Below, piece after piece: positions 1 through 64,000 of a stretch of 64,000 bases of DNA; within the stretch, counting starts at the first letter, position 1; every line of letters begins with the position of its first letter. Made by a program: the position numbers and the translations under genes. This DNA is from Planctomycetota bacterium. Its GTDB lineage: Bacteria; Planctomycetota; Phycisphaerae; WQYP01. The stretch is taken from the NCBI GenBank assembly GCA_021805985.1, contig JAJZDN010000018.1, positions 1-64,000 of the forward strand, in the 5' to 3' direction. A model generated the notes under the pieces. That model searched no databases. It saw only the letters and a list, made by a program, of their open reading frames with translations, and had not been told where the DNA came from.

Positions 1-159
1 TACCAAAACGCCGGCGGAAGCAGGCTTACAATTTCGCGCCGCCGAGTTACCCGCACCCCTGCTGCGCCTGGCTCCGACAGGCCGCTCCGCAGGGGTGGTG
101 GTAACGTCGGAAATGGTATCAGGAGGCCGCAGCGGTAAGGGGCCTGGACCGCTTGCGCA

Positions 160-1728
160 TTACCGATTCAGTTTCAGCAGGAGTGCCAGCAGCTTTTTGG
201 CGCGGGGGGTCAGGCGGGTGCGGTTGAATTTGTCGCCGGCGCGTTTAATTACTTCGGCCTGCGTGGGATAGGGATGAATGACAGAGCCGATTTTTCCCAA
301 TGATACGCCCGCGCACATGGCAACGGTAAGTTCTGAGATTATGTCACCGGCATGATTGGCCACCAGCGTGGCCCCAAGAATGCGGCCGGTCTTTTTTTGC
401 ACATGCACCTTGAGAAATCCCTCGGTTTGCGCATCCAAAACCGCACGGTCCACCTCCTCAAGGCCAACCATGATGGTTTCCATGGCGATGCCTTTGGCCT
501 CTGCCTCGGCGGGATACAGCCCGACATGCGCTATCTCGGGTTCCGTATACGTGCACCAGGGAATTGTCAGAGCACTAACTTTTTTTCTTCCAAAAAACAA
601 GGCGTTCTGTATGACAATTCGCGCCATGGCATCGGCGGTGTGGGTGAATTTACTGGGAAAGCAGATATCTCCGGCGGCAAATATTCGGCGATTGGTGGTG
701 CGCAGGTGATCATCCACATGGACCCCGGACCTTGCATCATACCGAACCCCGGCGGCCTCAAGATTCAGATGTTCTATATTAGGTGCCCGGCCAACAGCGA
801 TGAGTATTTCATCAAATGCCTGAATGGTGGAGCTATCCGAACCTTCAAGTGTCAGAAGTTTTTCGGAACCTTGCCGCGCTATATTCGTGATGCGGCAATC
901 GCGGTTGATCTGCACGCCGTCGTTAAGTAGTGCGCGTTCTATCACCGCAGCCGCATCGCGATCTTCGCGAACCAGCAATTGCTTTTGCTGTTCAAACAGC
1001 GTGACCTTGGAGCCAAAGCGGGCAAACGCCTGCGCCAGTTCACAGCCGATGGGTCCTGCTCCAATTACGGCCAGTCGGGGCGGCAGCGTCGTGAGCGAAA
1101 AGATGGTTTCGTTGGTCAGATAGCCGGCGTCCCGGATTCCCGGAATTGGAAGTTCAACCGCCCGGGCACCCGTGGCGATAACCGCTTTGGCAAAACGCAG
1201 TTGTTGGGTGCCCACATTAATGCCAGTGCCGCTGTTAAAGACGCCTTGGCCAAAAAACAGATCCACATTCAAGCCTTGAAATCGCCGGGCGGAATCGTGA
1301 TGGCTGATGCCCGCTCGCAATTTCCGCATGCGTTCCATGATGGCGGGAAAATCGGTGCTGATAGGGCCATTAAGCAAAACGCCATACGCTCCGCTACGTC
1401 GCACTTCCGCACATACGCGGGCCGCACGAATCAGCGCTTTGGATGGCACACACCCTACATTCAGGCAGTCACCGCCCATTAAATCTTTTTCAATCAGGGC
1501 GACGCTGGCCCCCAACCCCGCTGCCCCGGCAGCGGTTACCAGCCCTGCGGTGCCCGCACCAATTACCACCAGATCATAGCGCGGCTTGGGTTCCGGATTT
1601 TGCCAGTCCGACGGATGAACATTGGCCGCCAGTTCGCGGTTATGCTGATCAAAAGGTTTTAGAGCCGATATTAAGTCTGTTGCTGGGTTATCCACGCGGG
1701 CAGGTCCTTTCTCAGGGGCGGTTGGCAA
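160..1728 (-). CDS. Mercuric-reductase-like FAD/NAD(P) disulfide oxidoreductase
   Basis: A class I flavin disulfide oxidoreductase of 522 aa. The FAD-binding GAGTAG lies at residues 57-62, the redox cysteines C88 and C93 in GGDCLNVGCVPSK, the second nucleotide-binding GAGPIG at 223-228, and the C-terminal dimerisation domain carries HPYPTQAE from residue 485, which supplies the family's catalytic His-Glu. It lacks the N-terminal mercury-binding HMA domain and the C-terminal cysteine pair of true MerA, so Hg(II) reduction is not supported; the substrate is unknown. About 50 residues precede the FAD domain. It is the last gene of the - strand arsenosugar cluster, and its ATG overlaps the end of the preceding ORF by 17 nt, which suggests coupled translation. 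Flavoproteins of this type often neighbour arsM/arsS, which points to a role in organoarsenical redox chemistry (inference). Confidence 0.88.
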   Translation of the reverse strand: MPTAPEKGPARVDNPATDLISALKPFDQHNRELAANVHPSDWQNPEPKPRYDLVVIGAGTAGLVTAAGAAGLGASVALIEKDLMGGDCLNVGCVPSKALIRAARVCAEVRRSGAYGVLLNGPISTDFPAIMERMRKLRAGISHHDSARRFQGLNVDLFFGQGVFNSGTGINVGTQQLRFAKAVIATGARAVELPIPGIRDAGYLTNETIFSLTTLPPRLAVIGAGPIGCELAQAFARFGSKVTLFEQQKQLLVREDRDAAAVIERALLNDGVQINRDCRITNIARQGSEKLLTLEGSDSSTIQAFDEILIAVGRAPNIEHLNLEAAGVRYDARSGVHVDDHLRTTNRRIFAAGDICFPSKFTHTADAMARIVIQNALFFGRKKVSALTIPWCTYTEPEIAHVGLYPAEAEAKGIAMETIMVGLEEVDRAVLDAQTEGFLKVHVQKKTGRILGATLVANHAGDIISELTVAMCAGVSLGKIGSVIHPYPTQAEVIKRAGDKFNRTRLTPRAKKLLALLLKLNR

Positions 1729-3316
1729 GGCTGTCGAGCTTCCAACTGTAATTTTTAAAAGTCACCGAGGGTGGATTGCCGGCGGCTAAATCCGCAGCGA
1801 CACGCTTATTAAACTTGGCGACGAACTTTCGTACGGAACCTGCCGCCTGACTGAAATCACCGGAGTACCAGTCATACAACATTGTCAGATGCAGGGTTTT
1901 TCCATTCCTGGACAATCTGACCCAGCGGGGATTGTTGTTGACGAATTCCGCCTGACTTTGAAGTTGGGCATTGATTCTTGCCGCTTCATAAGCTTTCTGG
2001 CGTAAGGGAGGACAGCCGATGGACGCACAATTGATGGCAAAGTGAACCCGCGGATCGGCAAAATCGCTGCGAAGCATCAGTTCAATCTGGTTCAGGCTGT
2101 AACGTTTTCCGCCGATGTCCCAATGCACATAATCCCAGCGCTTGGCTGCTGGAATATCACGAATAGACTGGATATTCGGGTAGTGATTTAGAATCAGCCG
2201 CAGTGTGAAGGCGTTATACGCATTGATCAAGAGCGCCAGTTTATTATTCCGCCCCAGGCTATTGAACGGGGCTTTTGCAAGTTGGGCGATATAGGCGTTA
2301 AGGTTTGCGGGATTGGCCGCCAGAGAGGGGTAATCAACCCAGCCGCCGGTGTGCACATATTTGGATACAACCTGGGTAAACATGGCATTGCTGAACTGTG
2401 GACCGGCGGGATTGGACTTAAATTTGTTGGCCAATTTGACTGGCGGCGGCCCGAAAATCCCCGCCAGCGGACCGCGGTTAATCCAGGTACAGGCAGTTAA
2501 ACCCAGCATCACAATTGCCAATCCTGCCAGTATCACCGGACGCCGCGAACGCGTGGCAACTGCTGAGGAACCGTTTTCCAGTGGCTTATTCATTTCGATC
2601 ACTCCTGATTCTGCAGCCAAAGCGCGGCTGGCCAATTTTGTTATATAAACACTTACCGCAACAATCAGCAGCAAGCCCACGCCAATAAGCACCCAATGCA
2701 GCAAACCGTTGTCCTTCACCCCGCCCGCGCCTGCCGCCTGACTGGCCGCATACCCCAGATACACATACAAAAGCGTTCCCGGTAGCATACACAGCCAGCT
2801 CACCAATACATACGGTAAAAAGCGGATAGCGGTTAATCCGAAGAAATAATTGCTTAAATTAAATGGCACCACCGGCGAGAGCCGCAGCAGGGCGACAATT
2901 TTCCATCCATTTTTACCAATTGCCCGATCAATGGCGGCAAATTTTGGCGTTTTCGCCGTAGTCTTTTCCACCGCCGATCTAAACACCCACCGCCCCAGTA
3001 AGTACGCCGCCGCAGCGCCCAGCGTGGCACCGACGGAAACGATCATCGTGCCCCACCACGGCCCATACAGCACACCGGCCAGAAGTGTCAGGGCAGAACC
3101 CGGAATCAACAGAACTGTGGCGACAATGTAAATAACAATATACGCTGCAATTCCCAGCGCCCCCTGGCCGGCCAGCCAACTCTGCAGACGGGCAAGTCCC
3201 ACGCCTATGGGAATAACACGAAATATGACGATCAGACACGCGATAATAATCAGCAGCGAGATAACCTCAAGGCCGCGTGTCAGCTTCTCTGATGAGGGGG
3301 AAGTTTGGTCATTCAT
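1712..3316 (-). CDS. TVP38/TMEM64 membrane protein fused to DUF547 lipoprotein
   Basis: A single 534-aa open frame with two modules. Residues 1-240 are a polytopic TVP38/TMEM64 (DedA-like) domain with the family's GxxxG-rich core and FNLSNYFFG loop. From Met242 a new protein appears to begin: a basic n-region, a hydrophobic stretch ending in the lipobox GLTAC (C276), then a DUF547 domain to the end (LLINAYNAFTLR, HFAINCASIGCPPL). The internal ATG at 2593 has AGGAG 8 nt upstream, so a separate DUF547 lipoprotein could be made from within the ORF. In related arsenosugar clusters TVP38 and DUF547 are usually described as neighbouring genes, so this is either a true fusion or two genes whose separating stop is absent. 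The role in arsenic metabolism is inferred from context only. Confidence 0.85.
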   Translation of the reverse strand: MNDQTSPSSEKLTRGLEVISLLIIIACLIVIFRVIPIGVGLARLQSWLAGQGALGIAAYIVIYIVATVLLIPGSALTLLAGVLYGPWWGTMIVSVGATLGAAAAYLLGRWVFRSAVEKTTAKTPKFAAIDRAIGKNGWKIVALLRLSPVVPFNLSNYFFGLTAIRFLPYVLVSWLCMLPGTLLYVYLGYAASQAAGAGGVKDNGLLHWVLIGVGLLLIVAVSVYITKLASRALAAESGVIEMNKPLENGSSAVATRSRRPVILAGLAIVMLGLTACTWINRGPLAGIFGPPPVKLANKFKSNPAGPQFSNAMFTQVVSKYVHTGGWVDYPSLAANPANLNAYIAQLAKAPFNSLGRNNKLALLINAYNAFTLRLILNHYPNIQSIRDIPAAKRWDYVHWDIGGKRYSLNQIELMLRSDFADPRVHFAINCASIGCPPLRQKAYEAARINAQLQSQAEFVNNNPRWVRLSRNGKTLHLTMLYDWYSGDFSQAAGSVRKFVAKFNKRVAADLAAGNPPSVTFKNYSWKLDSLANRP

Positions 3317-3451
3317 ATGCGTTGCTCATTATTCTTAAACCGTCTTGCAATCACTTAGGTTTAGTCGCCTGCACAAAGAATATCTTACATCCCGCGTCCA
3401 TTATATGCAGGGCGGCATGCCCAGCACCGAGTTATCCTGTTTACCCCGGAA

Positions 3452-3594
3452 GGCGGTCCGAGTAATTGTCGGGTTGCGAGAGCGTGATTTTTGGCCGCTT
3501 GAGGGTGCATCGCGTCATTGAGCACCGTGGTGATAACCCGGTGGTCGGTTCGCGGCACTGGATCAGCCATCGGATTATCATCCGGTGCTCTACC
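3452..3594. repeat. Interspersed palindromic repeat, copy A
   Basis: About 140 bp that closely match the sequence at 45388-45528: both contain GTCCGAGTAAT, GCGTGATTTTTGGC, and a hairpin unit. The hairpin arms are GAGCACCGTGGTGATAACCC...GGT (3520-3545) and its near-complement ending in CATCCGGTGCTC (3567-3590). It fills most of the 338-bp gap between arsS and the TVP38/DUF547 gene. No transposase is nearby. The - strand frames across it are open but look like shadows of the palindrome. Confidence 0.75.
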
Positions 3595-3654
3595 CACCAC
3601 GGGCGCAAGGGTTGTGATCGCAATTCAGGCAACAAAATTCTGGTCCTGACGCCT

Positions 3655-4674
3655 TTACGCCGTTGCGCCCTGCACGTTTTGACCGGCTTGGGCGTCGCCG
3701 GCCACCAGGCTGCCGCCACAGGATGATCCGGCGCCAGCGGTGCAGCCGAAGCAATGGGCACCGGTGGCGATTTGGCGCGTTAGAAAAGCGGCGGGATCAA
3801 AATCACGGATATGGCCTGCGTTGGCTGGCAATTTCAGGGCGTAGTTGAAATCACAATCGTAAAGGGTGCCGTCCCAGCCCACATGCAACTGATGGCGGCA
3901 CATAAGTTCATTGAGTGTGGAAGCATTAAAAGTGCGTTCCAGCAGGTCCTGATATTTTTCGGCGTAACCCTGACGCTGTAAATCATGCTGAAAGCGCCCT
4001 ATGGGCAGGTTGGTAATGGTGTAAAGCTTCGTAAAGCGTATGCCGAAATGCGTGCCAAGCTCCTTGCGGTACGCCGCCTCCAGGGCTGATTGCTCTGGCG
4101 GCAGAGAGGGGCCGCCGGGGTTATACACCAGATCCAGTGCCAGATCATCGCGCGATCCATATCCCAGGGCATTGAGGCGCTGAATAATCGCCACGCTTTC
4201 CTGGTAAACATGTTTGCCCCGCTGCCGATCAACATTGGTTTCCAGATAACAGGGCAGAGATGCCACCAGATGCACACGACGATGCGCATAAAATTCAGGT
4301 AAATCGGTAAAGCCCTCTTCCAGCATGATGGTCAGATTGGTGCGAACCATCACGTCGAACCCCTGCGCGATCGCGGAATCGACAAATCGCCGAAAATTCG
4401 GGTTCATTTCCGGCGCTCCACCGGTTATATCAATGGTTGCGGCGTGGGCTTTTATCGCAGCCTTGAGCACCAGTTCCATGGTTTCCCAGGTCATTTCCTC
4501 AGTGCGCTTAGGAGAGGATTCAACATGGCAATGATGGCAAGCCAGATTGCATTTTAAGCCCACGTTCACCTGCACCGTGCGGATACTTAACCCCGTAAAT
4601 TCCCCTGCACCCGCAGCGCGCAGGCGCTGGTCGAAGTGATTTTCCGGAGGTGTGTTGAGAATCGACAAATTCAT
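3655..4674 (-). CDS. arsS: Arsenosugar biosynthesis radical SAM protein ArsS
   Basis: A radical SAM enzyme of 339 aa. The CxxxCxxC cluster motif is C42-C46-C49 in CNLACHHCH; the C-terminal DUF3641/SPASM-like part has GCTAGAGSSCGG near residues 309-320, as in the ArsS family. ArsS is proposed to attach a 5'-deoxyadenosyl group to dimethylarsenic, the step leading to arsenosugars. The start ATG has AAAGGAT upstream. arsM ends 58 nt upstream on the same strand, the arrangement typical of arsenosugar operons. Length and motifs are complete. Confidence 0.93.
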   Translation of the reverse strand: MNLSILNTPPENHFDQRLRAAGAGEFTGLSIRTVQVNVGLKCNLACHHCHVESSPKRTEEMTWETMELVLKAAIKAHAATIDITGGAPEMNPNFRRFVDSAIAQGFDVMVRTNLTIMLEEGFTDLPEFYAHRRVHLVASLPCYLETNVDRQRGKHVYQESVAIIQRLNALGYGSRDDLALDLVYNPGGPSLPPEQSALEAAYRKELGTHFGIRFTKLYTITNLPIGRFQHDLQRQGYAEKYQDLLERTFNASTLNELMCRHQLHVGWDGTLYDCDFNYALKLPANAGHIRDFDPAAFLTRQIATGAHCFGCTAGAGSSCGGSLVAGDAQAGQNVQGATA

Positions 4675-4732
4675 GGAATAATCCTTTCCAGCGGTTCGCC
4701 GCGTTGGAGCAATGGCAACAGCAGTTCACGCA

Positions 4733-5899
4733 TCAGCAGCAGCCATCGGTGGTGCATGAAGACGAGACGTCGGTTGTGGCGTTGTAATCCAGGCCTTTAG
4801 TCTGCCGCGGATTGCGAATCGCAGCGCCTTTGCACCCAAAAGGCAGTGCATCGGCCACTGGAACTTCCTGCCGGGGTTGAATACCAAATATGTCTCTGGC
4901 ATACGGCCCATCTGAATTTGTCATGATGCGGAATGTCTTGTCACAAACCGCCATGCGTTTGGCTCGGACAAACACGTGTCCGTCATCATCCACCACCTGC
5001 TTCCAGGGTCCAGCGTAAATCAGGGCCTGATTGCGTTCCAGGCATGGCCCCTGCTTACCCTTGTGGGCTACCACAGTAACGCTGCGAAATTCAATGCCAT
5101 TGACGGTCCGCCAGGGAACCGAATCCCGTTTGGCCAATTGAATTCCAAAGAATCCGGCCCGCTCAAAAGCTTCCACGAAAGCATCCTCACGCCAGGCCCC
5201 GCTGATGCACCCCGACCATAACTGCGGATCATTCTGCAGGTCTTCCGGGACATCCTCATCACTGACAATATCGCTGATGGCAACACGCCCGCCCATTCGC
5301 AAAACCCGGAACATTTCCGCAAACAACCGCGCCTTGTCTCCGGGTCGAACCAGATTCAGCACACAGTTGGAGACAATTACATCCACCGATTCATCCGCCA
5401 CCAGCGGCTGTTGCCGGCGCTGTATTTCCTGATGCGCCTGCAAAGCCTGCAATTCCGCGATCCCGGTCACAGGATTTTTGCGCAAAAAAGTTTCGGTATC
5501 AGCAAGATCCAATTGCAAATCCTGAATCATGCCCTTGCGAAACTCGATATTGTCATACCCCATGGCTTGGGCCACGGCAGCCTTATTCCCCCCGGCCAGC
5601 GCCAGCATATCATCATTCATATCGACGCCGATAACCCGTCCCTGCGCCCCCACCACCTGCGCTGCTATAAAGCAAATCTTGCCGCCGCCGGAGCCTAAGT
5701 CAAGGACGGTATCACCTGAGCGGAGAAATTGTGAGGGATCACCGCAACCGTAATCGCGGTCCAGAACTTCCTGGGGAATTATCTTCAGATATTTTGGATC
5801 ATAGGACACAGGGCAGCAAAGGCTTTCCTGTCTTTCCAGTGCCGCCTGGGAATACGTGCGTTTCACTGACTGCTCGACACTGGGGATGGTAACGGACAT
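4733..5899 (-). CDS. arsM: Arsenite methyltransferase ArsM (arsenosugar type)
   Basis: An S-adenosylmethionine-dependent As(III) methyltransferase of 388 aa. The SAM site is LDLGSGGG (66-73) with the acidic GVDMND loop near 91-96. The conserved arsenic-binding cysteines can be placed: C28/C29 in SLCCPVSYD, C179 in SNCVLNL and C231 in SGCISGAW. A C-terminal extension beyond the methyltransferase fold ends in a cysteine-rich tail (SSSCTTDGCC), as in ArsM proteins paired with ArsS. It methylates arsenite in the cytoplasm to mono- and dimethylarsenic, the substrate for the neighbouring ArsS. The MFS gene ends about 30 nt upstream, so it is likely cotranscribed. Confidence 0.93.
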   Translation of the reverse strand: MSVTIPSVEQSVKRTYSQAALERQESLCCPVSYDPKYLKIIPQEVLDRDYGCGDPSQFLRSGDTVLDLGSGGGKICFIAAQVVGAQGRVIGVDMNDDMLALAGGNKAAVAQAMGYDNIEFRKGMIQDLQLDLADTETFLRKNPVTGIAELQALQAHQEIQRRQQPLVADESVDVIVSNCVLNLVRPGDKARLFAEMFRVLRMGGRVAISDIVSDEDVPEDLQNDPQLWSGCISGAWREDAFVEAFERAGFFGIQLAKRDSVPWRTVNGIEFRSVTVVAHKGKQGPCLERNQALIYAGPWKQVVDDDGHVFVRAKRMAVCDKTFRIMTNSDGPYARDIFGIQPRQEVPVADALPFGCKGAAIRNPRQTKGLDYNATTDVSSSCTTDGCC

Positions 5900-5931
5900 A
5901 AACTCAACTCCTTGATTAACTGCAGTACTCT

Positions 5932-7194
5932 TCAGTGCTTAAGGTCACAGCGCGCTGTTTCCGGCAAATAGATGCCTGTGATTATAGCAGCAATGACGCT
6001 GGCAATGGCAACTACTGCAAAAGCTGCTCCCAGACCGGCTTTAGCGTCAATAACCGGGAGAAAAAACGCCCCCGAGGCAGCCCCGATGCGGGAAAAGGCT
6101 GTAGCACTGCCCTGTCCGGAGGCCCGCAGTCGCGTGGGGAAAACTTCTGCTGCGACAATCCAAGTGGTGGTATTGGGACCCGCATTGATAAAAATCTGGA
6201 TACCGGCAAACATCGCCAGGAGCGCAAATTTGTTGATCCCCGCACCCGCGACGGCCAAAATTGTAAATAGTACCGCCATGCCGATAAAGCCGATGATCTG
6301 AAGCTGCCTTCGACCAAATCGGTCAATGGTATAGTACGCGATCGCAAAGCCCAGCAAGGTAAATATCGACAATCCACAGGTGCTCAAAACCACGGCGTTG
6401 GAACCGCCGATGTGCAGTTGCAGAAGCACGGTCGGGATCAGAAGACCAATCCCATAAACCGGCAGATCCATCAGGAACCAGGGCAGCAGCGCCGCCAAGG
6501 TAGTACTGCGGTAACCGCGACTCAAGAGGGTCCTGAAGGGCAGTGGCTCCAGCGACTGCGAACTTTTCCAACAATGAGATTCCGGCAGGCAGCGGGTGCG
6601 AATGACTACCAAGGCAATAATCGCGGGTATGGCACCGGATGCCAGCATGAGCCGCCATCCGAGTGTCGGCGATACCATCGACAACAGGGTCCAACCCACC
6701 AGGCCGCAGGCTAATGCGCCAAAGCCCCATCCACAAAATGCCAGCGTCATTCGCGCACCGCGATCATGACTGGAACTGACATCAGCTACATAGGTTGAAC
6801 CAATTGGATAGCCAGCGCCAATGCCAATGCCCATCAGCAATCGCATGATAATTAATTCCGGCGCATTGCCGGCAAAGCTGGATAACAGGGCAAAAGCCGC
6901 AATCATACACATATTTAAGATCATCACAGGGCGGCGGCCCATAATGTCGGCTAACCGTCCCAGCGTTGCACCCCCAATTAACATGCCCAGAAAGGTAGCC
7001 GCCAATACCAGCCCCACCGCTATAGACCCAAGCTGGAACGCCGGCTTAATTTCAATCAGGGCAATGGCGACCATAAAATTGTTGTAACCGGATAAAAACA
7101 GTCCGAGGAATGCGATAAGCATAATTGAGCTAACATCGCACCCCGGCCCGGAGCCTGTTGCGCATGATTGATCTTTAGATTGTTCCGATGCCAT
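5932..7194 (-). CDS. MFS transporter in arsenosugar cluster
   Basis: A major facilitator superfamily permease with about 12 membrane segments. The loop 2-3 signature GRLADIMGRRPV and the later DRFGRRQ are clear. The start is set at the ATG at 7194 (MASEQSKDQ) because AAGGGGT lies 8 nt upstream; an in-frame ATG at 7257 would add 21 residues and has no clear site. With this start it is 420 aa. Its position between the anti-sigma gene and arsM suggests import or export of an arsenic compound or an arsenosugar precursor, but the sequence does not name the substrate. It does not look like ArsJ or ACR3. Confidence 0.88.
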   Translation of the reverse strand: MASEQSKDQSCATGSGPGCDVSSIMLIAFLGLFLSGYNNFMVAIALIEIKPAFQLGSIAVGLVLAATFLGMLIGGATLGRLADIMGRRPVMILNMCMIAAFALLSSFAGNAPELIIMRLLMGIGIGAGYPIGSTYVADVSSSHDRGARMTLAFCGWGFGALACGLVGWTLLSMVSPTLGWRLMLASGAIPAIIALVVIRTRCLPESHCWKSSQSLEPLPFRTLLSRGYRSTTLAALLPWFLMDLPVYGIGLLIPTVLLQLHIGGSNAVVLSTCGLSIFTLLGFAIAYYTIDRFGRRQLQIIGFIGMAVLFTILAVAGAGINKFALLAMFAGIQIFINAGPNTTTWIVAAEVFPTRLRASGQGSATAFSRIGAASGAFFLPVIDAKAGLGAAFAVVAIASVIAAIITGIYLPETARCDLKH

Positions 7195-7710
7195 TAAGAT
7201 TACCCCTTGTTCATATTCCAGGACGTTTAACTTCTCACTTATTTTGTCACTGTTCATTACGGAAAATTAGCGGAACCCGGATGCAAACATCGCATCTACG
7301 CAGGATATTTATCGAGTGTGCGCACCAAGTAATCAGCCGCTCAAATCTCGCTGAAGTCTCGCTTATAGTCCGTCAGGCCGACTGCTTTGATGACACACAG
7401 CATCCATACCGTTAAATTGGTCTGGACACCGCTGTGAATCTTACACATCACCCTGACGCATTATAACATTCCGGGGCAAAAATTCAGGAAACAATATTTT
7501 GGCAGGAGCTAAGGCCCCCAGAAATACAGGACACGGATAACGTAAATGAAAGGTTTTACCCCCCCAAGCGCAGCCGGTGGGCATACGGAGCCGTAAGATT
7601 GCAGCGTGACGGTTCTGGCGGTGTGCAACCATGCTACGGCTATAAACAAACGCCAGCTACAGGCAACGGCCAAGGCCCATCGCAGAACAAAAGAGCTGTA
7701 CCACTGATCG
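7195..7710. other. Intergenic region, no gene seen
   Basis: A 516-bp gap between the anti-sigma gene and the MFS transporter within the arsenosugar cluster. No coding frame here looks protein-like (a 63-codon - strand frame at 7441-7632 has no family features). It is the natural place for the promoter recognised by the ECF sigma factor encoded just upstream, but I cannot point to a specific element. Confidence 0.5.
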
Positions 7711-7977
7711 TCAGCGAATCAACTTTTTGAGCCTTTTACGAGCCTCGGGCGAAAGCGCGTCATTTTCTGAGGTTTTGGTGCCGGCATTGAGGAAGGCCAA
7801 TTGGCGGGCGGCCTTGTCCATCAAAGCAAATTGCCGATCCATCAATCTGCAGCCCGCGCAAATAATAAGATGCACCGCAAGGGTTGCGCGATCCCAGTGG
7901 CTTAACTGCCCGTCGCGCCGGCGGCAGGACATTTCCGCAGCCGCCCGGCAATTCAATATTTTTGGAAGTTTTAACAT
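7711..7977 (-). CDS. Zinc-finger anti-sigma factor
   Basis: A small protein of 88 aa. It carries the HxxxCxxC motif of zinc-dependent anti-sigma domains (zf-HC2/ZAS) as H36-L-I-I-C-A-G-C43, with an upstream cysteine in MSCRRRDG. No transmembrane helix follows, so this is a soluble anti-sigma factor. It starts 3 nt after the stop of the ECF sigma gene, the normal order for a sigma/anti-sigma pair, and presumably holds that sigma inactive until a signal, perhaps arsenic or redox stress acting on the zinc thiols (inference). Confidence 0.82.
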   Translation of the reverse strand: MLKLPKILNCRAAAEMSCRRRDGQLSHWDRATLAVHLIICAGCRLMDRQFALMDKAARQLAFLNAGTKTSENDALSPEARKRLKKLIR

Positions 7978-7980
7978 CGG

Positions 7981-8628
7981 TTAATCCTTCACCGCGCCTA
8001 CCTGCCCGATACCTTTTTTTTCCAGGCAATCCCGCAACCGCAGACGCGCACGATGTAGCAACACGTAGAGGTTCGTCGAACTGACGCTTAACGTCTTACA
8101 CACCACGTCAGAATTCTGTTCATCCATAACGCTTAAAACAAATGCCTTCCGCTGTGCTTCCGGCAGCGCCTCCATGCAGCGCTGCAGCATTGGCAATACC
8201 TCTGATTCCATGGCCGAATCTTCCGGATTTACATGCCAGCGGCGCGGAAATTTTTTCCACTTTCCGAAACGCGAAAACATCCCGTCCACTACTTGATCGT
8301 CGGGAAGCGTGTCCGCTGCATCACGCTCCTGCCGGCGGAAATGGTCTGTAATTTTGTGTTTTAAGATACCTACCAGCCAGGTGGAGAATTCACACTGGCC
8401 TTTGAAGTTCTCTTTTCCCTTCAAGGCGGCAAGAAATGTTTCCTGCACCAACTCTTCGCAATTGGCCCGGTCCGCCACGCGCAATCTCGCATAGCGGAAG
8501 AGCAGATCGCCATACTGATCCACCCACAATTCCGCCGAGGGACATTTATCCGCCCGCCGCTGATCCAATTGTGTTGCCTCGCCAATACCCAAAGGTTGCT
8601 CCAAAATACGGCCGGTGATTCTATTCAT
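7981..8628 (-). CDS. ECF RNA polymerase sigma factor
   Basis: A 215-aa sigma-70 family factor. Region 2 spans about residues 34-103 (CEELVQETFLAAL, STWLVGILKHKITDHFRR) and region 4 about 145-205 (ALPEAQRKAFVLSVMDE, VLLHRARLRLRDCL); between them lies a longer linker than usual. Its ATG overlaps the TGA of the upstream lipoprotein frame (TGATG), and the anti-sigma gene follows 3 nt after its stop. The context suggests that it drives the arsenosugar genes downstream. Confidence 0.92.
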   Translation of the reverse strand: MNRITGRILEQPLGIGEATQLDQRRADKCPSAELWVDQYGDLLFRYARLRVADRANCEELVQETFLAALKGKENFKGQCEFSTWLVGILKHKITDHFRRQERDAADTLPDDQVVDGMFSRFGKWKKFPRRWHVNPEDSAMESEVLPMLQRCMEALPEAQRKAFVLSVMDEQNSDVVCKTLSVSSTNLYVLLHRARLRLRDCLEKKGIGQVGAVKD

Positions 8629-8988
8629 CAGGCGAGCTTTCGCAGCGAATTATAATACTCCGATTTGCCATGCCCATCAATAATTTGTCCGCCGGGGGCC
8701 AGAGTATTTTGCTTAATTGCCCGCATTTCCAGTGTTGGCTCGCAATTCGCAGTACTGTTTTCGAAACCCACCCCCCACCTCCCGATAGTACGATGGTATC
8801 GCGGAGCCGGCCGGCGGTGCGGCAATCGTTTCTCCGGTTCCCACGTGTCCACGGTCTAACCGCAGAAGGGATGAAGTCGGCGCACTGCGTTGAGATGCCT
8901 GGCTGCATCCCATAGAAAACATAATCAACAACAATGCCAGAAAAAATGATCGCCTGTCAAAACCCTTTATTGCCTGCTTCTGGTTCAC
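8628..8988 (-). pseudogene. Small lipoprotein gene, frameshifted at a G run
   Basis: The frame starting with GTG at 8988 encodes a lipoprotein signal (basic start, hydrophobic core, lipobox MFSMGC), then runs out of frame shortly after a tract of six G at about 8772-8777 (- strand) and stops at 8713. Removing one G joins it to another frame that continues as GVGFENSTANCEPTLEMR to YYNSLRKLA and ends in a TGA overlapping the sigma start as TGATG. The joined product would be about 119 aa. The tight stop/start overlap argues that the C-terminal frame is, or recently was, real. It may be a sequencing error, a phase-variable tract or a recent mutation. The function is unknown. Confidence 0.6.
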
Positions 8989-9046
8989 GCGAGACAGAAC
9001 TTGGCCGATTGTTCAAGCATGGTCTACAGAGCTTATAATAGAACAA

Positions 9047-10378
9047 ATGGAACTTTCCACCAGCACTGATCTTCCGCAACGCACGCTCAGGCGTGCCTTG
9101 GGTGCGGCGCAGCGTAAGTTGAATCGGCGGCTCCTGGCACGGCGAGTTTCCGGGGCGCTTGTCATGGGACTTATTCTGTGCTTCCCCCTTCTGCTGGTCA
9201 TGCTGTACCTTAACCTGACGGTGCTGCACGCAATTATCGCTTTTGCCGTTGTTAATGGCATGGCCATTGCAGTGCGGTTGCTCACAGGAACTTGGGCCAA
9301 TGGCATTGATGCGGCTGTACTTCTGGAACAGCAATACAAGGCACCTGGATTATTTATCACGGTGGCGGACATATTGGCTGGAACTGGCGGTGCCCAAAGA
9401 CCTGGCCACCACGACACTGATATCCTTATGGCGGCAGCGAATTGCTGCCAATCCCCGCCCGCCGTGGCCACCAACATTTTGTTTACCACGTCCGCCGAGC
9501 TGCAAACCTGGGCCACGAATGGCTTGTTACTTATCGCCTTGCTGATCACCGCAGAAGTGGGACAAGCGGTGGTGCCCCATTTGGGCGGGCAGGCTGCCTC
9601 AGGGGTATCGCAGAAATCATCGCGGACGGCATCAGGCGTGGCAGCCACGGCCCCGCCGCGCCGCCTGCCGGGAGCTAATTCATCGGCAAAAACGCCGCGA
9701 ACGCAGGTGATGCAAAACCCGCCGATGGAAAGGTCTTCTCGGCTTTTAGCGCAGCAGCGAGCCGCCGAAGCAATTCAGCAGATACAAGCGTCCATAACGC
9801 ATTGGCTTTTGGCTGCAAAAATAACAGAACACGGCACAGCAGAACATACTGCCAACAAAAACCCCGGCAAGGAGAGTGCTGAAGCCTTGCAAGCGAAGCT
9901 CTTAGCTGCTGCCCGACTGCCCGGTGTTGGAACTAAAACCCAGACCATGTTACTGGCGGCGGCCCATGCGATTCACGCTTCATCGCAAGGCAGTTTCATA
10001 CCGCTGTTGCACCGCATAAATCGGCGGCTTGAAGATTATCTTGCGTTAGCAACTGCCCACCGCGAGGCAATACGCAGAGAATCTGGCGCTCACGGCAATA
10101 GCTACCGTGCGGGCAACAATGCATCCCTTACAAAACACACCGGTTCGGGTGCAGGCAATCGCGATTTGGCAGATCAGACCGGGGATTCAAATAATGCTAT
10201 TGTTACAGATATTCCATCCGGACAACCTCCGGCGGAGGCTAATGAACTGCGATGGGGTCAAGGTAATCCGGCGGATAATGTGAAAATTCCTGCCCGGTAC
10301 CGGATGGCGGTGCAGCGGTATTTTTCTCATAGGCCAACGATTAAGGTTCGGCAGCAGCGCCGATCTATTAAATTATAA
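9047..10378 (+). CDS. Hypothetical membrane protein with alanine/glutamine-rich tail
   Basis: A 443-aa protein I do not recognise. After a basic N-terminus, two membrane helices lie at about residues 36-80 (GALVMGLILCFPLLLVM and AIIAFAVVNGMAIAVRLL) and a third at about 155-175. The C-terminal half is hydrophilic, low in structure and rich in Ala, Gln and Arg, with many short helical segments. It is divergent from the frameshifted lipoprotein gene by 58 nt. No ribosome binding site is evident before its ATG. It could be an envelope scaffold; no enzyme motif is seen. Confidence 0.7.
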   Translation: MELSTSTDLPQRTLRRALGAAQRKLNRRLLARRVSGALVMGLILCFPLLLVMLYLNLTVLHAIIAFAVVNGMAIAVRLLTGTWANGIDAAVLLEQQYKAPGLFITVADILAGTGGAQRPGHHDTDILMAAANCCQSPPAVATNILFTTSAELQTWATNGLLLIALLITAEVGQAVVPHLGGQAASGVSQKSSRTASGVAATAPPRRLPGANSSAKTPRTQVMQNPPMERSSRLLAQQRAAEAIQQIQASITHWLLAAKITEHGTAEHTANKNPGKESAEALQAKLLAAARLPGVGTKTQTMLLAAAHAIHASSQGSFIPLLHRINRRLEDYLALATAHREAIRRESGAHGNSYRAGNNASLTKHTGSGAGNRDLADQTGDSNNAIVTDIPSGQPPAEANELRWGQGNPADNVKIPARYRMAVQRYFSHRPTIKVRQQRRSIKL

Positions 10379-10402
10379 AGGCCGCCCTTTGTGGCAGCCT
10401 TT
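10377..10402. terminator. Bidirectional hairpin terminator
   Basis: Arms AAAGGCCGCC and GGCAGCCTTT (one mismatch) with loop CTTTGT, immediately at the stop codon of the + strand gene and 44 nt from the end of tatA on the other strand. T-rich ends on both strands suit a shared terminator for convergent genes. Confidence 0.6.
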
Positions 10403-10445
10403 ATGATAGGAGCATTCCCATGAAGTTATGGAAGGTTATGAAAAT

Positions 10446-10754
10446 TTATGGTTCGTCGCTGACGTTGGTCACCTGTTTAATCTGATAAGGATTTTCCGGT
10501 GTCTTCCGCGTTGGTGCCTGAATGGCAGGCTTATCCAGCGGCGGTTCTTCATTGGCCGCCTTATTGAGTTCCTCGCGGGTTTCGGTGAGGCCTTTTTTGA
10601 ATTCAAAAATGGACCGCCCCAGGCTCTTAGCAACGCCAGGCAACCGATTTCCAAAGAAGATCAGTGCGATCGCCAGAACGATTAGAAGATCCGGCCCGTC
10701 AAAAAGATTTCCAAAACCCAACGCCAATGGTAATGTGTTAATAGGCCCTAACAT
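10446..10754 (-). CDS. tatA: Sec-independent translocase TatA/TatE-like subunit
   Basis: A 102-aa twin-arginine translocase component. It has an N-terminal membrane helix, then the family hinge FGNRLPGVAKSLG and an amphipathic helix (FEFKKGLTETREEL), followed by an unstructured charged tail. It forms the protein-conducting part of the Tat pathway in the cytoplasmic membrane. It stands alone here: tatC is not in the window. Confidence 0.92.
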   Translation of the reverse strand: MLGPINTLPLALGFGNLFDGPDLLIVLAIALIFFGNRLPGVAKSLGRSIFEFKKGLTETREELNKAANEEPPLDKPAIQAPTRKTPENPYQIKQVTNVSDEP

Positions 10755-10926
10755 AGTGTATCACCTCGCAAAAAAGACGGCTGGTGGGCCTGCTTGTTTC
10801 CGCCAGCGTGACTGTTCCTTGGTATTATACTCATAACAGGCGGCAACACCAAATCCCTGTATTCGCCTATATTCGGATAACTATAAAACGGCCCGCAAGG
10901 TATTAGATCACCGCGAACCTTCATTA

Positions 10927-11787
10927 TCAGGGTTTCATACGGGTGCGGCTGGTGAGGGGGCACGCGGCCGGGAATTTGGTTGTTTTTTCCCGGGCGTAAT
11001 AAGCACGGAAAAGTTGCGACCGGTTCGACACATTCAGGCGGCGGTACAGCCGGCGAATATAGGAATGCACGGTATGAATGCTTAAGCCCAGTTTTCTGGC
11101 AATCTGTTTCTCACCGTCGCCGGCAAGTAAGCGATCCAGAATCTGCCTCTGGCGCTCCGGAAGCAGTTCCTGAATTTCCTGATTTTCATTTTCATCAGTG
11201 TGCCGTCCAGAAAGGTTTTGCAATTCGCGATGAAAAAGAGTGACCAGTGCTTCCGGCTCTGTGCATCTACCGCTGGCTTGTTCTGAATACAATAAATAGG
11301 TCACGCTCGCCCGGGACAGGGGGGGAGGAAGTGTGTCATGGAATGTTAATTCGATAACGGGATGCCGGGAATTTCCCGATGCACCGTCAGAGGTCTCCGC
11401 TGAGCCGGCACCTGGGGAAACGGTCCATGGAGGGACGAAACATGGTCGGCCAGGGCCCGATCGCTTTTGAACTTCCCGAACCGCGCGGTGCCGCTTTAAA
11501 GGAGATGGAAACTCGGCGGAAATGGGAACGTCAGGTGGCTTGGCCCAGCAAACCTCCAGCAATTTCATGTCACGTCGCGCGTTAGTTTTTTCCTGTTCCT
11601 GAATATAAAATATCCCGACCACATACATGTTTGAAATATGGGCCAATCCTTTAATCAAGGTAGTCCGCCAGACCGCCGTCATCATGGACAATCGGCCCAG
11701 CTGCGCCATGAGCCGAAGTAGGTCGCGCACCTCAGACACCCGCAGTGATTGAACATCGACCACAATTCCCTGCCTTTCGGTCTCCAA
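10927..11787 (-). CDS. LuxR-family transcriptional regulator
   Basis: The C-terminal part (about residues 205-270) is a LuxR-type helix-turn-helix: LPERQRQILDRLLAGDGEKQ, IARKLGLSIHTVHSYIRRLY and RRLNVSNRSQL. The first 200 residues match no receiver or PAS motif I can see. The listed start is TTG; the same frame stays open 20 codons further upstream without an ATG, so the N-terminus is uncertain. Gene arrangement: alone on the - strand, divergent from the PEP-CTERM protein gene, which it might control. Confidence 0.82.
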   Translation of the reverse strand: METERQGIVVDVQSLRVSEVRDLLRLMAQLGRLSMMTAVWRTTLIKGLAHISNMYVVGIFYIQEQEKTNARRDMKLLEVCWAKPPDVPISAEFPSPLKRHRAVREVQKRSGPGRPCFVPPWTVSPGAGSAETSDGASGNSRHPVIELTFHDTLPPPLSRASVTYLLYSEQASGRCTEPEALVTLFHRELQNLSGRHTDENENQEIQELLPERQRQILDRLLAGDGEKQIARKLGLSIHTVHSYIRRLYRRLNVSNRSQLFRAYYAREKTTKFPAACPLTSRTRMKP

Positions 11788-11973
11788 CGCTAACTTCTGT
11801 CTGTACCGCTTATTATCACCTAAAACCAGGCAATATGTTACCTGAATTCATGTGGCGTGATGACGCCTGTTTAGGCGTCTTGTGGCCATCGACGTACGCT
11901 TTATACTTAATACCCAGAGGTGAGAGTGCTTATCTCTATGATTGTTTCGCTTGGATTTTTTGGGAGATTTACC

Positions 11974-12855
11974 ATGAATTGCTTACGCCACCCCTTGTTT
12001 TCCGGGAACTCGACGGCGCGGCACAGTGCATCTGCGGCCATGATCATTTCCGCGGTCGCGGGGTTATTGGTAACCGGCGCTCGGGCTGGTGCCACAGTCA
12101 CAGACGTTAGTTATTATGATTTTGGAAAAATCGCGATGTATGTGCAAACCGGCAATCTGACACCGGCGATTAGCACTTCCAATCCCTACACGTTTACATC
12201 AGATATTGGTTACGGATCAATGGGATCCGTACTGGCAAGCTCAACGTTAGCACTGCCGGCTGGTGCGACCGGAACCGTCACGTATGCCGCCAACAGCGGT
12301 AACGCCCATTTAAAATATTCCCAGTTTTACGCCACCGCCGCCGACCTTAATGCCGCCTTCCCGGATGGCAACTACACATTCACCATTAATACCAGCACGC
12401 CCAATACCTACACTTCAACGTTAGCACTTAGCGGCGTGACCTATCCGACAGACATCGGAACGCTTAGTAACACAAACTGGTCGGGTGGTGCACTGGTTAT
12501 TGACCCCACCCAAAATTACACGTTTACGTGGAATGCGTCAGCGGATCTGCATTTAGATTTTGGTGTAAATAATACGGCTATTAACGAAAGCGTTTTTAAT
12601 TCAGGAAGCGGCTTGCCTAGCAGCTATACGATGGCTGCAAACACGCTTGCGCCGGGACAAAGCTACGTCGGTAACTTGGATTTTGCCAACGCTGTTACAG
12701 ACACGTCGCAAATTTCAGGCGTGCTGGGTGCCGCGTACTATCAAAATAGTACGCAGTTTACAATCATTACGACTCCCGAACCGGCGGCCGGTATTTTACT
12801 GCTTGCGGGCGTTGCGGTGATCGGGCTGCTGGCGCGGCGCAAGACGGCGGTGTAA
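11974..12855 (+). CDS. PEP-CTERM sorting domain protein
   Basis: An exported protein of 293 aa from the ATG at 11974, preferred because GGGAG lies 8 nt upstream (the frame opens 54 nt earlier). Signal peptide at about residues 20-45 ending near ARAGA. The body is rich in Thr, Ser, Asn and Gly, as in beta-structured surface proteins. The C-terminus is a classic exosortase signal: TTPEPAAG, a hydrophobic helix, then LLARRKTAV. It is expected to be processed by an exosortase and anchored or released at the envelope; no exosortase gene lies in this window. Confidence 0.85.
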   Translation: MNCLRHPLFSGNSTARHSASAAMIISAVAGLLVTGARAGATVTDVSYYDFGKIAMYVQTGNLTPAISTSNPYTFTSDIGYGSMGSVLASSTLALPAGATGTVTYAANSGNAHLKYSQFYATAADLNAAFPDGNYTFTINTSTPNTYTSTLALSGVTYPTDIGTLSNTNWSGGALVIDPTQNYTFTWNASADLHLDFGVNNTAINESVFNSGSGLPSSYTMAANTLAPGQSYVGNLDFANAVTDTSQISGVLGAAYYQNSTQFTIITTPEPAAGILLLAGVAVIGLLARRKTAV

Positions 12856-12990
12856 ATCATCCCGGCATACGCCGGATGACCACCAGCCGCTTTAGATATT
12901 GCAGTAAATTGTTCGCGTTTCCATGTTGCAGCGGAGGGCTGACACCCGCCCAATGCAGCGGTGCAACGTGTGATCATCAGTGGGCGCAGT

Positions 12991-13016
12991 AAAAAGCCCG
13001 CGAATACTCGCGGGCT
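12991..13016 (-). terminator. Rho-independent terminator of the lysine-rich small gene
   Basis: A perfect 9-bp stem (AGCCCGCGA / TCGCGGGCT) with a 4-nt loop, followed on the - strand by TTTTT. It lies 72 nt after the stop of the 34-residue gene. A second hairpin, GCTTCGA-N5-TCGAAGC at about 13052-13070, lies between the two. Confidence 0.82.
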
Positions 13017-13087
13017 GATGCGTTTGATCGCATGGGGCGGCTAAGCAAAATGCTTCGAAGACATCGAAGCGCCGCAGGGAACACAAA

Positions 13088-13192
13088 TTACCGCCGGCTC
13101 GCGGATTTCTTCGTGCTCTTTTTGGAAGATTTCTTCGGTGAAGATTTCTTCGTGCTCTTGCTGCTAGCCGCAGCCTTCTTTTTCGTCGCCAT
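13088..13192 (-). CDS. 34-residue lysine-rich small basic protein
   Basis: A short gene encoding MATKKKAAASSKSTKK, then SSPKKSSKKSTKKSASRR and a TAA. Of 34 residues, more than a third are Lys or Arg and almost all the rest Ser, Ala or Thr, as in histone H1-tail-like or AlgP-like DNA-binding peptides. Support that it is real: the sequence AAGGGGGTGAT, nearly a full complement of the 16S 3' end, lies 4 nt before the ATG, and a strong terminator follows. Probably a nucleoid-associated or RNA-binding peptide (inference). Repetitive AAGAAATC units make up the gene. Confidence 0.75.
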   Translation of the reverse strand: MATKKKAAASSKSTKKSSPKKSSKKSTKKSASRR

Positions 13193-13273
13193 TTGTATCA
13201 CCCCCTTTCAATTTTGGAAAAGACAAAAATCACGACATCGTTATTATCGGCTGTATGGACCAATTATCATTAA

Positions 13274-13291
13274 ACAAATTCCAGAATTTGT
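13274..13291. promoter_or_regulatory. 18-bp palindrome upstream of the small basic protein gene
   Basis: ACAAATTC-CA-GAATTTGT, perfect arms of 8 bp, located about 80 nt upstream of the 34-residue gene and 33 nt past the end of the DUF58 gene in AT-rich DNA. It could be an operator; no regulator is identified. Confidence 0.35.
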
Positions 13292-13323
13292 ATATTTTTT
13301 TCTGATCCCGCTTTTTTTTACCT

Positions 13324-14214
13324 TCACTGCGTGGTGAGGACTTCCGAAAGATTCCGCGTAAGAACCTCTTCAATGCTAGTAGACGTTGATATGTAACGAT
13401 ATACCCCGCCACAGCGCGTAACACTTTGCGATAACTCATGACGCCATCGCTCCAATGTGGCACGATAAGCATTGCCGGCACTTTCGGACGTTGATATAGG
13501 CTGTCGCCGGCCGGTTTCCGGATCACGCAATATTGCCGAATGCTGGAAAGCCGGGGATTGCTCCTGCGGACATAGTGTGTGCAGCACGATCAGCCGCTGC
13601 GTGCGCGCTGCCAGGGCGGCAAACGTGCGGGTTAGTTCCTGCGGCGGCAGGCAATCGGAGATAAATATCAATATGTCTGTGCTCTGTTGCATTGCGCGGC
13701 GCAGCAGTTCTGGTATATCCATGACTCCGTTTGCCTTAAGCGCCCGGAGTTTTGCCACCATATCTGCTATGGCTGCATCGCGGGAGGTTGATGCAGTCAC
13801 AAACCGCTGCGTGTGCTCCGGTGATGATGGCAGAAGTTTCACTTCATTGCGACCTTGCAGAGCAATAATACTTAGACACGCGGCCAAAGATCGAGCGAAA
13901 TCAAATTTCTGCGGTGTTCCCAGTGTCATGCTGGCCGAGCAATCCAAGATAATTGTCACACGCATGGCATGTTGGGCGTAAAACAGTCGCACCACAAGCT
14001 GATCGAACTTCGCCAACTGCCCCCAATCTAAGTGGCGCAGATCATCTCCCTGCATATAGGCTCGGGAGTCTGCGGGATCTATGCTTATGCCCCGGCGGGT
14101 GCTGGATTGCCCCACAAACTGCGCCGAATGCTGGGCCGCCGTTGGAGACATGGCCAGATGCCGCAGCAAAATCAGCAGCTTGCGATCAGGCCAGGGTGCA
14201 TCGGGCGGAGTCAT
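13324..14214 (-). CDS. DUF58 domain-containing protein
   Basis: A 296-aa cytoplasmic protein of the DUF58 family, related to von Willebrand A domains. Diagnostic stretches are the N-terminal GISIDPADSRAYMQGDDLRH-LDW and the MIDAS-like DCSASM at about residues 90-95. DUF58 proteins usually sit beside MoxR ATPases and VWA proteins in Bat-type operons; neither is adjacent here, so this copy is detached from the usual set. No start site feature beyond the ATG is seen. Confidence 0.88.
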   Translation of the reverse strand: MTPPDAPWPDRKLLILLRHLAMSPTAAQHSAQFVGQSSTRRGISIDPADSRAYMQGDDLRHLDWGQLAKFDQLVVRLFYAQHAMRVTIILDCSASMTLGTPQKFDFARSLAACLSIIALQGRNEVKLLPSSPEHTQRFVTASTSRDAAIADMVAKLRALKANGVMDIPELLRRAMQQSTDILIFISDCLPPQELTRTFAALAARTQRLIVLHTLCPQEQSPAFQHSAILRDPETGRRQPISTSESAGNAYRATLERWRHELSQSVTRCGGVYRYISTSTSIEEVLTRNLSEVLTTQ

Positions 14215-14284
14215 GAGGCATTCTCAACACATGCGAATCGAAAACTTTTTCGTTGTTGTTTCTCCTGCAATCTCCGGTTAGCCA

Positions 14285-15973
14285 TTACTTGAGGGATTCG
14301 ATCTGCACAAGCTGGGCGTCGCGGGCGTCGGGGACAATATCACTGTGGCACACCGCTTTTTTGCCTTTATGCGCCAAAGCATGAATTTGTTCCTGCGTTA
14401 ATACGCCGCGCTGCTTGAGCAGCTCTGCGCCTTCTGCGGATACACCGGCGGATTGTGCTGATTTTTTCGCCGGCTCAAAATTCACATCCTTACCGCTGGC
14501 GAATTCCTGAATTTCCTTACTGATTCGCATGGAGCACCAGTCGTGACCGCACATGGCGCAGAAATCAGTATCCACTTCTAAATCTTCATCGTGCAAAGCT
14601 CGAGCCGTTTCTCCGTCAAAGGCCAGTTCAAACATCTTCGGCCAATTCAGCGCTGCCCGCGCTTTGGACATATCATCATCCCATTGCCGGGCACCCGTAA
14701 TGCCCCGCGCCAAATCACCCGCATGGGCTGCGATTTTATACGCGATGCAACCCGCTTTAACATCCTGCGCTTTGGGCAGGCCTACATGTTCCTTCGGTGT
14801 AACGTAGCACAGCATAGCCGCACCGGCCCGCGCCGCTTCCGTGGCACCAATGGCGCTGGTGATGTGGTCATAGCCGGGAAATACATCCGTGGTTAGAGGC
14901 CCGAGTACATAAAATGGCGCATCATCGCACACCCTCTGCTGAAGCTGCATATTCATAGCGATCTGATCCATCGGCACGTGACCGGGGCCTTCCACCATCA
15001 CCTGCACCCCTGCCGCCCGTGCCCGATGCACCAGTTCGCCCAGCGTCTGCAACTCCGCCAATTGGGCGGCATCTGTGGCATCGGCACAGCCGCCGGGACG
15101 CAGCCCGTCACCCAAGGAGTAGGTCACATCATACTGCCGCATGATGGCTGAAATTTCATCAAACAATTCATACATCGGATTCTGCTTGTTATGCACAATC
15201 ATCCACTTGGCCAACATGCTTCCGCCGCGACTGACAATACCGGTGAGCCGATTTTTCACCAACGGCAAATGCTGCTTGAGCACCCCGGCATGAATGGTGA
15301 AATAATCCACCCCCTGCTGCGCCTGGCGCTCAATTTCCTGGAGGATAATGTCATACGATAAGTCTTCTATCTTCCGGCCAATGATCATGGAATAAATGGG
15401 CACAGTGCCAATGGGGATGGTGCTGTGATCAATAATGGCCTGTCGACATTCCACGAGATTGCCGCCCGTGGATAAATCCATGAGGGTATCGGCACCAAAT
15501 TTTTGCGCCCATTGCAATTTTTCAACTTCTTCCGCCGTATTGCTGGAAACCGGTGAGGCGCCAATGTTAGCATTAATTTTTGTAGTCACCATACGGCCAA
15601 TGGCCATGGGGTCTAATCTTTTGGCGGATCGCAGGCCCTTAAAGGCGGTTGGATCCGTGATGATTTTGCTTCTCTGTGCTACGGTCTGATTGACCCACAG
15701 TTGGCGGGCATCATCGCGTGCCCCCGGATGCCCGGCATCCATGGATGCATCATATTGAATTTCCATCGGTGACGCCGCCGCCGATTGGCCGCCCGCCCCC
15801 TGTAAATGCCGGATATTGGCGGGAATGACCAATCGTCCGCGCGCTACTTCCTGTCGGATAAATTCCGGGGTCTGCGCCTCACGCTGGGCCACGCGAATCA
15901 TTTGCGGAGTTATCAATCCCGCGCACGCGAATTCATATTGTGTAACAAGATTTTTTGCAGCCTGAATCATCAT
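14285..15973 (-). CDS. thiC: Phosphomethylpyrimidine synthase ThiC
   Basis: A radical SAM enzyme of 562 aa that converts aminoimidazole ribotide to hydroxymethylpyrimidine phosphate in thiamine biosynthesis. The C-terminal [4Fe-4S] motif CxxCxxxxC is present as CAMCGHDWC; conserved [27 protein letters not shown] and [10 protein letters not shown] are all there. Start ATG with AAGGAG 6 nt upstream. It is shorter than the 600+ aa proteobacterial form, as is usual outside that group. A TPP riboswitch lies in its 290-nt leader, so it is repressed by thiamine pyrophosphate. Confidence 0.97.
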
Positions 15974-16174
15974 CGAACACTCCTTAAATTATCCGCTTCC
16001 GCGGTACTGTAAACCGATCTCAAGCCCGTCGGAATACGGGCGCAATACTATTACCTGCCAAAGTCCGCATCAGGTATGCTTACGTATACAACCGCAGCTT
16101 CGCACAGCAACACCGAAAGCAACCCCACCGGGACGGAGCCGAAAACGGGAATGCCGCAAAACAACGGCCCCGCC

Positions 16175-16265
16175 ATCGCTCGCGCTCCCTACGCCGGTAC
16201 AATCCGGGTCAGGTTCCAAGGGTTTATTCTCAGTTCCATTTACTCGGAACACCCCTGGCGAACAG
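16175..16265 (-). promoter_or_regulatory. TPP (THI-box) riboswitch
   Basis: On the - strand the conserved segments occur in order: AGGGGTGTTCCG, GGAACTGAGA, ACCCTTGGAACCTGACCCGG, then ATTGTACCGGCGTAGGGA. These match the thi-box consensus closely. It lies about 200 nt upstream of the thiC start; a GCCCGT-N6-ACGGGC hairpin at about 16024-16041 in the remaining leader may belong to the expression platform. The region from 16266 to 16450 beyond it holds nothing I recognise apart from the presumed promoter. Confidence 0.95.
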
Positions 16266-16450
16266 TGCGGGATTATATCATATCAGTGGTCATGTTACCG
16301 CATTTACGGTGCATCACATATCCGGCGCAGCCTCACGCCGATCAGTTGTATGAATTGTCGGAAGAATCATTTATCTGGTTGACTTTTATTTTAATGCAGA
16401 GCACTCTGTGTTATAGAGCAATACGCCGGGGTTGGCGATTGCAGGATTAA

Positions 16451-16690
16451 ATGAAGGGCTGTCCGATGCCTGATTGTCCAACTTGCGGAACAGAGCTACG
16501 GCAAAAGAATCGGGTGCTGCTGCTGGCAATTGGGGGTGTCATGATTACCGCAGCAGCGTTCGCGTTGGTCGTGCCGGCTCTATTGGTACCGGCGATACTG
16601 TTGGTAATCGTCGGCGCGTATGTGATCGTATGGGCCACACTGGGAAAAGCCATGTGGTGCCGCAATTGTAAAAAGTTTCCATTGTTCTAA
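16451..16690 (+). CDS. Small zinc-ribbon membrane protein
   Basis: A 79-aa protein with two CxxC knuckles (CPTCG near residue 9 and CRNCK near residue 71) that flank two hydrophobic segments (about residues 24-60). The layout, metal-binding ends on one side of the membrane joined by a helical hairpin, is seen in several unnamed small proteins. The function is unknown. It has no clear operon partner. Confidence 0.65.
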   Translation: MKGCPMPDCPTCGTELRQKNRVLLLAIGGVMITAAAFALVVPALLVPAILLVIVGAYVIVWATLGKAMWCRNCKKFPLF

Positions 16691-16811
16691 TCTTAAGGAC
16701 AATGCTTGTGGGCAGGTGCTCAACGTATGGACGGGCGTATTTTCAGAGCAGTCTGCCGAATCCGGCAACGCCAAAATCAGCCAACGTGAAGCGTTTTTCT
16801 CAAATGGCCGG

Positions 16812-17999
16812 TCAATGCATGGACGGGTGAACCTTGCGGGTGAACGTCAGCGACATGATAAACATCAGCACAGCACTGGCGGTGAGAATTCCGAACACCA
16901 CGTTAATGCCGAACTGATGTAACACCCAGCCCAGCGGCAAAAGACCTGCCGCGCCCAAAGCATTGGAAAGCCCCAGCGCGATACCCGATCCCAAGGCGCG
17001 GTTCTCCGGGAACATGTCCTGCCCGATCAACAATGTCGGCGAAAACGTGCTGAACATGGCAATGCCCAAAATAGCCGCTACGATCCACAACCACGGTCCC
17101 TGGGCAATGACTACCAGCGGCAATAAAAGCAACATGACAATACTGCTGCCTACCAGCACCGGCCGGCGTCCAAAGCGATCCGAAACTGTTCCTCCTGTGG
17201 CCTGCCCGATCACGCCAGTAATTAAAAGCGTGCTGATAATAGAGGCCCCGGAAACTAAGGCACCGCCACGGAGCTTCCACATCAGGGGAATAAAAACAAT
17301 GGTTCCAAAAACCGCCAATCCGCGAAACGCGGAAAAACTCACCAGCACCAGAAAGGGCTTGCGATGCTCACGCCAATGAAGCTTTGGAGCACTTTGGCTC
17401 CGCGGGGGCAAACTTGGGATCAGTTTGATCATAAACGGCAGGGTTACCAGCATAGGCAACGCAATAATCCACAGGTTATGCAACCCCAGATATACGACGA
17501 TCACGCTGGTTAACAGTGGCCACGCTCCGCGGCCCAGTTCGCCGCCGATCAAAAATAACGACAATCCCGCCCCGTGACGGCGTTCCGTTAAACTTCGCAC
17601 AGCCGCCAGAGCCTGAGGATGAAAAATTGTACTGCCCAACCCGGACACCAATAGCAACACCAGCAGCACTCCCACATTGGGCGATAACCCCACCAAGGCT
17701 CCTGCTACGCAACATCCAAAGAGGCCGCCGATGATAAACATTTTCCCGCCCACTTTATCCGCCAGGATGCCGGCCACCGGCTGTAAGGCCTGCCCCATAT
17801 ACGTTGCCGCCATGATAATGCCTACCATCGCCAAGGGCTGATGCAGCGCGGTAAGCACCGCGGGAAGAATACCGGGCAGGTAAAACGCTGCACCATCATT
17901 AAGAAAATGAGTCCACGTCATACACACTAAGCTCGCGGCTCGTGAGCGGGTAGTAGAGTCATTGGCTGGTGGGGATAAATCCGTTGGGGCTGTTGTCAT
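16812..17999 (-). CDS. MFS transporter, fosmidomycin-resistance (Fsr)-like
   Basis: A 395-aa permease with 12 predicted helices. The N-terminal THFLNDGAAFYLPGILPAVL and the GSTIFHPQALAAV segment resemble the Fsr/YnfM branch; a loop 8-9 DRFGRRPV motif is present. It probably exports a small molecule or drug; the substrate is not set by sequence. Single gene, divergent from the CBS protein gene. Confidence 0.85.
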   Translation of the reverse strand: MTTAPTDLSPPANDSTTRSRAASLVCMTWTHFLNDGAAFYLPGILPAVLTALHQPLAMVGIIMAATYMGQALQPVAGILADKVGGKMFIIGGLFGCCVAGALVGLSPNVGVLLVLLLVSGLGSTIFHPQALAAVRSLTERRHGAGLSLFLIGGELGRGAWPLLTSVIVVYLGLHNLWIIALPMLVTLPFMIKLIPSLPPRSQSAPKLHWREHRKPFLVLVSFSAFRGLAVFGTIVFIPLMWKLRGGALVSGASIISTLLITGVIGQATGGTVSDRFGRRPVLVGSSIVMLLLLPLVVIAQGPWLWIVAAILGIAMFSTFSPTLLIGQDMFPENRALGSGIALGLSNALGAAGLLPLGWVLHQFGINVVFGILTASAVLMFIMSLTFTRKVHPSMH

Positions 18000-18148
18000 G
18001 GGGAAATTATAGCCGAGATTGTTATCTTATTCACAATGTTGCTTCACATTCCTATCGGGATATAGTTATAGGTAATCAACTGCATTTCCGGCTGCTACCT
18101 TGGTAGGTGACAGCTTATAGTTGGTTTTCTTTTTTAAGGAGGTCACTT

Positions 18149-18586
18149 ATGGCCACCGTTGCATGCCTTCTGGCGGGCAAGTCCAGTCACGTCTACAGCA
18201 TCAGCCTCGATGCCACAATTCTGGAGGCCACACAAAAAATGAACCGTCACCGCATTGGTTCATTGATGGTCACCGAGGGGGATCGCGTCATCGGTATTTT
18301 AAGTGAACGCGATATTCTCACCCGCGTTGTGGGGGAAGAGAAAAATCCGCGGCAGGTGAAAGTTGGCGACGCCATGACTTCCGATGTGGTAGTCGTAACG
18401 CCGGATACAACCATCGAAGACGCCAGCAGCATCATGCAGTCACGCCGGGTGCGGCATCTGCCGGTGTGCGATGCCGAAGGCCGCCTGCTGGGATTGATTT
18501 CCATCGGGGATTTGAATGCCCGGCACGCCAGTGACCAAGAGGTCACCCTGACGCACCTGCATGAATATTTATATGGGCGCGTGTAA
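18149..18586 (+). CDS. Tandem CBS-domain protein
   Basis: A 145-aa protein made of two CBS domains (about residues 15-65 and 75-130; MNRHRIGSLMV, GILSERDIL, MQSRRVRHLPV, GLISIGDL). CBS pairs bind adenosine nucleotides and act as energy or stress sensors. The ATG at 18149 is chosen because AAGGAGGT lies 5 nt upstream; the frame itself opens at 18107. It is followed by the ACT protein gene in the same direction, 77 nt on. Confidence 0.9.
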   Translation: MATVACLLAGKSSHVYSISLDATILEATQKMNRHRIGSLMVTEGDRVIGILSERDILTRVVGEEKNPRQVKVGDAMTSDVVVVTPDTTIEDASSIMQSRRVRHLPVCDAEGRLLGLISIGDLNARHASDQEVTLTHLHEYLYGRV

Positions 18587-18663
18587 GCAGGAGTCTGGCG
18601 GGAAAAAAGCCCCAGGATTTTTACTTACATTTGTTCTTACATCTCTTGGCAACTCATGTTAAG

Positions 18664-19152
18664 ATGTTCGCCATGGCGAATACACGCGAAAAACCAATCA
18701 CCAAACGCGGACGGGATACCCCCTGCGTGCGTCAGCTATCGGTATTTGTTGAAAATCGTGTCGGGGCGTTGGCCTCTCTAATGGGTATTTTCGAACACTC
18801 CGAAGTGCGCACGCTGGCCCTGACGGTTATGCAAGGGGTGGACTGCGCTATTGTGCGATTCGTATTCAGCGACGCCGATGCGGCGGCTGATGTCCTGCGT
18901 CAGAACGATTACCGTTTTTCCGTGTGTGAACTTGTCGCGGTGGAAATGCCGTCTACGGCCTCCGGCCAAGGCTTGGCCCGGATCGGCAAGGCGCTATTAA
19001 GCGCGGAAATAGATATACATTATGTCTATGGCTTGATCACAGATCCACATCGCTCGGCGGCGGTGGTGATCCATGTTGATAATCCGGCGTTGGCCAGCAT
19101 GGTGCTTTCGGAAGAGCATTTTGTGCTGTTGGATGAAAATGACCTGCGATAG
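18664..19152 (+). CDS. Tandem ACT-domain protein
   Basis: About 162 aa with two ACT-like ligand-binding domains. The first has the signature QLSVFVENRVGALASLMGI near residue 20, the second GLARIGKALLSAEIDIHYVY near residue 95. Proteins of this build bind amino acids and regulate metabolism. ATGs at 18664 and 18673 are equally possible and no strong ribosome site separates them. The effector is unknown. Confidence 0.82.
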   Translation: MFAMANTREKPITKRGRDTPCVRQLSVFVENRVGALASLMGIFEHSEVRTLALTVMQGVDCAIVRFVFSDADAAADVLRQNDYRFSVCELVAVEMPSTASGQGLARIGKALLSAEIDIHYVYGLITDPHRSAAVVIHVDNPALASMVLSEEHFVLLDENDLR

Positions 19153-19304
19153 CGGGGACTTAGGTGACGGGTTACAGGGGACAGTTGTTTCGGGGGACCG
19201 CGACGCTCGGAGTTGGGTAGCACGCGTCAGGGAGCAGGCGGTTGCAAAACGGCGATTACGTGGATGGACTTCTCAGATTGGTTTACGATGATGGAGTATA
19301 AAAT

Positions 19305-19487
19305 ATGGGTGCGCTTTTTGGTCTTATTTCTCTGGCCTGCTTTATATTCTGGCTTTGGATGCTCGTTGACTTGCTGATGAGCCGCCACAGCGCTGGAATT
19401 AAAATTCTCTGGGTAATTCTTATGATTTTTCTGTCGCTGCTGGGGTCTATCCTTTATTTCTTTCTGGCGCGGGGCAAAGCAGCCTAA
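19305..19487 (+). CDS. PLDc_N-type two-helix membrane protein
   Basis: A 60-aa protein with two membrane helices and the pattern FWLWMLVDLLM ... KILWVILMIFLSLLGSILYF typical of the phospholipase D nuclease N-terminal (PLDc_N) domain when it occurs alone. TGGAG lies 8 nt before the ATG. Probably a small structural or regulatory membrane protein; no catalytic part. Confidence 0.8.
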   Translation: MGALFGLISLACFIFWLWMLVDLLMSRHSAGIKILWVILMIFLSLLGSILYFFLARGKAA

Positions 19488-19510
19488 GCGATGAAAATTC
19501 GCCACCCGCC

Positions 19511-20461
19511 TTACCATGCACCTGTGGCCACATCGCGTACTGGGGTCATAAGGGTGTCGAAGGGTGCCAGGGTTGGTAAAACAGAGCTGGGGGCAGTACC
19601 GGCGGGTGTCAGGGCCGTTCCACCGCCGGCTACGCCGCCGCTGGAAGCATACGTGAAGATGTTATCACGGTTTTCACCCACATAGGGCGTCATGCACCAC
19701 GCCACGTGAGCGTCGCCAAAGCCAACGTTCTGTCCGTCGCCGTTATGATTCCCGGAATTGAAAATAAAGTTACCGTAGGTATTGGCCATGGCTTGCGTGG
19801 GGTCCCGTTGGGCATTACCGGCTGCGGACGAATCGGCTGCCGGGGCCATATCCGAAACCATGGGTAGTTCGGCGCTGGCGGCATTGGTATTCCACCAACT
19901 GCCAACGATAAATGCACCGTTCATGTCATTCCAGGGAAATGAAATGGAATAGCTTTCGCCCTGGCCGGTAGTGGAAACGGTTCCCTTTACGACTCCGAAA
20001 TTGGAATAATAGGTACTATTGCTGCTGTATTCATCCGAGGGCGCGGTGGCGAGAAGATCGGATGGGCATATAAAGCTCTTGGGCGTAATTTGTCCGCTTA
20101 GCACCATCAGCCACATGCAGGCCATCGGCGAGCCTTCCTGCCAAGCATTGCTACCGTACACGCTGTCCAAAATTGTGCCGATGTTTCCTGCGGAATCTGT
20201 AGCCGCTGCACCGGGGCCATTCTGATAAGTGGTGCTGGCCGGCGGCAACACGCTGGGGAACTGGCTCTGATTGCTTTGTGCATAAATAAACATGGATTGC
20301 ACAATACCGCGCACATTGGCAGCGCATACCGCACGGTTCGCCAGTTCCTTAGCCCGCGCCAAGCTAGGCAGGAGGATGGCGATCAATAAAGCGATAATTG
20401 AAATGACCACCAATAATTCTATAAGTGTAAATGCCCGCAACTGCCCGTTTCTGTACTGCAT
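19511..20461 (-). CDS. Type II secretion/pilin-like protein with planctomycete H-X9 style
   Basis: A 316-aa protein beginning with a prepilin cleavage site and helix (RAFTLIELLVVISI, then LLIAILLPSLARAKE), followed by a globular domain that ends in GFGDAHVAWCMTP, the usual end of the large planctomycete pseudopilin family. AGGAG lies 9 nt before the ATG. It is cleaved by a prepilin peptidase and inserted in the membrane. It stands alone, as these paralogs often do in Phycisphaerae. Its role (substrate, fibre or adhesion) is not known. Confidence 0.9.
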   Translation of the reverse strand: MQYRNGQLRAFTLIELLVVISIIALLIAILLPSLARAKELANRAVCAANVRGIVQSMFIYAQSNQSQFPSVLPPASTTYQNGPGAAATDSAGNIGTILDSVYGSNAWQEGSPMACMWLMVLSGQITPKSFICPSDLLATAPSDEYSSNSTYYSNFGVVKGTVSTTGQGESYSISFPWNDMNGAFIVGSWWNTNAASAELPMVSDMAPAADSSAAGNAQRDPTQAMANTYGNFIFNSGNHNGDGQNVGFGDAHVAWCMTPYVGENRDNIFTYASSGGVAGGGTALTPAGTAPSSVLPTLAPFDTLMTPVRDVATGAW

Positions 20462-20586
20462 GTCCAGATTCTCCTGTTCAACTTATAGTTATCGGGTAGA
20501 GCAGCCGCGGACTTAAGGGAGAATCGAGAAGTTGTCTTGCAACGTCATATAACCTGAGCATTCTGGATTGTTTTGGGACCCGGGGG

Positions 20587-20710
20587 CGTAGGTTACAGGG
20601 GACAGGGGACAGGTTACAGAAGAAGCAAAATAGCAGCGCAGCGCTTCAAAACCTTCTAACTCCTAACTCCTAACTTCTAGCTTCCAGCTTCCAGCTTCTA
20701 ACTTCTTTCC
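20587..20710. repeat. Low-complexity intergenic tract (GTTACAGGGGACAG / CTAACTCCTAACTTC)
   Basis: Tandem GTTACAGGGGACAG-type words, then AAAATAGCAGCGCAGCGCTTC and a run of TAACTCCTAACTCC / AACTTCTAGCTTCCAGC words. The AAAATAGCAGCGC plus CTAACTCC part recurs at 43555-43620, and the GGTTACAGGGGACAG word also at 19168-19183. Such tracts are known in several bacteria with large intergenic regions and do not encode protein. Confidence 0.7.
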
Positions 20711-20713
20711 CAA

Positions 20714-21451
20714 CTAAATCCCTGCGCCCTGATCCAGATGAATGCCGCATTCTTTTTTTTCCAAGCCGGCCCAGCGGCCGCTGCGCTGGTCTTCATCTGC
20801 CCCGACCGGGCGCGTGCAGGTTTCCGGATTGCAACCGATGGAATTGTATCCCAGTTCCCACAGCGGATGGTAGGGAAGCTCATGCTTCTTCATATAGTGA
20901 TGTATATCACGATTATTCCATGCCAACAGGGGTGAAATAGCCCAGCAGTTGACGCGCTTATTCCACTGCACACTCTGCAGGGTTGCGCGATGATCGGATT
21001 GATGCGATCGCACGCCCCGCAGCCACGCTGCAGGAGCCAATTCCTGCATGGCGCGGTCAAAGACTTCATTTTTATTGGCAGCGCAACACGCTTCTACGTT
21101 ATGGCGCACGCGCGGGTCCGGCTCGCCGTTGACGGTCAACCAGACTACCGGATCATGGCGACTATGATATTCGCGCACATTCAAATGAAAGCGTTGCCGC
21201 AGGGCCTCCATAAACGTCAGCGTCTGCGGAAACAAATAGCCTGTATTCACCAGCACGATGGGAATATCCGGACGAACCGACACTGCCAGATGAATCAGAC
21301 ACATGCTTTCCGCGCCGAAGCTGCTGGTCATGATCAAATCCGTTCCGAACGTCCCGGCCGCCCAGCGGACCAGTTCTGCGGGGTCACGATTCTGAAAATC
21401 CGCATTGATTTTTTCAACATCAAATACTGGAGAAATAATAGATGCACTCAT
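20714..21451 (-). CDS. cysH: Phospho/adenylyl-sulfate reductase CysH
   Basis: A PAPS reductase family protein of 245 aa. It has SSFGAES (44-50) for nucleotide binding and the C-terminal KKECGIH (C235) that carries the catalytic cysteine. It also has C122-C123, and C207 with C212, the four positions that bind a [4Fe-4S] cluster in APS reductases; however the second pair is C-x4-C (GCNPETCTRP) instead of the usual C-x2-C. The start at 21451 is fixed by an ATGA overlap with the PHP gene. It reduces APS or PAPS to sulfite. The operon order cysC-PHP-cysH is tight. Confidence 0.92.
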   Translation of the reverse strand: MSASIISPVFDVEKINADFQNRDPAELVRWAAGTFGTDLIMTSSFGAESMCLIHLAVSVRPDIPIVLVNTGYLFPQTLTFMEALRQRFHLNVREYHSRHDPVVWLTVNGEPDPRVRHNVEACCAANKNEVFDRAMQELAPAAWLRGVRSHQSDHRATLQSVQWNKRVNCWAISPLLAWNNRDIHHYMKKHELPYHPLWELGYNSIGCNPETCTRPVGADEDQRSGRWAGLEKKECGIHLDQGAGI

Positions 21452-22368
21452 GTTGGCAACTCCGTTGCTTGCCGGGCACGCTGCAAGTTCCACGCCTGTT
21501 CCAATCGATCCAGATATTCCACGGGCACACGCACATTGTCACGCCCGAGTCCCAGGGCAATATCCGGCTTAGGCGTGCCATGAAAATCTGATCCACCGGT
21601 GGTGATCAGGTTATAGCGGCGGGCTAATTCCAAAAACAGTTGACTGTCCTGCGGGCGATGATCGCTGTGCCAGGCCTCAATGCCGTCGAGTCCTGCCTCC
21701 ACCAGATTGGCGATCACATGTTGGAGTTGGGCTGGATTTTCCGTGCGCAGTTGCGTGGGATGGGCCAGGACTGCTAACCCGCCGGCGGCATGAATACATT
21801 CCAGCGCCTGCCGCGGGGTCAGTCGCTCTTTATCAAAATAGGCCGTCCCGGTAGTTCCCAGATAAACATCAAAGGCCTGTTTGACCGAACTCACGCAGCC
21901 CGCATCCACCATCGCCTGGGCTATGTGCGGCCGGCCCAAAACAATGGCCCGCCCGTCAGCCGATCCACGCCGGGCAATGGCCTGCACCTGCTCCAGCGTG
22001 ATGCGGCAACCTAATTCATTGAGCCGGGCAATAATCCGAGGGTTGCGATTATCCCGCCCTTCCAGCAGAATGTCGCTCATACGCTTAAGCCCCGGTGAAA
22101 GCGGATCAATGTAATACCCCAGGATGTGCATGGTTCCCGGATGTGGATATTCCGCGGAGATTTCAATTCCCGGTACAAAACGCAAACCAATTTTTTGCGC
22201 TTGTGCCCGGGCCTCCAGCAAGCCGTTGCCGCTGTCATGATCTGTCAGTGCCAGGCCCACAAGTCCTGCTGCCTGGGCGCTGTTGACCAGTTGTGTGGGC
22301 GTTAATGTGCCATCGCTGGCGGTACTGTGCGTATGTAAATCAACGTATTGCGTGGCCATGTTACCCAT
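21448..22368 (-). CDS. PHP-domain phosphoesterase (3',5'-nucleoside bisphosphate phosphatase-like)
   Basis: About 306 aa. The metal-binding PHP signature DLHTHSTASDG opens the protein, and ALTDHDSGNG, PGIEIS, LAHPTQLR and GGSDFHG follow, as in the YciV/RNase AM group that removes the 3'-phosphate of pAp or degrades short RNA. Start ATG 22368 overlaps the cysC stop (TGATG); a further ATG at 22359 is possible. Between cysC and cysH, a pAp phosphatase role fits: pAp is the by-product of PAPS reduction (inference from context and family). Confidence 0.88.
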   Translation of the reverse strand: MGNMATQYVDLHTHSTASDGTLTPTQLVNSAQAAGLVGLALTDHDSGNGLLEARAQAQKIGLRFVPGIEISAEYPHPGTMHILGYYIDPLSPGLKRMSDILLEGRDNRNPRIIARLNELGCRITLEQVQAIARRGSADGRAIVLGRPHIAQAMVDAGCVSSVKQAFDVYLGTTGTAYFDKERLTPRQALECIHAAGGLAVLAHPTQLRTENPAQLQHVIANLVEAGLDGIEAWHSDHRPQDSQLFLELARRYNLITTGGSDFHGTPKPDIALGLGRDNVRVPVEYLDRLEQAWNLQRARQATELPT

Positions 22369-23009
22369 CACCCCTGTTGGATCAATCGCCCGAGTCGGCG
22401 AAGATAAGTGAAAATAATTTCCACAGCCTGCGAGGCTGATTGCTCGTGGCTTTTTATATGAATCTCCGGGTTGACCGGCATTTCATAGGGGGCGTCAATA
22501 CCGGTAAAACCCAGTGGTTTGCCAGCCGCCACGGCTGCGCGGGCTTTTTTGTAAAGCCCCTTGGGATCGCGTTGTTCGCAAACTTCCACCGGTGCATCAA
22601 CAAACACTTCTACAAATTCATCCGGCCCCACAAGCTGGCGCACCCGCTGGCGATCCGCGGCATACGGACTGATAAAACTCGCAATAACAATCAACCCCGC
22701 ATCCGCCAGCAAGCGAGCTAATTCACCAGCCCGTCGAACATTTTCTGCCCGGTCCTGCGGGGAAAATCCCAGATCGCTATTGAGACCGTGCCTTAAATTA
22801 TCCCCATCCAGCACATACGCCGCATGACCGGAGGCGATTAACGCATGTTCCAAACCTACGGCAATCGTAGATTTCCCGCAGCCTGAAAGACCGGTCAGCC
22901 AGACGATGCAGGGGCGATTATGTGTAGCCGCCGCCCGATCGGACGCAGTTACCTTGGACGAATGCCAAGTTATGTTAGTCGCTTTTATTTCAGCCATCGG
23001 GATAACCAT
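22368..23009 (-). CDS. cysC: Adenylyl-sulfate kinase CysC
   Basis: A P-loop kinase of 213 aa that phosphorylates adenylyl sulfate to PAPS. Walker A is GLSGCGKST; the family motifs YVLDGDNLRHGLN, FISPY, and KGLYKKARA are intact. It is the first gene of a three-gene - strand unit with the PHP phosphatase and cysH. Start could be 23009 or the ATG at 22997. The sulfurylase genes (cysD/cysN or sat) are not in the window. Confidence 0.95.
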   Translation of the reverse strand: MVIPMAEIKATNITWHSSKVTASDRAAATHNRPCIVWLTGLSGCGKSTIAVGLEHALIASGHAAYVLDGDNLRHGLNSDLGFSPQDRAENVRRAGELARLLADAGLIVIASFISPYAADRQRVRQLVGPDEFVEVFVDAPVEVCEQRDPKGLYKKARAAVAAGKPLGFTGIDAPYEMPVNPEIHIKSHEQSASQAVEIIFTYLRRLGRLIQQG

Positions 23010-23183
23010 CCGAGAAGATCAACGAGCCGTTACACAGCAAATCCGCGAATAAAGCGGAAAACCACCCATTACACACAACACCTATCGGTTAAGTGTGCAA
23101 TCAATAATACGCCCCTTGGCCTGCAAATTCAAGTTATACCGCGCCGCAGGGATTTAACGTAATTAGTCGCTACAATACCTATT

Positions 23184-24221
23184 ATGGATGAAGCCCAACC
23201 TGATGACTTGGAACTTGCCGAACCGCTGGCGTTGCCGGATTCCGATGAGGGTATGGAAGCGTTGACGTTTAACATACGCCATGATTTGCAAAAGCGGCTG
23301 GATATTTATCTGCGTGATCGGCTTTCCACGCATTCACGATCCATGCTGCAAAAATTAATTAAGTCCGGCACGGTTCTGGTCAATGGCCGAGCCGCCAAAG
23401 TCAGTACCTTGTTGCGCAGTGGTGATCGTGTGGAATTACAGGTTCCGCCGACGGTCCGACGGGAAATATTGCCGGAAAATATTCCGCTGGACATTTTGTA
23501 TGAAGATGATCACTTCATCGCCATTAATAAACAGACCAATTTGCTGGTGCATCCGGCGCGCGGCCACTGGACCGGCACGATGACCAACGCCTTGGTCTAT
23601 CATGCCCAGCAAACCGCAGGAACACTTTCCGTGGGCAGTGACCCCTGGCGGCCGGGGATTATTCACCGCCTGGATCGCAACACCACCGGCCTGATTCTTG
23701 TAGCCAAAACGGATCAGGCCCATTGGCGGCTGGCTGGGCAATTTGAGCGTCGATCAATTCGCAAAACCTATCTGGCGATTATCCATGGTTCGCCGCCGCT
23801 GGATAGTGATCTTATTGATGCACCCTTGGGCGTGCATCCGGTCATGCGGGAGAAATACACGGTGCGCGAAGATATTGGCCGCACCGCTCAGACGGTTTAT
23901 CAGGTCAAGGAACGTTTTAATCGCTTTACACTGCTGGAATTATTTCCCAGGACGGGCCGTACCCACCAGTTGCGTGTCCACTTAAGCCATGTCGGATTTC
24001 CTATCGTGGGCGATGTTATGTATGGCGGTCGCCCCGTATCACGCCGGGATATTACCACCAAGTCCACAGATTCAGTGGACGCTATGATTTCCCGGCAGGC
24101 CCTGCACGCCTGGAAACTCCAGTTTGTACACCCTGGCAAATTCAATCGTATGGCCCTGGAAGCGCCCGTGCCGGGGGATATTGCCGAATTTTTGACGCTC
24201 CTGCGGCAATATGACCGATGA
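23184..24221 (+). CDS. RluA/RluD-family pseudouridine synthase
   Basis: A 345-aa RNA-modifying enzyme. An S4 RNA-binding domain (about residues 30-90) precedes the catalytic domain with the HRLDRNTTGL motif, whose Asp is the catalytic residue, and RTGRTHQLRVHLSH. It isomerises uridine in 23S rRNA (RluD type most likely). No ribosome site precedes the ATG; a TACAAT hexamer 7 nt upstream could be a -10 box, giving a leaderless mRNA. Confidence 0.93.
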   Translation: MDEAQPDDLELAEPLALPDSDEGMEALTFNIRHDLQKRLDIYLRDRLSTHSRSMLQKLIKSGTVLVNGRAAKVSTLLRSGDRVELQVPPTVRREILPENIPLDILYEDDHFIAINKQTNLLVHPARGHWTGTMTNALVYHAQQTAGTLSVGSDPWRPGIIHRLDRNTTGLILVAKTDQAHWRLAGQFERRSIRKTYLAIIHGSPPLDSDLIDAPLGVHPVMREKYTVREDIGRTAQTVYQVKERFNRFTLLELFPRTGRTHQLRVHLSHVGFPIVGDVMYGGRPVSRRDITTKSTDSVDAMISRQALHAWKLQFVHPGKFNRMALEAPVPGDIAEFLTLLRQYDR

Positions 24222-24372
24222 ATAGCGCAGTAACGCCAACCGCCCGTCCTGCCGCTTTCGGCGGTTCGGGCGATTCGCGTGAGTAAGATAATTTGAATTG
24301 CATCATGCACCGGACTTTCCAGTATCGGAGCGCCACATCTGGATTTTTTGTGCATAGCCGGAGTGTTTGTCC

Positions 24373-25128
24373 ATGGTAGCGCCGGAAGTATTAGAACAGT
24401 GTCAACGAATCATTGACTATCGCTTTGAGAATTTACAACTGCTGGATGAAGCCCTTACCCATGCCTCATCATCACCCAATCGGCGCAGCTCTAATGAACG
24501 GCTGGAGTTTCTCGGAGATGCAGTGCTGGGATTGATTATCTGCCAGAAAGGCTACGAACAATTTCCCGAGTGGCTGGAAGGGCAACTCACTATTCTCAAA
24601 TCATCGGTTGTGAGCCGCAAAACCTGTGCGGAAGTCAGCAATAAGCTTGGTCTTACGGACTTAATCCACGTGGGTCCTGGCATGGACAAGCCCGGGCGAC
24701 TACCCAGCAGTTTGGCGGCCGGCGTATTTGAATCAGTGGTCGGAGCGATCTATCTTGATGGGGGCTTTGAAGCCGCTGGTAAATTTATCCTTCAGCACAT
24801 GCAGCCCTGGGTAGACCATTACGCGGATGGCGAGCATCAGATGAATTTCAAATCCATGCTCCAGCAATACGCGCAAAGAGAATATGGCTGTACTCCGACG
24901 TATGAAGTTCTTGCCGAAGAAGGGCCGGACCACAAAAAAACATTCCGCATACGCGTCAATATGCAAGGGCAATTTTACGAAGGCACGCAAGGCCGAACAA
25001 AAAAGGAAGCCGAACAGGAAGCCGCACGACTGGCGCTCTTATCCCTGGGCGCATTAGATGCCGCAGGCGAAATGATCGTAGAGCCGACATTGCCGAGCCA
25101 CAATCACGACAATCAGCCGACCCCATAA
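24373..25128 (+). CDS. rnc: Ribonuclease III
   Basis: A double-strand-specific endoribonuclease of 251 aa. Catalytic signature NERLEFLGDAVLGL (about residues 40-53), second site ESVVGAIYLDGG, and a C-terminal dsRNA-binding domain (FKSMLQQYAQREYGCTPTYE, then GRTKKEAEQEAARLAL). It processes rRNA and other duplex RNA. The first ATG is at 24373; a TTG two codons upstream is in frame. Confidence 0.96.
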   Translation: MVAPEVLEQCQRIIDYRFENLQLLDEALTHASSSPNRRSSNERLEFLGDAVLGLIICQKGYEQFPEWLEGQLTILKSSVVSRKTCAEVSNKLGLTDLIHVGPGMDKPGRLPSSLAAGVFESVVGAIYLDGGFEAAGKFILQHMQPWVDHYADGEHQMNFKSMLQQYAQREYGCTPTYEVLAEEGPDHKKTFRIRVNMQGQFYEGTQGRTKKEAEQEAARLALLSLGALDAAGEMIVEPTLPSHNHDNQPTP

Positions 25129-25152
25129 TTTGTTAATGTGCTATTCAGGCCG

Positions 25153-25965
25153 TCAGTGAGAATGCAGCTTTCGCGTTCGCATGGCCAGAGCCGGCAGTGC
25201 CAGCAACATGGTGCCTAGAAACACCAGAGGCAACGTGGCTGGCTGGGGAACGGCGAGCGGGCTTATGCTGGAGGCGCAGTTGGTGATGGTATTAGCGTCA
25301 AGGGTCACGGCACCATTACTGGCCAAGGCACTGCCATCGGCGATCGTCGCACCGGTGTTCATTGTAATGCTGGTAAGCGCGAGAATATGACCTTCAAATG
25401 CGGTGGTAGTTCCCAGTGTGGCGGAACTGCCCACCTGCCAGAATACATTGCAATCGGGCGTCGAGCCGGTGTTGATGCTTACGACCGAGGAGGCACTGGC
25501 GGTGGTTAGTGTGCTGCCGATCTGGAAAACAAACTGCGCATCCGAGTTGCCTTGCTCATTAAGGGTAAGCGTGCCCGTGAGCTGCGCTGACGACGCAAAG
25601 AAATAGACGCCCGGGGTAAGGGTCAGGCCACCCAGGTCTGTGCCGGTTAATGTTTGCGTTGGGGCTAAGCCCGCTGCTGCGTTGTATGCACTGGTCAGAT
25701 CCGTCTGCGCTTGTGCCGCTGCCGCGTCTCCCATATCGGTTGCGTAGGGTGCCTTTATCGTTCCCGGCGGAAATCCGGTGATCGCAGTGCCCGGGCTGAC
25801 ACCAACATTCCCGTTGTTGATTACTGTGTTCCCGGTATTAGTCACGGTAGAGCCCGCCAGAACCGCAAAATTCCCCGCCGATCCCAGCGTGATAGCGGCT
25901 TGAGCCTTCAAGGGGACCCCAGCCAACGGTGCAATTGCCAAAAGGATAAATATCTTGCTTCTCAT
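25153..25965 (-). CDS. Ice-binding-family (DUF3494) exported protein with C-terminal membrane anchor
   Basis: 270 aa from the ATG at 25965 (GGGAG 7 nt upstream; the frame opens further up without coding character). Signal peptide to about KAQA at residue 22, then a DUF3494 domain: LGSAGNFAVLAGSTVTNTG, GDLG-like repeats, and LTPGVYFFASSAQL. The end is PQPATLPLVFLGTML...MRTRKLHSH, a PEP-CTERM-like anchor. DUF3494 proteins bind ice in some organisms but are common adhesin-like proteins elsewhere, so ice binding should not be assumed. Confidence 0.88.
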   Translation of the reverse strand: MRSKIFILLAIAPLAGVPLKAQAAITLGSAGNFAVLAGSTVTNTGNTVINNGNVGVSPGTAITGFPPGTIKAPYATDMGDAAAAQAQTDLTSAYNAAAGLAPTQTLTGTDLGGLTLTPGVYFFASSAQLTGTLTLNEQGNSDAQFVFQIGSTLTTASASSVVSINTGSTPDCNVFWQVGSSATLGTTTAFEGHILALTSITMNTGATIADGSALASNGAVTLDANTITNCASSISPLAVPQPATLPLVFLGTMLLALPALAMRTRKLHSH

Positions 25966-26788
25966 AGTGCAACTCCCTGATAAAAAGGTGACTGACCGAA
26001 ATGCCAACCACCGTTCACATTTCGCGGACGAAATTTTCCGCCCGTAACTAAGAACCAGTTTCTCCAAACGAAAATTGGCCCCACTATTAATTGTTAGCAA
26101 GCAAACTCTATGCCAGCATCGAAGACAGACAAAGCAGGCATAGACTATTTGTGGCGCACAGGCCCAAAATTTGTACGACAATCCCGTGATCGCCGCCGCG
26201 GCCATCGCTGCAGCGTAGGCGACCGGGCCTGCTGGATAAATTAGCGATAAACTACGGTTTTACTTGCATTTTCTGCACGCCCAGAGGTGTTGCATCGAGA
26301 CTGGAAAAGGGTCGGTTCCGTTGCCGATGGCGAGCATATGTGTTATGTGTCTGGCCTAAACTTATTTCCGTTTTCCATTTTGGCGAATCCGGCCAAACTG
26401 CCGCCAATCGCTGCCAAAAAGCCACGCCCGACAACTTGACGTTGCCAAACTGTCCTGTCGCGAGGCCGTTTTTCACGCGGAGGTACTATTGAGCAAGATT
26501 ATCTCAGGTTGGCGTGCAAGCGGGGAAATTCCTGTTCAGCTTGGGTGGGGTCATCGACTGGCGCGAATTTTTTTTCAGCACACCGCCCGGGAATCTGTGT
26601 GCCTCGCGTTATATAGCCCCGTGGTGATAACCCGGTGGTAATTGGCGGCACGGGATCAACCACCGGATTATCATCCGGTGCTCCGGCGGCGCGGTGCGTT
26701 GCATCGCGTTGCATTATCGCATCGCGTCATGGAGCACCGCGGTGATAACCCGGTGGTAGATTGAGGACTGGCTTTGGTGATTGCAACT
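25966..26788. other. Long intergenic region with repeat copies, no gene
   Basis: 823 bp between thyA and the ice-binding protein gene. It holds the palindromic repeat copies listed at 26615-26757. The only frame of note (- strand 26252-26476) has no family match I know and no ribosome site. The remaining sequence carries nothing I recognise. Confidence 0.5.
26615..26757. repeat. Interspersed palindromic repeat, copies B1 and B2 (partial)
   Basis: B1 (about 26615-26683) has both arms of the hairpin unit: CCGTGGTGATAACCCGGTGG and ACCACCGGATTATCATCC...GGTGCTCC. B2 (about 26732-26757) has only the left arm, GAGCACCGCGGTGATAACCC, preceded by GCATCGCGTCAT as in copy A. Same family as copies at 3452 and 45454. 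Confidence 0.72.
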
Positions 26789-27652
26789 TCAAACGGCGAC
26801 TTTGAATTGGATCGCGGGATGCGGATCGTAACCGATGATTTTGAAATCATCATACGTTAATTGATCAAAGGGCTTACGGGCAATTTCCAGTCGCGGCAGA
26901 GGCCGGGGGGAGCGTGTAAGTTGCTCTCGCAAGCCGGCGAGATGGTCATATTCAGCCATGCTGGCGTTGCTTTGAGCAACGTAAATGTGGGCATCAACAA
27001 TCGTATGGGCGAATTGGCCCACGCCCAAATCGCACTCCTGGGCGATCATTTGTGTCAAGGTGGCGTAACAGGCCAGATTGAAGGGGATTCCCAAGGCGAT
27101 GTCGCCGGAGCGTTGGGAAAGGTGGCAATTAAGTTTGCCGTCCAGTACCTGAAATACAAAGCTGTAATGGCATGGCGGAAGTTTACTGGTTTCGGCGTTG
27201 CCGGGTTCCCAGGCGCTGACCACAAGCCGGCGGCTATTGGGGTTGCGCTTTATTTCATTGATGACATAAGCGATTTGATCTATTTCCTGTATAGGCGCAG
27301 CGGCCTGACCGGTTTGGGAGATCGGAGCGTGGCTTTTCTGCACCGGGTGAGGAAATCTTCGCCAGTAGCGGCCATAGGCGGTTTCCAGTTCGCCATTTTC
27401 ATCCGCCCAGGCATCCCATATCTTGGTCTGCTTTCGCAAATTGCGAATATGCTCTTCTCCGGAAAGATACCAAAGCAGTTCCTTAAGCACAGCGGGATAA
27501 TTAACCTTTTTAGTGGTCAGCAAAGGGAATCCATCCGCGAGATTCACTTTGTAAAATGCCCCGAAGTAACTAATGGTATCCACACCGGTACGACTGGCCT
27601 TGCGGGTGCCTTGGTCCATGACCAATTTGACCAGATCAAGATATTCTTTCAT
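26789..27652 (-). CDS. thyA: Thymidylate synthase ThyA
   Basis: Folate-dependent methylation of dUMP to dTMP. 287 aa. The active-site cysteine lies in LPPCHYSFVFQV; SQRSGDIALGIPFNLACYA and DAHIYVAQ are typical. The N-terminus MKEYLDLVKLVMDQGTRK is canonical. It follows the tRNA-Ala terminator on the same strand, so it needs its own promoter in the short 63-nt gap or reads through. Confidence 0.96.
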   Translation of the reverse strand: MKEYLDLVKLVMDQGTRKASRTGVDTISYFGAFYKVNLADGFPLLTTKKVNYPAVLKELLWYLSGEEHIRNLRKQTKIWDAWADENGELETAYGRYWRRFPHPVQKSHAPISQTGQAAAPIQEIDQIAYVINEIKRNPNSRRLVVSAWEPGNAETSKLPPCHYSFVFQVLDGKLNCHLSQRSGDIALGIPFNLACYATLTQMIAQECDLGVGQFAHTIVDAHIYVAQSNASMAEYDHLAGLREQLTRSPRPLPRLEIARKPFDQLTYDDFKIIGYDPHPAIQFKVAV

Positions 27653-27674
27653 CCGTGGTTCCAGCTAGTATGTT

Positions 27675-27710
27675 AAAAAGGCCGCGATGAGTTTACATCG
27701 CGGCCTTTAC
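27675..27710 (-). terminator. Rho-independent terminator after tRNA-Ala
   Basis: A perfect 12-bp stem (AAGGCCGCGATG / CATCGCGGCCTT) with loop of 6 nt, followed on the - strand by TTTTTAAC. It begins 6 nt past the 3' end of the tRNA, so the tRNA is a separate short transcript. Confidence 0.9.
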
Positions 27711-27715
27711 GAATA

Positions 27716-27788
27716 TGGAGGCAAGGGGGCTCGAACCCCTGACCTTCTCGATGCCATCGAGACGCTCTCCCAACTGAGCTATGCCCCC
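27716..27788 (-). tRNA. tRNA-Ala (GGC)
   Basis: 73 nt without an encoded CCA. Acceptor stem GGGGGCA/TGCCTCC (one G-T pair), D-arm with AGCTCAGTTGGGAGAGC, anticodon loop ATGGCAT giving anticodon GGC, T-arm GGGGTTCGAGCCCC, discriminator A. Confidence 0.97.
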
Positions 27789-27853
27789 GATTCGCGCATG
27801 TTTAAAGTACCCGAATCCCACGTCCGGGTCAAGGATCATGCGGTATTGACGGG

Positions 27854-30463
27854 TTAATCGGTCAGATTGAATTCGTGCAGTAATAATTCAAACTGTTTGT
27901 GATATTCCTTGCCGCCGATTTGTTTGCCATAGAGCGCGACAAGCTGCTTCAACGCCGCGCGGGTCTGATCCTGATAGGCGTTGGCTTTCAAATTGCAGCG
28001 AATAAGATAGTAGTAGGCCTGCCAATAGATTTCCGATCCCGGCTCCAGTTGTGGAATCAGTCGCACATAAATGCTGTGGGCATGTTTGAAGTGTCCGGCT
28101 GCAAATAAAGCGCGGGCGGCACCAATAAAATTGGTCATATCGGCGGGGCGCTTCTTTTCCAGCGCTTTGAATATTTCCCAGGCCTGCTGGCCTTGGCCGG
28201 CGCGGCTTAGTTCTGAGGCCATGATCTGCTTATATGCGTATATATCCTCTTTATTTTTGTGGCCGGGCTGGCCCTGCAGCGAGCTAATCAACTGATTGAG
28301 CAAGGTGGCGGCGCTGGTGGCCAGGCGCTGAGACTTGGCGGGATCCGAGTGCCGCAGGCGGCGACTTTCCTGATCATACTGGCCAATGAGGCCTTTGATA
28401 ACATCGGCTGCATTCTGCGTGGACTGCCCGGCAAATTTCTGCACCAGCGGGAGAATTTTCTGACTTTCTCCAGCCAACTGATATTGCCGAATGCGATAAC
28501 GTAAAAGTATTCCGCGCAATTTCGGAGATAGTTGGCCCTGCATAGCAGTGAGCCGATCAAGAAATTGCCCCGCCCGGTAGGGATTTCGCAAGGGATTAAT
28601 AGCGGTTGCAGTCTCCAGCATGAGAATATTGGCCCGGTAGTTTTTGGCGCGAGCCAGCGCTTTTTTGCTGGCGGATGCCGGAGGATGATTCAGCAGATGC
28701 AGATACGCTGAGGCGGCTTTAAGCAATTGCCGCGCGGCAGCCCGTTGCTGCGTTTTTGGAAGCTTTTTAGTTCCCAGAACACTAAGCTGCTGCGCACGGA
28801 TGCGAACCAACTGATATTGGGCATCGAGATAAAGCGAATTGGTGGGTGTAATAGCGTCAAATAATTTAATGGCAGCGGAATATTGGCCGGAGTTTTCCAG
28901 TTGGAGTGCATAGGGAAACCGAATTTGCGGATCATGAAAATGCTGCCAATCGAGGCTGATGGCCTGGGTGGTAAGAGAACTGATGCTTGCGGGCACCTGA
29001 CGCGATTCATTAAGTTGCGCCAATTCCGACAGAGCCATGGCAATGGCATGTTTGGCCCGCGGATCTGTCGGGGCTATGCGAACAAAGGTTACATTCATGC
29101 GGGCGGCCAACTCCAACTGACCCAGTTGGGACGCAGTGATAGCGGCAATCAGTGTGGCCTCTGCCCGGATGGATAGCGGAAGCGATTTTTTCTTCAGGAG
29201 ACTTTCCGCGGTGGCCAGAGCCTGGCGTTGATTGGCGCGTGTCGGACTTTGTGCATCAAGCCAGGCGAGAGCCAGAACCTGCAGGGGCGGCAACGTGGCT
29301 GAATCGGCTTTTGCGGGAATACTTTGCGCCAGATGGGTGAAAATCAGGCTTTGGTATTGGGGTGCTTTACTGATGACATCACTGACAATTTGTTCCGCCG
29401 CCGTTTGTGCTTTAACCTTTTGGATTGGATCTTTCAGGGTTTTAGCGGAGGCCGTGGCAATGCGGAAAGCCAGAAGTTGCTCCCCCATTTTGGCGCTGAC
29501 GGAGTTGGCTCCAGCCTGCTTGGCGGTCCAGGCCATGAATGTTTTGAGCTTAGCGCCGGCCTGCGCGTATTTTCCGCTGCGCAGCAAGGCTGTAACCTCT
29601 TGATATCGTGCGTCATACTGCAGCCACACCGGCGCATGAGCACTCTGAGCAGCGGTGAGATCGTGGACGGCTTTGTTGTATTGCCCATTATGAAGATACG
29701 CTTTGCCCCGCAGCAGCACGGCGCGGTAATAAACCCCGTTGTTTTGTGATCCGGCGTAAACAGAGATTCGTTTAACTGCGGAAGCCAGGAGGGCCGGGCG
29801 AGCCTTGCTGCCAGGCGGTGTGGCAAGGCCCGCGAAATAATCGGCATAGGCCAGATAATAACCGGAGTCACGCTGTCCATTGAGGGCGGTGGTATAGAGG
29901 GCTTCATCGGCATGGGTGAAGGTGGTGGCATTGTTGAGTTTTGTAACCACAGCCGAATAGTGCCGAATCGCTATTTTCAACAGATTGCGGGCCAAGTTGG
30001 CGGCCGGCAAGAGTTGTTGCCGCAGATCCGGCGTGCCGGACCAGAATTCAATTTGATTGACCGCATTGCTGGTTAGATGGGCCAGGATAAATTGTGCCTG
30101 AACGGTTGCCCATCCGGGATCAACAGAGTTACCTGTGGATTTGAGATAGGCGGTAACATCCTTAATAAATTCTGTGCCCATGGGTTGTTGTCTGGCGGGA
30201 TCATTTTTGAATTGCTCCCACGTGCAGAAGATGTTGGCCGCACCATACAGCGCCTTGTCGGCGGGCGTGGCCGCTTTTTTTAACGCGGCGGTGATTTTGG
30301 TGGTGGCATGGGTTTGTTCCAGTTGTGTCACGATTTGCGAAGCTGTGGCGTTCGGCGGCAACACGGGAACTGGGGTCGGGGCTGCGGCGGCATGGATCAC
30401 GCACGCGGCGGTCAAAGAAAGTATAAATGTCAGGCTGGCGACGTGTTTTTGAATTCCATGCAT
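27854..30463 (-). CDS. Large exported TPR-like protein at the end of an ExbB/ExbD cluster
   Basis: 869 aa. A signal peptide (about residues 8-27, cleaved near HAAAA) is followed by all-helical sequence with degenerate tetratricopeptide repeats, for example YLHNGQYNKAVHDLTAAQ near 260 and LARKYLHL-type pairs later. Lys-, Ala- and Gln-rich. It lies 120 nt downstream of two ExbD genes on the same strand, an arrangement known in Planctomycetes, so it probably works at the envelope with the ExbB/ExbD motor. The exact function is unknown. Confidence 0.82.
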   Translation of the reverse strand: MHGIQKHVASLTFILSLTAACVIHAAAAPTPVPVLPPNATASQIVTQLEQTHATTKITAALKKAATPADKALYGAANIFCTWEQFKNDPARQQPMGTEFIKDVTAYLKSTGNSVDPGWATVQAQFILAHLTSNAVNQIEFWSGTPDLRQQLLPAANLARNLLKIAIRHYSAVVTKLNNATTFTHADEALYTTALNGQRDSGYYLAYADYFAGLATPPGSKARPALLASAVKRISVYAGSQNNGVYYRAVLLRGKAYLHNGQYNKAVHDLTAAQSAHAPVWLQYDARYQEVTALLRSGKYAQAGAKLKTFMAWTAKQAGANSVSAKMGEQLLAFRIATASAKTLKDPIQKVKAQTAAEQIVSDVISKAPQYQSLIFTHLAQSIPAKADSATLPPLQVLALAWLDAQSPTRANQRQALATAESLLKKKSLPLSIRAEATLIAAITASQLGQLELAARMNVTFVRIAPTDPRAKHAIAMALSELAQLNESRQVPASISSLTTQAISLDWQHFHDPQIRFPYALQLENSGQYSAAIKLFDAITPTNSLYLDAQYQLVRIRAQQLSVLGTKKLPKTQQRAAARQLLKAASAYLHLLNHPPASASKKALARAKNYRANILMLETATAINPLRNPYRAGQFLDRLTAMQGQLSPKLRGILLRYRIRQYQLAGESQKILPLVQKFAGQSTQNAADVIKGLIGQYDQESRRLRHSDPAKSQRLATSAATLLNQLISSLQGQPGHKNKEDIYAYKQIMASELSRAGQGQQAWEIFKALEKKRPADMTNFIGAARALFAAGHFKHAHSIYVRLIPQLEPGSEIYWQAYYYLIRCNLKANAYQDQTRAALKQLVALYGKQIGGKEYHKQFELLLHEFNLTD

Positions 30464-30586
30464 GGTGACAAATCCCTTACTGAAAACCGCGTGTACGCGG
30501 TAACGATATTCCGTGAAGCATTGGAGCGATGAACAACTTCAAGGCCGCACAGCCTCAAAAGCTCTCGCTTCCCGGGGCCGTAATTA

Positions 30587-31051
30587 CTAGGCCGGCGGGG
30601 GCCGAAACGCCACCCGTTTGAAGCGGGCTTGAATGCAGTCACTATACGTTGTGATAACATCTTTATAAGGTACACCGTTGGACGGGGAAATAAATACCTC
30701 CACCGGTACGCCTTTGACCAGAGCCTTTTGTTTGTTGGTCAGGAAAGTGGCCAATTCTCCGGAAAGATCAGCGGTTTGCAGGCCGGGCAAAATGGCGATA
30801 GTGCGTGTACCCCGGACCCGGAGTTTAATGTTGATGCGGGTGGGAGGCATGGCATTGGTTTTAACATCGGATAAACCACCCTTGACTGCCGGGGTGTTGT
30901 TGGTTAAGTACCAGTCGGGGCTGACAAATGAGCTTCCCAGCATAAAAAATATCAGAATAACCATCACCACGTCCACCATGGGTGTCATATTGGGACCGAC
31001 ATGATGGGCGGTGTGCATTCCGCGGCTTTTATGTTTTTTTGATTGTGCCAT
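30587..31051 (-). CDS. Biopolymer transport protein ExbD/TolR, second copy
   Basis: 154 aa with one N-terminal membrane helix preceded by the NMTPMVDVVMVILIFFMLGS motif, whose Asp is the proton-carrying residue of ExbD/TolR. The C-terminal part is periplasmic. A histidine- and lysine-rich start (MAQSKKHKSRGMHTAHH) is unusual. Gene 33 nt downstream of the first exbD. Confidence 0.9.
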   Translation of the reverse strand: MAQSKKHKSRGMHTAHHVGPNMTPMVDVVMVILIFFMLGSSFVSPDWYLTNNTPAVKGGLSDVKTNAMPPTRINIKLRVRGTRTIAILPGLQTADLSGELATFLTNKQKALVKGVPVEVFISPSNGVPYKDVITTYSDCIQARFKRVAFRPPPA

Positions 31052-31083
31052 GGAAACCTCTAAGCATTATGTTAGCCGCGGCG

Positions 31084-31542
31084 TCAGCCGGGCCTTCGAG
31101 TCATAAAATGAATGCTGGCAATACCAGCCTGCGCGCAGCTGATCAACACCGGCGCGATAAAGCGATAGGGAATGGACCGGTCGGCCCGCAGAATAACTTT
31201 TATTGGAGGGTTGCTGCCTTTATGCTTGCTGGGATAAGCCTCCTTACGCAGATAGGCCGCCAATTGGCTTTCGGGAATCCGGTTGTTCCATATTAAAATC
31301 GATGGCATGGCGTGATCACCGTAACCGCCACTGGGTGGCACAAGGTTGATAATCAACTGATTGCTTTTATTGCGCAGATCTTTACCGTTTTTGGCGGCGG
31401 GGATTTTTATTCCTTTAACTGACGCCGCCTTGGCAATATGGCCAACCAGTAGAAAGAAGATAATCAGACACATGATAATGTCAATCAGGGGCGTGACATT
31501 CACATGCACATCCTGCATCGGTTTAATGCCGCGAACTTTCAT
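31084..31542 (-). CDS. Biopolymer transport protein ExbD/TolR, first copy
   Basis: 152 aa. Membrane helix with NVTPLIDIIMCLIIFFLLVG carries the conserved Asp; periplasmic domain follows. Works with ExbB as a proton-driven energiser of envelope processes. 73 nt downstream of exbB on the same strand. The two exbD copies differ enough that a heteromeric motor is possible. Confidence 0.9.
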   Translation of the reverse strand: MKVRGIKPMQDVHVNVTPLIDIIMCLIIFFLLVGHIAKAASVKGIKIPAAKNGKDLRNKSNQLIINLVPPSGGYGDHAMPSILIWNNRIPESQLAAYLRKEAYPSKHKGSNPPIKVILRADRSIPYRFIAPVLISCAQAGIASIHFMTRRPG

Positions 31543-31615
31543 GGTGTAGACTCCTGTTTAGCCCGTTGGCGTTTCCCGGCCTCCGCCCCGCGTTGACCGC
31601 CCACGCGAATTAGCG

Positions 31616-32467
31616 TCACACGCCCGCCGCGGTATCACCTGATCCGGCGCTGGTTCTGCGCGGCACGGGTCGGGCCATGGGCTTACCGCTTTCCGACGCC
31701 GCCGCTGTAGCGGCAGCTTTATCCGCCGGCCGCAGGCTTTCCAGCAATTCTTCAGAAAGCACGGATGCCCGACTGACAATTTTATCCAGCCTCATGCGGA
31801 AATAACCAAACGCGATCAGCGAAGGAATGGCCACCGCCAAGCCGCCGAAAGTATGCCATAATGCCGTCGCGATACCAACCGACAAATCTGAAACTTTGGC
31901 CTGGCCGCCGGCGTGATGCAGAGCATCAAATGCTTCAATCATACCCAGTACAGTTCCCAATAGCCCGATCAGCGGCCCGATGTTCCCAATGACGTTAAGC
32001 ATCTCGATACGCCGAAATAAATTGGCGGTGTTTTCCGAAACCGCACTTTCCAACCCCTCACGCATGGCACCATAGCCCAGATGTGCCCGGCGAATACCCG
32101 CCTGCATGGCCTTGCTGACAAAGGATTGATCCGCGGCGGTGAAATCAATAAGTTCCTTGAGTTGCCGGGAATCAATAAGTGAACGGATGTGTTCGGTGGT
32201 TTCAATCGGCGCAATTTTACTTTCACGCAAGTGTATAACGGCATCGAAGATCAATGCGATACTGGCCAACGAGGCACCGGCCAGCACTACGATGACGGTA
32301 ATATCCAAACCCCAAAGAATCGGATTGGGGTTATAGGTTCCAGTGGTGGCACCGCCGCCGCCCGCGCCTTGGGCCATGGCTGTGCGGCCCAGGGCCAGCA
32401 GCGTACCACCAAATAATAAGGCAAGAAGCATGATGCGGAAACGGGAATGAGAATAACGGCTGAACAT
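31616..32467 (-). CDS. MotA/TolQ/ExbB proton channel protein
   Basis: 283 aa. An N-terminal export-type helix (LLALLFGGTLLALG) comes before the first channel helix (VIVVLAGASLASIALIFDA), then the long cytoplasmic loop and the two signature helices: GNIGPLIGLLGTVLGMIEAF and ATALWHTFGGLAVAIPSLI. It forms the channel with ExbD. The C-terminal tail is rich in Ala and Arg. Confidence 0.92.
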   Translation of the reverse strand: MFSRYSHSRFRIMLLALLFGGTLLALGRTAMAQGAGGGGATTGTYNPNPILWGLDITVIVVLAGASLASIALIFDAVIHLRESKIAPIETTEHIRSLIDSRQLKELIDFTAADQSFVSKAMQAGIRRAHLGYGAMREGLESAVSENTANLFRRIEMLNVIGNIGPLIGLLGTVLGMIEAFDALHHAGGQAKVSDLSVGIATALWHTFGGLAVAIPSLIAFGYFRMRLDKIVSRASVLSEELLESLRPADKAAATAAASESGKPMARPVPRRTSAGSGDTAAGV

Positions 32468-32552
32468 AAAACGACTCCTTTGAATTTATTATCGGCTAAT
32501 GCCGAATAGTTACATTTATTTTCTCGGCCCATCGGCCGTCGGATGTTATAAA

Positions 32553-33575
32553 CTATTCCTTAATAAGACGGTACTGGCCGCCGGTTTCTTTGGCGATTTT
32601 CTTCAAGGCACCTGAATAGAGCTTTAATTGCGCCACGAATTGCCGGGATTTACCATTCAAAAACGTGTACGTAAATACATGCGTGCCATGAGTATCCATT
32701 TTTTTCACGATCCGGGCCAAACTGGGATCAAAGCCGCCATTGGTGACAAAATAGATAATTTGCGGATGCAATTTAAAGGCCAGGCGAAACGCATTTTCGT
32801 ACACCGCCAAGCGTCCCCGGGCCGCGCCGGCAGGTTGCACTTTGGAAAATTGGTTCTCGAATAATTTTTTTGCCGGCATCGTGGCGTGCACGAGGGCCAG
32901 CCTACCTAGGGAATGGGCTTGCCGACTTACAAGAATGACCGAAAACCGTTGGATTGGAACCATTCGCCCCACCGACTTCCGCAGTTCTCTGGCGACAAAC
33001 TCAAAATTATAGAGCATTAATCCGGAGTGATCGATGATATAAATGATTCGCGTGGCATTGCCCCCGCGGCCAATAAACGACGATGGCGGCCCCGATCCCA
33101 TGCCTCCGCCCGGCACACCGAACGAAGCCAGCGGGCCGCCCGAGGATCCTCCCTGTGGTCCAACAGCAATAAAACTTAACGCCTTGGTGGCGGAAGAATT
33201 CAATACCGCCGAGACCGAAGTTTGACTGGTGCTGGCATAATGGGAAAGGATATGCTTGATATTTTGCCTGGTCTTTTGCAATGGGTTATGGTTTGGTCCA
33301 GAGTTGGGATTACCGCCCGGATGCGTAGAAAAATGCTGAGCCCAGGATTGGGGAACAATAATCGGATGCGCTCGGCGGGTGACAACAGCATTAATAGCTT
33401 CTAAAGCAAAGAAAAACAGAACAAGCAATCCCAAATGAAAAAGCGCCGAAGCGATCCACGGAGTACCCTTATCAAGCCAAGCCGGCATTTCACCGCTACG
33501 GCTAGACTCATCCTCCGGCAACGGATCTTGATTCTCCGGCTGGGGGAACTGCGGCCGTGAGGATGCCTGACTCAT
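32553..33575 (-). CDS. Membrane-anchored VWA-like protein, first gene of the ExbB/ExbD cluster
   Basis: 340 aa. A Pro-rich cytoplasmic start, a membrane helix at about residues 37-60 (ALFHLGLLVLFFFALEAI), a Gly/Ser linker, and from about residue 175 a von Willebrand A-like fold (RIIYIIDHSGLM). The MIDAS motif reads DHSGL in place of DxSxS, so metal binding may be weak. Proteins of this type precede exbB in Planctomycetes. It may couple the motor to peptidoglycan or substrate (inference). Confidence 0.8.
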   Translation of the reverse strand: MSQASSRPQFPQPENQDPLPEDESSRSGEMPAWLDKGTPWIASALFHLGLLVLFFFALEAINAVVTRRAHPIIVPQSWAQHFSTHPGGNPNSGPNHNPLQKTRQNIKHILSHYASTSQTSVSAVLNSSATKALSFIAVGPQGGSSGGPLASFGVPGGGMGSGPPSSFIGRGGNATRIIYIIDHSGLMLYNFEFVARELRKSVGRMVPIQRFSVILVSRQAHSLGRLALVHATMPAKKLFENQFSKVQPAGAARGRLAVYENAFRLAFKLHPQIIYFVTNGGFDPSLARIVKKMDTHGTHVFTYTFLNGKSRQFVAQLKLYSGALKKIAKETGGQYRLIKE

Positions 33576-34320
33576 TAGAAAACTCCGTATGCCTCTGCCA
33601 TCGCTTTGCCCATGCGGCGTTGCCTCTGCAGGCGGCCAGATGAGCTCGAACGCTTCACAGCATCACACCCCATCACGCCGCCTGGAATCATGTCACGGTT
33701 CTGTTACCAAGCGGCCTCAACACTCCAGCGATGCTGCCTATCATTATTAGTCGAATGCAACCCGCGTGCCATACCTGAATATTTATCGGCACAACCAAGC
33801 AAAATCAATAATTTCACGTGCCGTTGTTCGTGCCTTCCAACAAATTTCTATGACATAATTGACACAGAAAAGCCAAAGCCTTGCCAGGTGTGTCATAACA
33901 GTCGCGTAAGATCAATGATTAAAATGCGGCAATAGTGTCGCTTTTCTCCCCGTTCGTAAAAGAAAAATAAATACCCGGAGCGTCAAATATTCTAAAAGGT
34001 TGTCGTTTCACAGTGGGCCAGACGTGGCGCTAGAATTGGTAGAAAAATACCAACACGGTTTCCCTGTATGCCCGTTCTCATCGACATTTAATGCCGGCCC
34101 TCGTTAACCAGAAGTCTGTCCGACCAATCCCCGCACTGCCACCGTGGGTCCAGCGGCTGTAAGCCGAGCGGCCTGTCCAGTAGCCATGTCCGGCAGCCAT
34201 GGCGGACGCGGCTTGTTGCGCTTAAAATGCCTCGGCCTGATTGCCCAGTGGCCGGATCAGGAAAGTCATGGCGCATGACTGATCCGGTCGATGAAAGTAC
34301 ACCATGAAGGAAAGCAGAGC
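33576..34320. other. Long intergenic region; hairpin near its right end
   Basis: 745 bp between divergent gene clusters. I see no coding frame with family features (a 109-codon + strand frame at 33606-33935 has many Cys and Arg and no match). It must hold the promoters of the VWA/Exb cluster and the epimerase. At 34252-34287 there is an interrupted inverted repeat (CCGGATCAG, AGTCATG / CATGACT, GATCCGG) 33 nt before the epimerase start. Confidence 0.5.
34252..34287 (+). promoter_or_regulatory. Inverted repeat upstream of the UDP-sugar gene
   Basis: CCGGATCA-(5 nt bulge)-GTCATG-GCG-CATGAC-TGATCCGG. It forms a hairpin with a short bulge, about 33 nt upstream of the ATG at 34321, in the expected 5' untranslated region. 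Operator or mRNA leader structure; the identity is open. Confidence 0.4.
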
Positions 34321-35307
34321 ATGAAATTGGAAATTCCCGCCAGTTGCCGCACGGAGCCGATGAAGGTGCTTTTAACCGGAGCCGCCGGTTTTCTCGGATC
34401 ACACTTGGCGGAAGCGCTGGTAGGTCTGGGGCATGACGTTACCGGTGTGGATTCCCTGATTACCGGCGCTCGGGAAAATCTGCGGAGCCTGGAAAATAAT
34501 CCGCACTTCAGACTTATTGAACATGACCTGGCCGCGGGCCTGCCAGCTGAGGTTGCCGCCGGCCAATACCACCGCATCTGGCATCTTGCTAGCCCGGCCA
34601 GTCCGGTGGGATATGTGAAGCATCAGGTGATCACCTTGAAAGTTAACGCCATGGCAACGATAGCATTGCTGGAACTGGCGGAACGCTGCAAGGCCCGCAT
34701 GTTCATCGCTTCTACCAGCGAATGTTACGGCGATCCGCTGGAACATCCGCAGCGCGAAACCTACTGGGGACATGTGAATCCTGTGGGTATGCGCAGCATG
34801 TACGATGAAGCCAAGCGATTCATGGAAGCCGCCACCATGGCTTATCATCGCGAGCGCGGCGTTGATACGCGAATTGTCCGAATTTTCAATACCTACGGCC
34901 CCCGGCTGGCCATTGATGACGGGCGAGTGGTCGTGGCCTTTATCAAGCAATCGCTGAAAGGCGAGCCGCTGACGGTGCAGGGGGATGGCTCACAAACCCG
35001 ATCTTTGTGCTATGTGGATGATGAAATTCGCGGTTTTATCATGCTCATGGAATCGCAACCGTATCATCTGCCGGTGAATATTGGCAATCCTGATGAGGTC
35101 ACGGTTCTGCAACTGGCACAGGAAATCCGGGAACTGGTCGGATCAAAAAGCGAAATCATTCACATGCCACTGCCACCGGATGATCCACGTCAGCGCTGTC
35201 CGGATATCGCGCTGGCGAAAAATCTACTGCAGTGGACTCCCGTAGTGAATCGCCGCGACGGCCTCAAACGCACAATTGAATATTATCGGAAAAAAATCCA
35301 GGCGTGA
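34321..35307 (+). CDS. UDP-glucuronate decarboxylase-like SDR epimerase
   Basis: An extended short-chain dehydrogenase of 328 aa. NAD-binding GAAGFLGSHLAE near the N-terminus; catalytic Ser-Tyr-Lys in ASTSECYGDP and YDEAKRFMEA; and IFNTYGP and QTRSLCYVDD, the pattern of UXS (UDP-xylose synthase) enzymes. It makes UDP-xylose for cell-surface glycans. ATG at 34321 has a GGAAAG element; ATG 34360 (MKVLLTG) is also plausible. Confidence 0.92.
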   Translation: MKLEIPASCRTEPMKVLLTGAAGFLGSHLAEALVGLGHDVTGVDSLITGARENLRSLENNPHFRLIEHDLAAGLPAEVAAGQYHRIWHLASPASPVGYVKHQVITLKVNAMATIALLELAERCKARMFIASTSECYGDPLEHPQRETYWGHVNPVGMRSMYDEAKRFMEAATMAYHRERGVDTRIVRIFNTYGPRLAIDDGRVVVAFIKQSLKGEPLTVQGDGSQTRSLCYVDDEIRGFIMLMESQPYHLPVNIGNPDEVTVLQLAQEIRELVGSKSEIIHMPLPPDDPRQRCPDIALAKNLLQWTPVVNRRDGLKRTIEYYRKKIQA

Positions 35308-35433
35308 ATTCCGCGGCAGGTGGCAGAATAATCTTTCGAGTTGGCCGGTTATCGAACACGGCACCACCGGTAAAGCCCGAGGCTATGTGAGGGAGTGGGC
35401 CGGGTTTTGCAAAAGCTATTTATGGCCCATTTC

Positions 35434-35925
35434 TTAATGCCCGGTACTGCCGAAGCCGCCGGTGCCACGGCTGGTAGATGACAGGTGCTCCGGTGAATCC
35501 ACTTGCTGCCAGGCGGCGCGCGTGACCGGGGCGACGACCATTTGGGCAATGCGCATGCCGCGGGTTACAGTAAATGGCTCAGAGCCTAGATTAATCATAA
35601 TAATTTTCAGTTCTCCGCGATAATCCGCGTCGATGGTGCCGGGGGAATTGGGCAACGTGATTCCGTTTTTCAACGCCAGTCCGGATCGCGGTCGAATTTG
35701 CGCTTCATGGCCATCGGGAATCGCCATGACAAAACCGCAGGGTATCAACCCACGCTGCTGCGGAGCAATGGTAACCGGCTCAACGACTGCCGCCTGCAAA
35801 TCCATGCCGGCACTGTGAAGGGTTTGATAACATGGATTATCCAATCCTCGGCCATGAGGCAGCCAGGCGATTTGAATGGTTATATGATCATGCACGTGCC
35901 AACTCCAATTATTCAATGAGACCAT
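35434..35925 (-). CDS. dut: dUTP diphosphatase
   Basis: A trimeric dUTPase of 163 aa. Motif 1 AGMDLQA, motif 2 RPRSGLAL, motif 3 [13 protein letters not shown], motif 4 MRIAQMVV, and the glycine-rich C-terminal [10 protein letters not shown] that closes over the active site. It makes dUMP for ThyA and keeps uracil out of DNA. Last of three close - strand genes (12 nt after the GATase gene). Confidence 0.96.
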
Positions 35926-35937
35926 TGGTCTGAAAAG

Positions 35938-36639
35938 TTATTCCAGCAATTCTACCCACCGGGAAAATAATTCTCCGCCCAGGCGTTCCAGCGACGCACC
36001 ATAGCGGGGCCACTGATTCAAAATTTCCTGTCCTGATAGGCCTGCCTGATCCAGTTCGGTGCGGAAGTCCTGAACCATGCGGTCAATCTGGGGATAGGTC
36101 AGTTCCAGATGACACAGCAGGCCATAAGCGTTTTTTCCGTACCGAAAGGCTTGCAGTGCCGTTAAGTCAGACCGCAGCAGTGGGACAGCTCCGTTGGGCA
36201 GATCAAAAATATCGCCGTGCCAGTGCATCGCCATAAAGCTCTCCGGCAACGCATCGAATAATGTATCTCCCCCGGCACCGGGCAATTTAGAAACGTCATA
36301 CCAACCAATTTCTTTGCGCGGTCCAGGAAATACTTTAGCCCCCAGTGCGGTCGCCAATAGCTGGCTGCCCAGGCATACGCCAAGAATCGGCTTGCCATGT
36401 TCCAACGCTTGGGTAAGTAGTTGCAGTTCATCCGGGATAAAGCCGAACTTGGCGTGCTCATAAACGCCCATTGGCCCACCCATGACAATCAGGCCAGCAA
36501 AGTTGCCCAGGTCATCGGGAACGCTTTGACCGGCAAATACTTCCACGGTCACGTACGCACGGTTGTCGCGCTGCAAAGCAGCGGCGATATTTCCCGCGTG
36601 TTCACTATCCGCGTGCTGAAGGATCAGAATTTCGCCGTT
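35938..36639 (-). CDS. Class I glutamine amidotransferase (GuaA-like)
   Basis: About 233 aa from a GTG at 36639, preferred because the longer frame (to 36717) overlaps glyA coding sequence. The nucleophile elbow LGVCLGSQLL and the HWHGD segment are clear; the fold matches stand-alone GMP synthase-like amidotransferases of unknown substrate. It lies between glyA and dut with gaps of 20 and 12 nt. A role in a small-molecule amidation or gamma-glutamyl hydrolysis is likely. Confidence 0.85.
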   Translation of the reverse strand, partial: NGEILILQHADSEHAGNIAAALQRDNRAYVTVEVFAGQSVPDDLGNFAGLIVMGGPMGVYEHAKFGFIPDELQLLTQALEHGKPILGVCLGSQLLATALGAKVFPGPRKEIGWYDVSKLPGAGGDTLFDALPESFMAMHWHGDIFDLPNGAVPLLRSDLTALQAFRYGKNAYGLLCHLELTYPQIDRMVQDFRTELDQAGLSGQEILNQWPRYGASLERLGGELFSRWVELLE

Positions 36640-36659
36640 CACAAAAGCCCCAGTTGGTT

Positions 36660-37961
36660 CTATCGTGCGGCAACAGCGGCTGGTTCCCGCATGTGTTGCG
36701 CAGCGGCCACATTGCACTCAAGGTGCGGCAGGGGATATTGCCGGGTGAATTCGGAAACTTCACCGCGGATTCGGTTCAGAGTGTTTTCATCACCGCTGCT
36801 GGATGCGGCACGATCAAACCATTCGGCGACTTTTTTCATCTCCGGTTCCTTGAGGCCGCGGGTGGTTAACGCAGGCGTACCCACGCGAATACCCGATGTT
36901 TCCATGGCTTTGCGGGTATCAAATGGAACCATATTCTTATTGACAATAATACCCGCTGCCTGCAACCATTGTTCAACGGCAGCTCCCGTAAGATTGGCAT
37001 CTTTGGTGCGCAGATCAATGAGCATAAGGTGATTGTCTGTACCGCCGGAGACCAGACGATATCCACGCCGGATTAATTCCTCGGCCAGCACTTGCGCGTT
37101 GTTGATAATCTGCTGGCAATAGAGTGTGAATTCCGGTTTCAGCGCCTCACCGAACGCGACAGCTTTGGCCGCGATAATGTGCATGAGGGGTCCGCCCTGC
37201 AAGCCGGGGAATACGGCAGAGTCAATTTTCTTCGCCCAGTCCGCTTTGCACAGGGTCATGCCGGATCGCGGGCCGCGCAGCGTTTTATGGGTGGTGGTGG
37301 TGACGAAGTCCGCATGCGGCACCGGCGATGGATGCAGGCCGGTAGCAACAAGCCCGGCAAAGTGCGCCATATCCGCCATCTGCAGCGCACCAACTTCAGC
37401 GGCAATTTCCGCAAAGGCCGCAAAATCCCAGGCGCGAGGATAGGCGCTAGCACCAGTGATTATTAATTTCGGTTTATGTTCAAGCGCCAGCTTGCGTACT
37501 TGAGCCAGATCGATGCGTTCGGTTTTTGGGTCCAGCGTGTAATGCACCGCTTTGAACCATTTACCGGAAAGATTCACCGACTTGCCATGCGTAAGGTGGC
37601 CGCCATGATCCAAGTGCAGTCCCAGAATCGTATCGCCCGGGGTCAGGGCCGCCAGAAATACTGCCTGATTGGCCTGAGACCCGGAATGCGGTTGAACATT
37701 GGCGTGGTCGCAACCAAACAATTGCCGGGCACGATCACGCGCTAAATTCTCAACCACATCCACATGCTGGCATCCACCATAGTAGCGCTTGCCGGGATAG
37801 CCTTCCGCATATTTATTGGTTAAGGGTGTAGCGGCGGCTGCCATGACGGCGGGGGAAACGTGATTTTCACTGGCAATAAGCTCCAGCGTGGATTCCTGCC
37901 GGCGCTGTTCATCACCAATGGCCTGCCAAAGTTCGGGGTCCTGCTTCGCGATTGGATTCAT
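36660..37961 (-). CDS. glyA: Serine hydroxymethyltransferase
   Basis: 433 aa, PLP-dependent conversion of serine and tetrahydrofolate to glycine and methylene-THF, the cofactor that ThyA uses. PLP lysine in [27 protein letters not shown] and [15 protein letters not shown] at the N-terminus. Start set at the ATG 37961 ([10 protein letters not shown]) with GAGGT upstream; the frame continues 45 nt earlier. First of the glyA-GATase-dut unit. Confidence 0.96.
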
Positions 37962-38050
37962 GTGGCTTACCTCAATTCCGTCATCCGTGCATCCTTTGCA
38001 CGTCAAGGGAGGATTATAGCCGCAGAATGCTGCCGATGCGAAGGGGTTCT

Positions 38051-41000
38051 CTAGAAACTCACCGCCGCACCAACCATCATGGTTTGGGCAAATTGCTTTT
38101 TATCGCCCATTTGCAATTCATAATTGGCAAAAACGGTTATACCACGGCAAAGGCTGCCATTAACCCCTAATCCCATTAAGGCTGAATCGCGTGAAGGCGA
38201 TCCGGTCTGATAGACAAACGACCCGCCGCCCAGACCATTGATGCTGGAGCTTATATCCCGGCCTGAATTTAAAAATTCATGCTGCCAATAGGCATTGAGG
38301 CTTACATTGAGAGTTGGACGAGTCAGGCTGCTGTTGTCCCTGAAATACCGCGTTGACAGCACGGTATACTGACCCTGAAAACCGATGAGACTGCGCAGCG
38401 AATCAACATGCTGTTGACCCACCGTCAAGGCAATGGGACTGCCGGTTTCACTAAAGCTCCCGATATCGGCGTGGGTATAACCTATCCCGCCGGCCGGTCC
38501 GATTTTCAAATGAGAAGTTATCGGGAAAAGGTATCCGCCCAGCGTGGCGGCGTCATATTGATTGCCCGTAGGCTCGCCGGTAACGGTGGCGGCAGAGTTT
38601 GGAATAGTGACATTGCGGTCAATTTTGTAATCGTTATACGTGTACGACACCAGGGCGTCGATGAAAACATTTTTTTGACTATACCCCATGAAAATACCGG
38701 GCGAGTAACTTTCGGTGCTTTGGCGGGAACCGATGGAATCCAAGGTAGTGCCGGAGTACAACCAATTGAACATACCGCCGATAAGCAGATATTTGTTGAG
38801 CCGGTAATCCACACCGGTTAACACTCCGCCACTTTCAAGATGCTGGGCGGACTGCGTATTGGTGGTTTGCGGCAGACGGTCCAAAACCAATTCACCGGCG
38901 GCAAAGCCAGACCATTTTCCATAAGTCTGGCGCGAGGAACCCGTATCCGAGTAATTCATGGCGTCAAGATAATTGGTCGAATCAGCAGCCATCTGGCCGG
39001 TCGAATTCATGGCCGATTCCAGAGATTGGGCAAAGGGGTCCTGCTGCTTGGTTTGTAAAAGAGATAAACCGCTCATATTAAATCCGGGAGCGGCAAAGCT
39101 GTTGGAAATTTCCGAAAATACCTGCTGGCTCGCAAAGACACTGTTTTGGATGGATGCGTTGGCCAAGCCGCTGTAAATGGCCGGTGTCATTTCAGCAAGA
39201 GCCTGCGCCACCCCTGTAGAAGAAAGCGAGCTTAGGGAGACAAGAAGATTTTTTGTAGCCGATGGAATGGCATGATTCGTGGGGCTGAAATTAGTATCCA
39301 GATATTCTCCAACCGCTTTCTCGTTAGCATTTTTCGCATCGGGTCCAAAAAGCGTCTGGACCGTTACCGTCACACCGCTGGCGGTCGTCGCTTCATACAA
39401 ATCCACTCGAGAAGCACTGGGCAGTTCACCGATGGTGACTTTATTAAAGCCGGTACCGTAAGTTACGCCGCCGGTTTCCATGGATGTTGCGCCAGAAGCG
39501 GTGGGCGATAAACCACCGGCTGCGGTGACGCCGACGGGGGCCGCACCTGCGGTGACAATGGTCATGGTGTCAAAATCATGCAACTGGCCAAAGTTAAGCA
39601 AATTGGCTGAATTGACAACAAGAATGTTGGCAGTTCCATTTAAATTCGCGACCGCAGTGCCAGCAACCGCCAGTGAATCAACTGTTATGGGTGCGGAACT
39701 CGATGAGAACGCCACAAGATTCGAGGTGGAATTGGCATCCTGGCTATAGCCCGGTACGCTGATGGCTTCGGGAGTGGCGGCGGTAATGCCTGTAGAAAAA
39801 GCATCATAATAAGTGGACGAGTCCAGGGTCGTAGTGGCCGGCGAGGTCCCGGTGACTGTAACAATTCCACTGGCCAAAGCGTTTGGTGCCCCGGCCACCA
39901 GTGTTCCCGCGGAAATGTTGGTACCACCCGTATACGTGTTGGCACCCGTTAAAACTTCGGTACCGGTCCCGATTTTATTAAGGATTCCACCCGTGCCACC
40001 GCTGATTCCCCCATCTTGAATAATGCCGCCAAAAGAGTCAGTTCCCGTGACATCAAGGGTCAGTGCCTTAGACCCAAGCGAGACCGTGCCCGCCGTTCCG
40101 TTGAGGCCGGATAAAGTTGTGCCGCCGGTGGTTTGGGAAATATCCAGCGTTGCGCCAGTCGCAAGGTTTACTCCACTTGAAGTCGCAATGTTGCCGGTAC
40201 CCGTCAGGGCCAGCGTGCCACTGGAAACGGTAGTCGCACCGGTGTAGGTATTGGTGCCCGAAAGTGTCAGGACACCGCCAGTTGTTGAGCTTAAAACGGT
40301 CAGTGCCCCAGTGCCGCTGAACACACCGGTAAATGAGTCGCCCTTGCCGTCGGTGTCAATGGTTCCACCGCCGGAATTAAGAGTAATTGCGCGGGTATCT
40401 GTAATCGCGGCCGTGGTTTGCAGCGTGCCGCCATTAAACGTTACAACACCTGCGCCGAGTTGGCTATCTGATGAAATGGACAACGTGCCGGCGGTAAGCG
40501 TGGTGCCGCCGGAGTAGGTATTAGTGCCCGAAAGCACCACCGTGCCGGTGGGTTGATTAATCACCAGCGCGAGCTTGTTCAGCAGGTTGCCAGAAATTGT
40601 GCTTGTGACAGCCGCCGCGGTGCCGCTGCCGAAGGTCAAGGTGATACCACCGGCGGAGCCACCGTCAATATTACCGGCGATGGTGGAGCCGGAAGGTGTA
40701 GCCATGGAAGCCGGATCAATCGTTAAATTAGCGGCGGAAACATTGGTGTTGGTAATTACCTCACCGGCGGCGGTCACGGTGAGTTGACCAACCGTAAAGC
40801 TTCCCCCATTGAGGTCTGCGGGAAGCGCTGTGGTGGTGCCAATGGTGGCGTCATAAATGGCTCCACTGGGCGTGCCATTATTGGGTACCCCCGCCGACCA
40901 ATTGGCAGCGTCATTCCAAAAATGGTCCGTGGTGCTGCCACCCGACCAGCTTGTGGAGGTATCAGCAGCTTGCAGGTTTCCGGAGTAATAACCGGTCGCC

Positions 41001-41095
41001 ATCGCAGCGGTGGCAAGCAGAAGCACGCGGGCCAACTTTTGGCGGGAAGCCTTGGGCGAAAAATCAGCACAGCGGAATTTGGAATGCCAGATCAT
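38051..41095 (-). CDS. Autotransporter with PATR-type repeats
   Basis: 1014 aa. Start ATG 41095 with GGAGGT 7 nt upstream. Signal peptide ([20 protein letters not shown], cleavage near LQAAD). The passenger has autotransporter-associated beta-strand repeats ([53 protein letters not shown]). The last 290 or so residues form an autotransporter beta-barrel ([20 protein letters not shown]) that ends in Phe (GAAVSF). Type V secretion to the cell surface implies a typical outer membrane and BAM pathway. The repeats at the DNA level are GC-rich and similar to one another. Confidence 0.9.
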
Positions 41096-41483
41096 AAAAA
41101 ATACCTCCACAAAAATCCTACGAACCTGCCGGGAGAAGAGCTGTAAAGAATAACATAATCTTTCCCGTAAAGCGGCTTATAACTCCACTATGGCATAATA
41201 GTCAATGGGCGCGGGTATTTTTTTGGATAGAAGAGAGGGGTTCGTTGGAGCCAGGGTTGCGCGGGGCGTGCGTGGTTTGTAATGCAGGCATCTTGCCGGC
41301 ATTCCCGGCAGGCTGGACGCCTGCGTTACCGGCAAGCCCGCGTAATGAATCATGGGTAATATAAAGAAACGAGGGGGTTTTTACATCGACAAGCACCGGC
41401 GCGGCTGGTTATAATACAAGGTGATCCTGAACCTTAGGGGCTGAAAGAATGCTCGGGCCTGCGGTACAATAAGGAGTTCACCG
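41096..41483. other. Intergenic region with a palindromic repeat
   Basis: 388 bp between the divergent autotransporter and TPR genes. It contains the palindromic repeat at 41279-41329 and presumably both promoters. No gene seen. Confidence 0.5.
41279..41329. repeat. REP-like palindrome (AGKMPAL-type)
   Basis: Arms GTAATGCAGGCATCTTGCC and GGCTGGACGCCTGCGTTAC are complementary apart from a few positions, separated by about 13 nt. One frame reads AGVQPAGNAGKMPAL, a string that recurs as a spurious ORF in Planctomycetes and Verrucomicrobia because this repeat family is so widespread there (recollection of the families, not searched here). Confidence 0.65.
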
Positions 41484-42878
41484 ATGAAAACGCGTTTTGT
41501 CTTGTTGGCTGGCGTTCTAATCGTATCGCTCGCTTCAGTATTGCACGCAGACACGATTACGCTTACGGATGGCCGGGTGATTCAAGGGCACCTGGATCGA
41601 AACGGTCATAAATACATCATTACGCCGAACCAGGGACCAGTATTCGAGGTGCCGGTAAAGGATCTGGCGGGCATCGAACTTGGCGGACCGGCCACCCCGG
41701 CGACCGCAGCAAAAAATGCTTTCACCGCTCTGCAATATCATATAAGCCGCCAAACCAGCTTGGATACCATTATTCAATCCATCAGCGATTATATCGCGCA
41801 CTACCCGCATTCCGCATTTCTGAAAAAGGCCCAGACCCAGCTGACTAAGTACAAACAATATCGCTCGCTGGGATTTGTCCGATTTGCCGGCCGGTGGGTT
41901 TCTGCCCAGCAGGTAGAAGCGTTGAAAGCCAAGTCCGCGGCCAAGATGGAAACAGCCCTGACGAATTACCATGCTGGAAAATTTGAGGCGGCCCGCGCGC
42001 TGGCAGAGGCGGCATTGAAAATAAATCCCAGTGACGGCAAGGCGCTAATTATTCTTGGTGCGTTGGACTATCGGGCGGGAAATTTCACCGCTGCGGCCCG
42101 ACATTTCTCCAAAGTACTGGCAAAAAACCCAAAAAATGTCATCGCCAATAATGATTTGGCCATTACCGTTTATCATCAGCGACAGCAGCCGCGTGCCTTG
42201 GTTTACTATCGTAAGGCGTTAAATCTCGATAGCGGAAATCGTTTGTTACTGGATAATATTTTTATTGCGTTAAATCATTACTCGGGCAACCATGTCGCGA
42301 TGCTGTATCAAAACCTGCGCCATATGTTCACGCAGGCAGATGTACAAATGCAGTCAGCCATGGCCCGCAAAGGACTCTACCGCCTTGGTGCCACGTGGGT
42401 CCCGACGGCGATGCACAAGCAAATGGCCATCAAAATCGCTTATTATGAGAAGCAAAAAAGCGCCCTGCAGGGTCAATATGATTCCGCACGGTTATACTTA
42501 CATGGTGTAGAGCAGCAAATTCAACAGCTTGTTACGCAGATTAATTCCCTTAATGCGTCAATCGGATACCTGCAGGTAGCCCAAAATTACAGTTACATGC
42601 AGACCGGTTTTGTAGACTTAAACAATCAAGCTTTAATCAGCGGTTACATGGCCCAACTGACTGAAGCACAAGCCCAGAAAACCAAACTGCAAGGAAGAGA
42701 AGTTTCCACCATTACAGCGCTCAAGCAGATGCGGCTTCAAGCCAAGCTGTTGGAAAAGTCCGCTCCGGCACAAGCGTTTATGGTGCATCAGCGCATCATG
42801 CTGCCCGGGGATTTAACCCATGTGCCGCCGCCAGCGCCACTCATGGCGGCAGGTCCAAAATTAAAGCTTAAAGAATAA
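41484..42878 (+). CDS. Exported TPR protein
   Basis: 464 aa. AAGGAG-type site before the ATG and a clear signal peptide (FVLLAGVLIVSLASVLHA). A short N-terminal segment (DTITLTDGRVIQGHLD...) resembles small beta-barrels found in other planctomycete proteins; TPR motifs run from about residue 150 to 290 (YHAGKFEAARALAEAALKIN, YRAGNFTAAARHFSKVLAKN, then YYRKALNLDSGN); a coiled-coil-like segment follows (about 320-430). A periplasmic scaffold of unknown partner. It ends 11 nt inside the convergent YlbF gene. Confidence 0.82.
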   Translation: MKTRFVLLAGVLIVSLASVLHADTITLTDGRVIQGHLDRNGHKYIITPNQGPVFEVPVKDLAGIELGGPATPATAAKNAFTALQYHISRQTSLDTIIQSISDYIAHYPHSAFLKKAQTQLTKYKQYRSLGFVRFAGRWVSAQQVEALKAKSAAKMETALTNYHAGKFEAARALAEAALKINPSDGKALIILGALDYRAGNFTAAARHFSKVLAKNPKNVIANNDLAITVYHQRQQPRALVYYRKALNLDSGNRLLLDNIFIALNHYSGNHVAMLYQNLRHMFTQADVQMQSAMARKGLYRLGATWVPTAMHKQMAIKIAYYEKQKSALQGQYDSARLYLHGVEQQIQQLVTQINSLNASIGYLQVAQNYSYMQTGFVDLNNQALISGYMAQLTEAQAQKTKLQGREVSTITALKQMRLQAKLLEKSAPAQAFMVHQRIMLPGDLTHVPPPAPLMAAGPKLKLKE

Positions 42879-43260
42879 GCTTAGAAGCTGGCTGCTGAAT
42901 TTGTCCGGCCGATGCCGCCTCCGGCTGATTTATGCCGGCGGTGATGGCTTCCTGGACTTTGCGCATCAGTTCCATGTATTGCATTTGCGAACCAATAAGT
43001 TTTTTCAGCAGCGGGTGCATGGCCACGCTTTGCTGCAAAGACTGCGCCTTTTGCTTTTCGGCAATCTCAATGGGCTGCATAGAGGCTTCTTTCATGGACA
43101 ATTGTTCCATGAGCTGCTCAAACTGCTCCAGCAGGCTTTTGGCTCCGATGTCCAATTCAAGCTGACGCGATAATTCTCTGTATTCTTTGATGGCATCCTG
43201 GTTGCCGATCAATTCGCCAAGTTTTCGGGCTTCCGCCAATAACACATAATCTTCGGCCAC
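42868..43260 (-). CDS. YlbF/YmcA-family protein
   Basis: About 130 aa, all helical. It starts VAEDYVLLAEARKLGELIGN, the usual start of YlbF/YmcA proteins. I set the start at GTG 43260 because AAAGGAG lies 6 nt upstream; an ATG at 43296 opens the frame but is inside a palindrome. In Bacillus the family supports RNase Y action and biofilm/competence control; the role in this organism is unknown. The C-terminal 30 residues are Gln- and Ala-rich. Confidence 0.8.
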   Translation of the reverse strand: MAEDYVLLAEARKLGELIGNQDAIKEYRELSRQLELDIGAKSLLEQFEQLMEQLSMKEASMQPIEIAEKQKAQSLQQSVAMHPLLKKLIGSQMQYMELMRKVQEAITAGINQPEAASAGQIQQPASKLIL

Positions 43261-43295
43261 CGGAATCTCCTTTGTCGGGTGTGCACATTCACTCA

Positions 43296-43344
43296 TACTA
43301 GTGCTCGGTCAAGCCTGAAAATCAGGGTTGACTGAGCACCAGTA
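43296..43344. repeat. 49-bp near-perfect palindrome
   Basis: Arms TACTAGTGCTCGGTCAAGCC and GGGTTGACTGAGCACCAGTA (about 20 of 23 bp pair) around a short AAA-centred loop. It lies directly upstream of the YlbF-like gene. It could be a short mobile palindrome or a strong hairpin that ends transcription entering from the right. Confidence 0.65.
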
Positions 43345-43554
43345 TAGCGGCTCTTTATCCACACACAAATTTCGCGTGCCGCCCTTGCAGCAGTGCGCGC
43401 GGCAATTTCTCCAGGCCGCTCCGAAATACACTTGGAGCGGGAGCAGAATCGCAGAGTTTGGTCCCGACGATTCTATGGCACTTTCCACCGCCGACAACGC
43501 CAGCGGCTTTGTGAAATTTGTCTGCAACTTGTATCGGCATCTCGCACCCAGCAA

Positions 43555-43620
43555 AATAGCAGCGCCAGCGCTGCCACCCTTCTAACTCCCAGCTCCTAAC
43601 TTCTCGCCCCTCCTAACTCC
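43555..43620. repeat. Low-complexity intergenic tract, second copy
   Basis: AAAATAGCAGCGCCAGCGCT followed by CTTCTAACTCCCAGCTCCTA and CCTCCTAACTCC words, matching the tract at 20587-20710. Non-coding. With the palindrome at 43296 it fills the 361-bp gap between the YlbF and lipoprotein genes; the rest of that gap shows nothing. Confidence 0.65.
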
Positions 43621-43621
43621 T

Positions 43622-44002
43622 TCACCTCCCCGGCCTCGTAGCCGGTACCGCTTCTTCATGTACCTGCATGGTCGTCCTGGTCGGGGGCGGAGGCGGTGGT
43701 GGCGTCGCAGCTGAAGTGGCAGCGGCATGCGGTGCCAGCACACTTAACACCGTATCCACATGCGGTTTACCATTGCGGGTATTAGGAAATGTTACCACTA
43801 CCAGCGGGTGCGGTCCGGGAGCATTCAAAAGTGACGATTGGCCGTCGTTATAACCGGAAGGGGATCGCAGGGCGGATTGCGGCCCCATGGGAGCTTTGCC
43901 ACACCCCGCCAACGCCAAGATTCCGCCGGCCAGAAAAAGGGTGCCCCACGCTGGGGCGCTTGTCGCCATATTCAAATGCATTGAAAATTTGTTGTGTGCC
44001 AT
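43622..44002 (-). CDS. Small proline-rich lipoprotein
   Basis: 126 aa from the ATG at 44002, 1 nt after the trpB stop. Signal peptide with lipobox LALAGC at about residue 33, then a hydrophilic domain (PHPLVVVTFPNTRNGKPHVD) and a run of eight prolines (PPPPPPP) near residue 100 before a basic tail. Anchored to a membrane. Probably cotranscribed with trpB. The function is unknown. Confidence 0.68.
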   Translation of the reverse strand: MAHNKFSMHLNMATSAPAWGTLFLAGGILALAGCGKAPMGPQSALRSPSGYNDGQSSLLNAPGPHPLVVVTFPNTRNGKPHVDTVLSVLAPHAAATSAATPPPPPPPTRTTMQVHEEAVPATRPGR

Positions 44003-44003
44003 G

Positions 44004-45308
44004 TTACGCCCTCTTTTCTGCAGCAGATTGTTCATCGATCAGCCGCGAAACTTCCATGCAATCTTTATCGCCACGACCGCTTAAATTGACGATTACGATC
44101 TGATCCTTGCGCATCGTGCCGGCTAGTTTAACGGCGTAAGCGATGGCATGCGCGGATTCCAATGCCGGGATGATTCCCTCGCGCCTCGCCAAGAGGCTAA
44201 ACGCATCCAGCGCCTCGGTGTCAGAGATGGAAACATATTCTACGCGGTGCGTATCTTTCCAATAGGCGTGTTCCGGTCCCACGCCCGGGTAATCTAATCC
44301 GGCGCTGACGCTGTGAACATCGGCCGTTTGTCCATCACTATTCTGCAGAACATAGGAAAGAGATCCGTGCAGCACGCCGGGCTGCCCCATGCTTAAGGAT
44401 GCGGCGTGTTCTCCGGCCATCATGCCGCGCCCGCCAGCTTCAACGCCAAAGAGCTTGACTTTTGCATCATCGACGAATGGGTAAAACATCCCCGCAGCAT
44501 TAGACCCCCCACCGACGCACGCCACGATTGCATCCGGCAGGCACCCCAGCATTTCTAACGATTGGGCGCGCGTTTCCTTGCCGATCACGCTTTGGAAATC
44601 CCGGACAATTTGGGGAAACGGGTGTGGCCCCACCACGCTGCCGATAATGTAATGCGTATGCTCAACCGACCCCATCCAGTCGCGCATGGCCTCATTGGTT
44701 GCATCTTTAAGTGTTCGTGAGCCACTCTCCACCGGCACCACGCGCGCCCCCATAAGCCGCATGCGAAATACATTCAGTGACTGGCGGCGAATATCCTCGG
44801 ACCCCATGTAAACGTCACATTGCAGACCGAATGCCGCCGCGGCTGTAGCCGTGGCCACGCCATGCTGCCCCGCGCCGGTCTCTGCGATTACCCGTTTTTT
44901 CTTCATTCTTAAGGTTAGCAGTCCCTGCCCGATGGTGTTGTTGATTTTATGCGCACCGGTATGCGCGAGGTCTTCACGTTTGAGATAAATCTGTGCTCCG
45001 CCGGCAAGCTCCGTAAGGCGCTGTGCGAAATACAGTGGTGTTTTGCGCCCCACAAATTGCCGCAGGTAATATTCTAATTCTTTCTCAAACGCCGGGTCTT
45101 TCCTGGCCCGCTGATATTCCTCGAATAGCTGGCGCACGGCGGCCATGAGCGTTTCAGGTACATACACGCCCCCATAAGGACCGAAATGGCCGGTTGCATC
45201 GGGTACCTGGCTGGTGGCTACCGTTTTACCGACTGATTCATGAATCGTTCGGGATGAAAGCCGATTGGCTTCGGAGGTTGAAGGCTGTGTAACTACTGTA
45301 GAACTCAT
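44004..45308 (-). CDS. trpB: Tryptophan synthase beta chain
   Basis: 434 aa. Start at ATG 45308 (AGGAG 5 nt upstream); an open frame up to 45500 is repeat-derived and not part of the protein. The PLP lysine lies in [19 protein letters not shown] appears as SGRGDKD near the C-terminus. Condenses indole and serine. N-terminal 40 residues are an extra tail with many Ser and Thr before [16 protein letters not shown]. No trpA follows, so this is an orphan trpB in this window. The MITE-like element begins 72 nt upstream. Confidence 0.95.
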
Positions 45309-45379
45309 GGCAACTCCTGCAAAAACCTCCTCCATCATAGGAGCGGGACAATGATCCATGCAAATCCCAAACCCGGGTG

Positions 45380-45754
45380 CTGGGAGCCTGTCCGAGTAAT
45401 CGCCGGGTTGCGACGGCGTGATTTTTGGCTTGTCGGGACGTCGTCGCGTCATAGAGCACCGTGGTGATAACCCGGTGGTTGGTTCGCGACACTGGATCAA
45501 CCACCGGATTAACCATCCGGTGCTCTACAAGAAGCGGCGACGATGGCATACCTGACACGGATGGTACTCCGAGGAGCCGCGCCGCAGAGGGAGGCCAAAA
45601 AGCACGCCGCCCTACGGGTGGGCCTGAAATGCCCCGTCTGCTTTGTTGTCGCATCTCGCAGACTCATTATTAAGAGTCGGCTCGATCCTCCGCCGCGCAT
45701 ACGGGACATTTCAGACCCATCGCAATCCCGGCCATTACTCGGACAGGCTCCTAG
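45380..45754. mobile_element. MITE-like element with 28-bp terminal inverted repeats
   Basis: The ends CTGGGAGCCTGTCCGAGTAA...TCGCCGGG and CCCGGCC...ATTACTCGGACAGGCTCCTAG are inverted repeats of 28 bp with two mismatches. The 375-bp body has no protein gene. It contains the hairpin unit shared with copies A and B (45454-45525) and a second internal inverted repeat (CTGAAATGCCCCGT at about 45624 / ACGGGACATTTCAG at 45701-45714) and GACTC-N8-GAGTC. No clear target-site duplication is visible. Copy A at 3452 appears to be its left part. Confidence 0.72.
45454..45525. repeat. Palindromic repeat, copy C (inside the MITE-like element)
   Basis: Left arm GAGCACCGTGGTGATAACCC...GGTGGT (45454-45479), right arm ACCACCGGATTAACCATCCG...GTGCTC (45500-45525), about 20-nt loop. 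Strongest match to copy A, both in arms and loop (TTCGCGRCACTGGATCA). Confidence 0.75.
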
Positions 45755-45827
45755 TTGGTGGGCTTGCCGATTTCCCACGCCGATGCCGGGCAGGCCGTAT
45801 TGGCCCCGCTCAGACGGCCTCATTGCA

Positions 45828-45871
45828 TTTACTCAATACATTGAGTAAAATTACTCAATGTATTGAGTAAA
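45828..45871 (+). promoter_or_regulatory. Four-half-site operator upstream of the DUF4143 ATPase
   Basis: Two adjacent palindromes, TTACTCAAT-AC-ATTGAGTAA and TTACTCAAT-GT-ATTGAGTAA, spaced by AA. The half-site TTACTCAAT thus occurs four times in alternating orientation over 44 bp, and the two palindromes are each other's complement. It ends 6 nt before the ATG at 45878, so a bound dimer pair would block the start region. Confidence 0.7.
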
Positions 45872-45877
45872 TGGATT

Positions 45878-47065
45878 ATGGATTATATTCGCCCGTACGC
45901 TAATGAGTTGGTTCGCCGCCTCGCTGAGCCGCGCCGGTTTATCCAAGTTATTACCGGTCCCCGGCAGGTGGGAAAAACGACGCTGGTACAACAGGTTATT
46001 GAACGCACCGGCCTGGCCTCCCGCTTTGCCAGTGCCGACGAGCCGACACTGCGCGGCGGCGATTGGATTGAACAGCAATGGGAAGCGGCGCGTGGTATCA
46101 CTACAACCGCGCGTCACGGGGCGGTACTGGTGCTGGATGAGGTACAAAAGGTGCCGCACTGGTCCGAGACTGTAAAACGACTCTGGGACAGGGACAGCCG
46201 GGAAAAGCGGTCCATGCGCGTGATTATTCTCGGTTCAGCCCCGCTGCTGATTCAAAAAGGATTAACTGAAAGCCTGGCCGGGAGATTTGAGGTTATCCAT
46301 CTGCCGCACTGGAGCTACCATGAAATGCGGGACGCCTTTGGATGGAATGTTAATCAATACATCTACTTCGGAGGATATCCAGGCGCAGCAGCCCTGATTC
46401 CCGATGGAAACCGCTGGCAACGGTACATCGGAGATTCCCTCATTGAAACGACCATTGCGCGGGACGTGCTGCTGCTGTCGCGCGTGGATAAACCCGCTTT
46501 GCTGCGGCGCTTATTTGAACTGGGATGTCTCTATTCCGGACAGATCCTTTCGTACAACAAGATGCTTGGGCAACTCCAGGACGCCGGCAATACCACGACA
46601 CTGGCACATTATCTGGAACTGCTGCGCGGCGCGGGCATGTTAACTGGTGTGTCCAAGTTTGCCGGGCAATCTGTGCGCAGCCGCGGATCAAGCCCGAAAT
46701 TGCAGGTATTTAATACGGCCCTGATGTCCGCACAATCGGAATTGCCGTTTGACGAAGCCCGGGCGGACCATGAGTTTTGGGGCCGGCTTACCGAATCCGC
46801 GGTTGGTTCCCACCTCCTCAACGCCGCCGCAGCCGGAAACTGCGAGCTATTTTATTGGCGGGAAGATAACCATGAAGTAAATTTTATTGTGCGAGCCGGG
46901 CGAAAAATCACCGCCATTGAAGTAAAGAGCGGCCGCACCGGAGCCGCCCCCTCAGGCATGGCCGCTTTTTCAAAAGCTTTTCGACCCACCCGAAAACTAC
47001 TGGTCGGCGGCGACGGCTTGACCGTGGAAGAGTTTCTTTCGCAACCGGTAGGGCATTACTTATGA
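45878..47065 (+). CDS. AAA ATPase with C-terminal DUF4143 domain
   Basis: 395 aa. Walker A GPRQVGKTTLVQ, Walker B VLVLDEVQKVP, and a C-terminal DUF4143 domain (SAVGSHLLNAAAAGNCELFYWRED, then INFIV-like EVNFIVRAGRKITAIEVKSG) that resembles a restriction-endonuclease-like fold with E and K positions. Proteins of this class are common in accessory DNA; proposals range from toxin-like to DNA-repair functions, none settled. The start is ATG 45878 rather than the TTG at 45863, which lies inside the operator. Confidence 0.9.
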   Translation: MDYIRPYANELVRRLAEPRRFIQVITGPRQVGKTTLVQQVIERTGLASRFASADEPTLRGGDWIEQQWEAARGITTTARHGAVLVLDEVQKVPHWSETVKRLWDRDSREKRSMRVIILGSAPLLIQKGLTESLAGRFEVIHLPHWSYHEMRDAFGWNVNQYIYFGGYPGAAALIPDGNRWQRYIGDSLIETTIARDVLLLSRVDKPALLRRLFELGCLYSGQILSYNKMLGQLQDAGNTTTLAHYLELLRGAGMLTGVSKFAGQSVRSRGSSPKLQVFNTALMSAQSELPFDEARADHEFWGRLTESAVGSHLLNAAAAGNCELFYWREDNHEVNFIVRAGRKITAIEVKSGRTGAAPSGMAAFSKAFRPTRKLLVGGDGLTVEEFLSQPVGHYL

Positions 47066-47195
47066 CGCTGCTGGTGATAGGATTCCTATCGCGAGGTATG
47101 GTCGTGGGGGCACCAATGCCCCAAGTCTGCATTACATGCGAGGTTTATCATGGCCGGTGTAAAGGTGGAAGTCTGCGGAAATTGCGGGCACCACG

Positions 47196-47582
47196 TTATT
47201 CCTCCAGCAGTTTTTGCTGCACCAGGACATCGCGGCATCCCAGTGGAAGAAACGGCGAAATGCCGGCACCTCGGATAATCGCCTCAACCAGATCATCACT
47301 GGCTGGTTCCTGCGGAAAAATCAAGCCGAATCGCAAACCCTGTTCCAAAAAGCTGTCTTTCACGATCTTGGCATCCTGGTAGCTCACACATGTGGTGTGA
47401 TGAATGAATGGATGATCGCCGGGCTTGAGAATGCAGGCGGAATCCTTGTCCCTGTTCCAAGTCGTCAAATTCACTATTAAAATGCGCTGTGCATCGGTAC
47501 GCGGATCCGAAATGACCACCCACAAATGACGGTCGAACAGGCGGTCTTTCGGCTTAATGAGGAATGTGTCGCCGTAAATCAC
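47196..47582 (-). CDS. Putative toxin partner of a Panacea antitoxin
   Basis: 128 aa I do not recognise by family. It starts with GTG, overlapping the stop of the Panacea gene as GTGA. The start MIYGDTFLIKPKDRLFDRHL and the alternating beta strands (WVVISDP, ILIVNLTTW, GDHPFIHHTTCVSYQDAK) look like a small beta-barrel of the MazF/PemK-like SH3 type, weakly supported. Conserved-looking polar residues are H-H-T and the Cys at about residue 65. Position after an antitoxin-domain gene suggests a growth-inhibiting toxin (inference). Confidence 0.62.
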   Translation of the reverse strand: MIYGDTFLIKPKDRLFDRHLWVVISDPRTDAQRILIVNLTTWNRDKDSACILKPGDHPFIHHTTCVSYQDAKIVKDSFLEQGLRFGLIFPQEPASDDLVEAIIRGAGISPFLPLGCRDVLVQQKLLEE

Positions 47583-48142
47583 GCGATGGCGTCCTGGGAA
47601 AAAAATTGGTCAAATGCCTCGCGATCCTGATTTTCCTGAATAATGCGGTCCTTATCGCCACCGCGACCAACGGCATCAAGTATGGCCGCAAGTGGAATTT
47701 CTGTTGAAGTAGTGGGCTGAAAATATTTTATCCATTCCTCAAATTTATGTGTTTTTTCCACTAAATCCCATTCGTCGCAATCCTCGTATTGTTCGGAGAT
47801 CGACTGAAGTATCTCAATTTCATGTTTCGACAATTCGGAAACGCCCGGGTTATCCGTCATTTCGACGCGATAATGCACCTTCTGGAAGAACCGCTGCCAC
47901 TCAACCGAACTGGTATTCTGTCCCTGGATCATATCCAAGGTACCACTGAGCACAGGCCCCTTTTCCATCGCCATCACCCGATCACCCGTGATGGACCTTC
48001 CCGTCAGTTCCAAGCTTTTCCGGTCCGCCGCGTAGAGCAGCTCGATCAATCGCATGTAGTTCATTTCACGCGAATGCTCGGCCCGCATTAGTACAGCCGC
48101 CGCCTGAATGATTTTTTGCGCCTTCGCTCGCTGCACGGTCAT
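47579..48142 (-). CDS. Panacea/SocA-like (DUF4065) antitoxin-domain protein
   Basis: 187 aa from ATG 48142, which has GGAGG just upstream. The Panacea domain spans about residues 20-130 (MNYMRLIELLYAADRKSLEL, TGDRVMAMEKGPVLSGTLDM). This domain occurs in antitoxins that neutralise many unrelated toxins, and in phage SocA-like proteins. The C-terminal 50 residues are acidic. The gene immediately downstream overlaps it by 4 nt (GTGA). The frame remains open upstream to 48442 but that part is not protein-like. Confidence 0.85.
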   Translation of the reverse strand: MTVQRAKAQKIIQAAAVLMRAEHSREMNYMRLIELLYAADRKSLELTGRSITGDRVMAMEKGPVLSGTLDMIQGQNTSSVEWQRFFQKVHYRVEMTDNPGVSELSKHEIEILQSISEQYEDCDEWDLVEKTHKFEEWIKYFQPTTSTEIPLAAILDAVGRGGDKDRIIQENQDREAFDQFFSQDAIA

Positions 48143-48719
48143 ATCCTCCGTTGAAATCAGCAACGTTGCTTTCGCCGATTGACTGCGTCCATTCCGTAGT
48201 GGATTGCCGACACAGAATGCAGTCGCTACGCGATGAAATAGATTATACCAGTTCGTTGCGTAAGTATGAAAACAGCCGGAATGGTCGATAGAAAACAGAA
48301 AGCGCAGATCGCTTTTGGGCTTAGCGCCCGCCCCAAACCCCGGCGCTTGCCCTGCTCTCCCCCTGACGGGGACCGCCGAAACTGCTGGCGAACCGCCAGA
48401 AATTGTCCCGCCGGAAAAAAACTCAACCATTTTAACTGACATGTTTATGTACCGCAGACTACGATTGACCTTACGAAAACGGAATCCACTTCTCCGGTGG
48501 CTGTTTCCACAATCCTATTACCGTCGGTCCTTCCCGGATTTGGGCGGGGGTTTCTTGGCGAGAGGATAAAGTCTGCGACTGGTGGCGTTCAGGGCACCGC
48601 ACTTGGGGCCAAAGCTCTCGTGGAAATGTAACCGATCACGGAGTTCCGGATGGTTCGTCACGGCGAGTGCGCAGTCACGCTGGCCATCGCCACGCGACCG
48701 TCGTTGACCTGCCTTCTTT
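48143..48719. other. Intergenic region with promoter of the toxin-antitoxin unit
   Basis: 577 bp. It contains the promoter given next and, between it and the ATG, an inverted repeat (GACTGC...CATTC / GAATG...GCAGTC, 48181-48224). The part towards the Sel1 gene has no gene that I can support. Confidence 0.5.
48242..48270 (-). promoter_or_regulatory. Sigma-70 promoter of the Panacea operon
   Basis: On the - strand: TTCATA, 17 nt, TATAAT. It lies 100 nt upstream of the antitoxin ATG. The -10 is perfect, the -35 matches 4 of 6. The inverted repeat at 48181-48224 in the leader is a possible autoregulatory site. Confidence 0.55.
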
Positions 48720-50153
48720 TTACCGTCCTTTTATCCGCGCGATAACCTCGCGGGCCAATAGGGCTGCCTGTCCGCCAGCCGCGTCCGCGCGCTGCATCCA
48801 CAGAAGCGCCTCGTTTTCGTCCGGCGGCACACCATTCCCCTTGTAGTGAAGCATCCCGATAGCATACATTGCCTCGCCAAGCCCTTTCGCCGCCGCATTG
48901 CGATACCATGCCATCGCTTCGGAAAAATCCTGCGGAACACCGTTGCCCTGGTCGTATAGCTCGCCGATGTTGAACATCGCCTCTCTGTTGTCATTTGCCG
49001 CAGCCTTGCGCCACCACGCCATGGCTTCGGCATAATCCTGCGGCACTCCGCTGCCCTGCTTGTAAAGTATGCCGATGTTGCACATCGCGCCGCCATGGCC
49101 TTTTGCCGCCGCCTCGCGATACCAAGCCATCGCTTCGGAAAAATCCTGCGGAACACCATTACCTTGGCCATAGAGCAAGCCGATGTTGAGCATCGCATCG
49201 CCATTACCTTTTGCCGCGGCCCTGCGCCACCATGCCATGGCTTTGGCATAATCTTGCGGCACACCGTTACCGTTGTAATAGAGCGCACCGAGGCTGAACA
49301 TCGCCTCTCTGTTGCCATTTGCCGCAGCCTTACGCCACCACGCCTTGGCTTTGGCATAATCGTGCGGCACGCCGGCACCATCGTTGTAGAGCAAGCCGAT
49401 GTCGCACATTGCTGAACTGACGCCTTTTGCCGCCGCCTTGCGCCACCACGCCATGGCTTTAGTAAAATCCTGAGCCACTCCCGCGCCGTGGTAATATCCG
49501 ATGCCAATGGCGGACATCGCATGTCTGTTGCCCTTTGCCGCCGCCTTGCGCCACCACGCCATAGCCTCGGCATGATCCTGCGGCACGCCCTCGCCCCGGC
49601 TGTGGAGAACGCCCATGCCGTACATGGCAAAACCACTGCCTTTCGCCGCTGCCATACGACACCACGCCATGGCTTGAGCATAATCGCGTGAGCCGCTCCG
49701 GCCCAGGTAATAATCTTTGCCGATCTTGAGCATCGCCAAGCCGATGCCTCTTGCCGCCGCCCTGCGATACCACGCCATGGCCTTGGCGTGAGCCCACGCC
49801 AGGCCCGCACCGTGATCGTACAGCACACCAATGCCGTACATCGCTAAGCCAACGGCTTTCGCCGCCGCTCCGCGACACCACGCCATGGCCTTGGCGTAAC
49901 CTTGCGCTGCCCAGCGCCGCCAAGGGGCACCGCGCACATGTTCATTGGACTGCACGTCCCCAGCTTGCGGGCGATGTTGCGGAACCTGTTTGCCTTCAGC
50001 GCTGACCAGTTGGCCCGGGGCCGTTGCGGGGTCGTCTTCCAGTCTCGCCCGGCACTGCGCACAGAGAATTTTCTCCCGCCAGAGAAACTCAGTTTCATTG
50101 GTTGCAAGGACGCGCCCACAGTTCTCGCATTTTTTCACGGATTTGCCCGTCAT
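48720..50153 (-). CDS. Sel1-repeat (TPR-like) protein with N-terminal zinc ribbon
   Basis: 477 aa. The first 40 residues form a zinc ribbon (CENCGRVL ... CAQCRAR). From about residue 75 to 460 run ten or more 36-residue Sel1-like repeats, each of the form AMxxIGxLYxxGxGVPQDYAKAMAWWRKAAAKG. The DNA shows the same 108-bp period and high identity, a sign of recent amplification. Sel1 proteins are scaffolds for protein complexes; the partner is unknown. No signal peptide, so cytoplasmic. Confidence 0.9.
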   Translation of the reverse strand: MTGKSVKKCENCGRVLATNETEFLWREKILCAQCRARLEDDPATAPGQLVSAEGKQVPQHRPQAGDVQSNEHVRGAPWRRWAAQGYAKAMAWCRGAAAKAVGLAMYGIGVLYDHGAGLAWAHAKAMAWYRRAAARGIGLAMLKIGKDYYLGRSGSRDYAQAMAWCRMAAAKGSGFAMYGMGVLHSRGEGVPQDHAEAMAWWRKAAAKGNRHAMSAIGIGYYHGAGVAQDFTKAMAWWRKAAAKGVSSAMCDIGLLYNDGAGVPHDYAKAKAWWRKAAANGNREAMFSLGALYYNGNGVPQDYAKAMAWWRRAAAKGNGDAMLNIGLLYGQGNGVPQDFSEAMAWYREAAAKGHGGAMCNIGILYKQGSGVPQDYAEAMAWWRKAAANDNREAMFNIGELYDQGNGVPQDFSEAMAWYRNAAAKGLGEAMYAIGMLHYKGNGVPPDENEALLWMQRADAAGGQAALLAREVIARIKGR

Positions 50154-50451
50154 AACGCGACTCCTACTCTATTTCTGCAAGAAACCACATGAATTCTACG
50201 GCATATTCTGCGCAATGCCAAAACCCCCGCCCCCGGTTGTTAATCCCCGGTGCAGTAGTCTCTGATTTTCCATGTCTTATAGCGCAACCGGCCACGGGCC
50301 CAAGCCCATTCCGCGACGTGTCATATTTATCTCAATTGCCGATTCACTGGCGGTCCCTGAAACCGCCCTGATTCGTTCGCGTTCCTTTCGATCTTGGGTA
50401 GCCTTGCGCCTAATCATTCGCACGTTCCTACAAAATAACTTTTAAGGCTAC

Positions 50452-50886
50452 CTATTTCTTTTTTGATCGGCGTTCGCGTTCCAAGGTACCCCCGATGTAA
50501 CCACATCGCCACATATGCGCTCTGTTCTCATCCTCGGACTCTCCATCCAAGGCTGCTTTATAGCCCTTCTGATACATTTCTTCGTCAGCAGCGGAAAGCG
50601 TGGCCTTCTTAAAATATAAGGGTTCTGTGAGCCTACCAGAACTTGAATTGGCCGTACTAACCTCATTGCGCTCCTGCTCCTGCTTGTTAAATCTTCGAAT
50701 GAAACCCGAGGTCCAACCGGCTCGCCAATGCACGGGCTCGCTAGCGATTTCTGGTTCCCCCGCAAGCCCAGCTTTCAGACCGGCATCAAATACAACTTGC
50801 TTGTCTGGGTCTAATTTACTTTTTTTGAAACATATGGCATCTGTGAACCTACTGGTATCTTTTTTAGGCATATCTTTTTTAGGCAT
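50452..50886 (-). CDS. Hypothetical protein with internal duplication
   Basis: 144 aa from ATG 50886, with AAGGAG 8 nt upstream. Two copies of a domain of about 50 residues follow one another: RFTDAICFKKSKLDPDKQVV ... GLAGEPE ... WRAGWTSGFIRR and RLTEPLYFKKATLSAADEEM ... ALDGESE ... WRCGYIGGTLER. The N-terminus carries a perfect 15-bp tandem duplication (MPKKD twice). No family known to me. Probably a small soluble binding protein. Confidence 0.7.
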   Translation of the reverse strand: MPKKDMPKKDTSRFTDAICFKKSKLDPDKQVVFDAGLKAGLAGEPEIASEPVHWRAGWTSGFIRRFNKQEQERNEVSTANSSSGRLTEPLYFKKATLSAADEEMYQKGYKAALDGESEDENRAHMWRCGYIGGTLERERRSKKK

Positions 50887-51825
50887 AGGTATCACTCCTT
50901 AATATCCGCCTTATAATCTACCATCGTGGTACTTTATAGGATAACAAATTCCAGCCCAGGATAGATCGCGAGAGTGGTTTTTATTCCTGTCAGGCCACTT
51001 CGCCCACCATTATCCCAGAAACACACTATTAACCTCATCGCGTGTTTTGTATCACCTCTTAACGAACTGGGTATAAGCGATCTCCCCCATTCGACCGCCT
51101 GATGCCGTACGCCCCGGAATTCCAGCTCATTATCCGTCTAAGCGGTTCGAGAAAAGAGGGGAAAATCGTATTTACAAACTCGCTATTGGCGTTTCCTACA
51201 GACGTTCCCTACAGATTGCCCTGAACTTTAGACTGGGTCAAGATCGGAAAATTGTCCACGGCTGCGCGATAAGCGTGGATTGATAATTTTCACCAGAAGG
51301 TTTCCCGTGCCGGGAATCTTTAAGGCGAGAGAGATGTTTTTTTGTAGCCGTCCACGGCCGTTGGGCGAGCTACGACCGCCGCGAACCTGGCTATGAATAA
51401 ATTATGCGCCTTCGCACCGACGAAAAACATAATTCAACTCTTCTCCCCAAAAATGTTGGAAATAAAATTATGGAATGCAGTTTCATCTCGTCCGCCGAGC
51501 TACCCAATTCTTCGAAACGAGTGCGGCAGTCACCGCTTTAAGTGCTCAAGTATTTGCAGCAGGCGGAATGCCGGATTGTTTTCATCGTTCATTCGCTTGC
51601 GCGCTTGGAGTCGCAGCTCATCCACACGCCGTGCGTACTCCTTGTTGATCACCAATTCCAGATCATTGCAGTTGCTGGGAACGATGATGGTGACGATGGG
51701 CTGGGAGACCTGATCGACCGGCTACACAAACCCTTCCCGCAACGAACCGGGATTAACCACTTCACGGGTCCGCCAACATCTTCACGGCTCCCCGGAGGCC
51801 CGTGAACGGCTACGATAAAATAAAA
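50887..51825. other. Long region without a firm gene
   Basis: 939 bp between the duplicated small protein gene and tRNA-Tyr. AT-rich near the left, with no family-like frame except the possible remnant given next. Confidence 0.5.
51530..51721 (-). pseudogene. Possible gene remnant, 63 codons without start
   Basis: On the - strand a frame begins just after a TAG and reads SQPIVTIIVPSNCNDLELVI, then NKEYARRVDELRLQARKRMN and DENNPAFRLLQILEHLKR before TGA. It has the composition of a real helical protein but no ATG (only internal TTG/GTG). Frames upstream of the TAG (REVVNPGSLREGFV) also look protein-like. Perhaps the tail of a decayed gene. Confidence 0.35.
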
Positions 51826-51908
51826 TGGGCGCGGCAGGATTCGAACCTGCGTAGGCATAAGCCAACGGATTTACAGTCCGTCCCTTTTGGCCGCTCAGGC
51901 ACACGCCC
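51826..51908 (-). tRNA. tRNA-Tyr (GTA)
   Basis: 83 nt with a long variable arm (class II). Acceptor GGGCGTG/CGCGCCC, anticodon loop CTGTAAA giving GTA, T-arm GCAGGTTCGAATCCTGC, discriminator A, no encoded CCA. Confidence 0.97.
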
Positions 51909-52011
51909 TTTTGGGACTAGTAATATACCAAAATTTTTCTTTTAGGCCAGTTTAATGCGCCCCAATTAACTTCTGTTCACCTTATTGCCGGGGGAGCTTA
52001 TACTCTGGGGC

Positions 52012-53349
52012 ATGAAAAATGATGCTTTGCTTATTACCAACGGCGTACTTCTGGACCCGCAGCGGCAAAAACCGGAGAGACTGGAAGTGCTCATTGTAGA
52101 TGGGCTTATTCGAGCGGTCGGCACGGGCTTAAAGGCTACCGCCCCGCAGGCTGCGGTGCTGGATGCCAAGGGCGGTTATGTGGCGCCGGGCCTCATTGAT
52201 ATTCATGTTCACCTGCGGGAACCGGGGCAGGAACATAAGGAAACCATCGCTTCGGGTTCCGCGGCGGCGGTGGCGGGCGGGTTTACCACCATCTGCTGCA
52301 TGCCCAATACCACCCCCGCCATCGATACTGACGCGCAGATTGAATTTGTCCTCACGCAGGCGGCACGCACCGCCCTGTGCCGGGTGCTGCCATTTGGTGC
52401 CATAACCAAGGGCCGCGAAGGAAAAGAGTTGGCGGAACTGCAGTTAATGCACGATGCCGGGGCGGTGGGATTCAGTGATGACGGCTGCGGCGTGGCCTCG
52501 GCGGCGGTCATGCTCAAGGCCCTGCAATATGTCAAAATGTTTGACGGCCTCATCAGCCAGCATTGCGAAGAACCGACACTTTCTGGCGGAGCCATGCACG
52601 CCAGCCTCACCGCGATGCGCTTAGGACTCGGGGGAATACCGGCGGTGGCGGAAGAATTAATGATCGCGCGGGATTTGCAGCTTAACGCCCGCATCAAGGC
52701 ACGTTATCACGTTCAGCACATCAGCACCGCCGGTGCCTGCGAATTAATTCGCCGCGCCAAGCAACAGGGACAAAACGTTACCGCCGAGGTAGCCCCCCAC
52801 CATTTGCTGTTGACTGATACCTGTTGCGATAATTATGACACCCATTTCAAAATGAATCCGCCGCTGCGTTCACAGCAGGATGTGCAAGCCTGCATTGAAG
52901 GCTTAGTCGATGGAACTATTGACTGCCTGGCGACGGATCATGCCCCGCACGCACGCGAAGAAAAAGAGCTGGAATTTGACCGCGCCCCATTTGGTATTCT
53001 GGGTTTGGAAACGGCCCTGCCTCTTTACATTGAAGCTCTGGTAAAGCCGGGGCATCTGTCCTGGTTGGAACTCATACGCAAAATGACAGCGCAACCAGCG
53101 GGCATCGCGGGTCTTAAAGATCGCGGCACATTCGCCATCGGTTCGCTGGGGGATATTGTCATTATTCAGGGAGATGAAAAGTGGACGATTGACCCGGAAA
53201 AATCCTTCAGCCGGAGTCGCAACACGCCGTTCGGTGGCCGGGAGGTAACAGGTCGCGTGGCGCACACTATTACCGGGGGGAAAATAGTATTCCCGCGTCC
53301 TACTGCAGGAGCGGAGTTTGCAAAACCCTCAAATGAGGGCATAGTATAA
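52012..53349 (+). CDS. pyrC: Dihydroorotase (class I, PyrC/AllB type)
   Basis: 445 aa from ATG 52012. Zinc ligands in GLIDIHVHLREPGQE (HxH), central His in SQHCEE and YHVQHIS, catalytic Asp in DCLATDHAPHA. It closes carbamoyl-aspartate to dihydroorotate in pyrimidine synthesis. First of two + strand genes. Confidence 0.95.
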   Translation: MKNDALLITNGVLLDPQRQKPERLEVLIVDGLIRAVGTGLKATAPQAAVLDAKGGYVAPGLIDIHVHLREPGQEHKETIASGSAAAVAGGFTTICCMPNTTPAIDTDAQIEFVLTQAARTALCRVLPFGAITKGREGKELAELQLMHDAGAVGFSDDGCGVASAAVMLKALQYVKMFDGLISQHCEEPTLSGGAMHASLTAMRLGLGGIPAVAEELMIARDLQLNARIKARYHVQHISTAGACELIRRAKQQGQNVTAEVAPHHLLLTDTCCDNYDTHFKMNPPLRSQQDVQACIEGLVDGTIDCLATDHAPHAREEKELEFDRAPFGILGLETALPLYIEALVKPGHLSWLELIRKMTAQPAGIAGLKDRGTFAIGSLGDIVIIQGDEKWTIDPEKSFSRSRNTPFGGREVTGRVAHTITGGKIVFPRPTAGAEFAKPSNEGIV

Positions 53350-53427
53350 TTATGGCTAGTTTTCCACGCCGCGGAGTTGCGGCGAGAAGATGAGAACCCT
53401 GCAGCGCTCTTTTTGGACAGTCCCGCG

Positions 53428-54303
53428 ATGAATCTTGAGTTATGCGTTCTGGCCAGCGGTTCAAGCGGCAACGCGTCATTATTACGGGCCGGCCCGGACG
53501 CGATACTCATCGATGCGGGAATCGGTCCAAAGACGGCGGACCGTCGCATGACAGGTACAGGTTTGGATCTTTCAAGCATTCGGGCCATCATTTTAACGCA
53601 TCTTGATGGCGACCACATTAACCCCGCGTGGTTCCGCGTGATGCTTCGGCAAAACATTCGCCTTTTTATTCCCCGCAATCAATTAAAACTTCTGCGCCGT
53701 CTGGCACGGCTCGAAGATGTTCTCAAGCCGATCATGCAGTTGACCAGCTTGTTTGATCAGGAGGTATTTTATCCGTTGCCAACAGTGGCCTGCACACCGG
53801 TTCGTCTGCCGCATGATAAGAAGGGAAGCTTTGGATTTGTGCTGCAAAGTCAGCAAACGCGGGTGGGATATGCCACCGATTTGGGACACGCACCGCCGGA
53901 GCTTGTGGAAGTATTTGCCGGTGCAGGCATCGTGGCAATCGAAAGCAATTATGATCCAGAGATGCAATTGCAAAGCCGCCGCCCGGAGCGGTTAAAAAAA
54001 CGCATCATGGGTGGCTCCGGTCATTTATCAAATCCCCAGGCGTTGGAACTGGTTCAACGTATTTTGGATCGGACGCTGGCCAAATATGGCCCGGAGCACC
54101 ACCTGCACCATGTTGTCCTGTTGCACCGCAGCCGCCAATGCAACTGCCCGATCAAGCTGCGCACCGTGTTTGAAACCGACGTGCGGATCGCACCGATACT
54201 GACACTATCCCACCAATTTCAGAGAACGGAGTGGCTGGGCGCACCAGACCGCAAAGCTCTGCCGGGCGAGCAATTAAGCTTGTTTGCCGTTATGAAACAG
54301 TGA
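53428..54303 (+). CDS. MBL-fold metallo-hydrolase
   Basis: About 291 aa from ATG 53428 (78 nt after pyrC). Starts with LCVLASGSSGNASLL as in YycJ/WalJ-like hydrolases. The first metal motif reads HLDGDH, with Asp in the place of the second His of HxHxDH, a variant known in some MBL families. The final DxGH-like part includes ATDLGHAP. It ends 7 nt from the convergent purH gene. Phosphodiesterase or nuclease activity is likely; the substrate is not known. Confidence 0.85.
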   Translation: MNLELCVLASGSSGNASLLRAGPDAILIDAGIGPKTADRRMTGTGLDLSSIRAIILTHLDGDHINPAWFRVMLRQNIRLFIPRNQLKLLRRLARLEDVLKPIMQLTSLFDQEVFYPLPTVACTPVRLPHDKKGSFGFVLQSQQTRVGYATDLGHAPPELVEVFAGAGIVAIESNYDPEMQLQSRRPERLKKRIMGGSGHLSNPQALELVQRILDRTLAKYGPEHHLHHVVLLHRSRQCNCPIKLRTVFETDVRIAPILTLSHQFQRTEWLGAPDRKALPGEQLSLFAVMKQ

Positions 54304-54310
54304 CATTCCA

Positions 54311-55897
54311 TCAGTGCCGGAAGTGCCGCACTCCGGTGAATACCAGCACCACATCATGCCGATTACACAGGTCAATAGTGAGGTCATCCTTTTTGGATCC
54401 GCCGGGCTGAATAATAGCTTTAACGCCTGCTGCAATAAGAATCTCCGGGCCATCAGGGAACGGAAAAAACGCATCGGATGCAGCGGTTGCGGCGGCAAGT
54501 TTTTCGCCATGGCCATTCTGGCGGGCCAAATCAACGGCAAGCCGGCAACTGGTCACCCGACTCATTTGGCCAGCCCCGGCACCCAAAAGCTGCCCCTCGC
54601 GGACCAGTGTTATGGAATTACTTTTAACATGCTTGCAGGTCAGGGCGGCAAAGGGCAAATCACTCCATTGCGCAGCAGTGGGCTGTTGCCGGGAAACCAC
54701 TTTTGCTGAGTTTTGATCAAAGCCGATATCGTCGGCCTTCTGCGCCAGCACGCCGCCGGAGATCGTACGGAAAGTTAATGCTTCATTCCCGGGGTTCTCC
54801 ACACACAGCACGCGGCAATCCGCCCAGCGCTGCTGCAAAAGCGTTAAAGCCTCGGCATCAAAACCCGGTGCCAGGAGCACTTCAATGAACCGCTTTCCCG
54901 CGACAATTTTTTCCGCTGTGGTTTTATCGACCCGGCGGTTAAACGCCACAATGCCACCGAACGCCGCCACCGGGTCACCGGCATACGCCAGATCAAAGGC
55001 GTCGGCAAGCGTTTGGGCAACCGCGCAGCCACAGGGATTGGCATGTTTGATAATTGTGGCGGCTGGCTGGGAAAATTCTGATACCAACGCCATGGCCGCA
55101 TCCGCATCCAGCAGATTCATATAAGAAAGTGCCTTGCCATGCAATTGCACAGCGCCGGCTAACCCGCGTTTTTCTCCGGCAGGGGCGTATAACGCGCCGG
55201 GCTGGTGAGGATTTTCCCCATAACGCAGTGTTTGTTCCAGGCACAGCACGGGGGCCAATACTGGCGGCAAAGTTGCTTCCGGGGTCGCGGCGTAATGCTC
55301 GCCAAGGTAACGGGTAATGGCAGCGTCATAGCGGGAGGTGCGGGCAAATGCCGCAGCGGCCAGGGTATTGCGGAATGATAACATTGTTGCACCGCGCCCG
55401 TTTCGCAGTTCATGGATGAGGCTTTGATATTGCGACACGTCAGTAATGACCGCAACACTGCGATGATTTTTTGCCGCCGATCGGATCATGGCCGGGCCGC
55501 CAATATCAATATTTTCGATGGCGTGTTCCAGCGTGCAATCTTTCTGGGCGGTAACCTGTTCAAAGGGATAAAGATTCACAATCAGCAGGTCAATGGCATG
55601 GATATTGTGCGACTGCATGGCCGCAAGATGTTCCTGATTATCCCTTAGCGCCAGTAATCCGCCATGCACGACGGGGTGGAGCGTTTTAACACGGCCGTCC
55701 ATCATTTCCGGAAAACCGGTGATTTGAGAAATGTCTTTTACGCTCACCCCGGCCGCTGCCAGGGCGCGGGCGGTTCCGCCGGTTGAGATAATCTCAATGG
55801 AAAATTCACGGCTTAAAATGGTCGCCAGTTCGGCCAGGCCAGTTTTATCAGAAACTGAAACAAGCGCGCGGCGCACGGGTACAAAATCAGGATTCAT
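54311..55897 (-). CDS. purH: Bifunctional AICAR transformylase/IMP cyclohydrolase
   Basis: 528 aa. The N-terminal IMP cyclohydrolase domain starts with RRALVSVSDKTGL; the C-terminal transformylase carries KHANPCGCAVA and KSNSITLVREGQLLGAG. It does the last two steps of purine synthesis. Complete and of usual length. Confidence 0.97.
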   Translation of the reverse strand: MNPDFVPVRRALVSVSDKTGLAELATILSREFSIEIISTGGTARALAAAGVSVKDISQITGFPEMMDGRVKTLHPVVHGGLLALRDNQEHLAAMQSHNIHAIDLLIVNLYPFEQVTAQKDCTLEHAIENIDIGGPAMIRSAAKNHRSVAVITDVSQYQSLIHELRNGRGATMLSFRNTLAAAAFARTSRYDAAITRYLGEHYAATPEATLPPVLAPVLCLEQTLRYGENPHQPGALYAPAGEKRGLAGAVQLHGKALSYMNLLDADAAMALVSEFSQPAATIIKHANPCGCAVAQTLADAFDLAYAGDPVAAFGGIVAFNRRVDKTTAEKIVAGKRFIEVLLAPGFDAEALTLLQQRWADCRVLCVENPGNEALTFRTISGGVLAQKADDIGFDQNSAKVVSRQQPTAAQWSDLPFAALTCKHVKSNSITLVREGQLLGAGAGQMSRVTSCRLAVDLARQNGHGEKLAAATAASDAFFPFPDGPEILIAAGVKAIIQPGGSKKDDLTIDLCNRHDVVLVFTGVRHFRH

Positions 55898-55922
55898 TCA
55901 ACTTACTTTACAGCTAAGAGTG

Positions 55923-57032
55923 TCATTGTCTACGCAAGGGCTTAAGTTCTTCCACATCGCCGTTGACGGAGGCGAGGAAAATACGTGAGGTTTTGCTGTT
56001 ACGCAGAAAAACCGATGCTTGATCATAAGCCATGGTCTTAAGGACATGCCCCGTCAGGACATTGGCCACCGCAATGTTGCCGTCGGTCGTAGCGACAAAT
56101 ATTTCGCTGCCCTTGCGGCCCACAATACGGAAACCATGGGGAATGGGACCCCATTGCTTGAGGCCGGTTTTCATGGAAAGCGAAAATAATCCAACGCCAC
56201 CCGTTGGAACCAGCAAATGGTTCTTCAGCACCACCGGGGAGAATTCCAATTCACCAGGGAGACGGGCGATCCAGGGCGATACTCCGGTTTCCGCATTGAT
56301 TGCGTAAACGTTGCTATCCACACACGGAAAATAGACTATACCGTGCGCGGCGACCGGATTGGCCAGCAGATGGCCGCCCACGTCGCGCTTCCAACCGCCT
56401 GTGCCGTCGGAAATGTTGCGGGAAAAAATAATTCCATTGCGGCTTCCAAAAACGACTGAAGCGTGTACCACAACCGGATCTGTGACAAATGAATCGCCCC
56501 GGTCAAGCTGAAACCAGAGCTGACGCGGCGGCCATTTGATAGATAGTGCATACATGCGATTGTGCAATGATCCGATGAAAACCGTGCCATTCTTCATGAT
56601 CGGATTGGTGCCCGGGGCCATGCGTAACGATTTATTATGAATAATCGATCCCGTGCGCGAGTTCAAAATCAGCATGTGTCCGCTGACCAGTAGCATGAAT
56701 TGATGTTTGGCAAATGGTTGAGGCTGGGAGATGCTGCCGGCGGTACCGGGAATTTTAATAGTCCAGCGAATCGTACCGACCTGAGAACGAATACACACCA
56801 TGTAGCCATGACTCGTGAGAACAATTAAGTTGTTTCCCATGTGCCATAATTTGGCAACGGAGTCGCCCGTATGGGCACCTAAGCCCACGGGCAATTCCCA
56901 CAGTCGCTCAAAGCCGGCCTTTTTTGCCGCTGCCTTGCTGATTGGCGCTGCGGCTTGAACCACGGCGGGTAGACCCATCGCCAGTCCCAGCAGAATCCCC
57001 ATAAAACCCAGTCGCCATCGCGTGCGATTCAT
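55923..57032 (-). CDS. Exported PQQ-type beta-propeller repeat protein
   Basis: 369 aa. Signal peptide LGFMGILLGLAMGLPAVVQA. The rest is a series of beta-propeller blades (PQQ-like/ Kelch-like; HMGNNLIVLTSHGYMVCI, GTIRWTIKIPG, YAINAETGVSPWIARLPGE). It is probably periplasmic. The family includes BamB-type lipoproteins and sensors; no lipobox here. It is 25 nt upstream of purH. The 280-nt gap to the PfkB gene contains only an ORF I do not accept. Confidence 0.85.
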   Translation of the reverse strand: MNRTRWRLGFMGILLGLAMGLPAVVQAAAPISKAAAKKAGFERLWELPVGLGAHTGDSVAKLWHMGNNLIVLTSHGYMVCIRSQVGTIRWTIKIPGTAGSISQPQPFAKHQFMLLVSGHMLILNSRTGSIIHNKSLRMAPGTNPIMKNGTVFIGSLHNRMYALSIKWPPRQLWFQLDRGDSFVTDPVVVHASVVFGSRNGIIFSRNISDGTGGWKRDVGGHLLANPVAAHGIVYFPCVDSNVYAINAETGVSPWIARLPGELEFSPVVLKNHLLVPTGGVGLFSLSMKTGLKQWGPIPHGFRIVGRKGSEIFVATTDGNIAVANVLTGHVLKTMAYDQASVFLRNSKTSRIFLASVNGDVEELKPLRRQ

Positions 57033-57312
57033 TCACAAACTCCTCATCGACATAGCATCCAGTTCCGAGCGTTTCAACGTTACATGCAGCAGCATTACCA
57101 ACTCCACCGCAATGTTGCGACCCGTCTCCCTTTTTCTATCGGCGATCAGTTTACCAGATCCTTCACACCATTTCTGAACGCTTACGGAATTTCGGCGTTT
57201 CAGAGACCGTATGCTGGCCTTACCACCCGATAGTAAACACTGCCATCTTACCGGCAACAACAGAATGTTCAACAAAAATTCCGTCTTCCGGGTTATCGGG
57301 GCGCGGCGCACG

Positions 57313-58245
57313 CTATTTCTCTAATCCGGCAGTGAGCATTTTCTTAAACTCCGCCATTCGGTCCGCGATAACAGTCTTATTGGCTTTTTTCAGGCCGTCA
57401 AGTGAAAAACCTTGTATTGTGAAACTGGCCATCACCGTTCCCGCCACCACGGCCTGCTTGACGTGCAAGGCCGACCACCTCGGCAAGCCGGCAAGATACC
57501 CCAGCATTCCGCCGGCAAAGCTGTCACCGGCGCCTGTGGGGTCGATGACCTTTTCCGTGGGATAGGCCGGCATCGGAAAAAGCATATCTTCATAAATGGT
57601 TAAGCAGCCGTGCTCACCTTTTTTCAGTACCACCATACGCGGGCCGGATGGTTTAAGCATTTTGCGAATTTGTTTCATCGCCGCGGGCAAATTCACCTGC
57701 CCGGTCAGCAAGCGAGCTTCCAGATCATTGAGCACCAGCCCATCCACTTTTTTCAGACTGGCGATTAATTCCTTATGATACTGGCGGATCCAAAGATCGC
57801 GCGTGTCGGCAACCACCAGTTTGGGCGATTTTACCTGTGCCAGGAGTTCCATTTGCAGGGCCGGATGCGTGGCTGCCAGGAACACAATTTTTGAATTGGT
57901 GAACTGTTTAGGGACAGTTGGTGTTTTTTCAGCCAGCACATTGAGAACCACGGCAGTGGTCGTCGCCTCATTCATGGTGGGATCATAACTGCCGCTCCAG
58001 CGGAAGGTTTTGCTGCCGGCCCGCCGCTCTAAGCCGGCGATATCGATATCAGGGTGCTTGAACGCGCTTTCAAAGGATCTTGGACAATCATCTCCCACCA
58101 CCGCCACGAGGCGGACCTTGGAAAAGTTCGCTGCCGCCCAACTGAAATAAACCGCGGATCCTCCGATGATATTTTCCCGCGTTCCATGCGGTGTAGTGAC
58201 ACAATCAATACCAACGGATCCGGTAACCAGCAGGGACATACGCAT
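57313..58245 (-). CDS. PfkB-family carbohydrate kinase
   Basis: 310 aa ribokinase-like enzyme. The C-terminal signature DPTGAGDSFAGG carries the catalytic Asp, and GGSAVYFSWAAANF is the N-terminal glycine pair. It phosphorylates a sugar or nucleoside; substrate not clear. Alone on the - strand. Confidence 0.92.
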   Translation of the reverse strand: MRMSLLVTGSVGIDCVTTPHGTRENIIGGSAVYFSWAAANFSKVRLVAVVGDDCPRSFESAFKHPDIDIAGLERRAGSKTFRWSGSYDPTMNEATTTAVVLNVLAEKTPTVPKQFTNSKIVFLAATHPALQMELLAQVKSPKLVVADTRDLWIRQYHKELIASLKKVDGLVLNDLEARLLTGQVNLPAAMKQIRKMLKPSGPRMVVLKKGEHGCLTIYEDMLFPMPAYPTEKVIDPTGAGDSFAGGMLGYLAGLPRWSALHVKQAVVAGTVMASFTIQGFSLDGLKKANKTVIADRMAEFKKMLTAGLEK

Positions 58246-58483
58246 TTCCTTTCAACCACAGTTCATGACCATCGCCGCCGCGCGATGTATAAGCGCATAG
58301 AATAGCCGATAAGCGGCAATCCGTCACAATATTGCTCTGCCCGGTGTTGCAGCGGGCCTGGCTATCTGAGAGCCTGTCCCCAGAGCCTGTCTTAGTTACG
58401 GCTGAGGATTTCCAAAGCCACGACCGTTGGTGCAACCACGGTTACGGTCCGCTCGATATTGTATTTCAATTTTTCGCTCGCAT

Positions 58484-58511
58484 TTGGATGCAGACTATCG
58501 TAGGATAGAAT
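58484..58511 (+). promoter_or_regulatory. Promoter of the XRE regulator gene
   Basis: TTGGAT, 16 nt, TAGAAT. The -10 ends 8 nt before the ATG at 58520, so the transcript may be leaderless. Confidence 0.45.
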
Positions 58512-58519
58512 TTGGCTAT

Positions 58520-59455
58520 ATGAGCCGGTCTGAGAATAAGGCAGATGTAAGCATTATTCTCAAACATGCTCCGGAAATTGAACGGTCACGGACGATGAAT
58601 GGAAATGAATTACATAATGAATCAGACGGCTCACAGAGCTTCCTGGAGCGACGGTCTGTGGTGTTAATTGAGAATCCCGGGGAGGTGCCTCGGTTGGCGT
58701 CGCGCCGCAAGCTCAACTCGGTGATCGTCGCGGCCAATGACATTAGCCTCGACGCCATTGCCCATGCGGTGGTCAGTTCACCGCGGAAGGCGGGCGTACT
58801 GGTGATTCCCTGGCTGCCCCGGGCGGAAATTTTCCCATTTCTTCTGCGCGGTTTTCATCGCCTTTTACCCTTGCGCATTACCGCGTTTCCGGGAAATACC
58901 AAGCGCCTCTGCGACGCCATTATCGCAGGGGAATCCGCCCGGCTGATTGGCGCGGTACCAGATATGGCTTTGGCGGCTGTCACTTTGTTCCGGGCTGATT
59001 TATCTGCCTTGTGCCTGCCCAAACATTGGTTTGACCAAGGCGGAGATATGGCCGAGATCCAGGCCATGAAGATAGAGGAAGATGGGGCAATAGTGAGAAT
59101 TGGCTCCCGGCGATGGGAATCGCACCAGATCGTCAGCGCCTTTGACGCCAATTTCCGTCGGACTTTACGGCGAATGGAACTCACGCAGAATGATTCTTTG
59201 GGTGGATTGATTCGCAGCGCCCGAAAGCAGCGGCGGCTCGGGCGGGACGAATTTCCCGGCATTGATTCCAAGACCATTGCCCGTATTGAACGCAACGAAA
59301 TTAACCGCCCGCAGCGTGAAACGCTTCGCTTAATTGCCCAAACGCTGGGGGTGCCCGTCGAACTACTCATGGAGAAAATCGCTCAGCCCACAACGGATGC
59401 AACGGCGTTGTACTCCCCAACGCCCCATGCCGGCGAACACTCCGCCAGCGCCTGA
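58520..59455 (+). CDS. XRE-family regulator with N-terminal sensor-like domain
   Basis: 311 aa from ATG 58520 (frame opens at 58427). The C-terminal 90 residues are an XRE helix-turn-helix (LGGLIRSARKQRRL, IDSKTIARIERNEINRPQRE, TLRLIAQTLGVPVELLME). The first 200 residues are of unknown fold. It lies 140 nt before nirA/sir in the same direction and could take part in its regulation. Confidence 0.75.
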   Translation: MSRSENKADVSIILKHAPEIERSRTMNGNELHNESDGSQSFLERRSVVLIENPGEVPRLASRRKLNSVIVAANDISLDAIAHAVVSSPRKAGVLVIPWLPRAEIFPFLLRGFHRLLPLRITAFPGNTKRLCDAIIAGESARLIGAVPDMALAAVTLFRADLSALCLPKHWFDQGGDMAEIQAMKIEEDGAIVRIGSRRWESHQIVSAFDANFRRTLRRMELTQNDSLGGLIRSARKQRRLGRDEFPGIDSKTIARIERNEINRPQRETLRLIAQTLGVPVELLMEKIAQPTTDATALYSPTPHAGEHSASA

Positions 59456-59500
59456 GGAGAACAAATAATCGCCTACTAAACATGTATGTATTAGATTTTA

Positions 59501-59565
59501 TTATGGCTGATATAAGCCATAAATATCGATATTTTATTGACCATTTAAATTCCTATCTGTATGAT
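59501..59565 (+). promoter_or_regulatory. LysR-type activated promoter of the nitrite/sulfite reductase
   Basis: Inverted repeat TTATGGCT-N6-AGCCATAA (59501-59522) with a T-N11-A core, then the palindrome AAATATCGATATTT (59521-59534), then -35 TTGACC (59537-59542), 17 nt, -10 TATGAT (59560-59565). The repeat is centred about 60 nt before the predicted start, as for LysR-type activators. Confidence 0.7.
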
Positions 59566-59595
59566 GGGCTTTAGTTATTTGGAGTTGCTGAAATT

Positions 59596-61395
59596 ATGAG
59601 CACAGAAACTGGTAATGTCGTAACCGCCGATGGCAAGAAGCTCAATAAGGTTGAAGCTATCAAACTTGCAAAGGATGGATTGGATGTCTGGGAGAATATT
59701 TTTCAATATGCCGCCGCGGAGGTTACCCAGCCGCTGGAAGAGCTTTTAAACCCCAAAGATTACGAGCTGTTCCAAAAGACCATCCCCAATGCCGGCAGCG
59801 CGGAAGTTATCCGCAGCGCCCAACGCAAGGCAAAAATATCCGAAGAGGACTTTGTCCGCCTGCGGTGGTTCGGCATTTATCAGCACTTGCCTAACCTTTG
59901 CCACTTTATGCTCCGCATTCGCATTCCCAATGGATTTGTCAGCGGCGTGCAACTTCAGGAGGTTGCGGACATTGTGGATCAATACGCCAACGGCTTTGCC
60001 GATATTACCACCCGCCAGTGCTTTCAGCTGCATTGGCTGACCATTGAAGCCTTGGCAGAAATTCTTCCACGCTTGGAACGCGTGGGCCTGGTAAGCAAAT
60101 TTGCCTGCGGTGATACACCGCGAAATGTTGTCGGATGCCCGCTGGCAGGCCACTTGGCCCATGAAGTCATTGACGCCACTGGCGTGGTGCAAAGTACCAA
60201 CCAGATGTTCCTGGACGGGAACAAGGAATTCAGCAATTTTCCGCGTAAATTTAAGACGGCTCTTGCCGGATGCCATCTGCATTGCCACCAACCGCAAATC
60301 AATGATATCGGCATGTTCGGCGTCAAGCGGACCAATCCCCACACGGGTCAGGAAGAATCCGGGTACGGGGTGACTGTGGGCGGTGGATTATCCAGTCAGC
60401 CGTATATCGGGCAGGGCTTGCGCGTATTTATCACGCCGGAGCAGGTACCGGCGGTAAGCCGGGGAATTGCCCACATTTTCCGCGATCATGGCTATCGTGA
60501 AAAACGCACGCGGGCACGCATGAAATATCTGGTCTCTGACTGGGGATGGGAAAAATTCCGTGATTATCTGGAAGCGGATATCGGCTTTAAGCTGGAACAT
60601 GATGATAATATCGCGGCACCGGAATTTGCTCCCCATACCGATCACCTCGGCTCAGGCCCGCAAAAGCAGGCCGGCCTATCCTATATCGGCGTGCCGGTTG
60701 AACGTGGTCGTATCAGCGGCAAGCAGTTGCACGCGGCTGCGGAAATAGCCAATCGGTTTGCCGGAAAGGACTTGGCCAAATTAGCTTTGTCCAACAAACA
60801 GAACCTCATATTTCTCAATATTCCCAATGACTCGGTGTCGGCTATGACCCGTGAATTGGATGCCGCCGGATTACCCCCCCACGCCCCGCTGTGGCGTACC
60901 ACCTTAATTTCCTGCACCGGCACGCAGTTTTGCAATTTGGCCATTGTGGAAACCAAGGAACGCGCCAAAAGTATTCTGGCGCATCTCGAGGCGCATGTCA
61001 CCATTGATACACCCATTATGATCAGTGTCACCGGGTGCCCCAACAGTTGCTCACAATATCAGATTGCCGACATCGGCCTGATGGGCGTGGTATGCAACTT
61101 CCGGGGCCAGCGCGGCACGGAAGCCTATCAGATTGTGCTGGGTGGTGGACTGGGCGGAGATGCCGGCTTTGCCAAAGTCGCCCTGAAAAAAGTTCCCGCC
61201 GATTATGTTCATAAATCCATCCAGCAGATTGTGGAAGCGTACAAGGCCAATCGTCTCGATGAGGAAGAAAGCTTCCGGCAATTCGTGCAACGCTCGGCGC
61301 CGGAGCAACTTACCGAATGGCTGAACATTCCGGAGATGGCCGAAGTGGGTTCCATTTCTCCCGCGGCATACAAGAGCATCGGTAAAGATATTTAA
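59596..61395 (+). CDS. Ferredoxin-dependent nitrite/sulfite reductase
   Basis: 599 aa with two repeats of the siroheme reductase fold. The siroheme-[4Fe-4S] ligands are C440 and C446 (CTGTQFC) and C481 and C485 (CPNSC). The TGTQFCNLAIVETK segment is close to ferredoxin-nitrite reductases (NirA), but the group also includes sulfite reductases, and sulfite-forming cysH is 38 kb away. GGAG precedes the ATG. Reduces nitrite to ammonia or sulfite to sulfide with six electrons from ferredoxin. Confidence 0.9.
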   Translation: MSTETGNVVTADGKKLNKVEAIKLAKDGLDVWENIFQYAAAEVTQPLEELLNPKDYELFQKTIPNAGSAEVIRSAQRKAKISEEDFVRLRWFGIYQHLPNLCHFMLRIRIPNGFVSGVQLQEVADIVDQYANGFADITTRQCFQLHWLTIEALAEILPRLERVGLVSKFACGDTPRNVVGCPLAGHLAHEVIDATGVVQSTNQMFLDGNKEFSNFPRKFKTALAGCHLHCHQPQINDIGMFGVKRTNPHTGQEESGYGVTVGGGLSSQPYIGQGLRVFITPEQVPAVSRGIAHIFRDHGYREKRTRARMKYLVSDWGWEKFRDYLEADIGFKLEHDDNIAAPEFAPHTDHLGSGPQKQAGLSYIGVPVERGRISGKQLHAAAEIANRFAGKDLAKLALSNKQNLIFLNIPNDSVSAMTRELDAAGLPPHAPLWRTTLISCTGTQFCNLAIVETKERAKSILAHLEAHVTIDTPIMISVTGCPNSCSQYQIADIGLMGVVCNFRGQRGTEAYQIVLGGGLGGDAGFAKVALKKVPADYVHKSIQQIVEAYKANRLDEEESFRQFVQRSAPEQLTEWLNIPEMAEVGSISPAAYKSIGKDI

Positions 61396-61560
61396 GCGCG
61401 CCGCATGATTCGTGATGGGTTGTCCGGAGCACGCCCACCGATCAAGTGAGCAGCTTCCACGTGTCCTGCAATTATCATCGTCGCTCAGAGACTCACCTTC
61501 TGCTGTCGGAGACGGATATCACAACCACCAATTCCATATCCGTTTAAGAATGCGGACGGT

Positions 61561-62445
61561 TCATACCTTCAAGGGCTTGGAGATGATTTCGCGTACCAGA
61601 GTGTTGGGAAATCGGCGGCTGGCGGTAATGGCGTAAAAACTTTCGGTGATACCTTCAATGCGATGCCACTCGGCAAGTGTGCCGGCGGAGAGTTCTCCTT
61701 TGACAACCACGGGTGGAACGAGAGTCAGCCCATTGTGATCGCGCGCCAGCAGACGGAGGGTCGCCATGTCATCGACTTCCGCGGCGATAATGGGGCGAAT
61801 TCCCAGCCGGTCCATTTTGGCATCAAATAACGACCGAATGCTGCTATCAAGGCTTGGCACAATAAGCGGAATGTTGCGCAGATCGTCGGGGAAGCGAAAT
61901 AGCTTGGCTTTTTTGGACGGTTTACCGATCAAGCTTACCGCCTGCTGACTGATTAAATGCGAATGACCCGCCATTTGCAAATCCGCCCGCAGCGGTAAAT
62001 TGGACAGCACCATATCGAGGGAATGGGTTTGTAGGGCAGCTAACAATTCACGCATGGAACCGGAGCGGACAACCAACTCAATATTGGGTCGGTTAAGCAG
62101 CGGCGAAAGCAGCGCATGTTGAAAATTTCTTGATAAGGTGGCGACCGCTCCGATGCGCACGATTTGTCGATGACCAGGTGAGCGCTGCTTGAGTGTATCG
62201 ATTAACTCATCACCGGTGCGGAATATGACATCGGCGTAGTCAAGCGCAAGATGGCCGGCTTCGGTGAGAATGAGTTGCCGTTTCTTACGATCAAAAAGTT
62301 TTTCACCCAGCGAATCCTCGAGCTGTCGCAATTGAATGCTTAACGCTGATTGGGAAATATTCAAATTCAGCGCCGCCCGGCTTAGATTTCCCGCATGGGC
62401 GATCGCCCGGAAATAACGCAAATGGTGGTAGTTCAGAAACGCCAT
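61561..62445 (-). CDS. LysR-family regulator (NhaR-like), divergent from dabB
   Basis: 294 aa. N-terminal winged helix-turn-helix LNYHHLRYFRAIAHAGNLSR, then RAALNLNISQSALSIQLRQL; effector domain follows. Divergent from dabB with a 99-nt gap that contains its likely operator, as for LysR genes that control inorganic-carbon uptake or CO2 fixation. Convergent with the nitrite/sulfite reductase gene 165 nt away. Confidence 0.92.
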   Translation of the reverse strand: MAFLNYHHLRYFRAIAHAGNLSRAALNLNISQSALSIQLRQLEDSLGEKLFDRKKRQLILTEAGHLALDYADVIFRTGDELIDTLKQRSPGHRQIVRIGAVATLSRNFQHALLSPLLNRPNIELVVRSGSMRELLAALQTHSLDMVLSNLPLRADLQMAGHSHLISQQAVSLIGKPSKKAKLFRFPDDLRNIPLIVPSLDSSIRSLFDAKMDRLGIRPIIAAEVDDMATLRLLARDHNGLTLVPPVVVKGELSAGTLAEWHRIEGITESFYAITASRRFPNTLVREIISKPLKV

Positions 62446-62473
62446 GGTGATATTCTATAAAATATATGAATTC

Positions 62474-62495
62474 AATACAAGATATATATTGTATT
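62474..62495. promoter_or_regulatory. LysR operator between the LysR gene and dabB
   Basis: AATACAA-N8-TTGTATT, 20 of 22 positions palindromic, with a T-N11-A core. It overlaps a possible dabB -35 (TTGTAT, 17 nt, TAGACT). Different from the site upstream of nirA. Confidence 0.65.
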
Positions 62496-62544
62496 TAATT
62501 AAAGGGATCTTTAGACTCTGGGTGGTTTTAGTAAAGGAGTCACG

Positions 62545-64000
62545 ATGTTTGAGTCATTGCGAATTTTTGCCGCGGTATTACCCGCTACGAGCTTGTGGGC
62601 CGCCGGCTTGGGGCGGGCAAATGGCAGCCTCTCGGTTCAGCGACGCAACCGTCTCGTGGTGGGCGCTGCCTGGCTGGGGTTGGCCGCGTCCGTACTTTGC
62701 ACGCTTTTGGCTATTGGTGCCCAAGCACTGGACGTGGGCGTCGGGGGGCGGTGGTCGGAGGTGGCGGGCGTATATATCGACAATGTGTCGCTGGTCATGC
62801 TGATGCTGGTAAGCTTTCTGGCCGTGCTTATCACGCGGTATTCCGTGAGCTATCTGGCGGGACACTCGCGACAGAAGCAATTCATGACTTGGCTGGCGCG
62901 AACGATTGCCGCTGTGCTGACGCTGGTCATTGCGGGAAATTTGCTGCTGTTTTTTCTGGCGTGGATAGCGATGAGCCTGTGTCTGCATCAATTGTTGATA
63001 TTTAACGCGACTCGTCCCGGCGCAATCTTAGCGGCGCGGAAGAAATTTATCGTCAGCCGGTGCGGCGACCTGTGCCTCATCGGGGCATTGACAGTCAGCT
63101 ACTGGACTTTCGGCACTTGGCAATTTCAGCCCTTGTTTGCGGCGGCTCATTCCAGCTTGCACGCTGCCGGCGGCGGAAATTGGATCGCGTGGCTGCTGGT
63201 TGCCGCGGCGTGTTTGAAGTCAGCTCAGTTTCCTTTCCACAGCTGGCTTCCTGACACCATGGAAACCCCCACCCCGGTTTCCGCATTGATGCACGCAGGA
63301 ATTATAAACGCCGGCGGTTTTCTGCTCATTCGCTTTTCGCCGCTGCTGGCGAACTATCCAACGCCCTTGATGGCTCTGGCGATGGTAGCGATTGCCACTA
63401 TTATCACCGGGTCACTGGCCATGATGACACAGACCAGCGTCAAGCGGCAACTGGCTTACTCAACTGTGGCGCAAATGGGTTTCATGATGCTGGAGTGCGG
63501 GTTGGGGGCTTTTGGTCTGGCTTTGGTGCATCTGGTCGCGCATGGCCTGTACAAATCCCATTGCTTTCTTATCTCGGGCAGTACCATTAAAAAGGCACCC
63601 ATCGTTCAACTAAGAAAAATCCACCGGCAGCATCATCGCATTGCGCATTGGGTAGCCGCGATATGTGCGATCTGCGTACTGCCTGCGGCCGCTGGCTTGG
63701 CCATACTTAAGCAAGTGCCGATCAATCATTTGCCTCTGCTGCTGACCGTGGGAATATCCTGGTGCTTGCTGATCTGGCGGGCGCTTGCAGGCCGATACAG
63801 CAAGGCATCTGTCATGCGGTGGATTGCGGGGCTTGCATTGTTAGCTGCAACGTATCCGCTACAAATTCTGATTTCCGACCTGATCCTTGGAGCCAATAAA
63901 TTTGTCGCCGGAGGCTTGGCCACAGGAAACACACCCTCCGAGTCATGGGCTATTTTGCCGGTTATCTGCGGGTTGCTTTTGGCGATGGGATTGTTTCAAT
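62545..64000 (+). CDS. dabB: DabB-type proton-conducting membrane subunit (partial)
   Basis: 485 codons, open at the window edge. ATG with AAGGAGT 5 nt upstream. A NuoL/MrpA-like membrane protein with about 13 helices so far; SAQFPFHSWLPDTMETPTPV and SALMHAGIINAGGFLLIR are the conserved quinone-oxidoreductase antiporter motifs, and MSLCLHQLLIFN is typical of DabB. DabB works with DabA (expected just beyond the edge) in vectorial CO2 hydration and bicarbonate accumulation. LysR upstream fits. Confidence 0.88.
   Translation, partial: MFESLRIFAAVLPATSLWAAGLGRANGSLSVQRRNRLVVGAAWLGLAASVLCTLLAIGAQALDVGVGGRWSEVAGVYIDNVSLVMLMLVSFLAVLITRYSVSYLAGHSRQKQFMTWLARTIAAVLTLVIAGNLLLFFLAWIAMSLCLHQLLIFNATRPGAILAARKKFIVSRCGDLCLIGALTVSYWTFGTWQFQPLFAAAHSSLHAAGGGNWIAWLLVAAACLKSAQFPFHSWLPDTMETPTPVSALMHAGIINAGGFLLIRFSPLLANYPTPLMALAMVAIATIITGSLAMMTQTSVKRQLAYSTVAQMGFMMLECGLGAFGLALVHLVAHGLYKSHCFLISGSTIKKAPIVQLRKIHRQHHRIAHWVAAICAICVLPAAAGLAILKQVPINHLPLLLTVGISWCLLIWRALAGRYSKASVMRWIAGLALLAATYPLQILISDLILGANKFVAGGLATGNTPSESWAILPVICGLLLAMGLFQ

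Follow-up and report, generated by a model that had tools for sequence, protein, structure and literature searches.

A single open reading frame in the 64,000-nucleotide stretch of DNA analysed here (the window) carries a membrane domain followed by a lipoprotein-like module, with what looks like a second start between them, which raises the question of whether this locus makes one protein or two. The frame runs on the minus strand from ATG at 3316 to TGA at 1712 and encodes 534 residues. An initial annotation had described it as an in-frame joining of TVP38-type and DUF547 modules, and Pfam agreed with this description: VTT_dom (PF09335), which defines the VTT or DedA-TVP38 family, matched residues 71-189 with 108.5 bits against a cut-off of 33.9, and DUF547 (PF04784) matched residues 352-457 with 80.4 bits against a cut-off of 27. 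The coordinates and spacings given there were all found to be correct on re-reading of the sequence (Table 1).

Table 1. Positions of the fused frame, its internal elements and the neighbouring genes in the window
Feature	Position	Strand	Basis
VTT-DUF547 fusion, full-length, 534 aa	1712..3316	minus	open in 45/45 distinct fused loci
VTT (TVP38/DedA-type) domain, residues 71-189	2750..3106	minus	PF09335 match
Mature DUF547 lipoprotein, predicted, 259 aa	1715..2491	minus	PF04784 at ORF residues 352-457
Internal Shine-Dalgarno AGGAG, 8 nt 5' of ATG	2602..2606	minus	conserved including wobble positions in 13-member clade
Internal start codon ATG (Met242)	2591..2593	minus	ATG in 12/13, GTG in 1/13 clade members
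Signal-peptide-like segment of short form, residues 242-275; also last transmembrane helix of full-length form	2492..2593	minus	sequence; helix 259-279 in low-confidence model
Lipobox cysteine Cys276 (LTAC)	2489..2491	minus	L-[AT]-[AT]-C in 13/13 clade members
FAD/NAD disulfide oxidoreductase	160..1695	minus	NF004991, 793.9 bits
ArsS, arsenosugar biosynthesis radical SAM protein	3655..4674	minus	TIGR04167 equivalog, 421.8 bits, cut-off 300
ArsM-like arsenic methyltransferase	4733..5899	minus	NF040538, 354.7 bits, below cut-off 500

The nature of the fusion was examined in overlapping sets of 101 relative, 28 family, 397 class and 392 phylum genomes, from which 45 distinct fused loci were collected. 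The annotation had proposed looking in related arsenosugar clusters for a stop codon between the modules; none was found, the frame being open in all 45 loci. The uninterrupted fusion occurs throughout Planctomycetota, down to 41-47% identity, and related loci in named records belong to Planctomycetota/Phycisphaerae MAGs. An assembly error as its source was ruled out by the presence of the same open frame in many independent assemblies, single-contig genomes among them. The arrangement VTT-stop-DUF547 was not detected in any of the four genome sets, and two loci (L030 and L045) carry VTT, DUF547 and FAD as separate genes in other orders.

We then considered the internal start. The sequence confirmed the claim that Met242 has its own AGGAG: the site at 2606-2602 is separated from ATG242 (2593-2591) by a spacer of 8 nt, TGATCGAA. 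Over the 45 distinct fused frames, a match of at least 5 nt to AGGAGG at proper spacing was present at 14 of 35 in-frame ATGs of the linker against none of 226 elsewhere, indicating that the internal Shine-Dalgarno start exceeds chance, in a Fisher test that ignores phylogeny.

Conservation of the site was followed within a clade of 13 loci in the window's family (ultrafast bootstrap 92, SH-aLRT 87), whose proteins are 65-94% identical to the window's fusion. A conserved Shine-Dalgarno sequence and a start codon lie inside the open frame in every member, the start codon at the homologous place and always 8 nt from the site. AGGAG is exact in 11 of the 13 (L005 has AGGGG and L011 has GGGAG), against 0.67 of 13 expected from each gene's own codon usage, and the one member without ATG (L013) has GTG, another start codon. 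The linker that holds the site is among the most variable stretches of the fusion protein, and the clade pattern is S/T/A/E-G-V/G-x-x-M/V in protein and nnA GGA Gnn nnn nnn ATG in DNA. The glycine of the site is encoded by GGA in 12 of 13 members, whereas in the other conserved glycine columns GGA makes up about 25% of codons on average and never more than 46%. The codon before it likewise has A as its third base in 12 of 13, despite encoding S, T, A or E. On the clade tree, where parsimony counts allow for shared ancestry as the linker-versus-rest count does not, the two wobble positions of AGGAG take one step each, and among 321 adjacent degenerate codon pairs this pair alone has both positions at one step or fewer. 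Even in the four members with extra codons inserted upstream (L009, L010, L013 and L014), site and start remain together. Since AGGAG-N8-start is kept at the nucleotide level while the encoded residues vary, we conclude that selection maintaining an internal ribosome-binding site and initiation is the simplest reading of this pattern.

The translational setting was also inspected. Most clade members show a closer Shine-Dalgarno match at the internal site than ahead of the frame's own N-terminal start, and the short form may for this reason be abundant. Only 9 of 40 ORFs in the window carry a match of at least 5 nt near the 5' end, so Shine-Dalgarno sequences are not heavily relied on in this genome; a 16S gene for checking the anti-Shine-Dalgarno sequence was not found in the window's MAG. 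The mRNA around the internal start is not unusually unstructured, and its openness gives no clear signal; this and the low count of Shine-Dalgarno matches weigh against internal initiation. A search for an internal promoter of a short transcript gave only one weak sigma-70 match (3270-3243), fewer than in shuffled sequences, and that explanation was set aside.

The segment that begins at Met242, RSRRPVILAGLAIVMLGLTAC, closes with the lipobox-like LTAC, in which Cys276 lies at 2491-2489; the signal peptide and lipobox of the initial annotation are thus borne out as 34 signal-peptide-like residues followed by LTAC276. As read from the sequence, the short form has the basic n-region, the hydrophobic segment and the lipobox cysteine of a lipoprotein, MNKPLENGSSAVATRSRRPVILAGLAIVMLGLTAC. 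Genes for Lgt (PF01790) and LspA (PF01252), both above cut-off, are present in the genome. Throughout the clade the +2 residue after the cysteine is S, T or A (13 of 13), and the two forms could be located at separate sites, the lipoprotein possibly going to the outer membrane. The accompanying argument, that a lipobox so deep in a membrane protein has no use unless the internal start is used, is unsound, because lipobox-like cysteines are also present in fusions that lack such a start (L012, L017, L018, L019, L047, L056, L118 and L119); Lgt and LspA might in principle also act on an internal helix of N-in/C-out orientation. Stand-alone relatives of DUF547 with a single N-terminal hydrophobic segment exist as well, some with a lipobox-like cysteine, and two of them (L064 and L115) show the predicted short form to be a viable protein design. 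In one further locus (L063:5911-7173), a DUF547 protein has lost the VTT core but retains what appear to be the outermost VTT helices, the first and the last; some of the stand-alone proteins may thus have arisen from the fusion.

The distribution of these features leads us to conclude that the fusion is old and the internal start younger. The clade's sister, L012, has a lipobox-like cysteine and no site; L015 lacks the cysteine but carries GGAGG ahead of an ATG; and L016 has neither feature. The close relatives L012 and L016 manage without the site, so the family as a whole does not depend on it, a point against the proposal of two products. Outside the window's family, 16 fusions have neither feature and a few have one, while looser Shine-Dalgarno starts together with a lipobox were seen in L058/L060 (TTG) and L116/L117 (GTG). 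The initial annotation had taken a fusion without Shine-Dalgarno and lipobox as evidence against its proposal. Such fusions do occur, both features being absent from 17 other fusions, and the fusion can evidently do without an internal start; this is no evidence of an idle start in the loci that conserve it. Gain of the internal start within the family is the most economical history, the alternative being an older origin with losses. Possible independent internal starts were noted in other linkers, with a strong Shine-Dalgarno sequence before ATG and no lipobox cysteine in L054, L055 and L015, and before TTG or GTG with a lipobox cysteine in L058, L060, L116 and L117.

Taken as a whole, the reading that we favour, with a probability of roughly three in four, is that a long-established VTT-DUF547 fusion, encoded in an ArsS operon, was provided, in one Phycisphaerae lineage, with a second ribosome-binding site that yields a free DUF547 lipoprotein too; both this lipoprotein and the full-length protein are probably made. 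Ribosomes starting at 3316 would give a polytopic protein of VTT helices, a cytoplasmic linker and one further helix, with DUF547 in the periplasm. Those starting at Met242 would give a 293-residue DUF547 precursor with a signal peptide ending in LTAC, and Lgt and LspA would convert it to the free lipoprotein. From these features we infer internal initiation, lipidation of Cys276 and the topology, and likewise the benefit, which would be extra DUF547 untethered from the VTT domain. Whether this amounts to a translational fission of the gene, in which the ancient fusion gained a ribosome-binding site and a lipobox and so regained a free lipid-anchored DUF547 while keeping the membrane-tethered fusion, we regard as evenly balanced.

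Other accounts of the site differ in what they leave unexplained. If the fusion were the sole translation product, Lgt and LspA might cut it at the internal lipobox after membrane insertion, separating a VTT protein from a free lipoprotein; the helix before Cys276 would have the orientation of a signal peptide if the linker is cytoplasmic, both enzymes are encoded in the genome, and lipobox-like cysteines occur in fusions without the internal start. Many fusions, however, have no cysteine there, and cleavage of this kind does not account for the nucleotide-level conservation of AGGAG-N8-ATG/GTG. We consider it unlikely as a replacement for internal initiation, alongside which it could operate. 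It is quite improbable that the conservation reflects mere chance or shared ancestry around a functionless site: the 13 loci are related members of one clade and the linker comparison takes no account of phylogeny, but the tree-based parsimony counts, which do, still single out both wobble positions. A programmed pause, with AGGAG slowing ribosomes between the modules to aid membrane insertion and starting nothing, would suit the position of the site between two membrane segments of the low-confidence model. It is very improbable in view of the constant 8-nt coupling to a start codon, the replacement of ATG by GTG alone, and the upstream insertions that never split site from start.

The initial annotation had left two alternatives, a fusion accompanied by a free lipoprotein or a pair of neighbouring genes that had just lost the stop between them. 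The former gains support from AGGAG-N8-start kept throughout the 13-member clade. The latter, in which the start would be a relic, recalls the separate VTT, DUF547 and FAD genes of L030 and L045, but it is rejected, and we give it hardly any credence, because the fusion is deep and phylum-wide with the frame open in 45/45 loci. Most fusions, moreover, lack the start, which the tree reads as gained later or as a trait of the family, and a relic would not keep its wobble positions in a clade of 65-94% identity to the window's protein.

Internal initiation of this kind has precedents. AerR of Rhodobacter capsulatus is made as long and short isoforms by in-frame internal initiation at a GGAG-type site inside the coding region, and the short form was eliminated there by silently altering a GGA codon of that site (PMC6199135). 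An in-frame internal start yielding a C-terminal isoform is likewise predicted here from sequence; unlike AerR, a soluble photoreceptor with a CTG start whose short form lacks only 40 residues, the predicted short form would stand on its own as a lipoprotein module. For SpaO of type III secretion, the C-terminal domain (SpaO-short) is made separately from an internal GTG conserved across relatives (PMC13059759). The conserved start proposed for the C-terminal part of the fusion resembles this arrangement, but both SpaO forms are cytosolic and belong to one complex, whereas the present forms would differ in membrane anchoring.

On the same strand, the fusion is preceded by genes for ArsS, the ArsM-like methyltransferase and an MFS transporter and followed by the FAD/NAD disulfide oxidoreductase, and many related loci have the usual order ArsM, ArsS, VTT-DUF547 and FAD oxidoreductase. 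ArsS, scoring above the TIGR04167 cut-off, points to an arsenosugar cluster. The methyltransferase is only ArsM-like, falling below the cut-off of NF040538 and, with 134.1 bits against 400, of the arsenosugar-specific model NF038099, and the product of the operon is therefore not certain. The FAD oxidoreductase probably starts at GTG (1695-1693), 16 nt past the stop of the fusion and conserved as a start in L002 and L003, not at TTG 1728, which overlaps the fusion. The gap between ArsS and the fusion (3317-3654) is 338 nt, the two being much closer in several relatives, and no RNA family was found in it. Among related loci, two family members appear to have ArsS fused in frame behind a metallophosphoesterase-like domain, as judged by eye, in 658-residue frames (L092:2885-4858 and L096:6881-8854). 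Elsewhere on the minus strand of the window, a sigma-70-family (ECF-like) sigma factor and an anti-sigma-like protein lie upstream of the arsenic genes (7711-8628), and a TPP riboswitch (Rfam RF00059, 65.5 bits) lies at 16168-16266.

As to the function of the modules, AlphaFold models were of low confidence (mean pLDDT 57.5 and 50.4), one of them placing a helix at residues 259-279. No significant PDB fold match was obtained with these low-confidence DUF547 models, no PDB sequence match was found for DUF547, and a literature search returned nothing functional on bacterial DUF547. Fusions of COG0398 DedA/TVP38 proteins to pyridine nucleotide-disulfide oxidoreductases (PF07992/PF02852) have been described (PMC10127716). 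The fusion partner of the window's VTT domain is instead DUF547; VTT and oxidoreductase are neighbours here, and in one locus adjoining ArsS (L069:5209-7905) they are joined in frame, with no DUF547, in 899 residues. The FAD neighbour and this VTT-FAD fusion fit the known fusions. A VTT domain of COG0398 type, a putative assignment for the window's, would suggest lipid or membrane transport beside a redox enzyme.

If the favoured reading is true, routine annotation of this gene as a single fused product conceals another protein with a different anchor, and a domain fusion has been partly undone by an added start, not by an added stop. VTT and DUF547, two poorly understood families, are tied to the ArsS operon across the phylum, and their role in organoarsenic chemistry or transport becomes testable.
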